From Pyrinomonadaceae bacterium (GTDB lineage Bacteria; Acidobacteriota; Blastocatellia; Pyrinomonadales; Pyrinomonadaceae): a DNA stretch of 64,000 nt. The notes under the pieces were generated by a model. That model saw only the letters and a list, made by a program, of their open reading frames with translations. It was not told where the DNA came from and searched no databases. A program made the position numbers and the translations under genes. Numbering within the stretch: position 1 is the stretch's first letter; the number at the start of each line of letters is the position of its first letter. Of the stretch, positions 1-64,000 are shown one piece after another. The stretch spans positions 1 to 64,000 of the forward strand of contig JAIBCA010000115.1 in NCBI GenBank assembly GCA_019694345.1, read 5' to 3'.

Positions 1-78
1 AACCTCCGGTCTTTTGACCTGAGCCGACACTCCCATAGCCAACGCAAGAGTGCAAAACAGCAATCGATAGAAACTCAT
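1..78 (-). CDS. Exported protein, 5' partial
   Basis: Only the first 26 codons lie in the window; the gene runs off the left edge. The reading frame begins at an ATG (positions 78-76) and encodes a typical signal peptide: Arg near the N terminus, a hydrophobic core (LLFCTLALAMG) and a likely cleavage after VSA before QVKRPEV. It starts 6 nt after the stop of the upstream M50 protease gene, so the two are probably co-transcribed. The mature part is out of view and no function can be assigned. Confidence 0.6.
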   Translation of the reverse strand, partial: MSFYRLLFCTLALAMGVSAQVKRPEV

Positions 79-84
79 ATGAAT

Positions 85-873
85 TCACTCTTCGAAACCA
101 GTAGCGGACGATCCGTTGCTCTTCGCGACCGCATAGATTCGCAGCCCTAACGAGATCATCACGACCGATATCGCTATCCAGATGATGACCCAAATAAATC
201 CCGGGATGCCGCTCGCCGCAGCCATATTTGCGGCGTCGTTCGATATGCTCGACCCAACGAGCGGGGCGTTGATGAAGAAGACCGTTTTGAGATCAAAGAG
301 GGAATTGAGCAAGCATTGTATCGCAAGGAAAGCAACCGCGAAATTCGCCGTCCTAACGTTGGCAAATTTACCCAAGGCCAGCAGGCCCAAGGTCAACGAA
401 ACGCCCGCGACGACGGTGAATAGAACACTTGAAAACGAAACGTTGAGCGACAGAAAATGAAATATCGGGCTCAGAATGGCAAAAACCAAGGTCATCACGC
501 CGACAAATATCCCTGATCCCACCAGCACCTTGTGCGGTGAGACCGACCTGCGGATCAAGAGCAGCATTATCACGCCAAAAACCGTCGTGCCCAAATATCC
601 CGCACTCGACGTCAGCATGGCACCAAACCAGCCCGACGGTGCCGAATAGACCGCTCCGCTGCCGTCCGAGGCGATCGTTAGGCTCTGCACCGAGCCGCCG
701 GTTAGGACGGCGATCAGGGCGTGGCTGCCCTCATGAATAAAGGTCACGAACAATCTGATCGGATAGACCAAGTAATCTGCGTATGGAATGAACCACAACG
801 CGATCGTGATAATTGTCGCGAGGATGAGTAGTACGACCTGCGGTTTGGCATCTTCGGCTAATTTGAATCCCAT
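85..873 (-). CDS. M50-type membrane metallopeptidase (M50B-like)
   Basis: 262-residue polytopic membrane protein. It carries the zinc-protease motif HEGSH (HExxH, residues 47-51) inside a hydrophobic segment, as in the intramembrane metalloprotease family M50 (site-2-protease-like, M50B branch). Further hydrophobic segments lie near residues 13-30, 84-107, 113-135, 140-165 and 220-248. The usual second metal-ligand motif (NPxD-like) is not obvious, so catalytic activity is inferred only from HExxH. The substrate is unknown. It sits 74 nt after moaC on the same strand and 6 nt before another exported-protein gene. It may share transcription with the molybdopterin genes without sharing their function. 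Confidence 0.75.
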   Translation of the reverse strand: MGFKLAEDAKPQVVLLILATIITIALWFIPYADYLVYPIRLFVTFIHEGSHALIAVLTGGSVQSLTIASDGSGAVYSAPSGWFGAMLTSSAGYLGTTVFGVIMLLLIRRSVSPHKVLVGSGIFVGVMTLVFAILSPIFHFLSLNVSFSSVLFTVVAGVSLTLGLLALGKFANVRTANFAVAFLAIQCLLNSLFDLKTVFFINAPLVGSSISNDAANMAAASGIPGFIWVIIWIAISVVMISLGLRIYAVAKSNGSSATGFEE

Positions 874-947
874 ATGAAAAAATACCTCTCTGCGGACTTA
901 TGACCGAATACGCTTATTGTAATCAAAAGTTCGACGGTTGTCGCCGT

Positions 948-1427
948 TTATTTGCTGACGGACGGCCGCTGATAGTCGCTCTTGCCGCCCGTTTTGCTCT
1001 CGAGTCGGATGTCGGTGATGACGATATCCTTTTGTACCGCCTTGCACATATCATAGATCGTTAGGGCGGCTATCGAGGCTGCGGTCAGTGCCTCCATTTC
1101 CACGCCGGTCTGGGCGGATGTTATGGCCTCGGCCTCAATTTTGATGCCGGTATCGCAAAACTCGGCGGCAATGTTCACCTTCGAAAGGTTGATCTGGTGA
1201 CACAGAGGTATCAACTCGGACGTGCGTTTCGCGGCCATTATGCCCGCAATGCGTGCTATCTCGAGCGGGTTGCCCTTTGGGTTTGTGTTTGAGCGCAGCT
1301 TCGCAAGCGTCTTTTCCGAAAGCATCACGCGGGCTGACGCTACGGCTCGCCGTACGGTTTCCTGCTTGCCCGAGACGTCGACCATCCTGATCTTTCCCGA
1401 TTCGTCAAAATGCGATAGTTCGCTCAT
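948..1427 (-). CDS. moaC: Cyclic pyranopterin monophosphate synthase MoaC
   Basis: 159 residues, the usual MoaC length. MoaC converts the 3',8-cyclo-GTP made by MoaA into cyclic pyranopterin monophosphate, the first stable intermediate of molybdenum cofactor synthesis, in the cytoplasm. Diagnostic segments are present: MVDVSGKQ near the N terminus, the SELIPLCHQINL block (about residues 69-80), and the C-terminal block with VEMEALTAASIAALTIYDMC and KAVQKD containing the catalytic lysine region. The ATG overlaps the stop of the upstream methyltransferase gene (ATGA, 4 nt), so translation is probably coupled in a moeA-methyltransferase-moaC operon. moaA, moaD and moaE are not in this window. 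Confidence 0.95.
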   Translation of the reverse strand: MSELSHFDESGKIRMVDVSGKQETVRRAVASARVMLSEKTLAKLRSNTNPKGNPLEIARIAGIMAAKRTSELIPLCHQINLSKVNIAAEFCDTGIKIEAEAITSAQTGVEMEALTAASIAALTIYDMCKAVQKDIVITDIRLESKTGGKSDYQRPSVSK

Positions 1428-2164
1428 AACTTTCTTGCCTCAAAGATCAAAGTGTTTCCGCCGAGAAGCACCTCGTCCGAATTCAGTTCGTCCGTCCAAC
1501 GCTCAGAGCGTCTGCCCTTGGACGAAAATTTCGAAACGAATCGGATTAGGAATGCCAGCGGCCAAAACGCCCAGGTATTCTTTTTTTTCTTGTCGCGGTA
1601 GGTCCCGACGATCTCAAACCCATACTTTTCGAGCAGAAATCTCAGTTCCGAATAGCCTATCGGGTTGACGTGCAGGGCAATCTCTTCCATGCTGGGAAAT
1701 TCGCGGCTGATCGCGTCAAGCGTGGGCCGCGAGAGCGGTTTGAAATGCGAGGTGTAGCCCGAAAATAGCCATTTCAAGCGTTCCTCGATGTTCATGATGT
1801 TCGGCACGGAAACGATCAGGCAGCCGTCCGAAACGGTCAAACGGGCAAATTCGGCGATGGCGTTCGAAGGGTTTTCGATGTGCTCGAGGCCTTCGACACA
1901 TACGACTGTACCAAAATCGCCGTCGTCGTACGGCAGGCGAGTGTCGAGATTGCCTGAGCGGATCTCGACGCCGTCGAGGCGAAATATCTCGGGGTAAAGG
2001 TCGCAGCAGGCCACGTCGAAACCCAGCCGTTTAAGGCGTTTAGCAAGAGCTCCCTCACCCGCCGGGACGTCGAGCAGGCGGCCCTTTGCACGGTCGGCGA
2101 GAATGCTCACGACGGTTTCGTGGATCGCCTCGTGTGCGAGTGCGGCTGGTTCGGTCATATTCAT
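1424..2164 (-). CDS. Class I SAM-dependent methyltransferase
   Basis: 246 residues from the ATG at 2164; an in-frame TTG precedes it directly. The Rossmann-fold SAM-binding motif I is visible as LLDVPAGEGALAKRL (about residues 31-45). It is followed by an acidic strand-2 end (CCDLYPE) and the motif LPYDDGDFGTVVCVEGLEHI, typical of Methyltransf_11-type enzymes. The C-terminal part contains a basic stretch (RDKKKKNTW) followed by a hydrophobic segment, which may help membrane association. The gene starts 4 nt after the moeA stop and overlaps moaC by 4 nt, so it belongs to that transcript. Its substrate is unknown and a molybdopterin role should not be assumed from position alone. Confidence 0.8.
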   Translation of the reverse strand: MNMTEPAALAHEAIHETVVSILADRAKGRLLDVPAGEGALAKRLKRLGFDVACCDLYPEIFRLDGVEIRSGNLDTRLPYDDGDFGTVVCVEGLEHIENPSNAIAEFARLTVSDGCLIVSVPNIMNIEERLKWLFSGYTSHFKPLSRPTLDAISREFPSMEEIALHVNPIGYSELRFLLEKYGFEIVGTYRDKKKKNTWAFWPLAFLIRFVSKFSSKGRRSERWTDELNSDEVLLGGNTLIFEARKL

Positions 2165-2168
2165 CAAA

Positions 2169-3362
2169 CTACAAAAATAGCACAGTCGAAACGTCGCCGG
2201 CCTCGTGCCTCTCGCCGGCCGCGATCACGATCAAAGCATCAGCACGCGAATAGCCGACAAAATCGGACGATCCCTGCCAACGTGTCGGGAAAGCGACAAG
2301 TCGGCCCTTTTCGTCGGTGGTGAGCGTCGCTGGAAGGTATGTGGCGCGTTCCTTTGCGGCCTTTGCCGGTTTGCCGAGCACAGCGTGCCCGGCTCGCAAA
2401 TACGGCATCGACGCCCCCTGCAGCCGCATCAAAGCCGGCCGCACGAACAGCTCGAACGTTACCGCCGCCGAGACCGGATTGCCTGGCAGCCCGAATATCA
2501 ACTTTTCGCCGAGCGTGGCAAAGACCGCCGGTTTACCGGGCTTGAGGCTGACCTTTTCAAAATGGATCGTCGCCCCCAGACGGCTCAAGGCCGGTTTGGT
2601 CAGGTCGTATTTACCGACCGAAACACCGCCGGTGATAATTAGCACGTCGGACGTCTCAAGTGCCTCCGAAATGCGGCCGGTCAGGCGTTCGAGGTTGTCG
2701 TCAGCTATGCGTAATTCACACGGCAAAGCTCCGCATTTCGCTGAAAGAGCCGACAGCATCGGGGCGTTCGAATTACGTATCTGGTCGATGCCGGGCGTTT
2801 CCTCGACCGGCACGATCTCGGTGCCGGTCGCCAGAATGCCGACGCTCGGACGCACAGACACGCTCACGCGGCTGCACCCGAACGCCGCGAGCGAGGGGAT
2901 CATCCGCTCGGTGACGCGATCGCCGACCGCGAAAACCTGTTCACCCGCCTTGATCTCAGAGCCCTTAAAGACGACATTTGCCGCGGGTTTGGTGATTTCC
3001 TTGATCGAGACGATGCCGTCCGTCTCGCTGGTCAGTTCGACCTTTTGCACGGCGGTCGCCCCGCTCGGCAGCGGAGCCCCGGTCATTATCCTGATCGCCT
3101 CGCCGCTCTTCATTTCGTGATGCCATCCGTGTCCGGCCGACGCCTCACCGACGAGCTTGAGCGTAACCGGCGCCGACAGCGTATCGTCGGCGACCACCGC
3201 GTAACCGTCCATCTGCGAACGGTCGAACGGCGGTAGATCCGTGTCCGCGGCGATATCATCCCGAAGAACACGGCCGACGCACTCGGCGAGGGGAACGCTC
3301 TCGCTTCCAAGGAGACGAACCTCGCGGTCGATCAGCTTTAGGGCTTCTGAAACGGTTATCAT
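2169..3362 (-). CDS. moeA: Molybdopterin molybdotransferase MoeA
   Basis: 397 residues, standard for MoeA. The enzyme inserts molybdate into adenylylated molybdopterin to give active molybdenum cofactor. Recognisable family blocks are FDRSQMDGYAVVADD near the N terminus, MTGAPLPSGATAVQ, VGILATGTEIV, the MoCF-binding stretch LIITGGVSVGKYD, and FGLPGNPVSAAVTFELFVRP. The C-terminal beta domain is complete. It is the first gene of the moeA-methyltransferase-moaC run; the following gene begins 4 nt after its stop. Confidence 0.95.
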   Translation of the reverse strand: MITVSEALKLIDREVRLLGSESVPLAECVGRVLRDDIAADTDLPPFDRSQMDGYAVVADDTLSAPVTLKLVGEASAGHGWHHEMKSGEAIRIMTGAPLPSGATAVQKVELTSETDGIVSIKEITKPAANVVFKGSEIKAGEQVFAVGDRVTERMIPSLAAFGCSRVSVSVRPSVGILATGTEIVPVEETPGIDQIRNSNAPMLSALSAKCGALPCELRIADDNLERLTGRISEALETSDVLIITGGVSVGKYDLTKPALSRLGATIHFEKVSLKPGKPAVFATLGEKLIFGLPGNPVSAAVTFELFVRPALMRLQGASMPYLRAGHAVLGKPAKAAKERATYLPATLTTDEKGRLVAFPTRWQGSSDFVGYSRADALIVIAAGERHEAGDVSTVLFL

Positions 3363-3418
3363 CTGAGATAAGTATACGTTACGGTCATGGAATTTCTGCC
3401 AGTTGTTACACCGGGTGA

Positions 3419-3619
3419 TCAGAAAGCGGCTATCAACTTTATTTCAGTACCGTACTCTTGATGAATGGTCCCGACGTATTTGTCCAATTCGATCTGGTTC
3501 TGTTTGGTCAGATCATCGTCCCTGACGGGTACATGGAGTTTTGCCGCCTGTTGGCAAAAGAACATTCCATACACGGTCTTTTCGATATTTGTCGGGTCCT
3601 TGGCAGAAAATCGGGCGAT
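3419..3619 (-). pseudogene. Small ORF or N-terminally truncated gene remnant
   Basis: Between moeA and the M24 peptidase gene, the minus strand has a 67-codon open frame bounded upstream by a TAG at 3622-3620 and ending in TGA at 3421-3419. From its first ATG (3565) it would give 48 residues. The translation looks protein-like (for example RDDDLTKQNQIELDKYVGTI), with balanced charged and hydrophobic residues. No start codon or ribosome site supports the upstream part (FSAKDPTNIEKTVYG). I do not recognise a family. It may be the 3' end of a decayed gene or a genuine small protein. This also accounts for most of the 3363-3684 gap, in which nothing else was seen. Confidence 0.35.
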
Positions 3620-3684
3620 CTACCTACTGAATAAAACCAGTTCCGGAATCTAACTTGAGCAAACCAAAGTGGCTACTGTATTCA

Positions 3685-5034
3685 CTATTTGATCAGATAA
3701 AATTCCGTTTGCCGCGGCCGAATGAACTTGAATCCGGACTTGGTCATCACGGCGTCGTCCTCAGCCATGATCGTGACTTTCTGGCCGTTCCATTCCGCGA
3801 TGTTGGTCGAGGTGTTGAGTTCGATCGATGTAAATGACCCGATTCGAAACCGATCTTCGTCACCACCCAGGCTTTTTCGGAAATCTATAGACGCACCAAG
3901 GCCGTGGCCTTGGGCCCCGATCGGATGCGAATATATCATTGCGTCGATGCCCTGTTTCTTGCATTCGGCCATTGTCTTATCGTAGAGTTCCGAGCCGGTC
4001 ATACCGGCCTGCCCAATGCTTAAGAGAATATCCTGCAACCGGTTCGTGTTCTTTAACGCTGTCTTCAATCCGGCCGGGGCATCTCTTTCACCGGATTTCA
4101 GGATATAGCCATGTTTTTGCCAATCGGTACTCAGCCCCATATAGATCAAACCAAAATCGACGTGGATCAGGTCGCCGCGTTCGAGAATCAGGGCCTCATC
4201 GGCCGTTTCAAGGAACTGCTGGGCAGCGCCTGTTGTTTGGGCCTCACGTTGGACTCTCAGGTCAGGTTGAAACCAGATATCGAGGCCAAGCTTATTGACC
4301 TGCTCCATCATCCACCAGCGAACGTCGCCGACGGTTGTTTTTCCGGGGTTGATAATTTCATTCGAGAATGCACGCCGAGTGATGACATCCGTGGCCAGCA
4401 CCGCCTTTTCGTAATGAACCAATTCATCTGCAACTCGGGTATCAAAATAGTCGGTCAACAGTCTAGTAGCGGGCACGAACTTCTTTTCATTTGCCGGGCC
4501 GAGAGTTTCGGCAAGAAACTTGTAACCATCGTACGTCAGGCCGTTTTGCTGTCCGCGACTGCCACCGTAGTTAAGTGCGATAGTCTTCGGCGATCGTTCA
4601 TCAACGATACGCCTAAGAGCCTGAGCTACATCCGCACGTGACGGATTAAGGACCTTGTAGTGCTTTTTTAATCGTTCCTCGAGGTAGCGTACGATCGCGA
4701 TCCGCTCGACACGTTCACCGCGGTCGATGAATATAAAGAAATCTCGCCTTCCGACCATGGGTATCGGCGGAACGAGGTACTCGGTTACCGGGTCCGGATG
4801 AAACTCCTCGTTGACGACGATCCACATCTCAATACCATGGCGTTTCATCATCGGAAGAAGCAGTCCACCGAGCCGCTTTTCGAGCCATTGCTCCCGAACA
4901 TCCATCTGTTCGCGTTGCGTCAATAACAACGGCATTTTCGGGATCGGGTCGTTAGATCGGTTTTGCGAACTGACGGCCGTGATCAGGATCAAGTGAGAAA
5001 TGGCGAACGAAATTATTAGCTTCCGTGTTGACAT
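3685..5034 (-). CDS. Secreted M24-family metallopeptidase (Xaa-Pro dipeptidase-like)
   Basis: 449 residues from the ATG at 5034; an in-frame TTG at 5046 would add four residues. The N terminus is a signal peptide ([20 protein letters not shown]), so the product is exported. The C-terminal half has the pita-bread fold metal ligands: Asp in IHVDFGLIY, Asp in LSTDWQ, His in [11 protein letters not shown], Glu in TSIELN (about 405) and Glu in IMAEDDAV (about 425). These are the M24 pattern D-D-H-E-E that binds two metal ions in aminopeptidase P and prolidase. It probably cleaves peptides with proline next to the bond in the periplasm. It is monocistronic by appearance and diverges from the acyl-CoA dehydrogenase gene. 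Confidence 0.85.
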
Positions 5035-5153
5035 ATATGAGGCCAAAGAATCAACGTGCTTTCGCGGAAATTTTTGCGAAATGTTAGACTTCTATTTAGG
5101 ATTTACGAGCGAAATTTTAGCACATTTCTAATAAGTGAGGACATAAGATTACC

Positions 5154-6368
5154 GTGATAGATTTTGAATTAACAGAGGACCACGAAGCACTGAAAGCCAC
5201 CGTCCGCGAGTTTTGCGCCGGCGAGGTTGCTCCGTATATCAAGGAATGGGACGAAAAGGCTCAGTTCGACCGTTCAGTTTTTGACAAGATGGCTGAGCTC
5301 GGCCTGCTCGGCGTATGCATTCCTGAGCAATACGGCGGTGCCGGGTTTGACTACATCTCGCTCGGCCTGGTCTGTGAAGAACTTGAGGCGTGCGATACGT
5401 TCCTGCGTGTGGCAATGTCAGTACACGTCGGACTCAACAGCCTGAGCGTATACAGTTGGGGCACCGAGGAGCAAAAGCAAAAATATCTCGTACCGCAGGC
5501 AAAGGGCGATAAGCTCGCCACCTTTGGCCTTACCGAGCCCAACGCGGGCTCGGACGTCATAGGTATGCGTTCGTATGCGAAACGTGACGGCGACGACTGG
5601 ATCCTGAACGGCGAAAAGATGTGGATCTCGCTGGCTGATGTCGCCGACCATTTCTTATTTTTCTGCTGGACCGACCCTGAAAAGCAAAAGGTGCGTGACC
5701 ATAGCGGTATCAGCTGTTTTATTGTTGAACGTACGATGCCCGGGTTTTCGAGCGGCACCATTCACGGCAAACTCGGCATTAAGGCCGGGAATACCGGTTA
5801 TTTCTCGCTGCAGGACGTCCGCGTGCCCGCCGCAAATATGCTCGGCCAGGAAGGAGAGGGCTTTAAGATCGCGATGTTCTCGCTCGAGAACGGCCGTTAC
5901 ACGGTCGCGTCGGGGGCGACCGGCGTTATCCGGGCTTCGCGTGACGCGTCGATCGCCTATGCCAATACCCGCGAGGTTCAGGGCCAGACGATCGCCAATT
6001 TCCAGTTAGTCAAGCAGAAGATCGCCAATATGGAGGCAGATTACCAGATGGCGCATTTGCTGTGGCTGAAATGCGGATGGCTTAAAAATGAAGGATTGCC
6101 GTCGGCCAAGGCCGCAAGCCTCGCTAAATGGCAAGCGACAGTGCGTTCTGAGACCGCAGCATCGGCTGCGATCGAGATCCACGGTGCCAATGGCTATACG
6201 AATGACTACCCGGTCGAGCGTTACCTGCGTAACTGTAAGGCCGCCGTGATCTACGAGGGAACACGCGACATCCATACGCTGATGCAAGCCGACTGGGCTC
6301 TCGGGCTTAAAAAGGAAAAGGTTGCCAGAGTGATCCTGCCACCGTATGCTGGTGCGGCGGGTGCCTAG
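5154..6368 (+). CDS. Acyl-CoA dehydrogenase family protein
   Basis: 404 residues starting at GTG, with a GAGG sequence about 13 nt upstream. It is an FAD-dependent alpha,beta-dehydrogenase of acyl-CoA thioesters. Visible family elements are the N-terminal helical domain (FELTEDHEALKATVREF), the FAD-binding motif FGLTEPNAGSDV, the middle beta domain with WISLADVADHFLFF, and the C-terminal helical domain. The last contains the probable catalytic base in VIYEGTRDIHTL (Glu at about 368, the position used by short-chain and glutaryl-type enzymes). Chain-length specificity cannot be read from the sequence. No electron-transfer flavoprotein or other beta-oxidation genes are adjacent. A strong hairpin terminator follows. 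Confidence 0.92.
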   Translation: MIDFELTEDHEALKATVREFCAGEVAPYIKEWDEKAQFDRSVFDKMAELGLLGVCIPEQYGGAGFDYISLGLVCEELEACDTFLRVAMSVHVGLNSLSVYSWGTEEQKQKYLVPQAKGDKLATFGLTEPNAGSDVIGMRSYAKRDGDDWILNGEKMWISLADVADHFLFFCWTDPEKQKVRDHSGISCFIVERTMPGFSSGTIHGKLGIKAGNTGYFSLQDVRVPAANMLGQEGEGFKIAMFSLENGRYTVASGATGVIRASRDASIAYANTREVQGQTIANFQLVKQKIANMEADYQMAHLLWLKCGWLKNEGLPSAKAASLAKWQATVRSETAASAAIEIHGANGYTNDYPVERYLRNCKAAVIYEGTRDIHTLMQADWALGLKKEKVARVILPPYAGAAGA

Positions 6369-6388
6369 ATCGAAAATACAAACGCAAA

Positions 6389-6419
6389 AATGGCCGCGAG
6401 CGTGGTGCTCGCGGCCATT
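6389..6419. terminator. Bidirectional hairpin terminator
   Basis: A perfect 13-bp inverted repeat (AATGGCCGCGAGC / GCTCGCGGCCATT) with a 5-nt loop lies between the convergent ends of the acyl-CoA dehydrogenase gene and the downstream minus-strand lipoprotein gene. A-rich sequence precedes it, which gives a U-rich tail for the minus-strand transcript. Confidence 0.8.
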
Positions 6420-6445
6420 GTGATTATAGGTCGTTTTGATACGAA

Positions 6446-7057
6446 CTACATTTTCTTGACGCTGTTCATCAGAGCCATTGTTTCCTTTTCATATTTTTGG
6501 AGGGCGTCTTTGGTTGCGTAAACGTTTACCAGAACCGGCTTTTTAGGGCCTTTGATAACGGTCAGGTTCCATGCGACGTCAACGCCTTCGTTCTTAGCCG
6601 TGCCGGACATGCCTCTGGCATCCATACCGTCCACTTTTGTTTCGGAACCCGGATTGTCGATCTTGACGTTCTTCAGATAGCTGTCAAGCTCGGCGGCCGC
6701 ACCTTTGATAGCGGCTTCATAATCGCCGTCCTCAGGCACTGAGAAACGAAAATCGATCTCGCCGTCCGCATTGGTGATGACCGTGTCTTCGCCTTCTTTC
6801 TTGAAGTTCCAGCCTTTCGGTGCAGTGACCTGAATTCCAGCTTCTTCAATTTTGATGAGTTGTCCGTCGGTTGCCGGGGCGGCGGCGGTGTTCGATGCCG
6901 TGTTCGTCGCGGTGTTGGCCGCGGTATTCGATGCCGTATTGGTATTTGCCGGCTTGTTAGCGGCAGTGTTGGTAATATTGGCAGCAGGAGCTCCGCATGC
7001 CGTAAAGGCGGCTGCGGCAGCAGCAACGCCAAGTGTCAAAATGATCTTGTTCGTCAT
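6446..7057 (-). CDS. Putative lipoprotein with Asn/Thr/Ala-rich linker
   Basis: 203 residues from the ATG at 7057; a GAGAGGA sequence lies about 14 nt upstream and an in-frame TTG lies at 7078. The signal peptide ends in a lipobox, AFTAC, with the lipidated Cys at about 21. A low-complexity linker of N, T, A and P (about residues 24-63, near-repeats of NTA and SNTA) tethers a globular domain of about 140 residues. That domain begins at LIKIEEAGIQVTAPKGWNF and resembles small PsbP/DUF1795-like folds that start with 'APKGW'. The resemblance is by eye only. It is probably an envelope lipoprotein; its function is unknown. The next lipoprotein downstream of 7225 shares the linker style. Confidence 0.75.
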   Translation of the reverse strand: MTNKIILTLGVAAAAAAFTACGAPAANITNTAANKPANTNTASNTAANTATNTASNTAAAPATDGQLIKIEEAGIQVTAPKGWNFKKEGEDTVITNADGEIDFRFSVPEDGDYEAAIKGAAAELDSYLKNVKIDNPGSETKVDGMDARGMSGTAKNEGVDVAWNLTVIKGPKKPVLVNVYATKDALQKYEKETMALMNSVKKM

Positions 7058-7175
7058 ATTAAATCGTAATCCTCTCAAAGATTTTTGTAAAAATGGCCCA
7101 CCGCGGTTTAAGACGGTTGACCAACGTCAAGATGCTATCATTTTGGTAATAAAATGCAAGCTAATAGAACGAGAA

Positions 7176-7199
7176 AGCCCGCCGATGAACCGGCGGGCT
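7176..7199 (-). terminator. Hairpin terminator of the 7225-7788 lipoprotein gene
   Basis: A perfect 9-bp stem (AGCCCGCCG / CGGCGGGCT, 6-nt loop) lies 26 nt past the stop codon. In the minus-strand transcript it is followed by a short pyrimidine-rich run. Confidence 0.7.
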
Positions 7200-7224
7200 C
7201 TTAGTCCTACAAACCCTCGTCGGC

Positions 7225-7788
7225 CTATTTTCCGGCCGGTGAACTTTGCTTTACGTTGTCGATATCCGGACTGCCGCCGGTAAACTTCCATGCTCCGTTT
7301 TCCTTAATGAATGAAAATGCAGTCCACTTGATATAGGCACCGCCCTTTAGCTCGGCCACAGCCTTGTCTCCCTCGATCCTTTCATTGCGAACCTCAACCG
7401 GCTTTTCCGGGATCGTATCGTATTGAGCGAGGTAAGCGGCCATCCCGGTTTTCTTTTCTGCCTTCATATCGTCTTGGACAGACTTGATGAACGCGGCCGA
7501 AAGTACCGCCTGCAGAGCAGCGTCATCCTTTTTCTTCAATGCATCATAATAGGCATGCACTACCGGTGTGATCGTCGGAGCCGCATTTTCAGTCGCAGCC
7601 TCGGGCTTTGTCGTGGTAGCAACGGCGCTGTCGACATTGGTAGGGGCTGTCACGGTGTTGGAGACGTTGGCGGTATTGACTGCGTTGGTTTTGGCAGAGT
7701 TGCCGGCGTTGTTTGCGGGTGAACTGCCGCACGCCGATGCGAACAGGGAAAGTCCGATGATCGAAAAAAGTATTCTGAAATATCGCAT
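7225..7788 (-). CDS. Putative lipoprotein with C-terminal NTF2-like domain
   Basis: 187 residues from the ATG at 7788. The frame stays open upstream, but that part is a run of F/I/L codons overlapping the divergent promoter region. Signal peptide with lipobox LFASAC, Cys at about 20. A linker rich in N, A, T and V (about residues 23-72) is followed by a roughly 110-residue domain starting VVHAYYDALKKKDDAALQAV and ending in a strand pair with WKFTGG. This helix-then-sheet pattern is that of NTF2-like/DUF4878-type domains. It is probably anchored in the envelope. No enzymatic motif is seen. It lies divergent to the CYTH-like gene with only 58 nt between the starts. Confidence 0.75.
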   Translation of the reverse strand: MRYFRILFSIIGLSLFASACGSSPANNAGNSAKTNAVNTANVSNTVTAPTNVDSAVATTTKPEAATENAAPTITPVVHAYYDALKKKDDAALQAVLSAAFIKSVQDDMKAEKKTGMAAYLAQYDTIPEKPVEVRNERIEGDKAVAELKGGAYIKWTAFSFIKENGAWKFTGGSPDIDNVKQSSPAGK

Positions 7789-7827
7789 AATAAATAAAAA
7801 TGACCACTTCCGGATCAAAAGCAAGAG

Positions 7828-7833
7828 TATAAT
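7828..7833 (+). promoter_or_regulatory. Candidate -10 box for the CYTH-like gene
   Basis: A consensus TATAAT lies 13 nt upstream of the ATG at 7847, which would give a nearly leaderless message. No good -35 match is visible at 17 nt, so the call is tentative. Confidence 0.3.
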
Positions 7834-7846
7834 AAATTTAATAAAA

Positions 7847-8407
7847 ATGAACAAAACTGCCCAACTTGAGCTGCATAGGATCTACCTTATCGACGCTCTG
7901 CCCGAGCCACTGACACGAGCGAGCAGTCACCTTCAGATCTACGACAACTACATCCCGGGAACACGGCTTCGCACTCGGTCGATTCGCGATCCATATTCGA
8001 AAGCTTGGACCTACATCCTGCAACAGCGTCTTCGCACAGACGATGATCCGCCAGGCGTTAACAGACTCGCCGAAATGCACCTCAACGAAAAAGAGATCCA
8101 ACTTCTTACGCCGCATCACGGCCGCGAGATCCGCAAGAACCGCTACTTTCACGAATTTGACCGGCATTTGTTCGCTTTTGACGTATATCTCGGCCGGCTG
8201 TGGGGACTGAATACCGTCCGCATCGATTTTGCAACGACCGAAGAGATGAGGCAATTCGAACAGCCGCCGTTTGCCGTCTTCGAGATCACTGGAAATGAGT
8301 TCTTTGAGGGCAGCGATCTTGTCACAAGGACATTTGCTGATATCCAAGACGAGGTCGCCAGATTAGGGGCGATACTCGCGAGTTTTACCGAGAGTCCGGA
8401 CGAATAA
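7847..8407 (+). CDS. CYTH-like domain protein
   Basis: 186 residues from the ATG at 7847. The open frame extends far upstream, but that part is antisense to the lipoprotein gene. The protein resembles the CYTH (CyaB/thiamine triphosphatase) fold: an N-terminal strand (LELHRIYLIDALPEP), a paired strand with RTRSIRD, the central RYFHEFDRHLFAFDVYLG pattern, LNTVRIDFATTEEMRQF, and the terminal FEITGNEFF typical of CYTH 'EVTGD' ends. The usual N-terminal ExExK triphosphate motif is not intact, so phosphohydrolase activity is uncertain. The assignment rests on pattern recognition, mainly in the C-terminal half. A hairpin terminator follows. Confidence 0.6.
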   Translation: MNKTAQLELHRIYLIDALPEPLTRASSHLQIYDNYIPGTRLRTRSIRDPYSKAWTYILQQRLRTDDDPPGVNRLAEMHLNEKEIQLLTPHHGREIRKNRYFHEFDRHLFAFDVYLGRLWGLNTVRIDFATTEEMRQFEQPPFAVFEITGNEFFEGSDLVTRTFADIQDEVARLGAILASFTESPDE

Positions 8408-8426
8408 GATAAGAATCAAAATAAAA

Positions 8427-8461
8427 AATGGCCGCTTCCGGCGATGATCGGGGCGGCCATT
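8427..8461. terminator. Bidirectional hairpin terminator
   Basis: A 9-bp perfect stem (AATGGCCGC / GCGGCCATT) with a 17-nt loop lies between convergent genes, preceded on the plus strand by an A-rich run. The stem sequence is the same as the outer part of the terminator at 6389-6419. Confidence 0.7.
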
Positions 8462-8485
8462 GTCCAAGTGAGATCCGGCGGTTGC

Positions 8486-9748
8486 CTATTGTTTGCGGGC
8501 CGCCATAGGGACGGCTCGTTCGAGCGAATCGTAGATCTGAAGATAGATCTTGGTTTCCCGAGGGATCAGAGCTGTCCAGTTTTCGCCGCCGCGGTTAATA
8601 TATCCGGGTATTTTGGCCGGGTTTGAATTGTATCCGGCAGCCATCAATTGTTCAGGAGTGGCAATACCGGTTTGTAATGCACTGGCGACTGTCGGGCTTG
8701 CGATCAGATCATTCCAAGTCATTTGCATGTAGAGTAACATCGCCTTTGATGCGTTGACGTGGTCACGCATGCCTTCGACAAAATCCGGCATCAGGTAAAC
8801 GCCGGGGAATCGGGCCCTCACCATTCGGTAAGTCGACGGTATCATCTGCACCATTCCCCCGGCACCAGCGGAACTTACAGAATAGCGGTACGTTTGGCCC
8901 TCATTAAGGGCGTAAAGCGTGAAGATATCGTTATAGATGTTCGGATGATATTCGGTCCTGAATCTCAGGTGGTCCACATGCTCGACCGTCGCGAGCCGCT
9001 CGGCGATGTCGGCCACCTTTGGCTGGATCATAATGCCGCGTTCGCGTAGGCGTTCGCGTGCGATCTCGATGGTATTTCTTACGTAAAATTGTCCGGCATT
9101 GACCACTTCCGGTGTGATCAGGCCGGCGTGGGTGGAAACGTAATAGGCCATCTCCTGAAATACGCCATTATTTTCGCGAGGATATTGTACGATCAGCGGC
9201 AGCTGTTGTTGGCCGCTTTGATCGACAATAGTGACCGGTGTGTTAACGCCGTTCGCGCGTACTGTCGTGACCGAAAACTGTCTGCCGGAAGCTGCCACGA
9301 CCGCGGCTGGTACCGACGGTGTCAAAAACTGTTCTTTTGACAAAACAACATTGTCGATCTGACGCGTCCGCCAATCAAAAAATGCGATCCGGATCAGACT
9401 ATTTGGAAACACCGGTGAAATTGATTCCGTGGATGCAGTGGTAAGCGGTCGAACTTGCATCATTCGCCGAGCCTCGGCGATCTTTGCCTTGATTTGAGCA
9501 AAACTAAGTCCTGACCTGTTGAGATTGCTAACCTGAGAGGTCTGGGTCACCGCCGGAACCGCTGAGCTGACAACAGGCGCCTGGACAGGTTTTGGAGCGG
9601 GAGTCGGGGCCGGCTTTGTCGCCAGAATCGTACTTGTCACGATCACGCGCGAATTCGTCGGCGAGGTCTGAGCCTGACCATTTCCGTCAAATAGGCTTAT
9701 CGCCACTGCTGCAGACAAGACTATGGTCGAGGTAAAGCTATATTTCAT
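8486..9748 (-). CDS. Secreted lytic-transglycosylase-like (SLT fold) protein
   Basis: 420 residues with a signal peptide (residues 1-26). A Pro/Ala/Val-rich spacer (about 45-70) and a domain of unknown identity (about 80-200) follow. The C-terminal lysozyme-like domain shows the SLT hallmarks in order: a Glu at about 283 in NEGQTYRYSVSSAGAGGMVQ, aligned with the ES...GAxGLMQ motif; IPSTY; a variant of the AYNxG motif, AAGYNSNPAKI; and ETKIYLQIY, matching the 'ETxxYv' end. Known SLT enzymes cleave the MurNAc-GlcNAc bond of peptidoglycan. The catalytic Glu is placed correctly, but the Ser that usually follows is Gly, so activity is likely, not proven. Confidence 0.75.
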   Translation of the reverse strand: MKYSFTSTIVLSAAVAISLFDGNGQAQTSPTNSRVIVTSTILATKPAPTPAPKPVQAPVVSSAVPAVTQTSQVSNLNRSGLSFAQIKAKIAEARRMMQVRPLTTASTESISPVFPNSLIRIAFFDWRTRQIDNVVLSKEQFLTPSVPAAVVAASGRQFSVTTVRANGVNTPVTIVDQSGQQQLPLIVQYPRENNGVFQEMAYYVSTHAGLITPEVVNAGQFYVRNTIEIARERLRERGIMIQPKVADIAERLATVEHVDHLRFRTEYHPNIYNDIFTLYALNEGQTYRYSVSSAGAGGMVQMIPSTYRMVRARFPGVYLMPDFVEGMRDHVNASKAMLLYMQMTWNDLIASPTVASALQTGIATPEQLMAAGYNSNPAKIPGYINRGGENWTALIPRETKIYLQIYDSLERAVPMAARKQ

Positions 9749-9898
9749 AGGTAATCGGATCGGAAGTAGTAACCTAAAGTGATCAGGAATTTGCGCCGGC
9801 CAGTAACAGGTCTAAGATTCGCCTAATCGATACCCGGTTGTCAACAGTTTTCGAAAAATTTATATCTTATACAAGCAATAATTATGGGACGTATTTGT

Positions 9899-9927
9899 TT
9901 GTATTGGCCCCTGACTTAAGGTATAAC
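9899..9927 (+). promoter_or_regulatory. Candidate sigma-70 promoter for glmM
   Basis: TTGTAT (9899-9904) and TATAAC (9922-9927) are separated by 17 nt and lie about 33 nt before the glmM start. A second possible pair lies further upstream (TTGTCA at 9838 and TATATC 17 nt later). Confidence 0.5.
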
Positions 9928-9959
9928 AGGTCTTACTCCTTTGTTTACTGCATTTATCT

Positions 9960-11312
9960 ATGAAAGAGCTCTTCGGAACAGATGGTATTCGCGGCCGAGC
10001 CGAGGTATTTCCGCTTGACGGCAAGACAGTGGCGGTGATCGGGCGATCTCTGGCGGGTCAGTTCGGGCGGCGGTTGCAGCGGCCCCCCAAATTTGTGATC
10101 GGGCGCGATACCCGCGAATCGGGTGAGAGCATCGAACGAGCTTTTTGCGCCGGTGCGGCCGCTGGCGGTGCCGAGTGTGTTTCGGCCGGGGTGATCACAA
10201 CGCCCGGCGTGGCGTTTTTGACCTGCACCGAGGGATTTGATGCCGGCATCGTGATCAGTGCGTCGCATAACCCGTTTTACGACAATGGTATAAAGGTATT
10301 TTTGCCTTCGGGAAAGAAAATCGAGGATTCGATCGAACGCGAGACAGAAAGCGATATCTACGGGTCTGTGGATGATCCTGGATTGGCGGAGTCGCCAGCG
10401 GAAGTTATTGTTGCCGACAATTTTGTTGAGGATTATATTTCGCATTTGACGAATGCGGTCGATGGACTCACAGCACACGGCATCAAGATGGTTCTTGACT
10501 GTGCTAACGGTGCTGCTTCTTCCATCGCACCGCGTGTGTTCGGTCGCCTGGGAGCCGAAGTGATCGCGATCCATAATGAACCCGACGGCCGCAATATCAA
10601 CGAGAATTGCGGGTCGCTACACCTTGAGCAACTTCGTTCGGCAGTCTTGGAGCACGGAGCCGATCTCGGCGTAGCGTTTGACGGCGACGCTGACCGGGCA
10701 CTTTTTATCGATGAAACGGGCGCCATCGTTGATGGCGACGCGACATTGTGGGCGATGGCCCAATATCTGAAAAGTCATGGCCGGCTTGCCAACGGAAAGG
10801 TTGTAGCGACCGTTATGAGCAATATCGGGCTGGAATTGGCGATGAGTTCGATAGGGGTTGAACTTCTGCGGGCTCCGGTAGGTGACAAATACGTTCTTCA
10901 AAAATTGCTGGAGACGGATTCTGAGGTCGGCGGCGAACAGTCAGGCCATGTGATCTTTCCCCGGCACAGCCTCGTCGGCGACGGTATTATGACCGCACTT
11001 TTCATGTTGCGGGCAATGATCGAAAAGGGCGTGAGTTTGTCGCACATGGCAGACGGATTTGTCCGCTATCCGCAGATCCTCGTCAACATCAAGGTAGGTG
11101 AAAAGCCGCCTTTCGAATCGGTCCCCGCGATCGCTAATGCGGCAAGTGCAGTCGAGGCGGAACTGGGCGGTGAGGGAAGGCTGTTGCTTCGATATTCCGG
11201 CACCGAAAATCTTGCACGAGTGATGATCGAGGGCAGGGATCAAGATAAGGTCGAAGAACAGGCTAGCCGGATCGCCAAGGTCATTCGGGCCTCGATCGGG
11301 GTTGATGAATAG
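9960..11312 (+). CDS. glmM: Phosphoglucosamine mutase GlmM
   Basis: 450 residues, normal for GlmM. It interconverts glucosamine-6-phosphate and glucosamine-1-phosphate, feeding UDP-GlcNAc for peptidoglycan and lipopolysaccharide. The sequence starts with the family signature KELFGTDGIRGRA. The phosphoserine loop is ISASHNPFYDNGIK with the catalytic Ser at about 102, the Mg-binding loop is AFDGDADRALF (about 240-250), and the C-terminal phosphate-binding loop is RYSGTENLARVM. Its stop codon overlaps the start of aroB, implying co-translation of the two. Confidence 0.96.
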   Translation: MKELFGTDGIRGRAEVFPLDGKTVAVIGRSLAGQFGRRLQRPPKFVIGRDTRESGESIERAFCAGAAAGGAECVSAGVITTPGVAFLTCTEGFDAGIVISASHNPFYDNGIKVFLPSGKKIEDSIERETESDIYGSVDDPGLAESPAEVIVADNFVEDYISHLTNAVDGLTAHGIKMVLDCANGAASSIAPRVFGRLGAEVIAIHNEPDGRNINENCGSLHLEQLRSAVLEHGADLGVAFDGDADRALFIDETGAIVDGDATLWAMAQYLKSHGRLANGKVVATVMSNIGLELAMSSIGVELLRAPVGDKYVLQKLLETDSEVGGEQSGHVIFPRHSLVGDGIMTALFMLRAMIEKGVSLSHMADGFVRYPQILVNIKVGEKPPFESVPAIANAASAVEAELGGEGRLLLRYSGTENLARVMIEGRDQDKVEEQASRIAKVIRASIGVDE

Positions 11313-12486
11313 CATCCAAGTCGAAATGAGCGAGATCATAATTCCGATCCGAACTAAAGAAGACGAGCACTGTTATGACATTCGCGTCGGCAGCCACAAA
11401 TTGCATTTGTCCGGCCGATGGGCGAGGAAGTGTGTCGGCAGGTTGGCCCGGAAAATCCTGATCATATCGAATGATAAGGTATTCGGCTTGTATGGGAACA
11501 CGGTTGAAGCAACCCTGGCCGATTCGGGATTTTCCGTTTCTGTTTGGAAAATGCGCGACGGCGAGCGTTTCAAGAACATGCGGTCGATCGAGGCGGCGCT
11601 CGCCGCTTTCGCAGCTTCGGGGTTATCGCGAACCGATGCCGTTATTGCCCTTGGCGGCGGTGTTGTCGGTGATCTTGCCGGGTTTGCGGCATCGATCTAT
11701 TTGCGCGGAATTGCATTTCTGCAGATACCGACCACACTGCTCGCAATGATCGATTCGTCGGTCGGTGGAAAAACCGGTATCAACTCAGATTTCGGCAAGA
11801 ATACTATCGGGGCCTTCTATCAGCCAAAGGGTGTTCTGATCGACACCAATTGCCTCTCAACTTTGGATACAAGGGAAATGGCAGCAGGCTTTTGTGAGGC
11901 GATCAAACAAGGTGCGATCGGGAGTAGAGAGTTGTTTGATGAAGTGTCGTCAGTTCTCTCCGATTTTCATGCGGAGCGTTTGGCGGATCATTTTCGTGAC
12001 CCTAAATATCGACCCCGGCTTGCCAGAATGATCTCGTCTCAGGTGAAATTCAAGGCTTGCATCGTAAGCGGCGATCAACGCGAATCTGCCGTCCGACGTG
12101 ACCGGCGTTCGCGAAAGATACTGAACTTTGGCCATACGCTTGCCCATGCACTTGAAAAGGTCACCGACTATAAGTATTTTCGTCACGGCGAAGCCGTTGG
12201 CTACGGTATCATCTATGCGGCCGAACTCTCAAAAGAACTTGCATTGGTTGACGAGAAAGTTGTAAACTTGTTGAACGATGTTGTGCATCGTTCGGGCACG
12301 CTGCCTAAGCTGGACAACATTGATCCCAAGTTGGTCATTGAGGCTTTTCGATTTGACAAGAAACAGGTTGCCGGCTCTTTGCAAATGGTGCTTTTGAAGG
12401 GTATCGGTAAGCCGGTGATCGTTGACGGAGATGACATTCCGCATTCTGCTCATTTATCTGCGCTGAAACGCCTCTTTGCCCGTTAG
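11305..12486 (+). CDS. aroB: 3-dehydroquinate synthase AroB
   Basis: 393 residues from the ATG at 11305, which overlaps the glmM stop; a later ATG at 11326 is possible. AroB makes 3-dehydroquinate from DAHP with NAD and a divalent metal, the second step of the shikimate pathway. The nucleotide-binding GGGVVGDLAGFAASIYLRGI block, PTTLLAMIDSSVGGKTGIN, and the metal ligands are present: Glu in FCEAIKQGAI, His in LNFGHTLAHALE and His in FRHGEAVGYG. It is about 30 residues longer than the usual 360. The extra length comes from the N-terminal extension and a small basic insertion (about VRRDRRSRK) just before the LNFGHT motif. Confidence 0.94.
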   Translation: MNSIQVEMSEIIIPIRTKEDEHCYDIRVGSHKLHLSGRWARKCVGRLARKILIISNDKVFGLYGNTVEATLADSGFSVSVWKMRDGERFKNMRSIEAALAAFAASGLSRTDAVIALGGGVVGDLAGFAASIYLRGIAFLQIPTTLLAMIDSSVGGKTGINSDFGKNTIGAFYQPKGVLIDTNCLSTLDTREMAAGFCEAIKQGAIGSRELFDEVSSVLSDFHAERLADHFRDPKYRPRLARMISSQVKFKACIVSGDQRESAVRRDRRSRKILNFGHTLAHALEKVTDYKYFRHGEAVGYGIIYAAELSKELALVDEKVVNLLNDVVHRSGTLPKLDNIDPKLVIEAFRFDKKQVAGSLQMVLLKGIGKPVIVDGDDIPHSAHLSALKRLFAR

Positions 12487-12529
12487 TAATCAGCCGGTTG
12501 TTCCCGGCTTGACCAGGAGTAACAATACA

Positions 12530-12937
12530 ATGAAAAACGCTTTGCAAGACCGCTCGTCGGAGCGCGGAAGCGCGGGCGTCAAGTTCGCGATATTTCTTGC
12601 GTTTCTTGGTTTATTCGGCCATGCCGCCTATAACTACGTGCCGGTTGCGTACGAAGCCGAGAGCCTGAAGACCGAAATGCACACATCGGTGATGCAGGGC
12701 TTGGCGCTGTCGGGAAAATTGAGCCCGGTCGATAATGTCAAAGGCCGGATCGAGAAAGCGATGGTTTCGAATGCCGTTCCGGCAGACGCGATATTGAACG
12801 TCACTCAGACCGGAAACATAATTCAGGCCAGGCTCTATTACGTTAGGCAAGTGCCGATCCTACCTTTTGGGATGTACACCTATAAATACGTGTTTGACCA
12901 CACCGCAACACCGACCGGATTTTTGCTGAAACAGTAA
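12530..12937 (+). CDS. Small single-pass membrane protein (DUF4845-like)
   Basis: 135 residues from the ATG at 12530, supported by AGGAGT nine nt upstream; the frame continues upstream into aroB but without this support. After a polar N terminus ending in SERGSAGVK there is one membrane segment (FAIFLAFLGLFGHAAYNYV), then an extracytoplasmic domain of about 95 residues. The layout (RG-x-G, one helix, then xxPVY) recalls DUF4845 and pseudopilin-like proteins, but no cleavage motif is certain. It follows aroB by 43 nt on the same strand. The function is unknown. Confidence 0.65.
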   Translation: MKNALQDRSSERGSAGVKFAIFLAFLGLFGHAAYNYVPVAYEAESLKTEMHTSVMQGLALSGKLSPVDNVKGRIEKAMVSNAVPADAILNVTQTGNIIQARLYYVRQVPILPFGMYTYKYVFDHTATPTGFLLKQ

Positions 12938-12939
12938 GA

Positions 12940-14826
12940 TCAAAGGGACGAGGCCATTGCCGTTCGAACCTTTATGGGTTGGATCTGGATCAAACTCTCG
13001 GGAGCGTCCGCAAGCCACGTCGTCGGACAAACGCCGCATGTGGTACATTTTTCGACCGCAGGACAGGGCAAACTTGCTCGGGATGCCCTGGCCTTTTCGT
13101 GTTCGGTCTTGAGAAACTCAAACGATAAACCCGAATCAACTATCGACCAAGGCAGGAATTCGTCGTAGCTTCGGTCGCGAGAGATGTGAAAATGCGGATC
13201 GATACCCGTTTCGCGTAAAGCCCGATTGATGTCACCCTTATAGCGGGCTGCGAGATCGATCGCCTTTGCAACGCTTCTGTCGCCGGATGAAAATAATGCC
13301 TGCTCGTGAGCAATTCTGGCCGACATATACCTGACCTCGACATTGGGGATTCTGCTCAGGCCCTTACAAACGTATTTGATGCGTTGCTTTAGTTCCTTTT
13401 CGTCGCAAATGCCGTCCCATTGCAGCGGAGTGTTCGGCTTGGGGACAAAACCGTTAAGCGAGGGAATTATCTTCCCCGCACGTCCAAATTTCTTACCCGC
13501 CTCAAGCATTCGGTCCTTTATGCGTTCGACCAGAACGAACATCTCGTCCAGGTCGTTGGTCGTCTCGGTCGGAAGACCGACCATCATATAGAGTTTTATC
13601 GTGAGCATCCCACGGTCAAAGACGGCACCGCAAATATCGACGATCTCGTCATTTGTGAGATTTTTATTAATCACTCGCCGCAGCCGGTCACTGCCCGTTT
13701 CGGGGGCAACAGCGATCTGCTGGTCGCGCGACTCAACTAGAGCGTCCAGAAGTTCGTCAGAGATCTGGTCCAGTCGAAGACTCGACACTGAGATCCGATA
13801 ATCCATCGCACGAAGTTCACGAAGGATCGTCGAAATCTCAGGGTGATCGCAGACGGCCGTGGATACGAGTCCGATCTTGTTGGTCTTATGCCTCCATTCC
13901 CGTGCCTTGGCAAGAATATCTTTGGCCGGAACTACGCGAGGCGGATAATAGTTGTAACCAGCCCAACAGAATCTACAGCCCTGGGAGCAACCTCGCGAGA
14001 TCTCGACGAGTAGACGGTCACCCATCTCGGCGCCGGGCGACCAGATCGATGTTGACGGGCAAAAAGTGTCCTGATTCACCAGAAACTCCGCCAATTCGAT
14101 CTCACCGCGTAGGAGTGCCCGGCGAAGCGTTCCTTCTTTCGGGTTAACCGAGGCAAGGGCTCGTCCAACGCGACGCGGAATTCCGGGAACGTTTGGTAGA
14201 TACTCAGCGACAGTACCATCATTATTATGAATTACATCGTAGAAGGCCGGGACATAGAAACCGCGTCCGATCGAGGCCAATTGACGCAAAACTTCGTCTT
14301 TTGAGCTATTTTCAAGGATCGCGTCGATCAGTTGATAGGCCAGGATCTCGCCCTCTCCGACCGCGATAACGTCAGTGAAATCGGCGATCGGCTCGGGATT
14401 GAGAAACGATGCCGCGCCGCCCATTACGACCAATGGGTGGCTCTCGCTGCGGTCCTTGGCCCAGACCGGTACGCCCGAGAGCTGCAGCATTCGGGCCATA
14501 TTGAGGTAGTCTGTCTCAAATGAGATCGAGAAAGCAATAACATCAAAGCCCTTAACATGAGATTGGGTCTCAAGCGACATCAGCGGAGCACCGGTCTTTT
14601 CGTATTCGGCCATTTCATCGCGATCTGGCAAAAAGACCCGTTCGCAGACGACATCAGGGATCGTGTTGAAAAGCTCATACATCGTATGCAGGCCGAGGTT
14701 TGCCATCCCGATCGAATGGGTGTTTGGATAGCAAAGAGCGATTCGGAGAGCCCCGCCGCGGTCAACGACAAAACCATCTTCAACGCTCAGTTTCTTTTTA
14801 TAACTTTCGACGATCCGCTTGCTCAT
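12940..14826 (-). CDS. B12-binding-type radical SAM protein (TIGR03960-like)
   Basis: 628 residues from the ATG at 14826; the frame is open far upstream, but MSKRIVESYKKKLSVEDGF is the natural start. The N-terminal part resembles a cobalamin-binding Rossmann domain (RIALCYPNTHSIGMANLG, SHPLVVMGGAASFLNPEPI). The radical SAM cluster motif is CSQGCRFC (Cys at about 280, 284 and 287), followed by WAGYNYYPPR. A second Cys group near the C terminus (CPAVEKCTTCGVC) may bind another cluster. This matches the widespread family TIGR03960, which is often next to a TIGR03936 partner in other bacteria; that partner is not adjacent here. The reaction is unknown. Confidence 0.88.
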   Translation of the reverse strand: MSKRIVESYKKKLSVEDGFVVDRGGALRIALCYPNTHSIGMANLGLHTMYELFNTIPDVVCERVFLPDRDEMAEYEKTGAPLMSLETQSHVKGFDVIAFSISFETDYLNMARMLQLSGVPVWAKDRSESHPLVVMGGAASFLNPEPIADFTDVIAVGEGEILAYQLIDAILENSSKDEVLRQLASIGRGFYVPAFYDVIHNNDGTVAEYLPNVPGIPRRVGRALASVNPKEGTLRRALLRGEIELAEFLVNQDTFCPSTSIWSPGAEMGDRLLVEISRGCSQGCRFCWAGYNYYPPRVVPAKDILAKAREWRHKTNKIGLVSTAVCDHPEISTILRELRAMDYRISVSSLRLDQISDELLDALVESRDQQIAVAPETGSDRLRRVINKNLTNDEIVDICGAVFDRGMLTIKLYMMVGLPTETTNDLDEMFVLVERIKDRMLEAGKKFGRAGKIIPSLNGFVPKPNTPLQWDGICDEKELKQRIKYVCKGLSRIPNVEVRYMSARIAHEQALFSSGDRSVAKAIDLAARYKGDINRALRETGIDPHFHISRDRSYDEFLPWSIVDSGLSFEFLKTEHEKARASRASLPCPAVEKCTTCGVCPTTWLADAPESLIQIQPIKVRTAMASSL

Positions 14827-14879
14827 AAGGTCAATCTTAGAAGATAGCAGAACGGTCTTGTGCTGCCAATAGAGAAGAA

Positions 14880-14906
14880 CGGACGCCAACGTGGGGTTGA
14901 CGTCCG
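14880..14906 (-). terminator. Hairpin terminator after the VWA-domain gene
   Basis: An inverted repeat CGGACG / CGTCCG with additional inner pairing (CCAAC / GTTG) lies 24 nt past the stop of the 14930-16201 gene. It is followed on the minus strand by TTCTTCTC. Confidence 0.55.
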
Positions 14907-14929
14907 CACTGACAACAAAGTCCAGGTGA

Positions 14930-16201
14930 TCAGTTCTTTTTCTTGTCCTTTTCGGGCTTGCCACCGCCCGGCGTGACATAGTACGGACGATGCTGCACCT
15001 GATAGAGCTTGTCATCGTAAACGCCGTCGCCATCCACATCGACCTTGACCTCGATCTTGGATCTTGTTCCTGGCGGTTTCTTTTCGGCGAGGTCATACGT
15101 AAGGCTGTACTGGCTCCTCATAAGGGCGTTGATCGATTGCAAATAGCCCGGAACCTCGCCTTCGAAAGTCATTGGAAAGTGACGTCCGCCCGACTCGCGG
15201 GCAAGCGTGTTCATAATGTTCTGAGCCATCAAGAACGTCAATCGGCCCGGGCCGCCCGATATATCGTCAGTCGCACCGAGGCGATTTTCATACATCTTGA
15301 AGAACAAATTTCCGGTGCTGATAATGTAGATCGGCACGCCGGCCTCCTGGATGATCCGGCGGGCGTCGTCATATCCTATCTTAGAGAACGTGTCGATGCC
15401 GGACGCGACGAGGATTATGGCCTTTCGCTTGGACTTCACCGCGACCATTCCGGCGTAGTCGGATTTTTCTTCTTTTGAATTCTCAAGCACGACCGAATCC
15501 GCACGGCCGCCAACAAGAGCAAGTTTTAGTGCGTCGAACATCGCGTTTTCGCGAAATGCCGGCCGATTACGGAGCAGGAGGTCGATCGTCGCGCGGATAC
15601 GGGCGGGGTCATTAGTAAAATCGGTGATCGGTGTTGGCCGCAGGTCATACGCGATAACCGATGCATAATCGTTCGGCGGTTTGATGAAACCGGTCATAAA
15701 TTGAGCCACGGGCCGGATCACCTCGAAAGTGCCTGGGTCAAAGCGCCCTCCTGCCGCCGAACCGAGGACCTCGGTCCACTTGCTGTATTCGACAACGAGT
15801 GTGACCGTGATCGGAGCGTCAGGCGTGGCAAAGCTTGAGATCGTTTGCTTTACGCCATTCTCAAAAATCGCAAAATTAGCCTTATTTAGGCCGCTTATGA
15901 TCTGGCCGGTCTTCTTATTGACGACCACCGCATCAACAGCAACGACGTTGGTCTCAACCCTTTCGATTGTATCGTCGATGATCGCATTCTTCTCTTCTTC
16001 ACGGAGTTTGCGTTCCTCCTCAAGTTTCTTCAACTCTTCTTCTGTCGGAGGGGTAGGCCGCGTGTTCTTTTTTCCGCTGCCGGTATTTGTGTCAGGTTTC
16101 TGAGGCCTGGACTGTGCGAATGCCGGAACACGAAACGCCGGCAGCAAAATCGCCGCAAGGAATAGGTATGAGAAGAAGGATCGATATGCCCGACATTTCA
16201 T
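14930..16201 (-). CDS. Secreted VWFA-related domain protein (acidobacterial type)
   Basis: 423 residues with a signal peptide ending around PAFAQ. A charged, probably coiled-coil stretch (about residues 54-75, EEELKKLEEERKLREEEK) follows, then a VWA-like domain from about 85 to 400. It has the pattern of the 'VWFA-related acidobacterial domain' (TIGR03436): VNVVxVDAVVVNKKTGQIISGL at the start, 'FAIFENGVKQTI', and VVAV-type strands before AIILVASGIDTFSKIGYDDA. The MIDAS motif DxSxS is replaced (VEYSKWT), as in many members, so metal-dependent ligand binding is doubtful. It is probably a periplasmic or surface adhesion-type protein. A terminator follows. Confidence 0.82.
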   Translation of the reverse strand: MKCRAYRSFFSYLFLAAILLPAFRVPAFAQSRPQKPDTNTGSGKKNTRPTPPTEEELKKLEEERKLREEEKNAIIDDTIERVETNVVAVDAVVVNKKTGQIISGLNKANFAIFENGVKQTISSFATPDAPITVTLVVEYSKWTEVLGSAAGGRFDPGTFEVIRPVAQFMTGFIKPPNDYASVIAYDLRPTPITDFTNDPARIRATIDLLLRNRPAFRENAMFDALKLALVGGRADSVVLENSKEEKSDYAGMVAVKSKRKAIILVASGIDTFSKIGYDDARRIIQEAGVPIYIISTGNLFFKMYENRLGATDDISGGPGRLTFLMAQNIMNTLARESGGRHFPMTFEGEVPGYLQSINALMRSQYSLTYDLAEKKPPGTRSKIEVKVDVDGDGVYDDKLYQVQHRPYYVTPGGGKPEKDKKKN

Positions 16202-16277
16202 AAGGGTTTGCTATGGAAATCCAATACTGACTTTGATACCGATTGTCCGCTTTTGGTTGGATGAAATCAAGATGCAG

Positions 16278-16314
16278 ATCGGGCCGCCATGCACTAAGGC
16301 GATGACGGCCCGAT
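16278..16314 (-). terminator. Hairpin terminator after the DUF11-like gene
   Basis: A 9-bp perfect stem ATCGGGCCG / CGGCCCGAT lies 25 nt downstream of the stop codon at 16339 (minus strand), with further pairing inside the loop. Confidence 0.55.
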
Positions 16315-16338
16315 TCAGTATCTCAACTTGGCCTGGGA

Positions 16339-17175
16339 TCACTGACGGCAGACACGGTATGCTGAGTTGTACGTGGTGTTTCCCGGAAATACCGTCAATC
16401 CTTCAAAACAGGTTGAACTGACCGCGAAACCGTTGAATTCTGCCTCGGTCACGCTGCCATACATGATCGTGAAATGTAGCGTCTTATTGAGCGGGAGGCT
16501 GTTCTGATCCCAGAATCCGTTGTAATCAGGAGCCTGAGGTATCGCGATCGTACCGCCAAGGTCGAATGCGGCTGTGAAGCTCTGCTGGGAGCTTGGGAAC
16601 TGCTCGCACTCGTAGAACGACGTCAAACCGCGTCCCGTGCAACTGGTTACCATGTAGTTGCCTGCCGTGATGACGTTGTCAGGGTATTGGAGGCTCGGCG
16701 TAAATGCGAGCAGGTTGTTATATGGATCCTTCTCATTCAGGCTCGACGAAGCGACGGTCGTCGTCATCGTGGGCTGTGTCGATGCAACCTGAAATTCGAA
16801 GTTGAAGGTGACAGTTCGGGTCTGGTTTTGCGACAGATTGCCAAAACTGCACTGGATCTTGTTCGCGACGACCGAGCAGGTTCCGCCCGAAGTCTGCACT
16901 GATGTGAGCTTTCCGAGGATGAACTGGCTCGGGCTCGTGTTGGTCAGCGGGAACGTAACCGTCAATGTGACTCCTTGTGCGGTCTGATTGCCGATGTTGC
17001 GGACTCGCGTCGAGTATTGATACGGCGACTCAACGGTCGGACTCGACGAACCTTGCCAGGCCAGCACCGAAAGATTTGGCGCCGGAGGTGCGGCGGCAAC
17101 CGAGATTGATCCGAAAATTACGATCCCTGACAAAAGCGAAAGAGCGAAAACGCTCCGTGAGACTAAGTTCTTCAT
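16339..17175 (-). CDS. Secreted protein with DUF11/CARDB-like domain
   Basis: 278 residues, with AGGAGA 7 nt before the ATG and a clear signal peptide (cleavage near SVAAAP). Residues of about 30-150 form a beta-sandwich of the DUF11/CARDB kind: PNLSVLAWQGSSSPTVESPY, VRNIGNQTAQGVTLTVTFPL, IQCSFGNLSQNQTRTVTF. The C-terminal 110 residues contain several Cys (TSCTGRGLTSFYECEQF, STCFEGL, YRVCRQ) that could form disulfides, consistent with an exported protein. No enzyme motif is present. It may be a surface or matrix protein. Confidence 0.75.
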   Translation of the reverse strand: MKNLVSRSVFALSLLSGIVIFGSISVAAAPPAPNLSVLAWQGSSSPTVESPYQYSTRVRNIGNQTAQGVTLTVTFPLTNTSPSQFILGKLTSVQTSGGTCSVVANKIQCSFGNLSQNQTRTVTFNFEFQVASTQPTMTTTVASSSLNEKDPYNNLLAFTPSLQYPDNVITAGNYMVTSCTGRGLTSFYECEQFPSSQQSFTAAFDLGGTIAIPQAPDYNGFWDQNSLPLNKTLHFTIMYGSVTEAEFNGFAVSSTCFEGLTVFPGNTTYNSAYRVCRQ

Positions 17176-17256
17176 TTTTTTCTCCTGTAAGTTTTCTTCT
17201 TGAACACAAGATCACGCGTGTCCTGTACTTGTGAGAACGCCGGGACCAAAAGAAGC

Positions 17257-17284
17257 TTGCAACCAAATTACAAGAATTTATAAC
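17257..17284 (+). promoter_or_regulatory. Candidate promoter for the M1 peptidase gene
   Basis: TTGCAA (17257-17262) and TATAAC (17279-17284), spacing 16 nt, lie about 160 nt upstream of the ATG. Sequence support only. Confidence 0.35.
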
Positions 17285-17447
17285 CTCTGTTAATGCAACA
17301 CTTATGCTGTATGGGGTTTGACTTTCCCGCATCCTCGCTCGACAACGTGAAGGTAATTGCATACAGTTTTGGTAGACTTCTGGACCACAGCAACGACTTT
17401 TTCCACGACGCTTCGCCCGTATTTACGCGATCGCGCGCGCAGATGAT

Positions 17448-19130
17448 ATGAAAGAGATTTTTGACCCAACGAACCGAAATTTCCGAGAGTGTTTTTTGTC
17501 CTTTGTATGTCTCGTTTTGATCATTTCCGCGGTTGTACAGGTGACGGCGCAGGCAAAGCCTGTCTCCCGACAGGAGACATTGCGCGGTTCGATCACGCCT
17601 GAGCGCGAATGGTGGGACGTTTTGCATTACGATCTTTCCGTGCAGTTTTTGCCCGATACCAGAACGATAAAAGGGTCGAATGTCATCACATTCAAGGCCC
17701 TTAAACCCGGCAGCAAAATGCAGATCGACCTGCAGACGCCGCTCGTGATCACGAGAGTTGTATCCGGCGGAGAAGTCCTCGCGTTTGAACGCGAGGGAAA
17801 CGTGTACTGGATCACGTTCTCAAGGGAAGTAAAACCCGGTATCGAGAGCAAGGTAGAAATATCATACGAAGGAAGGCCGACGGCAAGCACCAATCCGCCT
17901 TGGAGCGGCGGCGTAACATGGGGACGTGACGACCTCGGTGATCATTACATCACAACAACTTGCCAGGGGATCGGCGCGAGTATCTGGTGGCCAAATAAGG
18001 ACATCGGCTATGACGAGCCTGATCGTGGTATGAAGATCAATATTACGGTACCCGATGATCTGGTAGCGGTCTCGAACGGCCGGCTGAAGGGCGTCGATCA
18101 TGACGTTAAGAGCAAGACAAAGACGTTTCATTGGCAGGTCGTGAACCCGATCAATAATTACGGCGTCAACGCAAATATCGGCAAATATGTCACCTGGGCG
18201 GAAAAATATCAGGGTGTCGGCGGGCCGCTGGACGTAAGCTATTGGGTGCTTGCTCATCAAAAGGCTGCGGCAGTGAAACAGTTCAAGGAAGTTCCGCGAA
18301 TGCTGAAGGCGTTCGAGTATTGGTTCGGCAGGTATCCTTGGTACGAGGACGGTTATAAGCTTGTGTCGGTATCGTACGCGGGTATGGAACATCAGAGTTC
18401 GGTTACGTACGGCAACTGGTTTCGAAACGGCTATCGGGGACGCGACGTTAGTTTTACCGGCATCGGTTACAAGTTCGACTTCATAATCGTTCACGAATCA
18501 GGCCACGAATGGTTCGGCAACAATATCTCGATGAAGGACGCCGCCGATATGTGGGTTCACGAAGGATTCACAAACTATTCGGAAAACTTGTTTGTCGAAT
18601 ACTATTGGGGAAAGAAAAGCGGTGAGGATTATGTCATTGGCAGCCGCCGGAATATCCGCAACGATTCGCCAATTATCGGTACGTACGGTGCCAACCGCGA
18701 GGGCTCCGGCGATATGTATTACAAGGGCGGCAATCTTCTGCACACAATTCGTCAGATCGTCGGCGACGATGCGAAATGGCGGGTGATACTGCAGGGGCTG
18801 AACAAAGACTTTTGGCATAAAACAGTAACGACCGAGCAGATCGAATCGTACATTTCACAACGTGCCGGACTCGATCTCAGTAAGGTATTCGACCAGTACC
18901 TTCGCGGAACAAAGATACCGCTGCTGCAATATAAGGCTGAGGGCGATAAGTTATCATTCAAATACGACCGCGTTATCAAAGGCTTCGCGATGCCGATCCG
19001 GATCACCGTCAACGGCCGAGAAAGTGTGATAATTCCGACGGACGCAATGCAGACGATGTCATTTCCGGGCGGCGCTGCAGCGGTCGAGGTTAACCGCAAT
19101 TATCTGGTTGACGTTGAGGAGATCAAATGA
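17448..19130 (+). CDS. Secreted M1-family metallopeptidase (aminopeptidase N-like)
   Basis: 560 residues with an N-terminal signal/anchor (about residues 15-34, ending VTAQA). An N-terminal beta domain (about 55-260) precedes the gluzincin catalytic domain. The zinc site is HESGHEW (His349, Glu350, His353) with the third ligand Glu372 in WVHEGFTNYSE, the M1 spacing HExxH-18-E. The substrate-anchoring GAMEN motif appears as AGMEHQ (about 311-316). The protein ends soon after the catalytic domain and lacks the large C-terminal helical domain of long aminopeptidase N proteins, as in many bacterial short M1 members. It probably trims peptides outside the cytoplasm. Confidence 0.9.
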   Translation: MKEIFDPTNRNFRECFLSFVCLVLIISAVVQVTAQAKPVSRQETLRGSITPEREWWDVLHYDLSVQFLPDTRTIKGSNVITFKALKPGSKMQIDLQTPLVITRVVSGGEVLAFEREGNVYWITFSREVKPGIESKVEISYEGRPTASTNPPWSGGVTWGRDDLGDHYITTTCQGIGASIWWPNKDIGYDEPDRGMKINITVPDDLVAVSNGRLKGVDHDVKSKTKTFHWQVVNPINNYGVNANIGKYVTWAEKYQGVGGPLDVSYWVLAHQKAAAVKQFKEVPRMLKAFEYWFGRYPWYEDGYKLVSVSYAGMEHQSSVTYGNWFRNGYRGRDVSFTGIGYKFDFIIVHESGHEWFGNNISMKDAADMWVHEGFTNYSENLFVEYYWGKKSGEDYVIGSRRNIRNDSPIIGTYGANREGSGDMYYKGGNLLHTIRQIVGDDAKWRVILQGLNKDFWHKTVTTEQIESYISQRAGLDLSKVFDQYLRGTKIPLLQYKAEGDKLSFKYDRVIKGFAMPIRITVNGRESVIIPTDAMQTMSFPGGAAAVEVNRNYLVDVEEIK

Positions 19131-19214
19131 CTCGATGGTGTTGACCCTCTCGGTTTGAAAATATACACTTCTCCTTTGATATGTGGTGAGTTATTGCGAC
19201 TTGCGGCCACGTAA

Positions 19215-19275
19215 AACAAGCGGCTAAACAGCAAAGAGTAGCAGTTAATGACCTTACGGAGACTCTATGCTTGTT
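19215..19275 (+). promoter_or_regulatory. Structured 5' leader of metH
   Basis: Two stems can be drawn in the DNA just upstream of metH. The outer one is AACAAGC (19215-19221) with GCTTGTT (19269-19275), 7 bp. The inner one is AAAGAGT (19233-19239) with ACTCTAT (19262-19268), 6 of 7 pairs. On the 3' side the two arms are directly adjacent; the apical loop is 22 nt. It does not match SAM, SAH or cobalamin riboswitch consensus motifs that I know. It could be a cis-regulatory RNA or a translation-control structure near the start codon. Confidence 0.35.
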
Positions 19276-19297
19276 CGGCATGGAGTTTTTGATTTGT

Positions 19298-22200
19298 ATG
19301 ACAGCATTTCTTGACCTACTTAAAGAACGGATCGTAGTGTTTGACGGCGCGATGGGGAGTAATCTTCAGGGGCTCGATCTGACCATCGACGATTGGGGCG
19401 GGCCGAATTTCGAAAATTGCTCGGAGAACTTGCTTTACACGCGGCCTGACGCTATCGAAACGGTTCACCGCAGCTTTTTGGATGTCGGTTGCGACGTAAT
19501 TGAGACCAACAGTTTCGGCGGGAGCGAGGTAGTGCTAGCCGAGTTCGGCATCGCGGAAAAGACTTACGACGTCAATAAAAAGGCCGCGGAGCTCGCGAAG
19601 CAGCTCGCCAGCGACTATTCGACCTACGATAAGCCGCGGTACGTTGCGGGCTCGATCGGGCCCGGCACTAAACTGCCGACGCTCGGTCACATCACTTATC
19701 CGGCACTCAAAGAAGCTTATCGCGAACAGGTCCGCGGACTGATCGACGGCGGAAGTGATGTTCTGATTGTCGAGACATGTCAGGACCTTTTGCAGACAAA
19801 AGCGGCTTTGGCGGCGATATTTGAACACTTTGAGAAGCACCGGATCAAACTGCCCGTTATTGCGCAGGTGACGATAGAGGTTTTCGGAACTATGCTGAAC
19901 GGGACCGAGATCGGTGCGGCGTTGACCGCCCTCGAGCCGTTTCCCATTGACGTTATCGGAATGAATTGCGGCACGGGGCCAAGGCACATGACTGACAGCT
20001 TTCGTTACTTGTGCGAAAATGCTCCGATGGCGGTCAGTGTACTTCCAAATGCGGGTTTGCCCGAGGTTCGTGACGGGGCACAGTATTACGATGAGTCGCC
20101 CGAGAGTTTTGCCGCACAGGTCGAGCATTTTGCTCGAGATTTTGGAGCAAATATCGTCGGCGGCTGCTGCGGTACCTCGCCGGAGCACCTCCGTCAGGTT
20201 ATCGAACGTGTCGGATCGTTGTCGCCGAAACAGCGAAACGCGAAATTGATCCCGTCGGCATCGTCGATCTATTTTCAGCAGCCTTATTCGCAGGATGCGT
20301 CGTTTTTGATCGTCGGCGAACGCGTAAACGCTTCCGGTTCGAAAAAGATGCGTGACCTTCTTGATGCTGAGGATTGGGATGGCCTGGTCAACCTCGCAAA
20401 ATCACAAGAGAAGGAAGGGGCTCATATTCTTGACGTTAACGTTGATTTTGTGGGCCGCGATGGCGTTTCCGACATGCACGAACTCGCCTCGCGTCTGGCT
20501 ACAGCGGTAAAGATACCGCTGATGTTCGATTCGACCGAGTGGGAGAAAATGGAGGCGGGCCTCGAGCACGCAGGCGGCAAATCGCTCCTCAACTCGACCA
20601 ATTATGAGGACGGTGAAGAGCGCTTTTTGAAGGTTCTTGACCTCGCAAAGCGGTATGGAGCGGGCGTCGTTGTTGGACTGATCGACGAAGAGGGAATGGC
20701 CCGCTCACTTGAAGCCAAGGTCAAGATCGCCAGAAGGGCTTACAGGCAAGCGATCGAATTCGGGATCGAATCGCACGACATCTTCTTTGATCCGCTGGCG
20801 TTACCGATCTCAACGGGCATCGAAGAAGACCGGAGGAATGCTGTCGAGACGATCGATGCGATACGTCAGATCCATGGTGAAATGCCTGAGGCAAATATTA
20901 TCCTTGGTGTTTCAAATATTTCATTTGGCCTCAATCCGGCCGCACGTGTGGTTTTGAATTCGGTCTTTCTGCACGACTGTGTCGAAGCCGGGATGAATTC
21001 GGCGATCGTTAACGCGTCGAAGATATTGCCGCTGATCAGATTTAACGAGCACGAGATCGAAACTGCTCGCGATCTAATTTATGACAGACGAAAGTTCGAC
21101 GGTGATATCTGTACCTACGATCCTCTTGGCGAGTTTTCAAACATGTTCCAGGGCAAGACCGCACAGTCGATCAAACCCGACATTTCAAATCTGCCGATCG
21201 AAGAAAAACTGAAACACCATATTATCGATGGCGAACGGATCGGACTTGAAGACTCGCTTAGGACGGCTCTCGAAAAGTACGATCCGCTCGAGATAATCAA
21301 TGACATACTTTTGGACGGCATGAAGACGGTCGGCGAGCTTTTTGGCTCGGGCCAGATGCAATTGCCGTTCGTGCTGCAGTCGGCGGAATCCATGAAGGCG
21401 GCGGTGAAATTCCTTGAGCCGTTTATGGAAAAGGTCGAGGGGGCTAACAAGGGTGTATTGGTATTAGCGACTGTAAAAGGCGACGTTCACGACATCGGCA
21501 AAAATCTGGTGGACATAATCTTGACCAACAATGGCTACAAGGTCGTCAATTTAGGGATCAAACAGCCGATCGATGACATTCTGCGAGCTTGGGAGGAAAC
21601 CGGCGGCGATGCGATCGGAATGAGCGGACTTTTGGTCAAATCCACGCTCATCATGCGAGACAACCTCGAATTGATGAATGAACGCGGCATCAAGGTGCCC
21701 GTCATCCTGGGCGGCGCGGCACTCAATCGCCGATACGTTGATCAGGACCTGATACCGCTTTACGAGGGTAAATTGTTCTACGCACGCGATGCGTTCGACG
21801 GCTTGCACGCGATGGATGAGATCACCCGGGCGACGGCCGCGGCCGATCTTGTTTGTGATCGCGATGGTTCTGTCGCGGACACACTGGCTAATCCGGCCGT
21901 TGACTCCTTGAACGGTCCGGCATCGGGCGTGGGTGACGAAGACCTCGTCGGCGAAGATGCCAAGCTCGGCGTTGAGGCGGCCAGGGTTTCCGACCGGTCG
22001 TCGGGCGACACATCGCATACCACACGATCGTCTGTGTCGAACGATCCAATTATTCCCCAAGCCCCATTCTATGGATCAAAGGTGGTCGAGATCACCGACC
22101 TGACCAAGATATTTGACTTCATTAACGAGACGGCACTATTTAAGGGCCAATGGCAATATAAACAGGGCCGTAGTTCGAAGGAGGAATATCAGCAGATCCT

Positions 22201-22858
22201 CCAGGACACCGTTTATCCCAAATTTGCCGAGATCAAGGCTCAGGCGATCCGTGAAAAGCTGCTCGAAGCAAAAGTAGCGTACGGTTACTTTCCATGCCAA
22301 TCGAGCGGCAACGATCTGATCATTTATCAGGATGATGAGCGAACTGAGCGGATGCGGTTTACGTTTCCGCGCCAACCAATTGAGCAACGCGGCGGCAAGA
22401 ATCTTTGTCTGGCTGACTATTTTGCTTCGATCGAGTCAGGCAGGATTGACGTTGTTGCTTTTGACCTGGTTACAATGGGACGAAAGGCGAGCGAGCATTC
22501 GGCTAAGCTCTTCAAGTCGGATAATTATACTGACTATCTTCTGTTTCATGGCCTTTCGGTCGAGTCGGCTGAGGCCCTTGCGGAGATGTGGCACAAACGT
22601 ATTCGCGAAGAACTCGGCATTGCGGGCGGTGATGCATCTGAATTGACCAAGCTCTTTCATCAGGGATATCAAGGTTCAAGATACAGTTTCGGCTACCCTG
22701 CTTGTCCTGCACTCGAAGATCAGGCAAAGCTGTTTCAGCTCATTCCGGCGGCGGAGATCGGGGTTGAGCTTAGCGAGGAGTTTCAACTTCATCCCGAACA
22801 ATCGACGTCGGCTATTATCGTCCATCACCCCGAGGCGAAGTACTTTAATATTGAGTAG
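19298..22858 (+). CDS. metH: B12-dependent methionine synthase MetH
   Basis: 1186 residues from the ATG at 19298, with GGAG 12 nt before it; an ATG at 19280 is an alternative. MetH transfers a methyl group from methyltetrahydrofolate to homocysteine through cobalamin. All four modules are present. The homocysteine domain has zinc Cys in MNCGTGP and VGGCCGTSP (about 290). The pterin domain runs from about 335 to 600, with FLIVGERVNASGSKKM and ILDVNVDFVGRDG. The cap and B12 domain has the DxHxxG motif GDVHDIGKNL, His at about 731. The AdoMet activation domain has YGYFPCQSSGND and SRYSFGYPACP. An unusually long, Ser/Asp/Ala-rich linker of about 85 residues (21820-22080) joins the B12 and activation domains. 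Confidence 0.97.
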   Translation: MTAFLDLLKERIVVFDGAMGSNLQGLDLTIDDWGGPNFENCSENLLYTRPDAIETVHRSFLDVGCDVIETNSFGGSEVVLAEFGIAEKTYDVNKKAAELAKQLASDYSTYDKPRYVAGSIGPGTKLPTLGHITYPALKEAYREQVRGLIDGGSDVLIVETCQDLLQTKAALAAIFEHFEKHRIKLPVIAQVTIEVFGTMLNGTEIGAALTALEPFPIDVIGMNCGTGPRHMTDSFRYLCENAPMAVSVLPNAGLPEVRDGAQYYDESPESFAAQVEHFARDFGANIVGGCCGTSPEHLRQVIERVGSLSPKQRNAKLIPSASSIYFQQPYSQDASFLIVGERVNASGSKKMRDLLDAEDWDGLVNLAKSQEKEGAHILDVNVDFVGRDGVSDMHELASRLATAVKIPLMFDSTEWEKMEAGLEHAGGKSLLNSTNYEDGEERFLKVLDLAKRYGAGVVVGLIDEEGMARSLEAKVKIARRAYRQAIEFGIESHDIFFDPLALPISTGIEEDRRNAVETIDAIRQIHGEMPEANIILGVSNISFGLNPAARVVLNSVFLHDCVEAGMNSAIVNASKILPLIRFNEHEIETARDLIYDRRKFDGDICTYDPLGEFSNMFQGKTAQSIKPDISNLPIEEKLKHHIIDGERIGLEDSLRTALEKYDPLEIINDILLDGMKTVGELFGSGQMQLPFVLQSAESMKAAVKFLEPFMEKVEGANKGVLVLATVKGDVHDIGKNLVDIILTNNGYKVVNLGIKQPIDDILRAWEETGGDAIGMSGLLVKSTLIMRDNLELMNERGIKVPVILGGAALNRRYVDQDLIPLYEGKLFYARDAFDGLHAMDEITRATAAADLVCDRDGSVADTLANPAVDSLNGPASGVGDEDLVGEDAKLGVEAARVSDRSSGDTSHTTRSSVSNDPIIPQAPFYGSKVVEITDLTKIFDFINETALFKGQWQYKQGRSSKEEYQQILQDTVYPKFAEIKAQAIREKLLEAKVAYGYFPCQSSGNDLIIYQDDERTERMRFTFPRQPIEQRGGKNLCLADYFASIESGRIDVVAFDLVTMGRKASEHSAKLFKSDNYTDYLLFHGLSVESAEALAEMWHKRIREELGIAGGDASELTKLFHQGYQGSRYSFGYPACPALEDQAKLFQLIPAAEIGVELSEEFQLHPEQSTSAIIVHHPEAKYFNIE

Positions 22859-22881
22859 TTCTATGCGGAAATATGGTGCCG

Positions 22882-22917
22882 AAAAGCCGATTTTGTTGAT
22901 TAGCAAAGTCGGCTTTT
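22882..22917 (+). terminator. Intrinsic terminator of metH
   Basis: AAAAGCCGA / TCGGCTTTT, extended by TTTTG/CAAAG pairing to about 14 bp with an 8-nt loop, and ending in a T run. It begins 24 nt past the metH stop. Confidence 0.85.
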
Positions 22918-22969
22918 GAATTGTAGAATAAGGATTGCCGCTAATATTTCGATATTTTTTACCATTAAT

Positions 22970-24100
22970 ATGTCAAAAACGATATTCATTGCCGGTTCCG
23001 GCGGGATCGGCGAGGCTGCCGCACTTTTACTACGCGAATGGTGCGAATTTGAACTTGATTTGATTCTTGGCGACGTAAGCGAAGAGAACCTTAAGAAGGC
23101 CGTCAATTTTGTTACTGCGAATTCCGAAAAAAGGACCAGAGTTGACACCGTTTTAATGCCGAACGACGGAATTACAGACGAGATGAAGGCGGCATTTGAG
23201 GCGGCCGATGTATTGCTCGATTGTTCGCCCGGCGGCCAGGCACCGAGAATGGCCCGGTTTGCCGTCGACTACAAGATGCACTACGCCAATCTTACCGAGT
23301 ATGTGGCGGAAACTGACCAGATCACCGAGATGGCTAGGGCCGCAGACACCGGATTTATACTTCAAACCGGACTTGCTCCAGGCTTTATCAACGTTAAGGC
23401 GATGGAATTGTACAAAGAGTTTGTCGCCAAGTACGAAAACGAAACGGTCGAACGGATCGGGATGAAGGTCGGAGCCCTCACCGCTCACGCTCATGCACCG
23501 CATTTTTACGGATTTACATGGTCTCCCATTGGGGTAGCGACTGAATATGTCAAGAATTCGCGGGTGATCCGCGATCATGCGATCACAGAACTGCCGGCCC
23601 TTTCGTCGCGCGAGGTGATCGTTATCGGTGCGAGGACGTACGAGGCCGACCTGACGTCAGGCGGAGCTGCCGACTTGCCGGATTACTTTGCCGGAAAAGC
23701 ACGGCAACTGGATTATAAGACGCTTCGCTACGTCGGCCATTACTCGTGGGTCGAATCGATCGTTGAGACTCTGCCCAAGGACGATCATTTACCTGATCGG
23801 CTACAGGACATGATGCTGCGTGCCGTGCCGTCTGTCGAAGATGACCTTGTGCTCGTACACGCGTCGGTTGATGGATTTGATTCGCATGGACGCCGCCGAA
23901 TGATCGAAAAGGCGTACTTCGTTGAACCGCTCGAGATAAACGGCCACTGCCTCCGAGCGATTCAGACCACGACAGCCGCTCCGCTGTGCCAATCGGCAAT
24001 GATGCTATTGGGTGGCGAGCATAGGGGCGTTATACTGCAAAGTCAGATCGACCCGAAGCCATTTCTTTCCGGCAACTTCGTTGCACGGGTTTACGGTTGA
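22970..24100 (+). CDS. Saccharopine dehydrogenase-like NAD(P)-binding oxidoreductase
   Basis: 376 residues from the ATG at 22970; the open frame upstream overlaps the metH terminator and is unlikely to be translated. The N terminus has a Rossmann dinucleotide motif GSGGIGEAAALLL (about 8-20). DVLLDCSPGGQAPRMARFAVD and YANLTEYV follow, as in the saccharopine dehydrogenase/homospermidine synthase-like superfamily. LQTGLAPGFINVKAMELY and a C-terminal domain with HSYSWVES-like segments complete it. The exact substrate cannot be decided: lysine-pathway enzymes are possible, but no lys genes are adjacent. Confidence 0.8.
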   Translation: MSKTIFIAGSGGIGEAAALLLREWCEFELDLILGDVSEENLKKAVNFVTANSEKRTRVDTVLMPNDGITDEMKAAFEAADVLLDCSPGGQAPRMARFAVDYKMHYANLTEYVAETDQITEMARAADTGFILQTGLAPGFINVKAMELYKEFVAKYENETVERIGMKVGALTAHAHAPHFYGFTWSPIGVATEYVKNSRVIRDHAITELPALSSREVIVIGARTYEADLTSGGAADLPDYFAGKARQLDYKTLRYVGHYSWVESIVETLPKDDHLPDRLQDMMLRAVPSVEDDLVLVHASVDGFDSHGRRRMIEKAYFVEPLEINGHCLRAIQTTTAAPLCQSAMMLLGGEHRGVILQSQIDPKPFLSGNFVARVYG

Positions 24101-24120
24101 TCTAAATCTCAAACAAAATA

Positions 24121-24155
24121 ACGAAGAGGGGCGGATATTATCCGCCCCTCTTCGT
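24121..24155. terminator. Bidirectional terminator between convergent genes
   Basis: A perfect 17-bp inverted repeat (starts ACGAAGAGGGGCGGATA) with a single central base lies between the ends of the oxidoreductase gene and the metalloprotease gene. T-rich sequence flanks it on the plus side. Confidence 0.85.
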
Positions 24156-24172
24156 ATTGTTTACTAACCTGC

Positions 24173-27124
24173 CTATGGGATATAGGCACTCGGCGTCGGG
24201 ATGTCGGCCGCGATCCCAAACGTCTGGATCAGGACTCCGGCCGTTGAACGGTTAGCGTACCAAGTGCTGTTCGACGGGCGGAATACGGCGGCGTCGATCT
24301 TATTATCGCCGTCATAATCTCCGGGTACCGGCGTATCGCCGCTAGCTCCGAACGCAAAGGCGTAGAAGGTCAGGTTCTCACTTCTGAGAACGTACCATTC
24401 GCCGGTCGAGGGCCGGAAGAATGACGCATCGGCCTTGCCATCGCCGGTGAAATCGCCAGGGACCGGCCGATCGGTTGACGTGCCGAATGCATAGGCAACC
24501 ACACTGGCATCCGAACTGCGTCTGATCCACCATTGGCCGGAAGCCTGACGATAAATGGCAATGTCAGCCTTGCTGTCGCCATCGAAATCGCCGACTGCCG
24601 GTTTGTCGCCCGAGGCACCAAAACCAATGATGTCGGTTCCACCGCTCGATTTTTGGATATACCACGTGTTCGTTGAGGATCGGAACACCGCCGCATCGGC
24701 CTTGTTGTCTCCGTCATAGTCGGCGGGAACAGGTGTATCGGTGCTTGTGCCGAACGGGAACGCGTAGAACGAAAAGTCCTCGCTACGTAGGACGAACCAC
24801 TGGCCCGTCGACGGACGCCAAAATGCAAAGTCGGCCTTATTGTCGCCGGTATAGTCGCCAGGTACGATCCTGTCGCTCGAGGTTCCAAATGCGGCCGCGG
24901 CATTACCGCCGGTCGATGATTTAAGATACCACCATTCGCCCGGACCGGGACGGAAAACCGAAAGGTCGGTCTTATCGTCACCGTCATAGTCAAACGGAGC
25001 TTTCAGATTGCTGGCCGACGCATTGACGTTGAAATTGACGTCTGACATATCAAAAAAGATATTACCGGCTCCCTCAACCTTGATACGTCCCTGTGTCGTG
25101 GTGACATTCGGGATAGTAACCGTTTCCGAACCATCGTTCGGGGTACTGGCAAGGATTGTCGTCGGGAATGTCAGACCGCCATCGGTCGAGAAGGAGATCT
25201 TGACGTTTGCGGCACTGACGGGAGCTGCAGTCGTGTTGTTGACACTCCATGTGATCGTTTGCGACGACCCGCCTGTCCACGTGACCGCCGTGTTGGGTGC
25301 CGTGACGTTGAACGGTCCTGAGTTGCCGTCAACATTGACCGTTGCGGTCGCAGTGTTGATCCCGCCGCCAGCGGCCCGGTTATCGCGGGCGACGACCTGA
25401 AATGTCAGTGTGCGTGTGATCGCCGACATCAGTTCACCGGTCAGACAGCCGCCGGACGGGCAGGAACCGAGTGTCGAAGGCGGCACATTCGCATTATTGC
25501 GAATGTACTGCAGCGAAGGGAAGTAGCGGGTCGGGCTCGTTGTCGGCACATAATTTCGGAACAGCGGACGAGCTATGCCGTCAGCGTCCGAATTTGGGAC
25601 AGTGCTGGCCGCACCAGTTGTGCCACCTGCGTTATACTGCTGCCAATCGTATGTGATGGTATCACCATTAGGATCGGTAGCCGACGCGGTCAACGAGAAC
25701 GGCGTCTGCTTCGGTATGTTGTAGGTCGTGCCTGCCGGAATGGTCACCGTAGGCGGCGTGTTGCCCGTAGCCGTTTGGGCCGAACAGGCATTACCGTTGT
25801 TGACCTGACTAAACTGAACGATGACCTCGAGGCTACGTACGTGCATCGTGTCAATGCTGTTTGGTGCGAGGTCCTGATTACCACAGATGCCGGCATAGCC
25901 CATGATGGTAATGCCACTGCCCGGTTCGAACGAGTTAGCGTTGCTGCGATTGCCGCCGCCGCAATTGCTGACATTGCCGTTGAAAGTGTGGTTAGAACCC
26001 CATTGGTGGCCCATTTCGTGGGCAACATAGTCGATCGCAAATGGATCGCCTGTAGGATTTGGCAAGCCGGTCGTTCCGGCGCCTTTCGACGCTCCGCAAG
26101 GCGAATTAAGTTGTGCGACGCCGCCGCTGCCGGTCGTGAAAACGTGGCCGATATCGTAATTTGCCGAACCGATCACGGTGTCAAGATTACCCGTATTCAC
26201 ATTGATGTCATTTGAGGAGTTGGCGTAAGGGTCATTGGCCGCAGAACATGCCGTGCCGCCCGTCGGAACGGGACACGTGGTGTTATTGCCTGCGTACACT
26301 ATGAGGTTATTATTCGCAACTATCACCATGCGAAGAGCGAGGTCGCGTTCGTAAACGCCGTTGACGCGGTTCATGATCAGGACTTGAGCCGCAAGGCATC
26401 CGGCGACGGTATTTCCGCCGACGGCGTTACAGTATTCGAAGTTTCCCGCGAGAGCCAGGCGATAAGTGCGGAGCGTGGTTCCGGAGGTTACCTCCGGTGC
26501 GACCGACGTCATAAACTGGGTCGCGTCAAATTCACCGGGCTGCAGAGCCTGGTCAAAATCCTTCCCGACAAATTCGCACACAAAGCGCGACATCGAGCGA
26601 GCCTCGCTTTTGCGGTAGCTGATGTAATTCTCGGTATCACCGGCGGAGTATGGATCGATAACGACCGAGCCCTTCGGAGTAAAAATATAAGCGTGAAATC
26701 CGGACGGCAGCATGTCGAGACGTACCGTCGCGGTAGGATCATCGACGCCCTGTCCACGGTAGGTCGCTGCCAATTCCGGGAATTTGTCTGCGAGCCCTTG
26801 TTCAACGACCATCGAGTGTTCGATCCGAAAACGCTGAAATGATCCGTCCGGCATCGGAAGAGTCAAAATCACCTCAGAAGGTTCACTCGAAAACTCCTCC
26901 GGGGCACTCGCAAGGATCTGTTTTACGATAGACTTGTTGAGGCTAAAAGCCGCATATGACCTGATCTCCACCGGACGATCATTCCCGGATGACTTGATCG
27001 GCGAGTCATCGATCTTGGTCCATACGTTATCGGCCGAAACCGATCCTCCGGCAAGGGCCGAACTTGAATACAAAACAAAAGATGCCAGCAACAGCCAGGC
27101 ATAGCGAAATCTCGTCATTGTCAT
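24173..27124 (-). CDS. Secreted reprolysin-like metalloprotease with FG-GAP-type repeats
   Basis: 983 residues from the ATG at 27124, with GAGG 10 nt upstream; an in-frame GTG at 27148 is less likely. Layout: signal peptide (residues 1-26); propeptide-like region to about 205; metzincin-type catalytic domain with HEMGHQWGSNH (about 370-380, HExxHxxGxxH) and a downstream Met-turn candidate (ITIMGYAG); Ig-like beta domains (about 455-700) starting PPTVTIPAGTTYNI; and six C-terminal repeats of D-Y/F-D/T-GDxKxD..FRP (about 708-983), calcium-binding-like FG-GAP/VCBS blades. The repeats probably form a partial beta-propeller for binding or surface attachment. Known relatives degrade extracellular protein. 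Confidence 0.85.
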   Translation of the reverse strand: MTMTRFRYAWLLLASFVLYSSSALAGGSVSADNVWTKIDDSPIKSSGNDRPVEIRSYAAFSLNKSIVKQILASAPEEFSSEPSEVILTLPMPDGSFQRFRIEHSMVVEQGLADKFPELAATYRGQGVDDPTATVRLDMLPSGFHAYIFTPKGSVVIDPYSAGDTENYISYRKSEARSMSRFVCEFVGKDFDQALQPGEFDATQFMTSVAPEVTSGTTLRTYRLALAGNFEYCNAVGGNTVAGCLAAQVLIMNRVNGVYERDLALRMVIVANNNLIVYAGNNTTCPVPTGGTACSAANDPYANSSNDINVNTGNLDTVIGSANYDIGHVFTTGSGGVAQLNSPCGASKGAGTTGLPNPTGDPFAIDYVAHEMGHQWGSNHTFNGNVSNCGGGNRSNANSFEPGSGITIMGYAGICGNQDLAPNSIDTMHVRSLEVIVQFSQVNNGNACSAQTATGNTPPTVTIPAGTTYNIPKQTPFSLTASATDPNGDTITYDWQQYNAGGTTGAASTVPNSDADGIARPLFRNYVPTTSPTRYFPSLQYIRNNANVPPSTLGSCPSGGCLTGELMSAITRTLTFQVVARDNRAAGGGINTATATVNVDGNSGPFNVTAPNTAVTWTGGSSQTITWSVNNTTAAPVSAANVKISFSTDGGLTFPTTILASTPNDGSETVTIPNVTTTQGRIKVEGAGNIFFDMSDVNFNVNASASNLKAPFDYDGDDKTDLSVFRPGPGEWWYLKSSTGGNAAAAFGTSSDRIVPGDYTGDNKADFAFWRPSTGQWFVLRSEDFSFYAFPFGTSTDTPVPADYDGDNKADAAVFRSSTNTWYIQKSSGGTDIIGFGASGDKPAVGDFDGDSKADIAIYRQASGQWWIRRSSDASVVAYAFGTSTDRPVPGDFTGDGKADASFFRPSTGEWYVLRSENLTFYAFAFGASGDTPVPGDYDGDNKIDAAVFRPSNSTWYANRSTAGVLIQTFGIAADIPTPSAYIP

Positions 27125-27330
27125 AGATAAATTACCTCGAATTCTCACAAAAGCTAAACGAACACCTGGAGGGATATTGGCATAAACGGGTCGAAATCAA
27201 CGGAATCACAAACTGTAGAATCAAAATTATTGATCGCATTATCGTATTCGAATTTGTCGCAAATGTCCACAAAAATCACTGTGTTAAGGTTTTTCGTGCG
27301 TCTCAAGGATGATAAACTTCACTTTTGCCT

Positions 27331-28212
27331 ATGACCCCGGATAACGATCTGTCAGGACTGCAAAAGCCGAATGCCGGTGACACGATGCCGCTCGTGCCGG
27401 ATGCGGTCGAAACGAAGGCGATCGGAAAGGTCGATCGTGTAGGTTTTTGGCTAACGCACCGAATGAATCTTGGTCGATGGAAACGACTCATGACGTTTGG
27501 TCAACGGCATATCGGTTCACTATGGATATATCTCGCGACGTATAATTTGATGAACGTCTTTGGTCTCGAGAACGTCGAAAAGGCAGATCCTGATGTTCCT
27601 TTAGTTTTAGTCGCGAACCACCGTTCGTTTTTCGACATGTACACCGTTTCGAGCGTGCTTTTCCGCCGGCTGAATCGGCCAATCAGGCTGTATTTTCCCG
27701 TCCGGGCAAAGTTTTTTTACACCAATCCGGTGGGATGGTTCGTTAATCTCGTGATGGGGTGGTTCTCGATGTATCCGCCATTCTTTCGCGAAGAACGCGA
27801 GGCTGTGAAGCGAGAGTTCGACAAGTATTCAATGCGTCGGCTTATTCAGTTGTGCACCACGGGCAACGGGCACATAATCGGGTTTCACCCCGAGGGTAAA
27901 CGAAATCTTCACGGCGACCCTTACGATCTTCTGCCCGCTCAGCCCGGTATCGGCAAGGTGATATACTCCGCCAGGCCGCAGGTGATACCGGTTTTTATTG
28001 CCGGTTTGGGCAACGATCTGCCCAAGCAGATCCTGGGCAACTGGAACGGGGGAGAAAAGGTGCGGATCTGGTTTGGCGAAAAATTGGATCTGACCGAGTT
28101 CTATGCCAAGTCCGACCGCCTTCGCACCCACAAAGAGATCTCAGACCGCCTGATGGATAAAATACGCGAACTCGGCGACAGCGATCGGACCCTATTCGGC
28201 GGTCAACAGTAA
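27331..28212 (+). CDS. 1-acyl-glycerol-3-phosphate acyltransferase-like (PlsC domain)
   Basis: 293 residues from the ATG at 27331; an in-frame TTG lies six nt upstream. The PlsC acyltransferase motifs are visible: NHRSFFD (HX4D, about residues 96-102), the substrate-binding FHPEGKRN (about 188-195, the EGxR block), and VIPVFIAGLGND. These enzymes acylate lysophosphatidate or related acceptors at the inner membrane. The very polar N-terminal 40 residues are not part of the domain. The stop codon overlaps the next gene (TAATG), so the acyltransferase and the MFS transporter are translated from one message. Confidence 0.85.
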   Translation: MTPDNDLSGLQKPNAGDTMPLVPDAVETKAIGKVDRVGFWLTHRMNLGRWKRLMTFGQRHIGSLWIYLATYNLMNVFGLENVEKADPDVPLVLVANHRSFFDMYTVSSVLFRRLNRPIRLYFPVRAKFFYTNPVGWFVNLVMGWFSMYPPFFREEREAVKREFDKYSMRRLIQLCTTGNGHIIGFHPEGKRNLHGDPYDLLPAQPGIGKVIYSARPQVIPVFIAGLGNDLPKQILGNWNGGEKVRIWFGEKLDLTEFYAKSDRLRTHKEISDRLMDKIRELGDSDRTLFGGQQ

Positions 28213-29816
28213 TGCCGGAAAAATACTCCAAGCACAATTTGGACCGCGACACTCCGCGGTTGCCTATGTCGCCCCGTCGCCGTTGGGCGGTAACTGTCGG
28301 CGTTATGACCGGCATGGCGATCGCCGCGCTCGAAGCGACGGTCGTTGGCACTGCAATGCCGACAGTGATCGCCGTACTTGGCGGTATCAGCTATTACAGC
28401 TGGGTCTTTTCCGCGTATTTGGTGACCTCGACCGTTACCGTTCCGGTCTGGGGCAAATTGTCCGATCTTTATGGCCGACGTCTGCTGTACCAGATCGGGA
28501 TCGGAATATTCTTGCTCGGTACACTGCTGTCTGGATCCGCCGCGTCGATGACGCAGTTGATCATGTTTCGGGCGATACAGGGCCTTGGGGCCGGTGCCCT
28601 GGTGCCGCTCGGAATGACCATAATCGGCGATATTTTTACTCTCCGCGAGCGTGCCCGAATGCAGGCATTCTTCAGCGGTGTCTGGGGGCTCTCGAGCATC
28701 GTCGGGCCTGTGATCGGCGGTTTTGTTACCGACCAGATATCTTGGCGATGGGTGTTCTTTATTAACGTCCCGATCGGCATTGCGGCAGCCGTTATCATGG
28801 GCGTGGCGCTAAAGGAGCCCAAATTAGAAGAGAAGCCGTCGATCGATTATCTGGGAGCCGCGACGCTAATGGGGGCGATAAGTCTGTTGATGCTGTCGTT
28901 GGTCGAGGGCGGCACGACCTTCGCGACGCTTCTTGCACCGCTGAATCTGCTGACGATTGGCAGCGGACTGTTATTGTTGGTGCTGTTCGTCTATTTCGAA
29001 TTCCGGGCACCCGATCCTATCATCCCCTTCAGGCTCTTTCGCAACCGTACGATCCTTGTATCGATAATCGCGGGCTTTCTGGCCGGTATTGCGATGTTCG
29101 GCGGCATTTCGTTCATTCCGCTGTTCGCACAGGGAGCACTAGGCATGACGGCGACACAAGCCGGTTCTTTGCTTACTCCGCTTATGTTGAGCTGGGTTCT
29201 TATGTCTATCATCGGCGGCCGCGTTCTTCTCAAAGTCGGTTATCGAGTAATGGTCGTTGCGGGCTTTGTTGTGCTTACGTCCGGATTTCTACTGATCTCG
29301 ACGATTCAACGAGAGACACCGCAGTTTTGGCTGTATGTGTCCCTAGTAATGATCGGATCCGGCCTTGGCCTGACGATGCTGACACTATTGATAGCTGTCC
29401 AGCAAGCTGTCGAAAGGACACAACTCGGGGTCGCCACATCACTGAACCAGTTTACGCGGGCGATCGGCGGGGCGATCGGTGTTGCTCTGATGGGAGCGGT
29501 CCTCACGGCCGGACTCGCAACCCAGCTTCGAAATGCGGCGAAGGGAAGCGAGCACTTGCTGACATTTGAGCAGGCCGAACGATTTGCCGCCGATCCGAAC
29601 GCTCTTATCGATCCCGCCGCGAAAACAAGCTTGCCGCCTGATATTCTCGCGGTATTACAGGGGGCGATGGCGGCAGCGATGCATCCGGTCTTTTTGTTTG
29701 GTGCGGGTGTTTGTATCGTTGGGCTAATCGTCGTCTTTCTTCTTCCCGGCAGTCGAAAACGCAATGTGGAGAACGATTTGAACATTGCCGGCGGCGAAGA
29801 AATGCCGGCCGGGTAG
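28212..29816 (+). CDS. MFS drug transporter, DHA2 (EmrB/QacA) family
   Basis: 534 residues with about 14 hydrophobic segments, the DHA2 number. Motif A between TM2 and TM3 is GKLSDLYGRRLLYQ. Motif C-like GVWGLSSIVGPVIGGF and the TM1 pattern ALEATVVGTAMPTV are typical of proton-driven exporters of the EmrB/QacA type. It is an inner-membrane protein. No membrane-fusion partner (EmrA-like) or TetR regulator is adjacent; instead it is coupled by a 1-nt overlap to a PlsC acyltransferase. The substrate is unknown, and a lipid or lysolipid cannot be excluded from this context. Confidence 0.9.
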   Translation: MPEKYSKHNLDRDTPRLPMSPRRRWAVTVGVMTGMAIAALEATVVGTAMPTVIAVLGGISYYSWVFSAYLVTSTVTVPVWGKLSDLYGRRLLYQIGIGIFLLGTLLSGSAASMTQLIMFRAIQGLGAGALVPLGMTIIGDIFTLRERARMQAFFSGVWGLSSIVGPVIGGFVTDQISWRWVFFINVPIGIAAAVIMGVALKEPKLEEKPSIDYLGAATLMGAISLLMLSLVEGGTTFATLLAPLNLLTIGSGLLLLVLFVYFEFRAPDPIIPFRLFRNRTILVSIIAGFLAGIAMFGGISFIPLFAQGALGMTATQAGSLLTPLMLSWVLMSIIGGRVLLKVGYRVMVVAGFVVLTSGFLLISTIQRETPQFWLYVSLVMIGSGLGLTMLTLLIAVQQAVERTQLGVATSLNQFTRAIGGAIGVALMGAVLTAGLATQLRNAAKGSEHLLTFEQAERFAADPNALIDPAAKTSLPPDILAVLQGAMAAAMHPVFLFGAGVCIVGLIVVFLLPGSRKRNVENDLNIAGGEEMPAG

Positions 29817-29873
29817 CACTTCACGGATGCAAAAGTCACCATTTGCCGACCCTCGATCCGTACTTTGAAAATA

Positions 29874-31526
29874 TTACTGAAGTTTACCGCCGACGGACGA
29901 ATTAGAGTTGGGCTCGGCGGCGGCGGTCTGGGACTGCGAGTCGGATTCCTTCTGTACCTCTTCCGGGGTCTTCCATCCGGCTTTTCTGAGAAGGTCGACG
30001 GCATAGCGAACGGGAACCGCCATGTTCGCGGCGGTATTTTCCGTAAATACCCCGAAATTTACGCCGATCACTTTGCCTGATTGCCCAAATAGCGGAGCTC
30101 CGGAACCGCCCTCGGCCGTCTTGGCGTCATGGACGATCCGTTTAGTGTCGAGATCGGTGATCGCCCCCTGAGTGGTGAGCGGCACGATCTTCTGCGACTG
30201 AGCCAAAAAGTTGATCAAATTCTGCCGGGAATTGCCGAACCGGGAGTTGATAGATTTAGCTTCGTCATCATCAACCATCGCGAGCAATCTATCCGGGCCG
30301 CTCGGATAGCCCATAGTGACGACCGTCTTGCCGATGGCAGCGGAATCGGTGTCGAAGTCAACAGGTATTGACGGCACCTGCTCCGGCAGCGATGCCGGGT
30401 CGATCATGCTTATTGAAATGTCCTCTCGGGTCCCGAGTTCCTTGACCTTGAGCGGAAACGGTTGGGCGATATTCGGAAAATATATGACGAGCCGCTTGAC
30501 CCTCGCGCGGCCGTTCGCGATAACCATCATTTGTTTGACCTGATCGTCCTCCTCCCACGGCTGCATTACGTGACGGTTCGAGACGATATAGCCGCCGCCG
30601 ACGTGAAAGCCGGTGCCTATGAAGTCGTATTCGACTGGCGAACCGTTGCCTTCGGTCGTGAGGCCGATCTGTGGCGCGAGCGGCGGTGCAGAGGGATCCT
30701 CGGGCTGAGATGGTTCGTAGGGGTTCGGGCGAAACGCCTGCGGGTCGGCATAACGGAGTACCTTGCCCGAGCGCTTATCAACAAGATCATAGACGCCGAC
30801 GACAAGGCAAACCGCACTGCCATATTCGACACGTAGATTTGGTGCCAATGAAACTGTCTTGATCAGGTCCTTATTCGTCTTATCCAGTTGTCCGAGTTGG
30901 TCATTCGTTTGGCCAAGCTTCTCTTCGAGCTTTTTGATGATATCGCTTTGTTGCTCGGACTGCTTGCGGCTTTCGCGAAGTTCGCTGTTGACGGCGAAAC
31001 CAATATAAAAAACGCCCGTTAAAAATCCGACGATGAGCACCAGCGTGATCAATTTGGTAGTGATCGACACTTCACGCATCAGTTCGCGTGAGAATTCGCG
31101 CAAGAATGCTTTGGCGTCGTCGCGTTTTACCGACGTCGCGGATTCCATTGCAGCCTCCTCGATGAAACGCGAGATGTACGGCTGATCACGATTGGTCGTG
31201 ATCAATGCGGACTTGTTCTCGAGCGAGAAGAATGCAAACGAAACGTCGGTCTCGCCCACTTTTAGCAGATCACCGTCGTTGACAGCGATGTACCGCCTGA
31301 TCGGTTTATCGTTAATCGTCAACCCCAGCGACGGATCAAACTCGACAACTCGGTAAACGCCGTCAGTACTTTCGATCTCAAACCAGACAGTAGCGGCATC
31401 GGACAGACGAGAACGTATCTGCAAGTCCGATGTCTCGTCGGAGCCGATCCTGATCCTGTCCTGGGAGAAAAATTCAGTCCGCTTCTCCGTTCCGACAGCT
31501 ATGTGAATAATGATGCCAACTGCCAT
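29874..31526 (-). CDS. Membrane-anchored FHA-trypsin protein
   Basis: 550 residues with an unusual order of domains. Residues of about 5-100 look like an FHA domain (DRIRIGSDETSDLQI, GLTINDKPIRRYIAVNDGDLLKVGE), with the phosphothreonine-contact residues only partly conserved. One membrane helix (about 160-182, LITLVLIVGFLTGVFYIGFAV) follows, then a coiled coil (about 185-222, ending LGQLDKTNKDL). The rest is a trypsin-like serine protease with the triad His (SNRHVMQ, about 319), Asp (REDISISMID, about 368) and Ser (EGGSGAPLFG, about 474). This arrangement places the FHA domain in the cytoplasm and the protease outside. It resembles HtrA/Deg-like sensors in spirit but has no PDZ domain. Confidence 0.82.
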   Translation of the reverse strand: MAVGIIIHIAVGTEKRTEFFSQDRIRIGSDETSDLQIRSRLSDAATVWFEIESTDGVYRVVEFDPSLGLTINDKPIRRYIAVNDGDLLKVGETDVSFAFFSLENKSALITTNRDQPYISRFIEEAAMESATSVKRDDAKAFLREFSRELMREVSITTKLITLVLIVGFLTGVFYIGFAVNSELRESRKQSEQQSDIIKKLEEKLGQTNDQLGQLDKTNKDLIKTVSLAPNLRVEYGSAVCLVVGVYDLVDKRSGKVLRYADPQAFRPNPYEPSQPEDPSAPPLAPQIGLTTEGNGSPVEYDFIGTGFHVGGGYIVSNRHVMQPWEEDDQVKQMMVIANGRARVKRLVIYFPNIAQPFPLKVKELGTREDISISMIDPASLPEQVPSIPVDFDTDSAAIGKTVVTMGYPSGPDRLLAMVDDDEAKSINSRFGNSRQNLINFLAQSQKIVPLTTQGAITDLDTKRIVHDAKTAEGGSGAPLFGQSGKVIGVNFGVFTENTAANMAVPVRYAVDLLRKAGWKTPEEVQKESDSQSQTAAAEPNSNSSVGGKLQ

Positions 31527-31614
31527 TTTCTGCGTATCCGCTTCGATGAAATTCTAACATAATTGAACGCTCGGCGGATGTGAATTTGCGTAAGCCGTGG
31601 CAAAATAAAAGCAG

Positions 31615-32013
31615 ATGGCAAAACCCAAATTCATCGTCGATCGCGAACAACTCGAAAAGCTTGCACCGATGCTAAAGGCGCCGATCAGGAGGCAGGTTTT
31701 CGTCTGTACCGGCAAGTCGTGTGCAGCGGTCGGAGCCGAAACCGTTAAGAAGGAATTTGCTCGGATACTTGAGGCTAAAGGGCTACGTCAGGGCAAAGAG
31801 TCAAAGGGCCGCAACCCACTTGGCGAAATTTTGCTGACTGAATGCGGATCTATCGGATTCTGTACGGTAGGTACCGCTGTGATGGTTTATCCGGACGGTA
31901 CACTGTATGGTCAGGTCCAACCGGAAGACGTCGCGGAGATCGTCGAGGAGCACGTTGAAAAGGGGAATGTCGTCAAGAGATTAGCCCTGATGGAACTGCC
32001 GCCCGGCAAATAA
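31615..32013 (+). CDS. Thioredoxin-like [2Fe-2S] ferredoxin
   Basis: 132 residues. Four Cys with the thioredoxin-like ferredoxin spacing are present: CTGKSC (Cys31 and Cys36) and CGSIGFC (Cys77 and Cys83). They bind one [2Fe-2S] cluster, as in NuoE/HydB N-terminal domains and stand-alone (2Fe-2S) ferredoxins. The C-terminal half has YPDGTLYGQVQPEDVAEIVEEHV, the usual beta-alpha end. The N terminus starts at a plain ATG without a strong ribosome site. It is a single gene, divergent from the FHA-trypsin gene and convergent with pntB. The electron donor and acceptor are unknown. Confidence 0.88.
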   Translation: MAKPKFIVDREQLEKLAPMLKAPIRRQVFVCTGKSCAAVGAETVKKEFARILEAKGLRQGKESKGRNPLGEILLTECGSIGFCTVGTAVMVYPDGTLYGQVQPEDVAEIVEEHVEKGNVVKRLALMELPPGK

Positions 32014-32110
32014 AGGCAGCCCCTGAGCACCGGTATTGAAATAGAATGGACGTGTGGTCCCGGGCATAAACACCCCAAATCTCACACGCCCGATCAAATT
32101 CAGAAAGCTC

Positions 32111-32136
32111 TGACGAAACCCAACTGCGTCATCAGA
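32111..32136 (-). terminator. Weak hairpin after pntB
   Basis: TGACG / CGTCA with an additional TCTGA / TCAGA pairing option, followed on the minus strand by GCTTTCTG. Weak candidate. Confidence 0.25.
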
Positions 32137-32149
32137 ACCTTACTCACTT

Positions 32150-33544
32150 CTAGCCTCTCATCGCAGTCAGTATCTCATCGACGACCTTTTTGGCGTCGCC
32201 GAAGAGCATCAGCGTATTTTCCTTGTAGAACAGCGGATTGTCCACACCGGCATAGCCGCTGGCCATTGACCGTTTCATAACGATCACATCGCGCGATTCC
32301 CAAACGTGCAGGACGGGCATGCCGGCGATCGGCGATCCGGGATCGTCCAATGCCGACGGGTTGACGATATCATTGGCCCCGATGACCCATGCGACGTCCG
32401 TACCCGGAAATTCGTCATTGATCTCGTCCATTTCAAAGACTATGTCATACGGAATATTCGCCTCGGCCAGCAGCACATTCATGTGGCCGGGTAATCGTCC
32501 GGCGACCGGATGGATCGCAAATTTTACCTCAACGCCTTTTTCTTTGAGGATCTTGCAGACCTCCGCAAGCGAATGCTGGGCCTGAGCAACCGCGAGCCCG
32601 TAACCGGGAACAATAATGATCTTCTTGGCATTTAACAGCAGATCGGACGCCCCCGGAGCCTCGACCGAGCGGACCTCACCCTCCGGTTCACCACTTGAGG
32701 AGGCAACCGTTCCACCCTCGGTGCCAAATCCGCCGAGCATGACGCTGATGAACGAGCGGTTCATGCCTTTGCACATAATGTAGCTGAGGATCGCACCGCT
32801 CGAACCGACAAGGGCTCCGGTCACGATCAAAAGGTCATTACTGAGCATAAAACCCGCAGCCGCTGCCGCCCAGCCCGAATAGCTGTTGAGCATCGACACG
32901 ACCACCGGCATATCAGCGCCGCCAATGGCCATTACGAAATGCAGTCCGAGAATGAACGTTATGACGGTCGCGGCAATCAAATAATTGAGTCCCGCTGTCT
33001 CAGGAGCCATAACAAAAAGCACCCCGAGAACGACCGTTGCGACGAGCATCGCTAGATTGATCACGTGACGGCCGGGGATCATAAGCGGCTTGCCTGAGAT
33101 AGTGCCCTGTAGCTTAGCGTAGGCGATGACGGAACCGGTAAACGTGACAGCACCGATACAAACTCCAATAAAAGTCTCGACCAGATGGACCGTAACCTCA
33201 TCGGCGGTAATCTTGGTCGCGCCGAGATATGTGCCGAATCCGACGAGGACCGCGGCCAGACCGACAAAACTGTGCAGCATCGCGACAAGCTGCGGCATCG
33301 ATGTCATTTGAACCCGTGCGGCCAAAACGGCTCCGATCGCTAGGCCCGGTATGACCGCACCTGCAAGCATGACGTAGTTGCCGTCCTTGATCGCAAAGAC
33401 CGTTGCAACCAACGCGATCAGCATGCCGATAATGCCGTAGATATTGCCGCGTCGGGCGGTTTCCTGACGAGAAAGACCGCCAAGGCTAAGGATAAACAAC
33501 GCACTCGCGGCGATGTATGCTACTGTGATTAAACTCTCTTTCAT
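32150..33544 (-). CDS. pntB: NAD(P) transhydrogenase beta subunit PntB
   Basis: 464 residues. PntB forms the membrane domain (about residues 1-270, nine hydrophobic segments) and the NADP-binding domain III of proton-translocating transhydrogenase, which makes NADPH from NADH at the expense of the proton gradient. The NADP motif [10 protein letters not shown] (GxGxxxAxxQ) follows KKIIIVP. Further conserved stretches are [35 protein letters not shown], and [19 protein letters not shown] near the end. The start overlaps the pntA stop as ATGA. Confidence 0.96.
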
Positions 33545-35115
33545 TTTCTAAACATCGCCAACATGCGATTCGTGACCAAAAAGCCGCCAGCTATATTGAT
33601 CGAGGCGAGCAAAACAGCGACCGCGCCGAGAATGGTTGTCGCGTTAATAGTTGTTCCCGAAAGCTGGAGCATTCCGCCGACGAGAATGATGCCGCTGATC
33701 GCGTTCGTGACGCTCATGAGCGGGGTGTGAAGTGCCGGCTTGACGTTCCACACGACCTGGAACCCGACAAAAATAGCCAGCATGAACACCGTAAAGTGCG
33801 ATAATTTTGACTCCGGTACGACTAGGCCAAGGCCAAGCAGCACAAGCCCGACAAAGATCATTGTGACAGGGCTGACGCCTTCTCCCTCACCATGGCCGTG
33901 AGCCGGTGAGGCCTTAATGGCAACGCTGGCCGAGCTCTTGGTTGGCACGCCAGGCTCCGGCGGTGCCGGCGGCGTCGGCGGTGCCGGCGGCGGCCACATC
34001 ATCTTGCCTTCGTGGAGTACGATCGCACCGCGAACGACCTCGTCCTCAAGATCCACATGGATATCTTCACCCTTTGTCAGGTCGCCGAGCAGAGCGACAA
34101 TGGTCGCCCCATACAATTGGCTTGACATGCTTGCCATACGCGACGGAAGGTCAGTGTATCCGACGATGGTAACGCCCTTATGCGTAGCGATCTCGCCGGG
34201 TTTCGTCAAAACGCAGTTTCCGCCTTGCTCAGCGGCAAGATCGACGATCACCGAGCCAGGCTTCATCGATTCGACCATGCCCTGGGTTATCAGTTTCGGA
34301 GCCGGCTTGCCTGGGATCAAGGCCGTTGTGACAATGATGTCGACCTGCATTGCCTGGGCGGCAAACAGAGCCATTTCTGCCTTCAGAAAGTCGTCAGACA
34401 TCTGTTTGGCATAACCGCCTTTGCCTTCGCCTTCTTCTTTGATATCGAGTTCAAGAAATTCGGCTCCCATTGACGCGACCTGATCTTTGGTCGCCGACCG
34501 CGGATCGAACGCACGAACGATGGCGCCAAGGCCCTTCGCAGCACCGATCGCCGAAAGTCCGGCCACACCCGCTCCGATGACGAGGACTTTCGCAGGATCG
34601 ATGCGTCCGGCGGCGGTTATCTGTCCAGTAAAGAATCGAGGAAAATTGTTTGCCGCTTCGACGATCGCTCGGTATCCGGCAATATTGGCCATAGCGGAAA
34701 GCGTATCCATCTTTTGCGCACGCGAAATACGCGGCACACAGTCCATTCCGAAAACCGTAGCTTTACGTTTTGCGAGCAGGTCGAGAACCTCTCGGTTCTG
34801 GGCCGGCCAGACAAAGCCGATCAGCCACCCTCCTTCCTTCAGCAACTCGGCCTCGTGGACCCCGAGGTCTGGGTTTTGCTCGGGCGGGCGGACCTTCATT
34901 ATCAGGTCTGCCGCCGCCCAAAGCTCTCGTGTGTCTTCGATCACCGTTGCCCCGGCCTCACGGTATTCGCTGTCGATACAGTTAATGCCGTGGCCGGCAT
35001 GAGACTCGACAACGACCTCGAATCCGAGCTTTTTCAGTTTAAGAATGGTTTGCGGCGTTGCGGCAACGCGCTTTTCGCCGGGATGAATCTCCTTAGGGAT
35101 GCCGATTGTGGTCAT
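33541..35115 (-). CDS. pntA: NAD(P) transhydrogenase alpha subunit PntA
   Basis: 524 residues from the ATG at 35115; an in-frame TTG lies four codons upstream. Domain I (about 1-370) carries the alanine dehydrogenase-like NAD site: [17 protein letters not shown] at the start and [15 protein letters not shown] at about 170. A Pro/Ala/Gly-rich linker (about 385-405, [15 protein letters not shown]) joins it to a four-helix membrane segment (about 425-520), so the alpha1 and alpha2 parts are fused in one chain, as in E. coli and not as in split three-gene forms. It is coupled to pntB by a 4-nt overlap. Confidence 0.96.
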
Positions 35116-35396
35116 AATTACAAACAAATATATAGAACATCGACGGCACCTGCAAAACGCCGTCCGACTTTCCGCGGTGCCATGTTAGATCTCCGTTGCC
35201 TTCGGCATTTCGGGACACGGCTCCCGGCCATTGAAAACATTGAAAAACTGCCCGCAGGCCACAAAGTGACCGGACCAGAATGTCGTACTCATTCATGGTC
35301 GCCGAAATGAACGTCCCATGATGTGACGCTAATCACAGGCGGCAAAAGAAATCTGATATTTGGAAAAAAATGTTGGGATCGAGGTCCGAAAAATAA

Positions 35397-35891
35397 CTAT
35401 TTGGGGATCACTTGCATCGTGATTATGATCGTTGCATCGCCTCCGGCGGTTCGGTTGTATGACACCCAGTATCCTGCCGATGGATACCTGACCAATTTGT
35501 AGATCGATCCGTCGGCCTCCTTCTTAACGTCTTCACCGAGAACTTCTTTAGTACTTGGTGCCATCTTCAGACTTCCGGAATAATTGACAGTGATCGACTT
35601 AACCTTTTGCACTTTGTCGTAAAGTACCTGAACCGATTCGGTGTTTGAGATCGTATAAAAATCCCCAGAATTTGACCGCTGACTCGATTCGCCTAGTTTG
35701 GCCCGGGCGTCGGCCTGAGACATTCCAATGGTCACACCTTTGTATGATGTGTAAACGGGCTGCGGATCCTCTGGCGTTGGGAATGGAGCTGGCGAACCAA
35801 CCACTGCCGCATTAAGTGACAATGTGAACTGCGTCCCGCAAAAAATAATCAACGCCGAGGCGGCCGCCGCCAAAATTCCAATAATTTTCAT
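35397..35891 (-). CDS. Exported small protein with BamE-like motif
   Basis: 164 residues from the ATG at 35891, where GGGGATA lies upstream. A signal peptide or membrane anchor (residues 1-20) is followed by a short Pro-rich spacer (SPAPFPTPEDPQPV). A domain starting YKGVTIGMSQADARAKLGESS follows; this resembles the SmpA/OmlA (BamE) repeat 'I.pGms..evr..LG.P'. The rest is beta-rich (VQVLYDKVQKVKSITVNYSG, DATIIITMQVIPK). BamE-like is a motif-level suggestion. The function is unknown. The gaps on both sides (280-290 nt) hold no obvious gene. Confidence 0.6.
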   Translation of the reverse strand: MKIIGILAAAASALIIFCGTQFTLSLNAAVVGSPAPFPTPEDPQPVYTSYKGVTIGMSQADARAKLGESSQRSNSGDFYTISNTESVQVLYDKVQKVKSITVNYSGSLKMAPSTKEVLGEDVKKEADGSIYKLVRYPSAGYWVSYNRTAGGDATIIITMQVIPK

Positions 35892-36179
35892 TACACAATA
35901 TCCCCGCGTATTATCAAGAGCGCCGAACGGTGAGCACATCTCACATGCGTAGACGATCTGGAAATTTTCTTAACGTACCGATCAATGGGAAAGCTGTAAA
36001 CGTCCGAAATTATATACCTGAAAAGGGCCGTGGTGCAATAATTTTTGAACATTATTGCGGAACGCGAACGAACAGATAAATCCGCATTCATCATCCTTCA
36101 AAGTATTTCAGATTGCCCAGAGCTAGCGGTCAAACAAGGTATGTGTTGTACGCATATCGCTTGGAAAGGTTTTCCCCGA

Positions 36180-36770
36180 TCAAATACGCCAATTCCACGA
36201 ATCTAATATCGAGCCACCTAGATAGATATAGGTCATGCATAGTACTGCCTCACCGACCGCCACCGCGACGATGAATTTACCGAAATGCATCCTGGTCGTG
36301 CCGGCAAGATAACAAACAAGGTCGGTTGGAACAAAAGGGAAGAACGCCCAGCCCGACACGAAAAAAAATCCCATCGGATGTTCGAGATAATATTTGATCT
36401 TGTGAGAAAGTTCCGGTTTGTGATCTTCAAAATAATCGTCGAACCCCAAAAACTCCGAGAAATAGTAGATCATCGTCGACGACAGTAGAATTCCTGTCAT
36501 CGACACTGACAGAACCATCAGCGGCTGGGAAGGGAATAGGATCGTCCCGGCGATTACAAGCGGTGTGCTCGGAAGCAGAGTAAAGCCGCGAAAGACCGAC
36601 AACAGAATGTAGATCGCCCAGACTCCATTCTCGAAGTTTCGCAAAAGTGCGGCAATGCTGTTTGCCGAAAATGCAGACGGGTCATACAAATAGGCCGACA
36701 GACAACCGAGCGGAAGGGTTAGCCAAAGGGCAATACAGATCCGTCTGACGATGCGTGCAGGCTTTCGCAT
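36180..36770 (-). CDS. TVP38/TMEM64 (VTT/DedA-like) membrane protein
   Basis: 196 residues with about five hydrophobic segments. The VTT (SNARE-associated) domain is recognisable: FRGFTLLPSTPLVIAGTILF, a re-entrant-loop motif rich in Pro, then FFPFVPTDLVCYLAGTTRMHFGKF and IVAVAVGEAVL, which matches the conserved 'P..PxDxxsYxaGltrmxf..F' region. Relatives act as lipid scramblases or flippases in the inner membrane. It lies 25 nt after the 2OG-oxygenase gene stop on the same strand, and may be transcribed with it. Confidence 0.82.
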   Translation of the reverse strand: MRKPARIVRRICIALWLTLPLGCLSAYLYDPSAFSANSIAALLRNFENGVWAIYILLSVFRGFTLLPSTPLVIAGTILFPSQPLMVLSVSMTGILLSSTMIYYFSEFLGFDDYFEDHKPELSHKIKYYLEHPMGFFFVSGWAFFPFVPTDLVCYLAGTTRMHFGKFIVAVAVGEAVLCMTYIYLGGSILDSWNWRI

Positions 36771-36795
36771 GGTTTCGGCAGCAATGATCGGGCGA

Positions 36796-38052
36796 CTAGT
36801 CTAGCGGTCCTTCAAAATCGACAGAAACGAAATGGAAAAAAAGCGACGTGGACCGGTGGCCATCTGGCAGTTCGTTTCGAAAGTGTATGAGTTCGCGGCC
36901 CATGTAGAAAAGTCCGTCACCATTGGCGAGATTGACGGCCGCGGGGTCAGCCGCGGCCGCCTGTCGTTCGCACTCAGCCAGGGTTACGGTTTCGCCGCGG
37001 GCCGCAGCATCGTCAAAACCCAGAAGCGGCGTAACATAAATGGCCCACGGAGAAATGCCGCTCGGCGGCTCAGGTTCGTAATCCACCTGAAAGGAAATAC
37101 TGTATTCGCATTGTTTGCGATCGACATGCGGAGCAAGTACGGAACCGCCGACATAAGAGGCCGCGTACACGTATGATAATTTCACGTCAACGCCGGCTAT
37201 CAAGGACATCAGGCTCGCAAACTGATTTTGGAGCAGCCTCGCAAAGGGCTCGTTGTGCTCACGATACCTGCGTTCGACCTGATCGTCGCCAAAAGGCATG
37301 AATCCGTTGGCAACGTAGGCACGGTAGTACCTCTGCATCGCGCGCATCTGCACCCCTGGAAATAATTCCTTTAGCACCGAGTAATGGTCCTTTTGAAACT
37401 TTGCTTGGGCAACTTCGATCTCATTTCCTCGTAGCTGAGAAACTCGCCGGAGTTCAAGCGGGTCGATCAATATCCCCGCGGAAATCAAGCGACGTGCGAG
37501 GTCGATGTCGATCGGAAAGTTCGGCGACCGGCTCGCTGTTAGACGCGAAACGACTTCGGCATCGCTATCCGAGAGCCAGATTCCTTGTTCGATACCGGTC
37601 AAATCGTCTCTGATCCAAACAGATGCCGAGAATGGTGAAATATGCAGTTCCTGCGAAATCGAATGGAAGTTGCCGAGGTCGAATGGTGAAAACCTGATAC
37701 CCGGGTGGGCGATCAATGAACCAAGATCAAAATCACCCTGAAAAGGGTCGAATTCAGATAACTGGCAGCTGAAAAGCGGAAGCTCCGGCGATTCTGCCGA
37801 ATTGACAAGTACCCCATTCTCGACCAGAAGGTCACGGTCTGCCTCATCAAGGTCAAGTTCAGGATCAAGAAAGTCGAACCGCGATGCGGACAGATCCAAA
37901 AAGACGTCGAAAACATTGGGATATTCATCCCTTTTGACGACCAGATACTTCATTCCCGAGCCCGGCTTCGGGGCATAAAGTAAAAAACTGGTTGAATCGT
38001 CAAAGTATGGCTGAAATTGAAGACAAGGGTTAACTATAAGTTCCTCAGCCAT
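36796..38052 (-). CDS. Putative 2OG-Fe(II) oxygenase with unidentified N-terminal half
   Basis: 418 residues. The C-terminal part carries the iron-binding facial triad of the double-stranded beta-helix dioxygenases: HVD (His and Asp at about 309 and 311, in APHVDRKQCEYSISFQ) and a distal His at about 390 (ELIHFRNELPDGHRSTS). Arg at about 400 is the likely 2-oxoglutarate anchor. The first 200 residues are not a family I recognise. They contain two segments that end alike (LLVENGVLVNSAE and LISAGILIDPLELR), compatible with two winged-helix or PqqD-like modules. The substrate is unknown. Neighbours are gcvPB upstream and a VTT membrane protein downstream. Confidence 0.65.
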   Translation of the reverse strand: MAEELIVNPCLQFQPYFDDSTSFLLYAPKPGSGMKYLVVKRDEYPNVFDVFLDLSASRFDFLDPELDLDEADRDLLVENGVLVNSAESPELPLFSCQLSEFDPFQGDFDLGSLIAHPGIRFSPFDLGNFHSISQELHISPFSASVWIRDDLTGIEQGIWLSDSDAEVVSRLTASRSPNFPIDIDLARRLISAGILIDPLELRRVSQLRGNEIEVAQAKFQKDHYSVLKELFPGVQMRAMQRYYRAYVANGFMPFGDDQVERRYREHNEPFARLLQNQFASLMSLIAGVDVKLSYVYAASYVGGSVLAPHVDRKQCEYSISFQVDYEPEPPSGISPWAIYVTPLLGFDDAAARGETVTLAECERQAAAADPAAVNLANGDGLFYMGRELIHFRNELPDGHRSTSLFFHFVSVDFEGPLD

Positions 38053-38091
38053 AAACGTTCATTCTATCGGGCCGAAAGCGTGGCACTGTGA

Positions 38092-39624
38092 TCATGCCAT
38101 TTGTGACATCGATTCCATATCCGGCTTCCAGCGTAAGACCGGCTTTCGGGCGGCAGACGCCTCGTCGAGGCGTCCGATCCTCGTTGAGTGCGGAGCGTTG
38201 ATCACAAGTTCCGGATCTTCTTGAGCCTCACGGTCAATATCGATCATTGCATCGCAAAATGCGTCGAGATCGGCCCGACCGACCGATTCTGTCGGCTCGA
38301 TCAGCATCGCGCCTTCAACAACGAGCGGAAAATAGACGGTCATTGGGTGAAAACCGTAATCGATCAGACGTTTTGCAATGTCGAGGGTGACGACGCCACG
38401 TTTTGACTGATTTTTATGCGAGAAGATCGCCTCGTGCATACAATCTGATTCGAATGGTTTGTCAAATGTGTTCTCAAGACGCTTTGAAACATAACGGGCA
38501 TTCAGCACGGCCGTCTCTGTCGCCTCTTTCAGGCCATCGTCGCCGTGGGTATAAATATACGACAAAGCCCGGATCATCATTCCAAAATTCCCGTAGAACG
38601 CCTTGACTCGCCCAATGCTGGTCGGAACATTGTATTCGAGCCGGTAGCTCATCGGGCCGGCATTATTCTCATCGGCGATGATCCGCGGAACCGGCAGGTA
38701 TGGAGCCAACTCGGCGGTGCAACAGCACGGGCCGCAACCCGGGCCGCCGCCGCCGTGGGGTGTCGAGAAGGTCTTGTGCAGATTGAGATGAATTACGTCG
38801 ACTCCCATATCACCCGGACGAGCAACGCCAACGAGGGCATTCATATTGGCACCATCCATATAAACGAGTCCCCCCGCAGCATGGATCACCTCGCAAATCT
38901 CTTTAATATTTTTTTCAAAGATGCCGACAGTGTTAGGATTGGTTAGCATCAGGCCAGCCACCCCACCCTCGTTACATAACTGCCTAAGGTGGTCCATGTC
39001 GGTAAATCCATCGGGCGTCGAGTGGATCGTCTTGACCGTAAAACCAGCCAATGCGGCCGATGCGGGGTTGGTGCCGTGAGCGGAATCCGGGATGAGCATC
39101 ACACGCCGATCCTTAGACGCCTCGCCATCCCGGTGATCCAGGAATGCACGAATGAGCATAACGCCGGTCATTTCGCCCTGAGCCCCTGCAGCCGGCTGGA
39201 GCGATACACCCGGAAGTCCGGTGATCTCGGCGAGATCTTCTTGAAGACGGTACATCAATTCGAGAGCTCCCTGCGATTCGGTCTCCGGGGCAAGCGGGTG
39301 AAGTCCGGCAAAGCCACCGATCCGGGCCATCTTTTCATTGAGCCGTGAATTGTACTTCATTGTGCAGGAACCAAGCGGATACATGCCCAGATCGATCGAA
39401 TAATTCCACGTGGAAATGCGAGTAAAATGTCTGATGACGTCCACCTCGGATACCTCCGGCACTCCATCCAAGCCATCAGTGCGGAGAAGTTCCGCCGGCA
39501 GGGCATTCGGGGTTTCCGGAACATCGAGTTTCGGCAATCGATAGCCGACACGTCCGGTCTGTGAGCGGTCAAAGATCAATCCTTCGTTCTGGGTAGGGTG
39601 CTGAGTTACTTTCTTGATCGACAT
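38092..39624 (-). CDS. gcvPB: Glycine dehydrogenase (decarboxylating) subunit 2, GcvPB
   Basis: 510 residues, the C-terminal half of the split P protein. With GcvPA it decarboxylates glycine on pyridoxal phosphate and passes the aminomethyl group to lipoyl-GcvH. The PLP lysine is in HLNLHKTFSTPHGGGGPG (about 283), followed by the glycine-rich loop typical of the family. The early motif DLGMYPLGSCTMKYN is also conserved. It is the last gcv gene of this cluster, separated from gcvPA by about 3.7 kb holding four other genes on the same strand. Confidence 0.96.
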   Translation of the reverse strand: MSIKKVTQHPTQNEGLIFDRSQTGRVGYRLPKLDVPETPNALPAELLRTDGLDGVPEVSEVDVIRHFTRISTWNYSIDLGMYPLGSCTMKYNSRLNEKMARIGGFAGLHPLAPETESQGALELMYRLQEDLAEITGLPGVSLQPAAGAQGEMTGVMLIRAFLDHRDGEASKDRRVMLIPDSAHGTNPASAALAGFTVKTIHSTPDGFTDMDHLRQLCNEGGVAGLMLTNPNTVGIFEKNIKEICEVIHAAGGLVYMDGANMNALVGVARPGDMGVDVIHLNLHKTFSTPHGGGGPGCGPCCCTAELAPYLPVPRIIADENNAGPMSYRLEYNVPTSIGRVKAFYGNFGMMIRALSYIYTHGDDGLKEATETAVLNARYVSKRLENTFDKPFESDCMHEAIFSHKNQSKRGVVTLDIAKRLIDYGFHPMTVYFPLVVEGAMLIEPTESVGRADLDAFCDAMIDIDREAQEDPELVINAPHSTRIGRLDEASAARKPVLRWKPDMESMSQMA

Positions 39625-39663
39625 AAATTTGATTCAACGGGCGGCCCGTTCCTGATAAAAAGC

Positions 39664-41007
39664 TCAAGTGATTGCCATAAAGAACTCTGCCGAATTAATA
39701 CGTGTCAGTTCCTTGAATGGCTCATATGACGTTACTCCATTATAAACCCAAAACAGTGACAAAGTAATGAGAAGAATATATAAAATCCGCAACGTCATTT
39801 TCATTCCGCGGGCCGCAAAAACGCCCAATTCCAGCACGATTAGGCACAAAACGATTGGAACGAGCGTATAAGCGATCCTTTCGCTGTAATAGCCCATCAT
39901 CCAAAAAAACAAAAAATACAGTGAAAAAGCGACGACGATAAGATATCTTGCGATCGAGTAATTTGTCGGTACCTCGTTTGACCTGAAACAAAGCCAACCG
40001 GCGAAACGGATCAGTTTCAGTACCAAAAGCCCAATGATAAAAGTCAATACGGTCCGATAGACCGATACCCAGTATGTTGAGGTAAAGGCCAGGAACTGTT
40101 CCCAGAAATCGTGGAATGAAATGGTCAGTTTGTCCTGGATCCAGATGAACTGCCTGTAAACCTCGATCTCATGATTGTAAACATGTCCATTTTTTGAGAT
40201 CAGGATCAAACTCCATCCAATGACCGGAGTGACGAATAGAGCGATCACCGGAACGAACGCGGCGGCAGCCCTTGTTACCGTAAATGTACGCGTCCGAAGG
40301 ATCTGGACCGCGAGGGCCAGCAGCACCATCGGAAACAGTATTAGGAAATTCCCGTATGTTATGAGCGATAAGCCACCGAAAATAGCAACCAGATGAACTT
40401 TCCAAAGCTTGAGATCGGTCGATAACGCAATACGTAAAGTTAGATACACGCAAAGCAGCGGCACGAAGATAGCAAGCATTTGCTGATGAGCCGACCAAAA
40501 TGATGTTCTGATGATAACATTCGAGGCAAGAAAGACGGACAGCGTGTACTTGATATACTGGGGGATCGTGCCGCTGCTCAATGTATCGGCGATCTTGTCG
40601 AAAATCAGCATGGCCAACATCAGGAACAGGAAATTCAAGATCATGAATCCCCAGTATGTTGGCTTGCCAAGCAGTTCATCCTGAGCGCTCAGGGACGACA
40701 AAGGAAGCACCCCGACTAGAGGCGCCGCCAAATGACCGAAAGTATAAGCCAACAGGACGTATACTGGCCGCGACTGCCGAATTGAATTCGGTTCTAAGAG
40801 TTTTTCCGGAGACTCGGCCGTCGCGGCATAGTCATATGAGTCACAGTTGAGCGGAAATCCGGCGTGTTCGCTGAGATAAATGTACCTGCCGCAATAATCG
40901 TCGGGCGGCCGGTTTGAAAACAGAAATAGGGAGCAGAGAACTGCTGTAAGAAGTATGTAAACAGCAACTTTGAGAAGATACCGTGGCACAGGTGGAAATT
41001 CTCGCAT
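39664..41007 (-). CDS. Multi-pass membrane protein, probable GT-C-type glycosyltransferase
   Basis: 447 residues from the ATG at 41007; the longer frame overlaps the upstream glycosyltransferase. About 10-11 hydrophobic helices span the sequence. The first loop after TM1 holds an acidic pair in SNRPPDDYCGRYIY. This is the position where GT-C enzymes, which use polyprenyl-phosphate sugars on the outer face of the membrane, carry their catalytic Asp. It starts 25 nt after a GT2 gene of the polyprenyl-phosphate mannosyltransferase kind, which would supply such a donor. No named family is assigned; this is inference from topology and context. Confidence 0.6.
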   Translation of the reverse strand: MREFPPVPRYLLKVAVYILLTAVLCSLFLFSNRPPDDYCGRYIYLSEHAGFPLNCDSYDYAATAESPEKLLEPNSIRQSRPVYVLLAYTFGHLAAPLVGVLPLSSLSAQDELLGKPTYWGFMILNFLFLMLAMLIFDKIADTLSSGTIPQYIKYTLSVFLASNVIIRTSFWSAHQQMLAIFVPLLCVYLTLRIALSTDLKLWKVHLVAIFGGLSLITYGNFLILFPMVLLALAVQILRTRTFTVTRAAAAFVPVIALFVTPVIGWSLILISKNGHVYNHEIEVYRQFIWIQDKLTISFHDFWEQFLAFTSTYWVSVYRTVLTFIIGLLVLKLIRFAGWLCFRSNEVPTNYSIARYLIVVAFSLYFLFFWMMGYYSERIAYTLVPIVLCLIVLELGVFAARGMKMTLRILYILLITLSLFWVYNGVTSYEPFKELTRINSAEFFMAIT

Positions 41008-41032
41008 CGATGGGCCAATATGCCTAACAATT

Positions 41033-41851
41033 CTATGACTCGCCCTCGAGTGCCTTGTCCGGTAAACCTCGCGACGAAGACAAAAGGGCCTCGCGGGGGA
41101 CATTGCGATATGATCGGTTCAAACTGCAAAACAGATTAAATTTCAAAATATACCAAAGGGCTGCGATACCGTCCGTCACACCGATCTTTTTGCCTTCGTC
41201 GTAAGTGCGACCGTAATAGCTGATCGGGACCTCGTAAACTATACAGTCGAGTTTTACGATCTTCGCGGTGACTTCGATCTCGAACCCGAAACCGCTGGAA
41301 GTGATGATCATACTTCGTATGATCTCACCGCGAAAGGCCTTGTAGCCCGTCTCGACGTCGGTCATGTTCAAATTGGTTAGGCAATTTGAAAGGAACGTAA
41401 GTCCCTTGTTTGCAACGTAATGATAAAAATAGAGGATTCGGGTCGTCTTTTTGACCAAAAAACGTGACCCGTAAACTACGTCGGCAAGCCCGAGCATTAT
41501 TGGTTGGATGACATCTGGGATCTCGGAAGGGTCATACTCAAGGTCAGCGTCCTGCACGATGACGATGTCGCCGTTCGTCTGAGCAAATCCCACCTTGAGC
41601 GCAGCGGTCTTGCCGGCGTTTTTCGGCTGCCTAAAATATCGTATGCGCGGATCTTCGTTTGCAAGACGTTCGACGATCTCGCGGGTCGAGTCGGTCGAGC
41701 AATCATCAACCACGATGAGTTCGAGCAACTCGGGGATCCGTCGGACACGGCCGATGATCTTCTCGATCGTCTGCTCCTCATTGAAGGCCGGCATTACCAC
41801 GGACAATATCGGCTGGCCGGCTCTCATCGAGCGATCAGATGTTTCCAACAA
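41033..41851 (-). CDS. GT2 family glycosyltransferase (polyprenyl-phosphate sugar synthase-like)
   Basis: 272 residues if started at TTG (41851), which has an AGGAG 8 nt upstream; an ATG at 41827 is the alternative. The GT-A fold signature is complete: LSVVMPAFNEEQTIEKII, LIVVDDCSTDSTREIV, the metal-binding QDADLEYDP (DxD) and VVYGSRFL. Length and sequence resemble dolichol-phosphate mannosyltransferase-type enzymes without C-terminal membrane helices. The product is probably a polyprenyl-phosphate-linked sugar used by the following membrane protein. The start lies 13 nt after the stop of the Tat-exported PLP-enzyme gene. Confidence 0.85.
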   Translation of the reverse strand: MLETSDRSMRAGQPILSVVMPAFNEEQTIEKIIGRVRRIPELLELIVVDDCSTDSTREIVERLANEDPRIRYFRQPKNAGKTAALKVGFAQTNGDIVIVQDADLEYDPSEIPDVIQPIMLGLADVVYGSRFLVKKTTRILYFYHYVANKGLTFLSNCLTNLNMTDVETGYKAFRGEIIRSMIITSSGFGFEIEVTAKIVKLDCIVYEVPISYYGRTYDEGKKIGVTDGIAALWYILKFNLFCSLNRSYRNVPREALLSSSRGLPDKALEGES

Positions 41852-41863
41852 AACTATAACTCC

Positions 41864-43183
41864 TCAGGCTTTGGGCAGACCTTTCTTTGCGATATCCGTG
41901 ACGATCTCGCAGAAACGGTCAAGTTCCCAGAGCGTCGTGTAAACATTCGGCGTAATGCGAATGCCGGTAAATTCTTCGTGCACGATAGGGGTCGTAAATA
42001 TCTTGTGTTTGGACATTAGATACGAGCCGATCGCGACCGGATCTATGCCGTCGATCTTAAAATTGGCGATCGCACACGACTGTATTGGGTCGAAGGACGT
42101 GTTAAAACCGATCTTCGGCACGTCCTTGAGTTTGTTCATCCAATATCGCGATAAATAGCGGAGCCGCTCTTCTTTGCGTTTGCCGCCGATGGCGTTGTGG
42201 AAAAGGATCGCTTCGCCGATCGCAAGACGCATTGCGGCTGAATGCGTGCCAATCTCTTCGAATTTGCGGATGTCGTTCTTGTTCTTATCCTCAGAAGCCA
42301 TCAGAGCCCAGATCTTGGCGATCTTATCCCTTTTTACGTAGAGCATTCCAGTTCCCTTAGGTGCATAGATCCACTTGTGCAGGGAAGTGCCGTAATAGTC
42401 GCACCCGAGATCGGCTTGCTTGAAATCGAACTGGGCAAATGCATGTGCTCCGTCGACAATCGTCTCAATGCCGCGGGCACGAGCCATATCACATATTTTC
42501 TTAACGGGGATGATCTGACCGGTCAGATTGATCTGATGCGATACGAGAATTAGTTTTGTTCTCGGTGTAACGCCCCGCTCGAATGCGGTCGCAATATCAT
42601 CGACATTCGCCGGTGCGATTGGGATCTTAATAAGTTTTAGTTTCAGGCCCTCGCGCAACTCACGCTGTCTAAGAGTGGTCAACATTCGCGGATAGTCCTG
42701 TGTCGTCGTCAGGATCTCATCACCCGACTTAAAATCAAGACCCATTAGTAGAGTCTCAAGCGACTCTGAAGCATTTCGCGTGATAGCGATCTCTTCCGCC
42801 GAACAGCCGAAAACCTCAGCAAGTCCCGTTCGGACCGTTTCGGACTGCGGTTCCAGTAGCTGCCACATTGTATAGGCTGTCGCGTCTTCCTGCTGCCATG
42901 TATACCGGACAAATGCCTCCGTCACCATTCGCGGGCTCGGGCTGACCCCGCCATTGTTCAGATTGACGATACCGCGTGTAACCGAAAATGCCTGTTGAAT
43001 GGTCGCCCAATAATCCTCGTCGAGAGCAGCCTCCGCCGGCGAAAGTCGAGCGATCGATCTTCCCGCCGCCTGAACATCACTGAACAAAGATGCGACGGTC
43101 ACTGATGACAAGGCGGCCAAGCCGAGCCCCTTGCCAACGTTTGATAGAAAACTTCTTCGGTTGATGTCGTTCCTGATTACCAT
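41864..43183 (-). CDS. Tat-exported class V aminotransferase-fold PLP enzyme
   Basis: 439 residues from the ATG at 43183, which has GGAGG upstream. The N terminus is a twin-arginine signal (NDINRRSFLSNVGKG, then a weakly hydrophobic stretch and QAAG), so the folded, cofactor-loaded enzyme should cross the inner membrane. The rest is an aminotransferase class V domain (kynureninase/isopenicillin N epimerase-like): VNLNNGGVSPSP, ITRNASESLETLLMGL, VDGAHAFAQFDF and the PLP lysine in YYGTSLHKWIYAPKGTG (about 270). Reaction and substrate are unknown. It is directly preceded by a 34-residue membrane protein and followed by glycosylation genes. Confidence 0.85.
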   Translation of the reverse strand: MVIRNDINRRSFLSNVGKGLGLAALSSVTVASLFSDVQAAGRSIARLSPAEAALDEDYWATIQQAFSVTRGIVNLNNGGVSPSPRMVTEAFVRYTWQQEDATAYTMWQLLEPQSETVRTGLAEVFGCSAEEIAITRNASESLETLLMGLDFKSGDEILTTTQDYPRMLTTLRQRELREGLKLKLIKIPIAPANVDDIATAFERGVTPRTKLILVSHQINLTGQIIPVKKICDMARARGIETIVDGAHAFAQFDFKQADLGCDYYGTSLHKWIYAPKGTGMLYVKRDKIAKIWALMASEDKNKNDIRKFEEIGTHSAAMRLAIGEAILFHNAIGGKRKEERLRYLSRYWMNKLKDVPKIGFNTSFDPIQSCAIANFKIDGIDPVAIGSYLMSKHKIFTTPIVHEEFTGIRITPNVYTTLWELDRFCEIVTDIAKKGLPKA

Positions 43184-43196
43184 CAAGACCTCCTCC

Positions 43197-43301
43197 TCAA
43201 TCTTTCGTTTTCCGATTTCGCAGCAAAAGAGCAACTCCGATCACGGCAATCACAATAAAAACTGGTACAATGCAGATCAGTATTTCAGTCGGGCCGAGCA
43301 T
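43197..43301 (-). CDS. Small single-pass membrane protein (34 aa)
   Basis: A 35-codon frame between gcvPA and the Tat-exported PLP enzyme begins at an ATG (43301) 9 nt after the gcvPA stop and ends 13 nt before the next ATG. Its stop overlaps that gene's ribosome-binding region. The product has a short N terminus MLGPTEIL, one membrane helix (about residues 8-27, rich in I, V and L) and a basic tail LLRNRKTKD, a classic Nin/Cin layout. It superficially recalls very short TatA-like proteins but lacks their amphipathic helix. Evidence is the placement and the clean topology; conservation was not testable. Confidence 0.5.
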   Translation of the reverse strand: MLGPTEILICIVPVFIVIAVIGVALLLRNRKTKD

Positions 43302-43310
43302 CACGGATCA

Positions 43311-44636
43311 TCAAAGCGCGGCCACAAGAGCGTCGATCTGCTCACGTGAGTTTGTTTCGGTCACACAAACAAGAAAATCATTCTCGCGTCCGCCGTAGTA
43401 TTTCGACAGTGCGAGTCCGCCGATGATGCCTTTATCGCAAACCGATCCCAAAACGTCGACAGCGGCACGAGGTCCGCGGACCACGAATTCGTTGAATGTT
43501 GGAGCCGAAAAGGGGAGCGAATAGCCGTCGAGTTCGGCGATCCTTTCCTTCGCATATGCCGCCTTTTGAGCGTTCTGCTCAGCGACCTCCTGGAGGCCCT
43601 TTTTCCCCATTGTTTCCATGTAAATGGTCGCGGCTAGCGCGATCAGGCCCTGATTGGTGCAAATATTTGACGTTGCCTTCTCGCGGCGGATATGTTGTTC
43701 GCGTGTAGATAGGGTCAAAACGAAACCGCGGTTGCCGTTCTTGTCATAAGCTATGCCGCACAGGCGTCCGGGCATCTGACGGACATATTTCTCCTGCGTA
43801 GCGAACAGGCCAAGGTGCGGGCCTCCAAAGCTCATCGGAACTCCCCAAGATTGTCCGTCGCCAACGACTATGTCGGCCCCACAAGCTCCGGGTGTCTTGA
43901 GTGATCCGAAAGAGATCGCCTCGGTAACAACAACTACAAATAGGGCTCCGACAGAATGAGCTGCGGCGGCGAGAGACTCGAGGTCTTCGATACAGCCGAA
44001 GAAATTCGGTGACTGCACGACTAACGCGGCGGTCTTGTCATCGAGTGCCGAGGTGTCAAGGATACGTCCCGTGGCTTCGTCGAAGTCGAGTTCAACGATC
44101 TCGGTATCACCATGTTGAGCATAGGTGACCGCAACCTCGCGATATTCTTTATGGACGCTCTTGGCAACGACGATCTTATCGCGACGTGTCACGCGTTGAG
44201 CCATAAGGTAAGCCTCAGCCATCGCGGTCGAACCGTCGTACATTGAGGCGTTCGAAACCTCCATTCCGGTCAACTGGCAAACGAGAGTCTGGAATTCGAA
44301 AATGTATTGGAGCGTGCCCTGGGATATTTCCGGTTGGTAAGGTGTATATGAGGTGAAAAACTCGGACCGCTGGATCAGGTGATCGACGACGGTGGGCGAA
44401 TAATGTGAATATACGCCGCCGCCCAAAAATGAGGGCTTTGACGTTCCGGTATTTTTTGCCGCCATTGCTTCCATTGCGGCGATCACTTCCGATTCGGCCA
44501 TCGGTTCCGTGACATTAAGCGAACGGCTGAGCTTTACATCATCGGGAATCGAGCGGAATAATTCTTTTGCATCGGTGAGGCCGACAGTTGCCAGCATTTC
44601 GTCACGTTCTTCGGGTGAATTCGGTATATATCTCAT
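43311..44636 (-). CDS. gcvPA: Glycine dehydrogenase (decarboxylating) subunit 1, GcvPA
   Basis: 441 residues, the N-terminal half of the split P protein of the glycine cleavage system. Family blocks are MRYIPNSPEERDEML at the start, FLGGGVYSHYSPTVVDHL, TPYQPEISQGTLQYIFEFQT, the ASMYDGSTAMAEA segment, and GDGQSWGVPMSFGGPHLG in the middle. The partner GcvPB is on the same strand about 3.7 kb further on. In many bacteria the two are adjacent, so their separation here is notable. Confidence 0.96.
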   Translation of the reverse strand: MRYIPNSPEERDEMLATVGLTDAKELFRSIPDDVKLSRSLNVTEPMAESEVIAAMEAMAAKNTGTSKPSFLGGGVYSHYSPTVVDHLIQRSEFFTSYTPYQPEISQGTLQYIFEFQTLVCQLTGMEVSNASMYDGSTAMAEAYLMAQRVTRRDKIVVAKSVHKEYREVAVTYAQHGDTEIVELDFDEATGRILDTSALDDKTAALVVQSPNFFGCIEDLESLAAAAHSVGALFVVVVTEAISFGSLKTPGACGADIVVGDGQSWGVPMSFGGPHLGLFATQEKYVRQMPGRLCGIAYDKNGNRGFVLTLSTREQHIRREKATSNICTNQGLIALAATIYMETMGKKGLQEVAEQNAQKAAYAKERIAELDGYSLPFSAPTFNEFVVRGPRAAVDVLGSVCDKGIIGGLALSKYYGGRENDFLVCVTETNSREQIDALVAAL

Positions 44637-44770
44637 TGCTTTTCTATCAGGGACAAACCCTATATTAACAGAAGTCGTCGTGTGAACGGTAATGAGCCTC
44701 GAACTGTCGCAAAAAAGGCGGGGACGTCAATGCCCTCGCCGGTAAAATGATCAAAAGGTGAAATTCTCGC

Positions 44771-45298
44771 CTATCGTCGCGGCAACTTGAAACTGCCTGT
44801 GAAGGTGTATGTTTCGGTCGTACCGTCGTCCCTGACGTTATCGCAAACGGCGGTGAATTTGCCTTCGACCATCCCGCCTTTTAGTGGGACGGAGATGATC
44901 TCATAGCTGCCGGATCTCGCCATGAACATAGGTACGTCGTTGAATGCAGTGGTTCGAACACTGAACGACGCCCCGTCACCTTCATCTCCGAATTGGTAAG
45001 TGCCCTTTTCCGCGCGAGGAATAAAGCCCTGAAAAGAAAAGCTCTTTTCGTCCCTACTATTGCTCGCCCCGTAAAAGAACATCAGTCTGCCATTCTGGGC
45101 ACCTTCGTTCATCGCATTGCCGTCAGCTGACTGGAATTGCAAACCGTTCACATCGACCTTCTGTCCATTGTGTTCGATCGTCATCGTGAAGAGTGCCGCC
45201 GATCCGGCCGGCGCCTTCGGCGGAACCGACTTCTGGCCAAATGCCACAATTGATGCGAGTAATGTGAAAGCCAATGCAGCGATTGTTCTCAATTTCAT
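44771..45298 (-). CDS. Secreted protein of unknown function
   Basis: 175 residues with a clear signal peptide (MKLRTIAALAFTLLASIVAFGQ). The mature part of about 150 residues is rich in beta-strand patterns (ALFTMTIEHNGQKVDVNGLQF, SFSFQGFIPRAEKGTYQFGD, YTFTGSFKLPRR). No family is recognised and no enzymatic motif is seen. It lies 30 nt after another secreted-protein gene and 135 nt before gcvPA, so all three may share a transcript within the interrupted gcv cluster. Confidence 0.65.
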   Translation of the reverse strand: MKLRTIAALAFTLLASIVAFGQKSVPPKAPAGSAALFTMTIEHNGQKVDVNGLQFQSADGNAMNEGAQNGRLMFFYGASNSRDEKSFSFQGFIPRAEKGTYQFGDEGDGASFSVRTTAFNDVPMFMARSGSYEIISVPLKGGMVEGKFTAVCDNVRDDGTTETYTFTGSFKLPRR

Positions 45299-45328
45299 AA
45301 AAACTTGTCTCCAGTTGATTTCTGCTTA

Positions 45329-46402
45329 TTAATTTGTAGACCGCCTGACCTTGAATTTCACGTGGATCCGGCCGCGAACAATGTTGCCTGCGGCATCAGC
45401 TGAGTAAATGGCCGAATTCATCACTCCGGTCGAGAGATCTGGCGTCAGATCCTGAACGATCACCTCACCTCCGCATTTTGCCTTAAAAGTCTCGGAATGA
45501 AGTTCGCCGCAGCCTGCACCATTGTTTATCGAACGCAGAAATAGGTTGATGCCCGTCTGATCGTCCGCGTCTAGCGGATGGCGCCCAAGGTTCCACCCCT
45601 TGAATGAGAAGCTAAGTTCCTCTCCGATCGGAGCTATAGTGCCGGGTTTGGGGGCTCCCGCAAGTGACTTTAGTCCGCTGATCGTGTAAACGGAAAGGTC
45701 CTGTTTCGCATCATAAAATGATCGGGCATTAGCGCTCAGAGCTTCAAGATTGATATCGGCCCGTTCCTTTTCCATCATTTTCTTTGCGGCTTCGAGCTTC
45801 TCAAGCGTCCCGGGCGGCAAATTTTTTACTACCCTCGGATCCATACCTGCAACAGCAGGCAATTTGACTGCATCGGTGACCACGGTCGTGTACCGGGCAT
45901 CCTTAAGCCCGATTCCGGGAATGTTAATGATGACAAGATTGTCAGAGTCGGCGATCTGGATGGTTTCGAATAAGATCACCTTTGGCAGGTAGGGAAGCAA
46001 CGGCATCAGTTCAACCGTTACAACGCACTTTTTCCCGGCGGGCAACGCTTTCGGGGCGGTAAAGTTATATGTTGCGTCATCGATCCCGACCAGAATTCCG
46101 CCGCCGTCAACAACTTTCCAATTGGCGAACTTGTAATATGGATTCCCCGGCCCAAGGACGCGGTCGAACGGAACCGAGTCTTTCTTTACCTTTCCATCCT
46201 CTCCCTTTGGATAGATCAGCATACGAACTCGAAGCGGAGTCGATTCACCGACATCGAGAAGTCCTTTTTCGGCCTCGAGCGTAAGGTTCTGGCCTTTTTC
46301 AGCGATCGTTTGGTCGCGTTCAAGTTCAGAGACCGCGTCCTTTTGGGCAACGATCACTAATGGGATCGATAAAGTTACAATAATGCTTAATAGGGTCTTC
46401 AT
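45329..46402 (-). CDS. Secreted protein of unknown function
   Basis: 357 residues with a signal peptide (residues 1-19, ending IVAQ). The mature protein has beta-sandwich-like segments (GLLDVGESTPLRVRMLIYP, ALPAGKKCVVTVELMP) and a short charged helical region (TLEKLEAAKKMMEKERAD, about 205-222). A C-terminal domain with two Cys (GCGELHSETFKAKCGG) follows. It has no family I recognise. It is placed between gcvH and the next secreted-protein gene; a terminator hairpin after gcvH suggests that it may have its own promoter. Confidence 0.65.
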   Translation of the reverse strand: MKTLLSIIVTLSIPLVIVAQKDAVSELERDQTIAEKGQNLTLEAEKGLLDVGESTPLRVRMLIYPKGEDGKVKKDSVPFDRVLGPGNPYYKFANWKVVDGGGILVGIDDATYNFTAPKALPAGKKCVVTVELMPLLPYLPKVILFETIQIADSDNLVIINIPGIGLKDARYTTVVTDAVKLPAVAGMDPRVVKNLPPGTLEKLEAAKKMMEKERADINLEALSANARSFYDAKQDLSVYTISGLKSLAGAPKPGTIAPIGEELSFSFKGWNLGRHPLDADDQTGINLFLRSINNGAGCGELHSETFKAKCGGEVIVQDLTPDLSTGVMNSAIYSADAAGNIVRGRIHVKFKVRRSTN

Positions 46403-46488
46403 ATTGTCATCCGGTGGTGTCAGGCACGTAGCTTAGACGAAGATAGACCGCAAGTTTTGCGTTGAAATTGATCCGCGTTTACAAGAAA

Positions 46489-46517
46489 AGCGAGCGCTCA
46501 CAGAGGAAGCGCTCGCT
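46489..46517 (-). terminator. Terminator of gcvH
   Basis: A perfect 10-bp inverted repeat AGCGAGCGCT / AGCGCTCGCT with a 9-nt loop, followed on the minus strand by TTTTCTTG, lies 28 nt past the gcvH stop. Confidence 0.8.
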
Positions 46518-46544
46518 GATTAATGGCCCGTAGTGGGAAACCGC

Positions 46545-46934
46545 TCAGTTCGAAGCTTCCAGATACTCCTCGTACTCGGCTGCAGAAAGCATCGCATCTG
46601 CTTCGCCGGGGTTATCCATTTTGACCTTTACCATCCAACCCGAATTGTACGGATCGTTATTGACGGCCTCCGGCGTATCGTTAAGGCCTTCGTTGACCTC
46701 GACGACCTCGCCGGCAACCGGGGTAAATATCTCAGAGACAGCTTTAACCGACTCAACGGAACCAAATGACTCGTGCGTGCCAAACTTATCACCAACACGG
46801 GGCATATCGATATACACCACATCTCCGAGGCTATGCTGAGCATAATCAGTGATGCCGATGGTCGCCACGTCGCCGTTGACGTTAACGTACTCGTGGTCTT
46901 TGCTGTAACGTAAATTCTCAGGAATGTTAGACAT
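46545..46934 (-). CDS. gcvH: Glycine cleavage system H protein GcvH
   Basis: 129 residues from the ATG at 46934; the frame runs on upstream into gcvT but MSNIPENLRYSKDHEYV is the family start. GcvH carries the aminomethyl group on a lipoyl arm between the P, T and L proteins. The lipoylated Lys64 lies in the conserved GSVESVKAVSE motif. ITDYAQHSLGDVVYIDMP and the GWMVKVKMDN end are also typical. It lies 40 nt after gcvT and is followed by a strong terminator. Confidence 0.97.
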   Translation of the reverse strand: MSNIPENLRYSKDHEYVNVNGDVATIGITDYAQHSLGDVVYIDMPRVGDKFGTHESFGSVESVKAVSEIFTPVAGEVVEVNEGLNDTPEAVNNDPYNSGWMVKVKMDNPGEADAMLSAAEYEEYLEASN

Positions 46935-46974
46935 AGATTGTGGATCTGACCTCGTTAAAATTGTAAAACTCGGA

Positions 46975-48090
46975 CTATTTTGACCGCTTATAAAATGGCG
47001 TAGGAACAACTTTGGCAGCGATCTGTCGCCCTCTCACATCGATTGTAATTTCTTGCCCGTCAATTGCAAACTGCGGAGGCAAAAATGCGAGGCCGATATT
47101 CTTCTTAAGAAATGGCGCCGGGCTGCCCGAAGTTACAACGCCCGTCTTTTCCCCGCCGACGTAGACATCGCAGCCATCGCGGGCGATTCCGGGTTCGGTC
47201 ATTTCAAAACCCGCAATCTTCCGCGTCAGTCCTTCTTCCTTTTGTCTTGCAATTATCTCCGATCCGGTAAAAGGACCCTTTTGAAACTTTGTTATCCATC
47301 CGAGCCCCGCTTCAAGCGGTGAAATATCATCGCCGAGTTCGTGCCCGTACAGAGACATTGCGGCTTCGAGACGAAGTGTGTTCCGGGCAGCGAGCCCGCA
47401 GGGAAGTATGCCACCCTTCGCACCGTAATTACCGGTTTCCAGGATCTTGTTCCAAAGCTGTTCAGCCGTGTCGGCCGCCGCATATATCTCAAAGCCGTCT
47501 TCGCCGGTGTAACCGGTCCGCGAGATGATCGCATCGACGCCGTCAACCCGCCCGGTGGTGAAATGGTAGTATTTTATCGCAGCCAGATCGGTCTCGGTCA
47601 GATTTTGAACGATCGCCGTCGCATCGGGTCCCTGGATCGCGATCTGACAATATTCTGAACTGGCATTATGGAGTTCAACGCGTTCGTCTTTCTTGTGTGA
47701 GGTGATCCAGGCCCAATCCTTTTCAGTTGTTCCGGCGTTAACCACTAACAGGAGTTTCTCCTGTCCAAATCGATATACCAGGAGATCATCGACCACGCCG
47801 CCGTTATCGTTCGTCATCGCCGAGTAGTGTGCCTGGCCATCGACCAGTTTCAATACATCGTTGGTCGTCAATCTGTTGACGAAACTGATCGCGTCCGGTC
47901 CCTCGACCCAGATCTCGCCCATATGCGACACGTCGAAAAGCCCGGATCGGGTGCGGGTCGCCATATGTTCTTCTATCACTCCGGCCGTATATTGGACCGG
48001 CATGTCCCAACCGCCAAAATCGACCATTCGACCACCCAATGCCCGATGAGCATCGTTGAGCGGAGTCTTTTTCAATGCACCTGATGTCAT
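46975..48090 (-). CDS. gcvT: Aminomethyltransferase GcvT
   Basis: 371 residues from the ATG at 48090, with AGG shortly upstream. It transfers the methylene group from aminomethyl-GcvH to tetrahydrofolate and releases ammonia. Family blocks: [28 protein letters not shown] at the N terminus (in segments), [33 protein letters not shown] with the catalytic Asp region, [14 protein letters not shown], and the C-terminal beta-barrel. It is the first gene of the gcv cluster and has a candidate promoter about 90 nt upstream. Confidence 0.96.
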
Positions 48091-48173
48091 ATAACCTGAG
48101 TGTAATTTAGTTTCACTCCGCACTACAAGTCATCTGTGCAAAGTTGGGTACCTAGTGAAGTAATCGGCATCAA

Positions 48174-48201
48174 ATTATCCGCCGGTTGAATCTAAAATCA
48201 A
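48174..48201 (-). promoter_or_regulatory. Candidate promoter for gcvT-gcvH
   Basis: On the minus strand TTGATT (48201-48196) and GATAAT (48179-48174) are separated by 16 nt, leaving a leader of about 76 nt before gcvT. No glycine-riboswitch motif was recognised in that leader. Confidence 0.45.
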
Positions 48202-48255
48202 AAAAAACAGCTGAAGAATGTAATGATTTTCGAAAAAACGACATTTAATAAGTGA

Positions 48256-48350
48256 GGCCGCGGCGCAAACCTGAAACGTAGCCGGCTCTTCGAGGGGTTG
48301 GTGAGCCGGTGAAAGATCAGAATTGTTACGCGGCCCGCACGCAATCAGGT
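48256..48350. ncRNA. Intergenic segment with nested and crossing stems (candidate structured RNA)
   Basis: Three perfect pairings can be drawn: GGCCGCG (48256-48262) with CGCGGCC (48329-48335); CCGGCTC (48282-48288) with GAGCCGG (48303-48309) inside it; and ACCTGA (48269-48274) with TCAGGT (48345-48350), which would cross the first as a pseudoknot. It lies in the 277-nt gap after the last gene of the TPR operon and before gcvT. It might be only a terminator-like 3' region. The strand is undecided and no known RNA family was recognised. Confidence 0.3.
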
Positions 48351-48367
48351 GTCCGGGGATTGGTCGG

Positions 48368-48946
48368 CTAGTTCTTGCCCTTTTTCATTTCCGTCGGGAG
48401 TTTAGCGACGGCCTCGATGATCTCGTCACAGTCTTCGATAATGTCAAGCAAAAGGCCGCGTTCCGCCTTAACCTCGGTCTTCGAAAGTTCGTCGTTAAAA
48501 ATGGGCCGGTAACGAACGGCGGCCGAACCCAAACTGCGAACGGCTTTGGAAAAGAGAGCTTTAGGATCCTTTGGCTTTTTGCCTTCGTCTTCGTTGATGA
48601 TCGCCGAGTCCGGGCGGGCCGCCAGATTATCGATGTCATCGATCGCTTTCTGAATTATCCTTTCGATATCACTGAGCATCTCTGCCCGCGTGCCGCTCGG
48701 CGACGGCCCCCAAATATCCTTTTCTTTAACAGATCTTCCGTTTGCCGAGTTGCCGAGTCCGATCACGGCCATACGGCGGTCAACGGCGTGAACTAAGACG
48801 CCGATCCTCTCGTCGATCTGCTGAGCCTCACGAACGATCTCGATTTCCTCGTCGGTCAAATAATCGCGACGTTGAGCGTCGGCGGTCGTCGGGGCAGCAA
48901 TGATCAGAAGCACGATCGCGGCCAAAACATTTCCCAGGAACTTCAT
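48368..48946 (-). CDS. Secreted alpha-helical protein of unknown function
   Basis: 192 residues from the ATG at 48946; the frame is open upstream through the end of the previous gene. The signal peptide ends near TTADAQ. The mature protein is mainly helical and highly charged (EEIEIVREAQQIDERIGVLV, SDIERIIQKAIDDIDNLA, LLLDIIEDCDEIIEAVAKL). No family is recognised. It starts 4 nt after the 48951-49526 gene, whose product has the same size and helical style. These two and the TPR protein upstream form one operon, so they may act together in the periplasm. Confidence 0.65.
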   Translation of the reverse strand: MKFLGNVLAAIVLLIIAAPTTADAQRRDYLTDEEIEIVREAQQIDERIGVLVHAVDRRMAVIGLGNSANGRSVKEKDIWGPSPSGTRAEMLSDIERIIQKAIDDIDNLAARPDSAIINEDEGKKPKDPKALFSKAVRSLGSAAVRYRPIFNDELSKTEVKAERGLLLDIIEDCDEIIEAVAKLPTEMKKGKN

Positions 48947-48950
48947 AAAG

Positions 48951-49526
48951 CTAATTTCGTCGCGGCTCTCTGACGACCGTGTCGCCAAACAATGGTTCGA
49001 GAGCCTTCGATCGGGCATCTCTGATGTATTTGATCGTTGATTTTACAAATGGTTCGTAGCGGAGCGGCAACTCTCGGCGGATCAGTTCTATCTTTGGAAC
49101 ATAGCCCCGCAAGCCGATCTCGAAACGTTTAAAATTGCTCAGCACCTTATCACTGTTGTTGTCACTTCGAAGAAGAAAATCGATGGTATTGTCGAGGATT
49201 CCCAAAAAGCCGCCAAGTTCGGTGTACATCTTTTCGAAATCCTCTAGCCCGGCCGCTTTCTCAGCAGCGGCTATACGAGCGTTCATGAGTTCGAGGGCAA
49301 CAAGCGTTCTGGCCTTGACGTCTCTTTCACGGGTCAGCCTGATGCCCTCGTCGCGAGTGATCACCCGAACGGGCGGCGGTGCCGATTCGTCTGGGTCGGT
49401 CTGGCCGGCAACAATTCCGGACGAAGCGGCCAAAACGATCGTTGACAGGCAATAAAGGCCGACATATCGTTTGATGCCGAGCCATCGCCTTGGTCGCCCT
49501 TTATCTGAAATGCTCTGGCCGATCAT
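48951..49526 (-). CDS. Exported helical protein of unknown function
   Basis: 191 residues from the ATG at 49526, which overlaps the TPR gene stop (TGATG). An N-terminal basic stretch (KGRPRRWLGIKRY) precedes a hydrophobic signal or anchor (about residues 20-42, VGLYCLSTIVLAASSGIVAG). The mature part is helical (ITRDEGIRLTRERDVKARTLVALE; LGILDNTIDFLL; RYEPFVKSTIKYIRDARSK). No known domain is recognised. Tight coupling to the TPR gene upstream and to the similar-sized protein downstream suggests a joint function. Confidence 0.65.
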   Translation of the reverse strand: MIGQSISDKGRPRRWLGIKRYVGLYCLSTIVLAASSGIVAGQTDPDESAPPPVRVITRDEGIRLTRERDVKARTLVALELMNARIAAAEKAAGLEDFEKMYTELGGFLGILDNTIDFLLRSDNNSDKVLSNFKRFEIGLRGYVPKIELIRRELPLRYEPFVKSTIKYIRDARSKALEPLFGDTVVREPRRN

Positions 49527-50962
49527 CACTTCTTTCCCTTTTTTTCCTTTATCTGACGCTGCAATATCGGGATCCGCAATTCGACCTTCTCGATCTCAAG
49601 TTGATTTTTGGCCGGGTCGGCAATTCGCAGGAACTGTTGGTAATTTGCCATAGCGTCGAGATACTCGGCAAGCTGGTCATGGCAAATGGCCAGGAAAAAA
49701 TAGGCGGCCGGCAGATCGGGCTGTTTCGCCGTGAGCCACATATATTCCTGTTTAGCTTCAGCGTATCGCTTAAGCTGGAACAGCGCGGTTGCCAGATTAG
49801 CATGTGCTGTCGAATTGTCAGGAGCGATCGCCAGCAGCTTTCTGAAAAGCCCTACCGCTTGATCAAACATTTTCGCTTGAACAAGGGCAGCGCCAAATCC
49901 GATCGCGTGGTTGATATTGTTAGGCTCGGCCTCAGACGCACGTTTGCAGTAATCGATCGCCTTGGCCGGTGCAGCTACGCGGTACAGAGAGCACAATCGA
50001 CCTAAGACGCTGGGGTTGAACGGATCATTCGCTAATTGCTTTTCGAGTTCGGGAGCATTGTCAGACGTCGCTGCGGCCAATCGCGTACGGAACGCCGTAG
50101 CCTCGCCCGCGAGTGGCCCCTTGATCGCTTCGAGCAGTTTGAGAGCCTCCTCATTTCGGCCATATGCAGCGTGAACCATCGCTCGTAGCAGCTTTGTTTC
50201 GTCCGCTTCCGGTTCTATCCGTTCAAGAACCGACACGGTCTCTGATGCTTTGACAGTGTCACCTTCGGCGAGAGCAATCTTGGTCAACTCTGACAGAGCG
50301 AAACGGTTGCGGGGATCGAGAGCGAGAGCGTTGGTCAGGCTCGATTTGGCACTTTGCTGCCGGCCAAGAGCGTTTTCGAGTGCGGCTCGGGCGGTCCACA
50401 ACGAAGCCGTTGGCTTTGCTTTGCCAGTTTGAACTATGATCTTACCCAATAGTTCATTCAGGACCGCTGCCGGTGCATTTGAGCGCAACTTCAATTCGGC
50501 CATCGCGGCGAGAGCCGGAAAGCTCTGATCGTCTATCTCGAGAGCCTTGGCTAGCACCTTTTCCGCCGCAGTGAGATCGCCGCCCGAAAGCAGAAGTGAA
50601 CCGAGGCTCGTCAAAGGCAGTGTCCAGTCCGGACGCAACTCAACTGCCCGTCGAAATGCCTTCTCTGCGTTGGCCGTCTGGCCGAGACTCAATTGGGCCG
50701 AACCGCATTGATATTCCGCCTCAGGGAAATCCGGAAAAACCTTGAGTGCCTTTCTATATAGAACGATGGCCCCTGCAATATCGCCCTTTTCGTGAAGCTC
50801 TTGAGCCTGATTGAATATCGCTACGGCATCCTGTACAGGATCGTCGGTTTCTTGAGCCGAAACCGACGGCAGAATGTTCGCAAACAAAAAAAAGCCTGCG
50901 AGAATGGCGAGGCCGATCCTTGAATAGGTGGAACCGGTAAAACGGGAACTGCGAGTCAGCAT
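49526..50962 (-). CDS. Secreted tetratricopeptide-repeat protein
   Basis: 478 residues with an N-terminal signal/anchor (about residues 14-36, ending PSVSAQ). The rest is a run of about eight TPR-like helical pairs, for example AQELHEKGDIAGAIVLYRKALKVFPDFP (residues 52-79 region), ANAEKAFRRAVELRPDWTLP, AEKVLAKALEIDDQSFPAL, and near the end ALFQLKRYAEAKQEYMWL and YFFLAICHDQLAEYLDAMANYQQFL. TPRs hold protein partners, so it probably scaffolds an envelope complex, perhaps with the two small exported proteins translated right after it. The C terminus is very basic (QIKEKKGKK). Confidence 0.85.
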   Translation of the reverse strand: MLTRSSRFTGSTYSRIGLAILAGFFLFANILPSVSAQETDDPVQDAVAIFNQAQELHEKGDIAGAIVLYRKALKVFPDFPEAEYQCGSAQLSLGQTANAEKAFRRAVELRPDWTLPLTSLGSLLLSGGDLTAAEKVLAKALEIDDQSFPALAAMAELKLRSNAPAAVLNELLGKIIVQTGKAKPTASLWTARAALENALGRQQSAKSSLTNALALDPRNRFALSELTKIALAEGDTVKASETVSVLERIEPEADETKLLRAMVHAAYGRNEEALKLLEAIKGPLAGEATAFRTRLAAATSDNAPELEKQLANDPFNPSVLGRLCSLYRVAAPAKAIDYCKRASEAEPNNINHAIGFGAALVQAKMFDQAVGLFRKLLAIAPDNSTAHANLATALFQLKRYAEAKQEYMWLTAKQPDLPAAYFFLAICHDQLAEYLDAMANYQQFLRIADPAKNQLEIEKVELRIPILQRQIKEKKGKK

Positions 50963-50986
50963 TAATTAATGTTTAGCAATATTAAC

Positions 50987-51004
50987 ACTCGAGGTACCTC
51001 GAGT
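50987..51004. repeat. 18-bp perfect palindrome between divergent operons
   Basis: ACTCGAGGTACCTCGAGT is its own reverse complement over all 18 bases. It lies 25 nt upstream of the TPR gene start and about 170 nt upstream of larE, in AT-rich surroundings, so it is a candidate dimeric-regulator operator or DNA-processing site. Confidence 0.6.
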
Positions 51005-51171
51005 CCATATTTGTTTAGTTAATGCAGCGATTAATTTTGGTTTCAATCATTTGCTTCAAACATTTTGGTGAGCTAACATTTTCTTTACTGGTCATGACAG
51101 GGCCTAACCCGCCAAACCGCCATCAAATGTACTCATATCCCCAATCATCTCAAGCTCAACAGGACATCGAG

Positions 51172-51975
51172 ATGTCGAGTATAAAAGAGCAAGGGCTGAG
51201 GACTATGATGCGCGAAATGGGTAAGGTGTTGGTAGCCTTCTCCGGCGGAGTAGATAGTTCCTATCTGGCGGTGATCGCCAGCCGAGAACTTGGGGCCGAT
51301 GCCGTGTGTGTTTTGGGGATATCACCGAGCGTTTCCGAGCACCAGCGTGACGAAGCCAGGCGTATTGCCGCTCAGCACCGCCTCAATTTGGTCGAGGTCG
51401 CCACCAACGAAGTGCTGGATCCGAATTACGCCGCTAACCCTTCGAATCGCTGTTATTTCTGCAAAAGTGAGCTTTACTCGCGATTGCGGGCCATTGCGGA
51501 CGAAATGGAAATTCGCTTCGTGCTTGATGGTACCAACGCAGATGATCTTTCTGATCATCGGCCAGGGAGAGTTGCCGCCGGAGAGTACGGCGTTGTAAGC
51601 CCGTTGGCCGAGCTCGGAATTTCGAAGGATGAGATCAGAGAATTCAGCCGCCTGGCCGGCATTGCCGATTGGAGCAAGCCGGCTAGCCCGTGCCTTTCGT
51701 CGCGCATCGCTCAAGGTGTTCCGGTCACCATCGAGCGATTGTCAAAGGTCGAGCGGAGTGAGGCGTTTTTGCGACGGATGGGCTTCAGAGAGTTTCGGGT
51801 GCGTGTGCACGGCGATCTTGCGCGGATCGAGGTTGCGCCTATGGAGATGGGTGAGGCCCTTGCTCTTGATACCGTCGAACTGGTCCGTGTTGAATTTAGG
51901 AAGTATGGTTTTAGATACGTTACGCTTGATCTCGATGGTTTCCGATCGGGGTCTTTGAACGAAACTATAAATTAG
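51172..51975 (+). CDS. larE: LarE-like ATP-dependent sacrificial sulfur transferase
   Basis: 267 residues from the ATG at 51172, supported by AGGA about 10 nt upstream; an upstream extension of the frame is AT-rich and lacks family sequence. It is a PP-loop protein with SGGVDSS (about 24-30), NRCYFCKSELY (Cys94 and Cys97) and the motif SPCLSSRI, whose Cys (about 174) is the one that donates sulfur in Lactobacillus LarE. LarE converts a pyridinium dicarboxylate adduct into the thiolated form used for the nickel-pincer cofactor of lactate racemase. larA, larB and larC are not in this window. It may be an orphan member of the wider family. Confidence 0.82.
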   Translation: MSSIKEQGLRTMMREMGKVLVAFSGGVDSSYLAVIASRELGADAVCVLGISPSVSEHQRDEARRIAAQHRLNLVEVATNEVLDPNYAANPSNRCYFCKSELYSRLRAIADEMEIRFVLDGTNADDLSDHRPGRVAAGEYGVVSPLAELGISKDEIREFSRLAGIADWSKPASPCLSSRIAQGVPVTIERLSKVERSEAFLRRMGFREFRVRVHGDLARIEVAPMEMGEALALDTVELVRVEFRKYGFRYVTLDLDGFRSGSLNETIN

Positions 51976-52012
51976 GAAAATTAAAATTAGTTTATTTGGA
52001 GAGTGAATAAAA

Positions 52013-53302
52013 ATGGCAAATCCAATGGCTGACGAAATGCGCCGGTTCAAGGGGAGTGATGAGAAGAATCCCTTTGAGGCAATGAGCGAGCGTTTTGACC
52101 GGGCGGCGACCCTTCTGGGACTCGACGAGGATCTTTATCGGGTAATGCGTGTTCCGAGCCGCGAGATCAAGGTCTATATCCCCGTGCGAATGGACACGGG
52201 GCACATTCAGGTGTTTGAGGGCTATCGCGTTCAGCACAACTTTGCTCGCGGCCCGGCAAAGGGCGGCATTAGATACGCACCCGATGTCACGCTCGATGAG
52301 GTCAAGGCCCTCTCGGCGTGGATGACCTGGAAGTGCGCCGTTGTCAACGTGCCTTTCGGCGGTGGCAAGGGCGGCATTATTTGCGATCCCGCTCAAATGT
52401 CGATCGGGGAGCTCGAGCGTCTGACCCGTCGATATACGTCGGAGTTGATCGATTTCATCGGCCCGGACAAGGATGTGCCGGCCCCCGACATGAACACCAA
52501 TGAGCAGACGATGGCGTGGATCATGGACACTTTCTCGATGCATGCCCGTCATACCGTAACCGCTGTCGTCACCGGCAAACCGATCGCCCTCGGCGGCTCG
52601 CTTGGCCGTCGCGAAGCGACTGGCCGAGGCGTGCTATTCTGCGTAAACGAGGCCATCAAGCGGTTTAACTTGACGCCGCAAGAGACGACGGTCGTTGTTC
52701 AGGGTTCGGGCAACGTCGGCGGCATCGGTGCCGAGCTAATGCATCAGGAGGGCTATAAGGTAATAGCGATATCGGACGTTGGAGGCGGCATATATAATAA
52801 GGATGGTCTGGATATCCCCGACGTGTTGGCATACCTTCGGGAAAACAAGTCGCTCGAAGGTTATCCGAACGTCGAATTTGTCGATAATAAGCAGTTGCTT
52901 GAGATCGAGTGTGACGTTCTTGCACCGTGCGCGACCGAGAACCAGATCACATCCGAAAATGCCGACCGCATCAGGTGCAAGATCCTGGCGGAGGGTGCCA
53001 ACGGGCCGACCACGCCAAAGGCCGATAAGATCCTGCACGACAAGGGCATATTCGTCATCCCGGATATTCTCGCGAATGCCGGCGGCGTAACCGTTTCGTA
53101 CTTTGAGTGGGTCCAGGATCGTATGGGTTACTTCTGGTCTGAGGACGAGGTGAATTCGCGTCTCAAGGACAAAATGGTGGCTAGCTTTAACGAGCTTTGC
53201 CATTATGCCGAGAAACACGATGTTGATACGCGCACCGCGGCATATATGCTGGCCATCGATCGGGTTGCATACGATACAAGAATGCGGGGCATCTACGCAT
53301 AG
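52013..53302 (+). CDS. gdhA: Glu/Leu/Phe/Val dehydrogenase family protein (glutamate dehydrogenase)
   Basis: 429 residues with GGAGAG 13 nt before the ATG. It reversibly deaminates glutamate to 2-oxoglutarate with NAD(P). The substrate-binding region contains [15 protein letters not shown], the catalytic [10 protein letters not shown] lysine motif, and [15 protein letters not shown]. The coenzyme domain has [11 protein letters not shown] (GxGxxG) at about 225-235. The C terminus ends [23 protein letters not shown], typical of bacterial GDH. It follows larE by 37 nt, suggesting one transcript. Whether it prefers NAD or NADP is not decided from the sequence. Confidence 0.94.
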
Positions 53303-53607
53303 GCTGAGGACGGTGCCGCAACGCTAAAAACACTTGATTTTGTTTTTCGACTAGGGTATCGTCTAAGGCGGGGAAAATTCGCTTTGTGTTCGGTCAAATT
53401 GACTTTAGCAAGCTTTTTTCCTATAAATATTGTAGTTAAAGAACTAACTTTTAGTGCATCGCTCGATTTGTACGTGTTTGCGGTTGGCAAAGCGGTCAGG
53501 CGTATGCAATACTTAGGTAGCTTTGAGGTAAGTAGAATTTTGTAACTTAATTGTTCTCAATTGCTGCCCTTTTGAATTTCAACTTATTATTTCGGCGGAG
53601 GAATGTG
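53303..53607 (+). other. 305-nt gap: promoter and long leader
   Basis: No convincing gene. The gap holds a strong candidate promoter (53399-53427) and then about 175 nt of AT-rich leader before the outer-membrane protein gene. A GGCGGAGGAA ribosome site lies just ahead of its ATG. Confidence 0.5.
53399..53427 (+). promoter_or_regulatory. Promoter of the outer-membrane protein gene
   Basis: TTGACT (53399-53404) and TATAAA (53422-53427) are separated by exactly 17 nt. The implied start near 53434 leaves a leader of about 174 nt before the ATG at 53608. Confidence 0.65.
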
Positions 53608-56034
53608 ATGAAACTCGCTAACAAGGTGTACATTGCGACACTTTTACTTTTAACGCTTGCTTTTGCGGCGATGGCCCAGAGCAACGGCAGGCCGGACTCG
53701 GATCCGCGTAACACGGCACCGACCGTTGGTACGGGTGGTCCGGTTGGCGGCGCTACCGGTCTATTTACAGTTTACGACGGCCAGACGCTTCGCAAGGGTG
53801 AATACACCGTCAGCATGGCTATGAGCAACTACGATCGCGATCCTGGTGATGCCGACTTTACTTCGGTCCCTGCCAGCTTCCAGATCGGTTTGACGAACAA
53901 GATCGAACTGTTCTTCAATACGGAAGCTTATCGTGCGATCAAGGTCAACTCGCGACGTAACCTTTCGAGCAACTATCTGCCGAACTCGCAGTTCTTTATT
54001 ATTGGTGTTGGTTTGACCCGTGCTCCGGCAGTCGTTCTGGCTCCGCGTGGCCCGGGTGCTAACCAGTACCTCAATTCAGCGATATATCGCCCGACCGGTG
54101 CTCCGTTTGTTGGGTACCCGTTTGTTGGCGGAAATGCTGGAACATACGGACTTGTGCCGCCGTTCTTCTCAGGCCCGATCTTCGGATTTGCTGCCGGAAC
54201 GAATGCGTCCTACGGTGCGGTTGCCAGCGGTAATGGTGCCTCACTTTTCCCGGGACTCGGTTCGGTCTACGGCAGTATTCTCCCCGGCGTGGTTCTCCAG
54301 AGCACGACTCTTGTGAACAACCAGGGAGCGGCCGCCGGTGAAGGCCCGCTGGTCTTTACTCAGGCTCCGTCGTATCTTCCGGATGCCCCGTTCATTAACC
54401 GCGGCTATGGCGAATCAGCGTTCAACTCGTTTGACGTTGGTTTCAAATGGAGAATGAACAATATTAACAATGCGATCGGATACGGTCTCGTTGCTTCGTA
54501 CACCTATTACACTGACAGTGCGAATGATGCCAAGGGCTTCAACATGCTGCAGCGTGGTTCGAGTGCAGGCGGCAACATGGGCGACATTGCATTGACCTTC
54601 TTTGCGGACGCACGTCTCGCCAAGTGGGCCAATCTGTCGGCTAACGTGGGCTACCGATATACCAGCAAGACCAAGATGGACCTGCCGGGCGGCACGTTCA
54701 CCGCACTCGATCGTCCGGATGAACTCCAGTCGTCGATCGGTGTCGATTTCCCGGTCAGCAAGTTCTTCCAGCCGATCGCTGAGTTCCGTTCGCTTTACTA
54801 TGTTGGCGGACGCACCCCGAACGCGTTTGAAAACCACCCGATGGACGGCCTCGTCGGTGCCAGGATATTCCCGGTTCGCTGGGCCAGCCTTGGTTTCGCA
54901 TACCGTCACAACTTCAATCAGCAGGATACCAATAGCTTCGACAAGGATGCTCGTTTCTCGAACAGCGTTACGATCCCGTGTCGTGCTGGCGTAACTGCTT
55001 GTACGCCGGTGACGATCACCACCAACTGGCAGGGTGTTCCTAACGGCTTTGTTACGTCGAATGATCCGCATGGCTATGTTGCACAACTCACGCTTGGTCG
55101 CCGCTTGAAGCGTCAGACCGAAGCTGTCAACGTCCCGGCGGTTGTTAACTCCGTCACGATCAGTGACACGGTTATCACGCTCGGATGTGCCCCCGGATTC
55201 AAATCCCGTTCGGGAGCTTGCAACGACAACCGCACTGTCAACGTTTCGACCAACGCCAGTGATGCTGAGAACGATGTCCTGACCTACAACTACACTGTTT
55301 CGGGCGGACGCATCGTCGGCAGCGGAGCAAATGTCCAGTGGGATCTCTCGGGTGTCGGCAAAGGCACTTACACCATCACGACCGGCGTTGACGACGGTTG
55401 CGGCGTATGTGGCAAGACCGAGACTAAGACGGTGACCGTTGAAGAGTGTTCAGATTGTGTCCAGGTTTGTTCGTGCCCGACCTTGATGGTCAGCGGACCG
55501 GCCGGAACGACAGATCCGGGTGCTACGATGACCTTCACCCTTAGCGGTGCCGGTTCGAACTCGGTTAACTGGTCGGTATCGGCTGGTACGATCGAATCAG
55601 GACAGGGAACCTCGTCGATCACGGTCCGTGCACCGGCAGACGGCCGTGTTTCGAACATCACGGCTACGGCCGAGGTGGGCGGACTTGACCCGAACTGCGG
55701 ATGCACGACAACCGCAAGTGAAAGCGCACCGGTTGCACCTAAGCCGACTGCGACGCTTATCGACGAATTCGGCAAGGCTCCGGATGATGACGTCAAGGCT
55801 CGTGTTGACAACTTCTATATCCAGTTGAATAACAACCCGAGTGCTCAGGGCTATATCATCAATTACGGAAATGCTGCTCAGATCAAGAAGCGTAAAGCTC
55901 AGATCATGAAGGCCATCAACTTCCGTAAATACGATGTCAATCGTGTAACCTTCGTCGACGGTGGTGACACCGGTGCCGGCGAAAGCACGAAGTTCTGGCT
56001 CGTACCTGCCGGTGCTGACGCTCCGCGTCCGTAA
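53608..56034 (+). CDS. Outer-membrane beta-barrel protein with Ig-like and C-terminal OmpA-like region
   Basis: 808 residues from the ATG at 53608, which has GGAGG upstream. Signal peptide residues 1-23. Residues of about 45-510 contain alternating hydrophobic strands and repeated aromatic ends typical of a beta-barrel (KGEYTVSMAMSNYDRD, FDVGFKWRMNN, GYGLVASYTYYTD, LGFAYRHNF). Then come Cys-rich Ig/PKD-like domains (about 525-720: TYTITTGVDDGCGVCGKTE, CSDCVQVCSCP). The end (about 725-808, starting ATLIDEFGKAPDDDVKARVD) has the helix-strand pattern of a periplasmic OmpA-type peptidoglycan-binding region, though the usual NxxLSxxRA motif is replaced by KKRKAQIMKAINF. A strong terminator follows. 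Confidence 0.75.
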   Translation: MKLANKVYIATLLLLTLAFAAMAQSNGRPDSDPRNTAPTVGTGGPVGGATGLFTVYDGQTLRKGEYTVSMAMSNYDRDPGDADFTSVPASFQIGLTNKIELFFNTEAYRAIKVNSRRNLSSNYLPNSQFFIIGVGLTRAPAVVLAPRGPGANQYLNSAIYRPTGAPFVGYPFVGGNAGTYGLVPPFFSGPIFGFAAGTNASYGAVASGNGASLFPGLGSVYGSILPGVVLQSTTLVNNQGAAAGEGPLVFTQAPSYLPDAPFINRGYGESAFNSFDVGFKWRMNNINNAIGYGLVASYTYYTDSANDAKGFNMLQRGSSAGGNMGDIALTFFADARLAKWANLSANVGYRYTSKTKMDLPGGTFTALDRPDELQSSIGVDFPVSKFFQPIAEFRSLYYVGGRTPNAFENHPMDGLVGARIFPVRWASLGFAYRHNFNQQDTNSFDKDARFSNSVTIPCRAGVTACTPVTITTNWQGVPNGFVTSNDPHGYVAQLTLGRRLKRQTEAVNVPAVVNSVTISDTVITLGCAPGFKSRSGACNDNRTVNVSTNASDAENDVLTYNYTVSGGRIVGSGANVQWDLSGVGKGTYTITTGVDDGCGVCGKTETKTVTVEECSDCVQVCSCPTLMVSGPAGTTDPGATMTFTLSGAGSNSVNWSVSAGTIESGQGTSSITVRAPADGRVSNITATAEVGGLDPNCGCTTTASESAPVAPKPTATLIDEFGKAPDDDVKARVDNFYIQLNNNPSAQGYIINYGNAAQIKKRKAQIMKAINFRKYDVNRVTFVDGGDTGAGESTKFWLVPAGADAPRP

Positions 56035-56079
56035 CGTCATAGTTAAAGCTTCTCCGGTACAGGCCGGCGAACATTTCAA

Positions 56080-56120
56080 AACGGCTGAGGTTTCCATCAC
56101 AAAACCTCAGCCGTTTTTTT
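56080..56120 (+). terminator. Intrinsic terminator
   Basis: A perfect 14-bp stem AACGGCTGAGGTTT / AAACCTCAGCCGTT, 8-nt loop, followed by seven T. It ends the outer-membrane protein transcript. Confidence 0.92.
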
Positions 56121-56138
56121 GCGCTCAAGCTGTCACAG

Positions 56139-56167
56139 TTGGAATGCCCGCAGGATTTCGGTAAAAT
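56139..56167 (+). promoter_or_regulatory. Candidate promoter of the BNR-repeat gene
   Basis: TTGGAA (56139-56144) and TAAAAT (56162-56167), spacing 17 nt, lie just after the preceding terminator. The leader of about 140 nt contains two consecutive small hairpins (GTTGCC-AACC-GGCAAC and GATGC-TACG-GCATC). Confidence 0.5.
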
Positions 56168-56311
56168 GTTTTGGTCAGTGTTTCTATGGAGCCATTTTCT
56201 GTTGCCAACCGGCAACGATGCTACGGCATCCAACTACGAACTTCGGGTCCGCGTTGAGAGGGCCTTATGACGCCCCACCAAGTGATTTTGTAAGAAAGGA
56301 TTTAGGATATT

Positions 56312-58486
56312 ATGTTCAATCTTCGGAAAAACAGTGCCTGGGTTTTATTCGTTGCGTTTTCTGTGGTTTTCAATTCGCTTGTTTTGGGGAGCAAAGTCCA
56401 AGCGGTCGAGACGCCGGCGGACCCAGATAAGTTTGATGATTGGTCCGTAATGGGCCCTGACGGCGGTGACGTTCGGGTCATTGCGATCGACCCGCGCGAC
56501 AAAAACAGGCTTTATATCAGCACACTCGACGGCCAGATACATACGTCTGCCGATGGAGGCAAAACGTGGTCACTTTTGGTCAATCTGAACAAGCCGCAGT
56601 TGATACTTGATCAGTTGTTTGTTGATTCGCGTGATTCAAAGATCATCTATACATCCGGGCACAGGCATAAGGCTCCGGGCGGGTTCTTTCGTACAACGGA
56701 CGGGGGGCTCACCTGGAAAGAGTCCAAGGAACTCAAGGATGAGTCGATACACGCGATGACCCAATCACCCACGGATCCCAATATCATCACGGTTGGGACC
56801 ACGCATGGCGTCTGGATCTCGAAGAACTCGGGCGCGGACTGGGAGATGCTCAAGTCGAGCACGGCACCGGTGAACATTGACTCATTGGCGATCGATCCGC
56901 GCAGTAATAGCACGATGTACGCCGGAACCTGGTGGCGGGCATATAAGACGACGGATAGCGGCAAAAACTGGCGGTTGATAAAGGACGGTATGATCGACGA
57001 TTCCGACGTTTTCGCGATCACGATCAACCCGCGTAACCCCGAGAACATCATTGCCTCGGCGTGCAGTGGCATCTATGAATCGCAGAATGGTGGTGAGAAG
57101 TGGTCTAAGATACAGGGCATTCCATCGCAATCGCGACGTACCCGCGACATTCTGCAGCATCCGACAATCCCCGGGACTGTATATGCCGGTACGACCGAGG
57201 GTTTCTGGATGACCACCAACGGTGGAAAGTCTTGGGCTCTGACGACCCAGCGTAATCTCGAGATCAATTCTATCGCCGTGCATCCATCCGAGCCGAACAG
57301 GGTCTTTATCGGTACTAACAACTACGGCGTGATGGTTTCGAATGACGGTGGGCGCAATTTTGCTCCGACCAACGACAGGTTCAGCAGCCGTTTTACCTAT
57401 TCGATCACGGCGGACAACAAGTCATCCGATCGGCTGTACGCAACCACGCAAAATACGGCGACGGGCGGCGGATTTTTCTTCACTAGCCTCGACGGCGGCC
57501 GGACATGGCAACCTGCAAAGAATCTCGACTCAGGCCGTATTGTTCCGTTCGCGTTGTTACAGGACCGGACCAATGTAAATCTAATGTATCTCGGCACGAA
57601 TGCCGGAATTTACCGATCACTCGATCGCGGAGCGAACTGGACACAGTTGGCCGCTGCCAAACCCGCTGCTCGTCCGATCACCAAAAAGCCGGTTCCTAAA
57701 AAGGTGGTCAAAAAGACCGCATCTGTAAAGACCGCTGCAGCCACGCCAATGGTTGATGTAGCCGCGGCCGGCAAGCCCGTGGCGGCGATCACCGGAAAGG
57801 TCAAGGTTCTTGCATTCACCGAAGACGGAAAGAACGGAATCTTAGCGGGGACCGACAAAGGGCTCTATCGCAGTTATGACCTTAGCAAAGGGTGGGAGAA
57901 GATCACATTCGGGGCTGGATTGAATGACAATATTTTTGCGGTCCACATATCACCGCTCCGTCCTGACGTGATCTGGGTTGGCACTGCGACCTCGGGTGTA
58001 CTCGTTTCTCGGGATTCGGGCAAGACATGGCAAAAGGCCGGAGGGGCCGCCGATATCGTGCCGATAAGTTCGATCAATTCTGATCCCAAGCGGCCTGATT
58101 ACATTTACGTCGGAACTTCCCAGACCTTCTACGCGAGCCGCGACGGTGGCGTCACGTGGACCCGCCGTGGTGGCAATTTGCCGCTCGGAAACTACACGAG
58201 CATCCTCATCAATCCGGAGAATACCGATGAGGTCATAGTTTCAAGTTCGCTCGAGGCCGACGGGGGGATCTATCAAACCACCAACGCCGGAGATAAGTGG
58301 CGCCGTATTGACACGAAGGAGATGAAACTGCCCAGTCGGCGCATTTGGTCGATGGCCATGGATCCCAACGATCCGAACCGGATTTTTGCGGGTACTCACT
58401 CATCGGGGGTGTACCGCATTTCGCGTCAGGGAGGTGCTGCCGCGACGACCCCCGGCGATCGGCCCAGAATCACGAATAACGAATAG
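56312..58486 (+). CDS. Secreted BNR-repeat (sialidase/Ycf48-like propeller) protein
   Basis: 724 residues, with an AGGA ribosome site upstream. Signal peptide ends around VQAVE. The body is two sets of BNR/Asp-box blades, each marked by S-x-DGG-x-T-W, for example SADGGKTWSLL, TTDGGLTWKE, TTNGGKSWAL, SLDGGRTWQP, SRDSGKTWQK and SRDGGVTWTR. A low-complexity basic linker (about 455-490, rich in K, P, A and V) separates them. Such propellers occur in sialidases, Vps10 and photosystem assembly factor Ycf48. The catalytic residues of sialidases are not evident, so it is probably a binding or structural protein. Confidence 0.82.
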   Translation: MFNLRKNSAWVLFVAFSVVFNSLVLGSKVQAVETPADPDKFDDWSVMGPDGGDVRVIAIDPRDKNRLYISTLDGQIHTSADGGKTWSLLVNLNKPQLILDQLFVDSRDSKIIYTSGHRHKAPGGFFRTTDGGLTWKESKELKDESIHAMTQSPTDPNIITVGTTHGVWISKNSGADWEMLKSSTAPVNIDSLAIDPRSNSTMYAGTWWRAYKTTDSGKNWRLIKDGMIDDSDVFAITINPRNPENIIASACSGIYESQNGGEKWSKIQGIPSQSRRTRDILQHPTIPGTVYAGTTEGFWMTTNGGKSWALTTQRNLEINSIAVHPSEPNRVFIGTNNYGVMVSNDGGRNFAPTNDRFSSRFTYSITADNKSSDRLYATTQNTATGGGFFFTSLDGGRTWQPAKNLDSGRIVPFALLQDRTNVNLMYLGTNAGIYRSLDRGANWTQLAAAKPAARPITKKPVPKKVVKKTASVKTAAATPMVDVAAAGKPVAAITGKVKVLAFTEDGKNGILAGTDKGLYRSYDLSKGWEKITFGAGLNDNIFAVHISPLRPDVIWVGTATSGVLVSRDSGKTWQKAGGAADIVPISSINSDPKRPDYIYVGTSQTFYASRDGGVTWTRRGGNLPLGNYTSILINPENTDEVIVSSSLEADGGIYQTTNAGDKWRRIDTKEMKLPSRRIWSMAMDPNDPNRIFAGTHSSGVYRISRQGGAAATTPGDRPRITNNE

Positions 58487-58509
58487 GCACCAGATCAAGA
58501 CCGTAGGAT

Positions 58510-58535
58510 GGCGGCCCAAGCGGCCGCCTCTTTTT
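58510..58535 (+). terminator. Intrinsic terminator
   Basis: GGCGGCC / GGCCGCC stem (7 bp, 5-nt loop) followed by TCTTTTT, 23 nt after the BNR-repeat gene. Confidence 0.8.
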
Positions 58536-58589
58536 GTTTTATGTTTGGAAAGTCGCGGTCGGGAATCTATAATCTGTTACATAACAAGA

Positions 58590-60272
58590 ATGGAGCAAGA
58601 AATCGCCTGTCAAAGCCGAAGCGGAGCCGTCACCCTGCGTGCTGAGAGCATACCGTTCTCAGATTTTCCCGGACAATCGCGGCTCTTTATTGATTATCAG
58701 AGAGACCCGATCTCGCTGCGAAAATACTATCCTCAGGCGGTCGAGTCTCAATCGGACGTTGCCGCCTTGGTGCCAAGTGTTTTGGCGAACCACAAGGCAG
58801 ATCGAAATATCCTGGCCGATGCACTATCCGAGATCAATATCAAGTTCGGTGCCGGACACAAGACACTGCGAAACATCGAATCACTCAGGTCGCCAGACAC
58901 GGTGGCAGTCGTCACCGGGCAGCAGGCCGGCCTGTTCTCAGGACCTCTCTATACTATCTATAAAGCGATGTCGGCGATCCGTCAGGCCGAGAAGCTTAGG
59001 GAACAGGGGATAAGCGCGGTGCCGGTTTTTTGGGTCGCGACCGAGGATCACGATTTTGAAGAAGTGTCCAAGACGTATGTTGTTGATCGGAACGGTTCAC
59101 TTTATGAATCAAAGACGGAACCAAGTCATTGTTACGAGAACTTGCCGGTCGGCTTCATTAAGCTTGACGCGACCATAAAGATGGGCATCGCCGACTTGAT
59201 CGCTGCACTTTCGCCGACGGAATTTACGTCAGAGGTACGGCAATTGATCGAGGACAGTTGGCGGCCAGACGAGTATTTTGGCGACGCGTTCGGCAAACTG
59301 CTGACGCATCTTCTTGGCGATTACGGATTGATAATTCTCTGCCCGCTTCATCCAAAACTGAAACAACTTGCCGCACCTGTTTACGTCAAGGCCATCAGGC
59401 GGTCGGCCGAGATTGTCGATGCTTTGAGGACGCGTAGCGACGAACTGGTCAAAGACGGCTATACGGCCCAAGTGCTGGTCGGCGAGGATTACTTTCCACT
59501 CTTTTGGCAGGCTGAAAACGATACCCGCAACGCTCTCAAACGAACCGAGTCCGGGACTTATCGTAAAAAGGATGGTTCTCGCGAGTTTACGCTCGACGAA
59601 CTGGCTGAGGTCGCCGAGAAGGAACCGGGGCGGTTCAGTCCCAGCGTGGTTCTGAGGTCGGTCGTTCAGGATTATATCCTGCCGACGGTCTGTTATTTTG
59701 GCGGAGCGGCCGAGATCGCATATTTTGCCCAGAGCGGCGAGGTTTACAGGCTTCTTGACCGCACTCCGACCTTGATCCTTCATCGGCAGAGCTTTACATT
59801 TGTCGAATCTAAACACGGCAAGACGCTAGCTAAATACGGGCTAGATCTGCCGCAGTTGTTCAAAGGTTTTGATGAGCTTTTGCCGGAGATCGTCGAGAAG
59901 TATTTGAACACTGACTCAGCCCGTGTGTTTGCCGAGGTCGAAGAGTCGATAAATGCCCAACTGAACAGGCTTGATCAAGATCTTTCGAATATCGATACTA
60001 CGCTCGTGGAAAACTTGGCAAAGCGCCGCCGAAAGATCATTTATCATATTGGTGCCCTTCGAAATAAGTTTCACAATGTTCAAGTTCGAAAGGATGCTGT
60101 GATTCGGCAACAGATCGAGGGAGTCTTTACGGCACTTTTGCCGCACCGGCATTTACAAGAACGAGCCATTAATATTACCTACCTTCTTGATCGATTTGGA
60201 CTGAATTTCATTGACTGGATATACAATGCCGTCGACCTGGATGACCGTTCGCATCGCGTCATTAGACTCTAA
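58590..60272 (+). CDS. bshC: Bacillithiol biosynthesis cysteine-adding enzyme BshC
   Basis: 560 residues from the ATG at 58590; the frame is open upstream but overlaps the preceding gene's end and terminator. BshC adds cysteine to glucosaminyl-malate, the last step of bacillithiol synthesis. Family marks: the N-terminal FPGQSRLFIDYQRD region, the nucleotide-binding-like VVTGQQAGLFSGPLYTIYK (about 108-126), PVFWVATEDHDFEEV, and a C-terminal coiled coil (about 455-520, with AEVEESINAQLNRLDQDLSNID). bshA and bshB are not in the window. The gene is followed after 18 nt by mutL, so the two may be co-transcribed. Confidence 0.93.
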   Translation: MEQEIACQSRSGAVTLRAESIPFSDFPGQSRLFIDYQRDPISLRKYYPQAVESQSDVAALVPSVLANHKADRNILADALSEINIKFGAGHKTLRNIESLRSPDTVAVVTGQQAGLFSGPLYTIYKAMSAIRQAEKLREQGISAVPVFWVATEDHDFEEVSKTYVVDRNGSLYESKTEPSHCYENLPVGFIKLDATIKMGIADLIAALSPTEFTSEVRQLIEDSWRPDEYFGDAFGKLLTHLLGDYGLIILCPLHPKLKQLAAPVYVKAIRRSAEIVDALRTRSDELVKDGYTAQVLVGEDYFPLFWQAENDTRNALKRTESGTYRKKDGSREFTLDELAEVAEKEPGRFSPSVVLRSVVQDYILPTVCYFGGAAEIAYFAQSGEVYRLLDRTPTLILHRQSFTFVESKHGKTLAKYGLDLPQLFKGFDELLPEIVEKYLNTDSARVFAEVEESINAQLNRLDQDLSNIDTTLVENLAKRRRKIIYHIGALRNKFHNVQVRKDAVIRQQIEGVFTALLPHRHLQERAINITYLLDRFGLNFIDWIYNAVDLDDRSHRVIRL

Positions 60273-60290
60273 CTCCCACTATTTAGGCCA

Positions 60291-62258
60291 ATGGCGAGCA
60301 GATCCATAAGTAAGATTCAGATCCTCCCGGACAATCTGGCAAACCAGATCGCGGCAGGTGAGGTCGTCGAGCGTCCGGCGTCGGTCATCAAAGAACTCGT
60401 CGAAAACTCGATCGACGCGGGTGCAAAGCGGATTAGCGTCGATATCGAACTCGGCGGCCGAAGGCTCATGCGGGTGGCCGACGACGGCGAGGGAATGGTA
60501 CGCGACGACGCGATACTGGCCTTTGAAAGGCACGCAACTTCAAAGATCCGCACTCTTGATGACCTGGCTGCGATATCCACCTTGGGTTTTCGAGGAGAGG
60601 CTCTCGCGTCGATCGCGTCGGTAGCCAAAGTTGAGCTTCTTACAAAACGGGAAACTGAGGTCGAGGCAACAAGAGTGGTCATCGAGGGCGGCCGACTGAA
60701 CGATGTAAAGGATGCCGCTCGCGACCGCGGTACGACTATCTTGGTCCGGGACCTGTTCTTCAATACGCCGGCAAGACGTAAATTCATGCGTTCTGAGGCA
60801 ACCGAAAATTATCACCTCACCGCGATCGTCACTCACTATGCCCTCGCTCATCCTGAGATCGCTTTCGAACTCACGAATAACGGTCGGGAGGTGTTGCGGG
60901 TGTCCGTGGCCAAAGACCTGCGCGAACGAGCGTTCCAGATATTTGGGGCCGGCCTGCTCGACAGTCTTTTGCCTGTTGGCGGCGGACGTGACTACGTCGC
61001 CCGTGTCAGCGGATATGTCTCGGCACCGCGTGAACGGAGGACGACCAAGGATTCGCAGTATTTTTTTGTTAACAATAGATTTGTCCGTGACAAGACGATC
61101 TCCGGCGGTTTACTGGAAGGATATCGGTCCGTTTTGCCGCATGGGGTCTACCCGGTTGCGCTTTTGTTTATTGAAATCCCGCATGATGAGGTCGATGTAA
61201 ACGTCCATCCGGCCAAGACCGAAGTGCGTTTTCGCCGCGGAGAGGCCGTTAAGGACGTTGTGGCCGAGGCCGTTCGGGATGCGCTCGCTCGGGCGGGTAT
61301 CGTACCCGACCCGGCAGATCGGCCCGCGGAGCACGAATTTTCCGCCGACTTCGTTTCGGACGTTCCTCCAGGAGATAAGACAGGCGAACAGCCGACGATC
61401 GACTTTAAAATTTCCTCCTTGATCGAAAGTCGTGTTGTGCACGACGATCTCCGGGGCAGTGAATTAGTTAAGGAATCGACCAGTACCTTCGATACAGCCG
61501 AGGCCGGAGAGATTTTCAGGGATTCATTTGACGCAGCAGATTTGGCCGATATTGAGAGGATAGCGGTGGCGGCCCAGATCGCATCGCAGCCCGCGGCTCC
61601 GCCAAGGGGATACGCCGAACTTCCGCCCGTCGACTCGGCGGCTAAGATACCTGTCAAGATCGATGTTGGCGATCTCTCATCTGCCGGGATCCGGCCGATA
61701 GGACAACTGCATGAGAGTTTCATCATTGCCGTCGATAACGAGGGACTGCTTTTGATCGACCAACATGTGGCTCACGAGCGGATCTTGTTCGACAAATTCC
61801 GACGGGCGGAAACGGATCGAGGCATTGAGTCCCAGAACCTACTTTTGCCCGAGACGATTGACCTCACCCCTGCGCAGTCCGAGGCGTTTAGAATGATCGA
61901 GGGTGACCTGGAATCGCTAGGTTTCGGGACGATGCGGCTTTCCGGGCGTACGGTGGCGATCAAGAGCGTCCCGACCGACCTTCCGGCGAATGAGGCTCGG
62001 AATCTTTTCGCCGAGATACTGGATACTATCGACGCGGAGAAAAGGGGGACGCCGAATTCGATACTTCGCGATGACATTGCAGCGAGCCTCGCCTGCAAAG
62101 CCGCCGTCAAGATCAATATGAAATTGACGCCGGAGAAGATGCAGTGGCTTATCGATCGCCTGCTTGTCACCACCTCGCCGACCACATGCCCACACGGGCG
62201 GCCGGTCATACTCCGTCTTTCTATGCGGGACATCGAAAAGGGATTTCACCGCTCTTGA
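60291..62258 (+). CDS. mutL: DNA mismatch repair protein MutL
   Basis: 655 residues. The GHKL ATPase domain (1-330) has IAAGEVVERPASVIKELVEN and SIDAGA with the catalytic Glu, DDGEGM, and GFRGEALASIASV. The C-terminal domain (about 465-655) has the endonuclease-type motifs: DQHVAHERILFDKF (the DQHAx2Ex4E motif with the last Glu as Asp), ACKAAVK and CPHGRPVILRL. This suggests a MutL that nicks DNA itself, as in bacteria lacking MutH. The linker (about 335-460) is long and acidic. mutS is not in view. Confidence 0.95.
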   Translation: MASRSISKIQILPDNLANQIAAGEVVERPASVIKELVENSIDAGAKRISVDIELGGRRLMRVADDGEGMVRDDAILAFERHATSKIRTLDDLAAISTLGFRGEALASIASVAKVELLTKRETEVEATRVVIEGGRLNDVKDAARDRGTTILVRDLFFNTPARRKFMRSEATENYHLTAIVTHYALAHPEIAFELTNNGREVLRVSVAKDLRERAFQIFGAGLLDSLLPVGGGRDYVARVSGYVSAPRERRTTKDSQYFFVNNRFVRDKTISGGLLEGYRSVLPHGVYPVALLFIEIPHDEVDVNVHPAKTEVRFRRGEAVKDVVAEAVRDALARAGIVPDPADRPAEHEFSADFVSDVPPGDKTGEQPTIDFKISSLIESRVVHDDLRGSELVKESTSTFDTAEAGEIFRDSFDAADLADIERIAVAAQIASQPAAPPRGYAELPPVDSAAKIPVKIDVGDLSSAGIRPIGQLHESFIIAVDNEGLLLIDQHVAHERILFDKFRRAETDRGIESQNLLLPETIDLTPAQSEAFRMIEGDLESLGFGTMRLSGRTVAIKSVPTDLPANEARNLFAEILDTIDAEKRGTPNSILRDDIAASLACKAAVKINMKLTPEKMQWLIDRLLVTTSPTTCPHGRPVILRLSMRDIEKGFHRS

Positions 62259-62325
62259 TCAGGCCGATCAATCGTGGCTTGGAAGTAAGAAATTAAAAAT
62301 TGCGATCTTCCGCTTGTGTTAAATC

Positions 62326-62346
62326 CGTATTTCGAATAATAATACG
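62326..62346. promoter_or_regulatory. Candidate operator upstream of the ROK gene
   Basis: A 6-bp inverted repeat CGTATT / AATACG with 9-nt spacing lies about 50 nt before the gene. A second palindrome AACTA-AG-TAGTT is found closer to the start. Either could be a site for the ROK regulator itself. Confidence 0.3.
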
Positions 62347-62397
62347 ATAGTCTTGACCTCCAACTAAGTAGTTGTCAGTCCGGTGTCGGTTGTGGAA

Positions 62398-63642
62398 ATG
62401 CAACCGAGTATTAGTCAGGATGGCTCGTTCGAATACATCCAGATGAAGCGGATAAATCTTCAAAAGGCCAAATCTCAGATCGCTCGACCAAACACGATCC
62501 GCGATATCAATCGTCAGATCGTTTTGAACTATGTCCGTGATCGCTCACCGATCTCACGAGCGGAGATCGCCCGTCAGACCGCCCTGCATCGCTCGACGGT
62601 TTCGGTCATCATTGATGATCTGGTGTCGTCAGAACTGATAATCGAGATCGGGGAAGGCATCTCGTCCGGCGGCCGAAAACCGACACTCTACCGACTGAAG
62701 ACGGATGTGCCCGTGGCCATCGGCATCGACGTCACCCCTCGGACGACGACGATCGCGATCGCCAACCTGGCCGGTAAGATATTAGAAAGCGAAACGATCC
62801 CGACCTCCGCGGACGCGGAGTTCATGTCCGAGCAGATCATCGAACGTCTCAGGCGATTCACCATCGCTTACGATACGACCGGAATCGATGTTGGGATGAG
62901 CGTTCCCGGATTGGTAGATCAGAAACTTGGGCGAGTTTTTCACGTACCATACTTTGACTGGCGCGAATGGGACATCTGTCAGCGTATTGAGAGCGAACTT
63001 GGGCTAACCGTTACAGTTGAGAACGATGCGAACGCGACCGCCCTTGCTGAACTGTGGTTCGGGCAGGAGAAGATTCGCAAAACCGACACTTTTGTCATGG
63101 TTCTGGTCGGCGAGGGAATTGGGACCGGCATCATTTTCGATGGCCAGGTCTATCGCGGCGAAAAGGGCGCGGGCGGCGAGTTTGGCCACATGATAGCTGG
63201 CGATGATGCTCCAATAGACTGTTCGTGCGGCAGCCGCGAGTGCTGGGAGGCATATGCTTCAGAAAAATCTATGATCCAAAGGTATCGCCGACTTTTGAAG
63301 TTGGATGATATGAAACAAGCTGACATGGATATTGGCAGTCTGATAGACCTCGCGATCAATGGTGAAAAGCACGCTCTGCTTGCTCTGAAGCAAACTGCCA
63401 GATTTCTGGGAAATGGCATCTCGAATCTGATCGTAGGACTCAGCCCGCAGATCGTGGTAGTCAGTGGAAAGATCACCCGGGGGTGGCATCTTTTTGAGGA
63501 CGAGTTGTATCGTATCTCTGAACGCAGCGTGCTGGCGGGGCTTCCCCCTACCGAGATAATGCCATCCTCGCTTGGCGAATCGCCTACGATGATCGGAGCG
63601 GTCGGTCTGGTTCTGGCCCGCAAGTTTGGTTCAGCGAGCTGA
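62398..63642 (+). CDS. ROK-family transcriptional regulator
   Basis: 414 residues from the ATG at 62398; an in-frame GTG lies 15 nt earlier and an ATG 45 nt later. Residues of about 28-85 form a winged helix-turn-helix (NTIRDINRQIVLNYVRD, SRAEIARQTALHRSTVSVII, then SSGGRKPTLY), as in NagC/XylR-type ROK repressors. The rest is the ROK sugar-kinase-like fold with AIGIDVTPRTTTIAI, VENDANATALAELWFG, GEGIGTGIIFDGQVYRGEKG and the zinc motif CSCGSRECWEAY (about 274-285). These usually bind a sugar effector. Because an HTH is present, it is more likely a regulator than a glucokinase. Confidence 0.88.
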   Translation: MQPSISQDGSFEYIQMKRINLQKAKSQIARPNTIRDINRQIVLNYVRDRSPISRAEIARQTALHRSTVSVIIDDLVSSELIIEIGEGISSGGRKPTLYRLKTDVPVAIGIDVTPRTTTIAIANLAGKILESETIPTSADAEFMSEQIIERLRRFTIAYDTTGIDVGMSVPGLVDQKLGRVFHVPYFDWREWDICQRIESELGLTVTVENDANATALAELWFGQEKIRKTDTFVMVLVGEGIGTGIIFDGQVYRGEKGAGGEFGHMIAGDDAPIDCSCGSRECWEAYASEKSMIQRYRRLLKLDDMKQADMDIGSLIDLAINGEKHALLALKQTARFLGNGISNLIVGLSPQIVVVSGKITRGWHLFEDELYRISERSVLAGLPPTEIMPSSLGESPTMIGAVGLVLARKFGSAS

Positions 63643-63670
63643 ATATTTTGGGCTAAATGTTCGGGTTAGC

Positions 63671-63676
63671 TTGACA
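63671..63676 (+). promoter_or_regulatory. Candidate -35 for the receptor gene
   Basis: A consensus TTGACA is followed after 16-17 nt by AT-rich sequence with weak -10 matches (TTAAAA/TAAAAC). The gene starts about 150 nt later. Confidence 0.35.
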
Positions 63677-63849
63677 TCATGTTAAGGCTATATTAAAACT
63701 TTGTTGGAAGCACCGACAAACAACACGCTATTTTGGTTTTCACGGTTCCCGGACAAACGGTTATCTTGGAGATCGGTGGCACTTTAATGACCGAGATCGA
63801 CATCCGGTTGATCGGTTCTAGTTTCTAAATTTAAGGAGATCAATACTTT

Positions 63850-64000
63850 ATGCCTAAGTCGCTTGTTAGTTCGAGGCACCTTTTTTCGATTCTCGCATAT
63901 TTCGCAATGGCAATTTGTGCTTTGCAGGTACCGGGCCAATCGCAAGCCATTAATGGACAGATCGAAGGCGTTGTTACAGATTCGGCGGGTGCGGCGGTTC
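63850..64000 (+). CDS. Oar/TonB-dependent-receptor-type protein, 3' truncated by window edge
   Basis: About 50 codons visible from an ATG with AAGGAGAT upstream. A signal peptide (residues 1-34, hydrophobic core SILAYFAMAICALQV) is followed by INGQIEGVVTDSAGAAV. This is the opening strand of a carboxypeptidase regulatory-like (CarboxypepD_reg) domain. In Acidobacteriota that domain usually opens a very large outer-membrane TonB-dependent receptor of the Oar type. The barrel itself is out of view, so this is inference from the first domain. Confidence 0.75.
   Translation, partial: MPKSLVSSRHLFSILAYFAMAICALQVPGQSQAINGQIEGVVTDSAGAAV

Follow-up and report, generated by a model that had tools for sequence, protein, structure and literature searches.

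A PhyH-type oxygenase with a duplicated, likely RRE-like module in Pyrinomonadaceae and its candidate peptide substrates

Introduction

What might an oxygenase act on when its N-terminal half resembles no described family? The question is raised by a gene in a 64,000-nucleotide stretch of a Pyrinomonadaceae bacterium genome (contig JAIBCA010000115.1, positions 1 to 64,000; here, the window). The original prediction described its product as a probable 2-oxoglutarate (2OG)-Fe(II) oxygenase whose unrecognized first half could hold two small modules that bind a peptide. The oxygenase and two small modules resembling RiPP recognition elements (RREs; hence RRE-like) stood up to analysis, whereas the proposed arginine near residue 400, a PqqD match, and a peptide gene at the window locus did not. 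Our favored reading, which we regard as rather probable, is that the protein is a cytoplasmic PhyH-type Fe(II)/2OG oxygenase with a duplicated RRE-like module that docks and tailors what are presumably peptides.

Results

Gene, locus, and distribution

The gene, predicted to encode tandem RRE-like modules followed by a PhyH-type 2OG-Fe(II) oxygenase domain, occupies positions 36796 to 38052 on the minus strand; as originally described, the open reading frame (ORF) starts with ATG and has a product of 418 amino acids. Neither Pfam nor NCBIfam models matched the window protein, phmmer found no match among PDB sequences, and the three PDB matches of a seven-row full-length profile were all due to chance; the earlier claim that the N-terminal half lacks a known match thus holds for these collections. 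As a single query, the window protein recovered no relative among 12 stretches returned for related loci or among 40 returned from viral contigs. A three-row profile detected relatives in 12 of 162 genomes at the class level, and a seven-row profile detected them in 8 of the 396 genomes in a phylum sample.

Within the genus, window-type proteins were found in 3 of 41 genomes, counting the window's own. The two congeneric relatives are 49% and 42% identical to the window protein, and none of the three copies is interrupted: the ORFs span 388 to 418 amino acids and retain every metal ligand. The arrangement of two N-terminal modules plus oxygenase occurs in seven genomes (the window genome, G004, G013, G109, G082, G106, and G079), the last with two partial copies, each ended by a contig end, that differ at 3 of 144 shared residues.

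The window gene is flanked by gcvPB on one side and by the gene for a VTT-domain protein, followed by pntAB, on the other. The interval between gcvPB and pntA (window positions 35096 to 38095) holds this oxygenase in three genomes of the genus, and its contents downstream of gcvPB differ among eight oxygenase-free congeners, where we found a VTT-like gene, a 514-amino-acid membrane-like protein, or an SRPBCC-like protein (names assigned by eye); the locus is therefore accessory. In the three carriers it is an orphan gene: no small ORF around it is conserved, no peptide gene adjoins it, and BLAST comparison of the 27 small intergenic ORFs found nothing shared from one locus to another at E values up to 1. 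As no precursor peptide gene was found beside the enzyme at the three congeneric loci, we rejected the idea that the window locus is a RiPP cluster. The suggestion that neighbors of homologues would include a small peptide was borne out in several relatives, which have RiPP-type or peptide neighbors (see below), and failed at the window locus and in two congeners. A PvdN-like PLP enzyme with a Tat-like N terminus is encoded close to the oxygenase gene in the window genus and likewise in G079, which belongs to another genus (window 41867 to 43183, L033:10114-11466, and L007:5789-7102; 149 and 146 bits against a cutoff of 650).

The C-terminal oxygenase domain

From its profile relationships, the C-terminal half (approximately residues 205 to 418; positions 36799 to 37440, minus strand) is almost certainly a 2OG-Fe(II) oxygenase of the PhyH type. 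The HxD iron ligands H309 and D311 (37120 to 37128, minus strand) and the distal ligand H390, which opens an HxR motif ending in R392 (36877 to 36885, minus strand), lie where the HVD and His had been proposed. In an alignment of 18 homologues, proteobacterial and cyanophage proteins among them, all 18 agree at seven positions (Y300, L306, H309, D311, W336, H390, and R392), and the same seven are each conserved in 19/19 rows of a second alignment. R400 (36853 to 36855, minus strand), about 10 residues past the distal His, is present as first noted but not conserved: among the seven two-module copies that cover the position the residues are R, S, R, Q, Q, A, and T (2/7 R), and 3 of 19 homologues have R. 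It was therefore rejected as a conserved 2OG anchor. R392 of the invariant HxR may be the better candidate for the 2OG-binding Arg and could replace it.

The proposed HMM comparison supported the assignment. A 19-row profile of the C-terminal domain aligned over 176 columns with 22 PhyH rows drawn from related genomes (hhalign, E = 2.5e-7), with the two HxD motifs aligned to each other and H390 matched to the distal His. The E values were 4.7e-4 against AlkB-type and 0.1 against PF13640-type oxygenases, and reversed controls gave 0.3 to 0.4 (0.42 for PhyH). Nine weak PDB profile matches (E = 0.03 to 1.4), eight of them 2OG oxygenases (CurA, AusE, three PrhA variants, SnoK, PhyH, and PHYHD1), span only the stretch before the metal ligands and are a hint only; remoter homologues reach 2OG-FeII_Oxy_2 at scores under its cutoff. 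A full-length AlphaFold2 model from a three-row alignment had a mean pLDDT of 54.6, and a Foldseek search with it returned nothing below an E value of 0.001. Most of its C-terminal half fell below 50, so the DSBH fold is a putative one, predicted through the profile match.

Phage proteins named ferrochelatase

The only family match of the window protein was to PHROG phrog_2954, named ferrochelatase, and it was confined to the C-terminal half (residues 218 to 411, E = 4.6e-20). The phrog_2954 phage protein has the same HxD/HxR, and the N-terminal modules are missing from both phage proteins examined. Marine phage proteins at L118:3022-3627 and L117:2980-4260 (phrog_2954 and phrog_3531, both families named ferrochelatase) share the HxD...HxR oxygenase domain of the window protein's C-terminal half; in cyanophage S-SCSM2R, a PF13640-type oxygenase is naturally fused to the homologue, and phrog_3531 matches both parts. 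The L118 protein matched no Pfam family at E values up to 0.5, and the Pfam ferrochelatase model PF00762, positive in 8 of 14 control genomes, found nothing in either whole phage record. Given the HxD/HxR and the absence of PF00762 from both records, we rejected "ferrochelatase" for the C-terminal domain, and the name looks wrong for phrog_2954 itself. According to one study, phrog2954 "ferrochelatases" occur together with phrog61 2OG oxygenases, and seasonal marine viruses are enriched in both (PMC11561400); our evidence, from two phages, is that the two are probably paired oxygenases. In marine phages the phrog_2954 domain is interpreted as an auxiliary metabolic gene, and a corrected name would alter ecological interpretations.

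Two N-terminal modules

By profile comparison, a single module, present twice, makes up the N-terminal half, and the likeness of its copies is beyond chance. Module 1 covers residues 1 to 88 (37789 to 38052, minus strand) and module 2 approximately residues 92 to 200 (37453 to 37779, minus strand). The similarity of their ends, NGVLVNSAE (residues 79 to 87; 37792 to 37818, minus strand) and AGILIDPLE (residues 192 to 200; 37453 to 37479, minus strand), had prompted the idea of paired modules, and the starts are alike too (LIVNP and LIAHP). In a profile-profile alignment, 76 columns of module 2 aligned with module 1 (score 22.09, E = 0.0036), a score equaled by none of 300 column shuffles (best, 20.84) and well above the reversed control (9.7).

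An AlphaFold2 model of residues 1 to 208 from three sequences (mean pLDDT, 73) shows, for each half, three strands and then helices. Module 1 is modeled with strands at residues 12 to 15, 22 to 29, and 33 to 40, helices at 45 to 54, 56 to 61, 64 to 67, and 70 to 78, and a final strand at 82 to 84. Module 2 is modeled with strands at 119 to 123, 143 to 148, and 155 to 160 and only two assigned helices (162 to 168 and 183 to 191), with pLDDT under 50 for residues 124 to 140. Foldseek found nothing below an E value of 0.001 with this model (best, 0.058). When the best 1000 Foldseek chains were realigned with VIA-align, the nearest solved folds were McbB (Z = 6.1), TbiB1 (5.2), and 3dee (4.6) for module 1, and GdmN (4.6), MccB (4.5), NovN (4.4), ThcOx (4.3), TruD (4.0), and NO66 (3.8) for module 2. 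We take 9 of the 13 top rows (those of McbB, TbiB1, 3dee, MccB, ThcOx, and TruD) to be RRE-bearing chains; RRE rows score from 6.1 to 3.8 for module 1 and from 4.5 to 2.7 for module 2, modest values in a range (Z < 8) that can reflect merely a common arrangement. PqqD is not among the rows listed, which excludes nothing.

The available text of one report identifies 3dee as an RRE-bearing chain and defines an RRE as three strands and then three helices forming a winged helix (PMC12710340), a definition that the predicted model of module 1 fits. In our judgment, what counts is the prominence of RiPP-enzyme recognition domains among the top fold matches of both halves, not Z alone, and on these models both modules are likely RRE-like. 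Structure prediction and fold search thus returned the strand-then-helix order with RREs high among the matches, and an unrelated fold did not appear.

The alternative wording of the original prediction, PqqD-like, fared less well at the level of sequence profiles. Against 15 PqqD rows (hhalign without secondary structure), the modules gave E values of 0.12 and 0.27 and probabilities of 0.5 and 0.2%, whereas the leaders of the peptides described below, used as a positive control, matched PqqD at 94.6%. A profile match to PqqD, assessed with HHpred, is the criterion of RRE-Finder 2020 in the part of that description available to us, and we therefore call the modules RRE-like rather than RREs.

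The modules recur in other arrangements. Genomes G239, G272, and G280, from another Acidobacteriota family, have module 2 and the oxygenase only, and a plasmid gene of Eleftheria terrae (L022:8795-10918) fuses a sulfotransferase to module 2 (RRE-like) and the oxygenase. The Eleftheria fusion adjoins another 2OG oxygenase, and an Asp/Asn hydroxylase and a pyruvyl transferase lie a few genes off. Homologues in G114 to G116 have a different first module, PqqD-like by eye and without a profile match to PqqD. The 512-amino-acid homologue of Burkholderia glumae begins with a module matching module 1 (E = 2.5e-4) and has another matching module 2 (E = 4e-10); the intervening segment resembles neither convincingly (E = 0.04).

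Peptide genes beside the oxygenase in other genera

Outside the window genus, three of the four copies with a sequenced upstream flank (G109, G082, and G106) have, as the nearest upstream ORF of at least 90 amino acids and on the same strand, a gene whose product combines a PqqD-like domain, a Tat-like signal recognized by eye (SRRxxxKK...), an AxA site, and a tail rich in Cys (PqqD-Tat-Cys). This gene lies within ~100 bp of the oxygenase gene in G082 and G106. In G109 it is 0.5 kb away, with ORFs of 64 and 45 amino acids intervening, and only the second half of its leader is readable, stops preceding it before the contig end; this leader half looks damaged or misassembled. G106 has a second peptide copy 1.3 kb downstream, with an HprK-related gene (63 bits against the NCBIfam cutoff of 200) in between. 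No peptide gene adjoins the one of the two G079 copies whose upstream flank is known. Under random placement, the joint chance of the three adjacencies is ~6e-9, an estimate that multiplies the three positive genomes only and leaves aside the misses (the G079 copy and three congeneric loci). A profile of the peptide family gave 44 matches in G109, 40 in G082, 4 in G106, and 8 in G079, counts that include fragments and a few sequences with stops.

In the window genus, each of the seven genomes searched, including the window's own, has one peptide gene (partial in G009). Four of these seven lack the oxygenase, and a dedicated pairing within the genus is therefore not demonstrated. The single PqqD-Tat-Cys gene of the window genome is on contig C124 (L066:9360-9884; PqqD, 34.2 bits against a cutoff of 23.4), with the peptide at contig positions 45446 to 45841. 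In L066:8406-10784 it is flanked by an NTP_transf_5 gene on one side and on the other by an HprK_rel_A-like gene (60 bits against a cutoff of 200). The same gene order was read in G004, G013, and G010. Large families that combine a PqqD domain, a Tat-like signal, and a variable Cys-rich tail were seen in G109 and G082 and also at L026, L027, L072, and L073. Our literature search found no description of PqqD proteins with Tat signals or Cys-rich tails.

A second oxygenase at some loci

In G239, G272, G280, G131, UR115, Eleftheria, and cyanophage S-MbCM6, the gene immediately upstream of the homologue codes for a PF13640-type 2OG oxygenase. With the S-SCSM2R fusion as an eighth case, this pairing was present at 7 of the 12 loci inspected outside the two-module group, which come from similarity hits rather than a random sample and exclude the neighbors of G115 and G437; it was not seen at G101, G114, G116, or B. 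glumae. A PF13640-type profile found no match in the window genome (E, 0.001), G004, G079, or G109, and we rejected the partner as a general requirement because the window genome has no match to it. In G082, all four hits of this profile are less than 440 bp away from a peptide gene, a count from one genome in which one hit has an internal stop and two share a cluster. At L072, two further such oxygenases, not reported by the profile, alternate with peptide genes. Around the UR115 (Hyphomicrobiales) homologue lie genes for the PF13640 oxygenase, a sulfotransferase, an ATP-grasp protein, and two proteins that score below NCBIfam cutoffs, a lasso-cyclase-like Asn synthetase and an HprK-like kinase (40 bits against 200).

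Discussion

Peptides are not the only conceivable target. The enzyme might instead hydroxylate a small molecule or a carrier-bound intermediate of the NRPS/PKS type, with the modules binding a carrier protein or a partner enzyme. The PhyH type does include small-molecule tailoring oxygenases (the weak PDB matches AusE, PrhA, SnoK, and CurA), the B. glumae homologue sits in an NRPS cluster, and that of G272 lies ~2 kb from a long ORF judged PKS-like by eye. We nevertheless think this unlikely: peptide genes adjoin the oxygenase in three genera, UR115 has a lasso-like context, RREs head the fold matches of the modules (though the carbamoyltransferases GdmN and NovN are among them), and no NRPS or PKS gene was recognized by eye among the window ORFs. 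Since some homologues occur in NRPS/PKS-like surroundings or in phage genomes, substrates may differ across the family.

A folded protein, as for ribosomal oxygenases, or a secreted structural protein could also be modified together with a PF13640-type partner, the modules then being generic winged helices. This would suit the appearance of the ribosomal oxygenase NO66 among the module 2 matches, the frequent upstream partner outside the two-module group, and cyanophage S-MbCM6, in which the oxygenase pair comes after three "sericin-like" proteins. We consider it improbable, as the Z score of NO66 is below those of most RRE rows and the partner profile is unmatched in the four genomes named above. 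That the gene is accessory or decaying, with no present function in the genus, would fit its presence in so few congeners at a site of varying gene content, but three intact ORFs that have diverged this far and kept all metal ligands make it very hard to believe.

We thus return to peptide tailoring. One or both modules would bind the leader segment or the PqqD-type leader domain of a peptide precursor, and such docking by these putative modules is on balance likely. The iron, held by H309, D311, and H390, would then use O2 and 2OG, the latter perhaps anchored by the invariant R392, and a residue of the peptide core would be hydroxylated. The PqqD-Tat-Cys precursors adjoining orthologous genes in three other genera are a reasonable but unproven candidate substrate; in the window organism, we infer that the enzyme would act in trans on the genome's single PqqD-Tat-Cys peptide.

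Several known systems offer comparisons. JmjC enzymes are 2OG-Fe(II) oxygenases, and CanE, a lasso peptide 2OG hydroxylase, is reportedly another 2OG oxygenase acting on a RiPP, a likeness drawn from its description only. With the RREs of PqqD, TbiB1, McbB, MccB, ThcOx, and TruD, both modules seem to share their fold by prediction, and module 1 shares the strand-strand-strand-helix order; unlike them, the modules have no PqqD profile match, are duplicated, and are fused to a PhyH-type oxygenase. The C-terminal domain aligns with PF05721 (the phytanoyl-CoA dioxygenase family) across the whole domain, with HxD and the distal His in register, but the window protein has no Pfam match itself, carries the invariant HxR, and has an Arg about 10 residues after the His that is not conserved among homologues. 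The closest precedent is a set of fusions, as given in the available part of their report, in which an RRE-like domain is likewise joined to a JmjC-annotated domain (PF08007) and whose closest bacterial homologues stand in RiPP-like contexts (PMC12710340). They differ in that JmjC is not of the PhyH type and in that this part of the report does not describe tandem modules (PMC12710340); PF08007 was unmatched in our Pfam scans. Because such fusions have already been reported, the PhyH-type fusion is a variation on them and not a wholly new kind, and our literature search found no description of RRE-PhyH fusions.

More broadly, and only tentatively, PhyH-type oxygenases with one, two, or perhaps three tandem RRE-like modules may form an unrecognized peptide-tailoring family in Acidobacteriota and Pseudomonadota. 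Some of its acidobacterial members would act on a large family of secreted peptides, rich in Cys, in which an entire PqqD domain with a Tat-like signal after it makes up the leader. If this is true, the leader would bear its own recognition domain, and the peptide would be modified in the cytoplasm and then exported. RRE-fused enzymes are one of the main routes to new peptide natural products, and a PhyH-type oxygenase with duplicated RRE-like modules beside PqqD-headed Cys-rich peptides would offer a testable enzyme-substrate pair.
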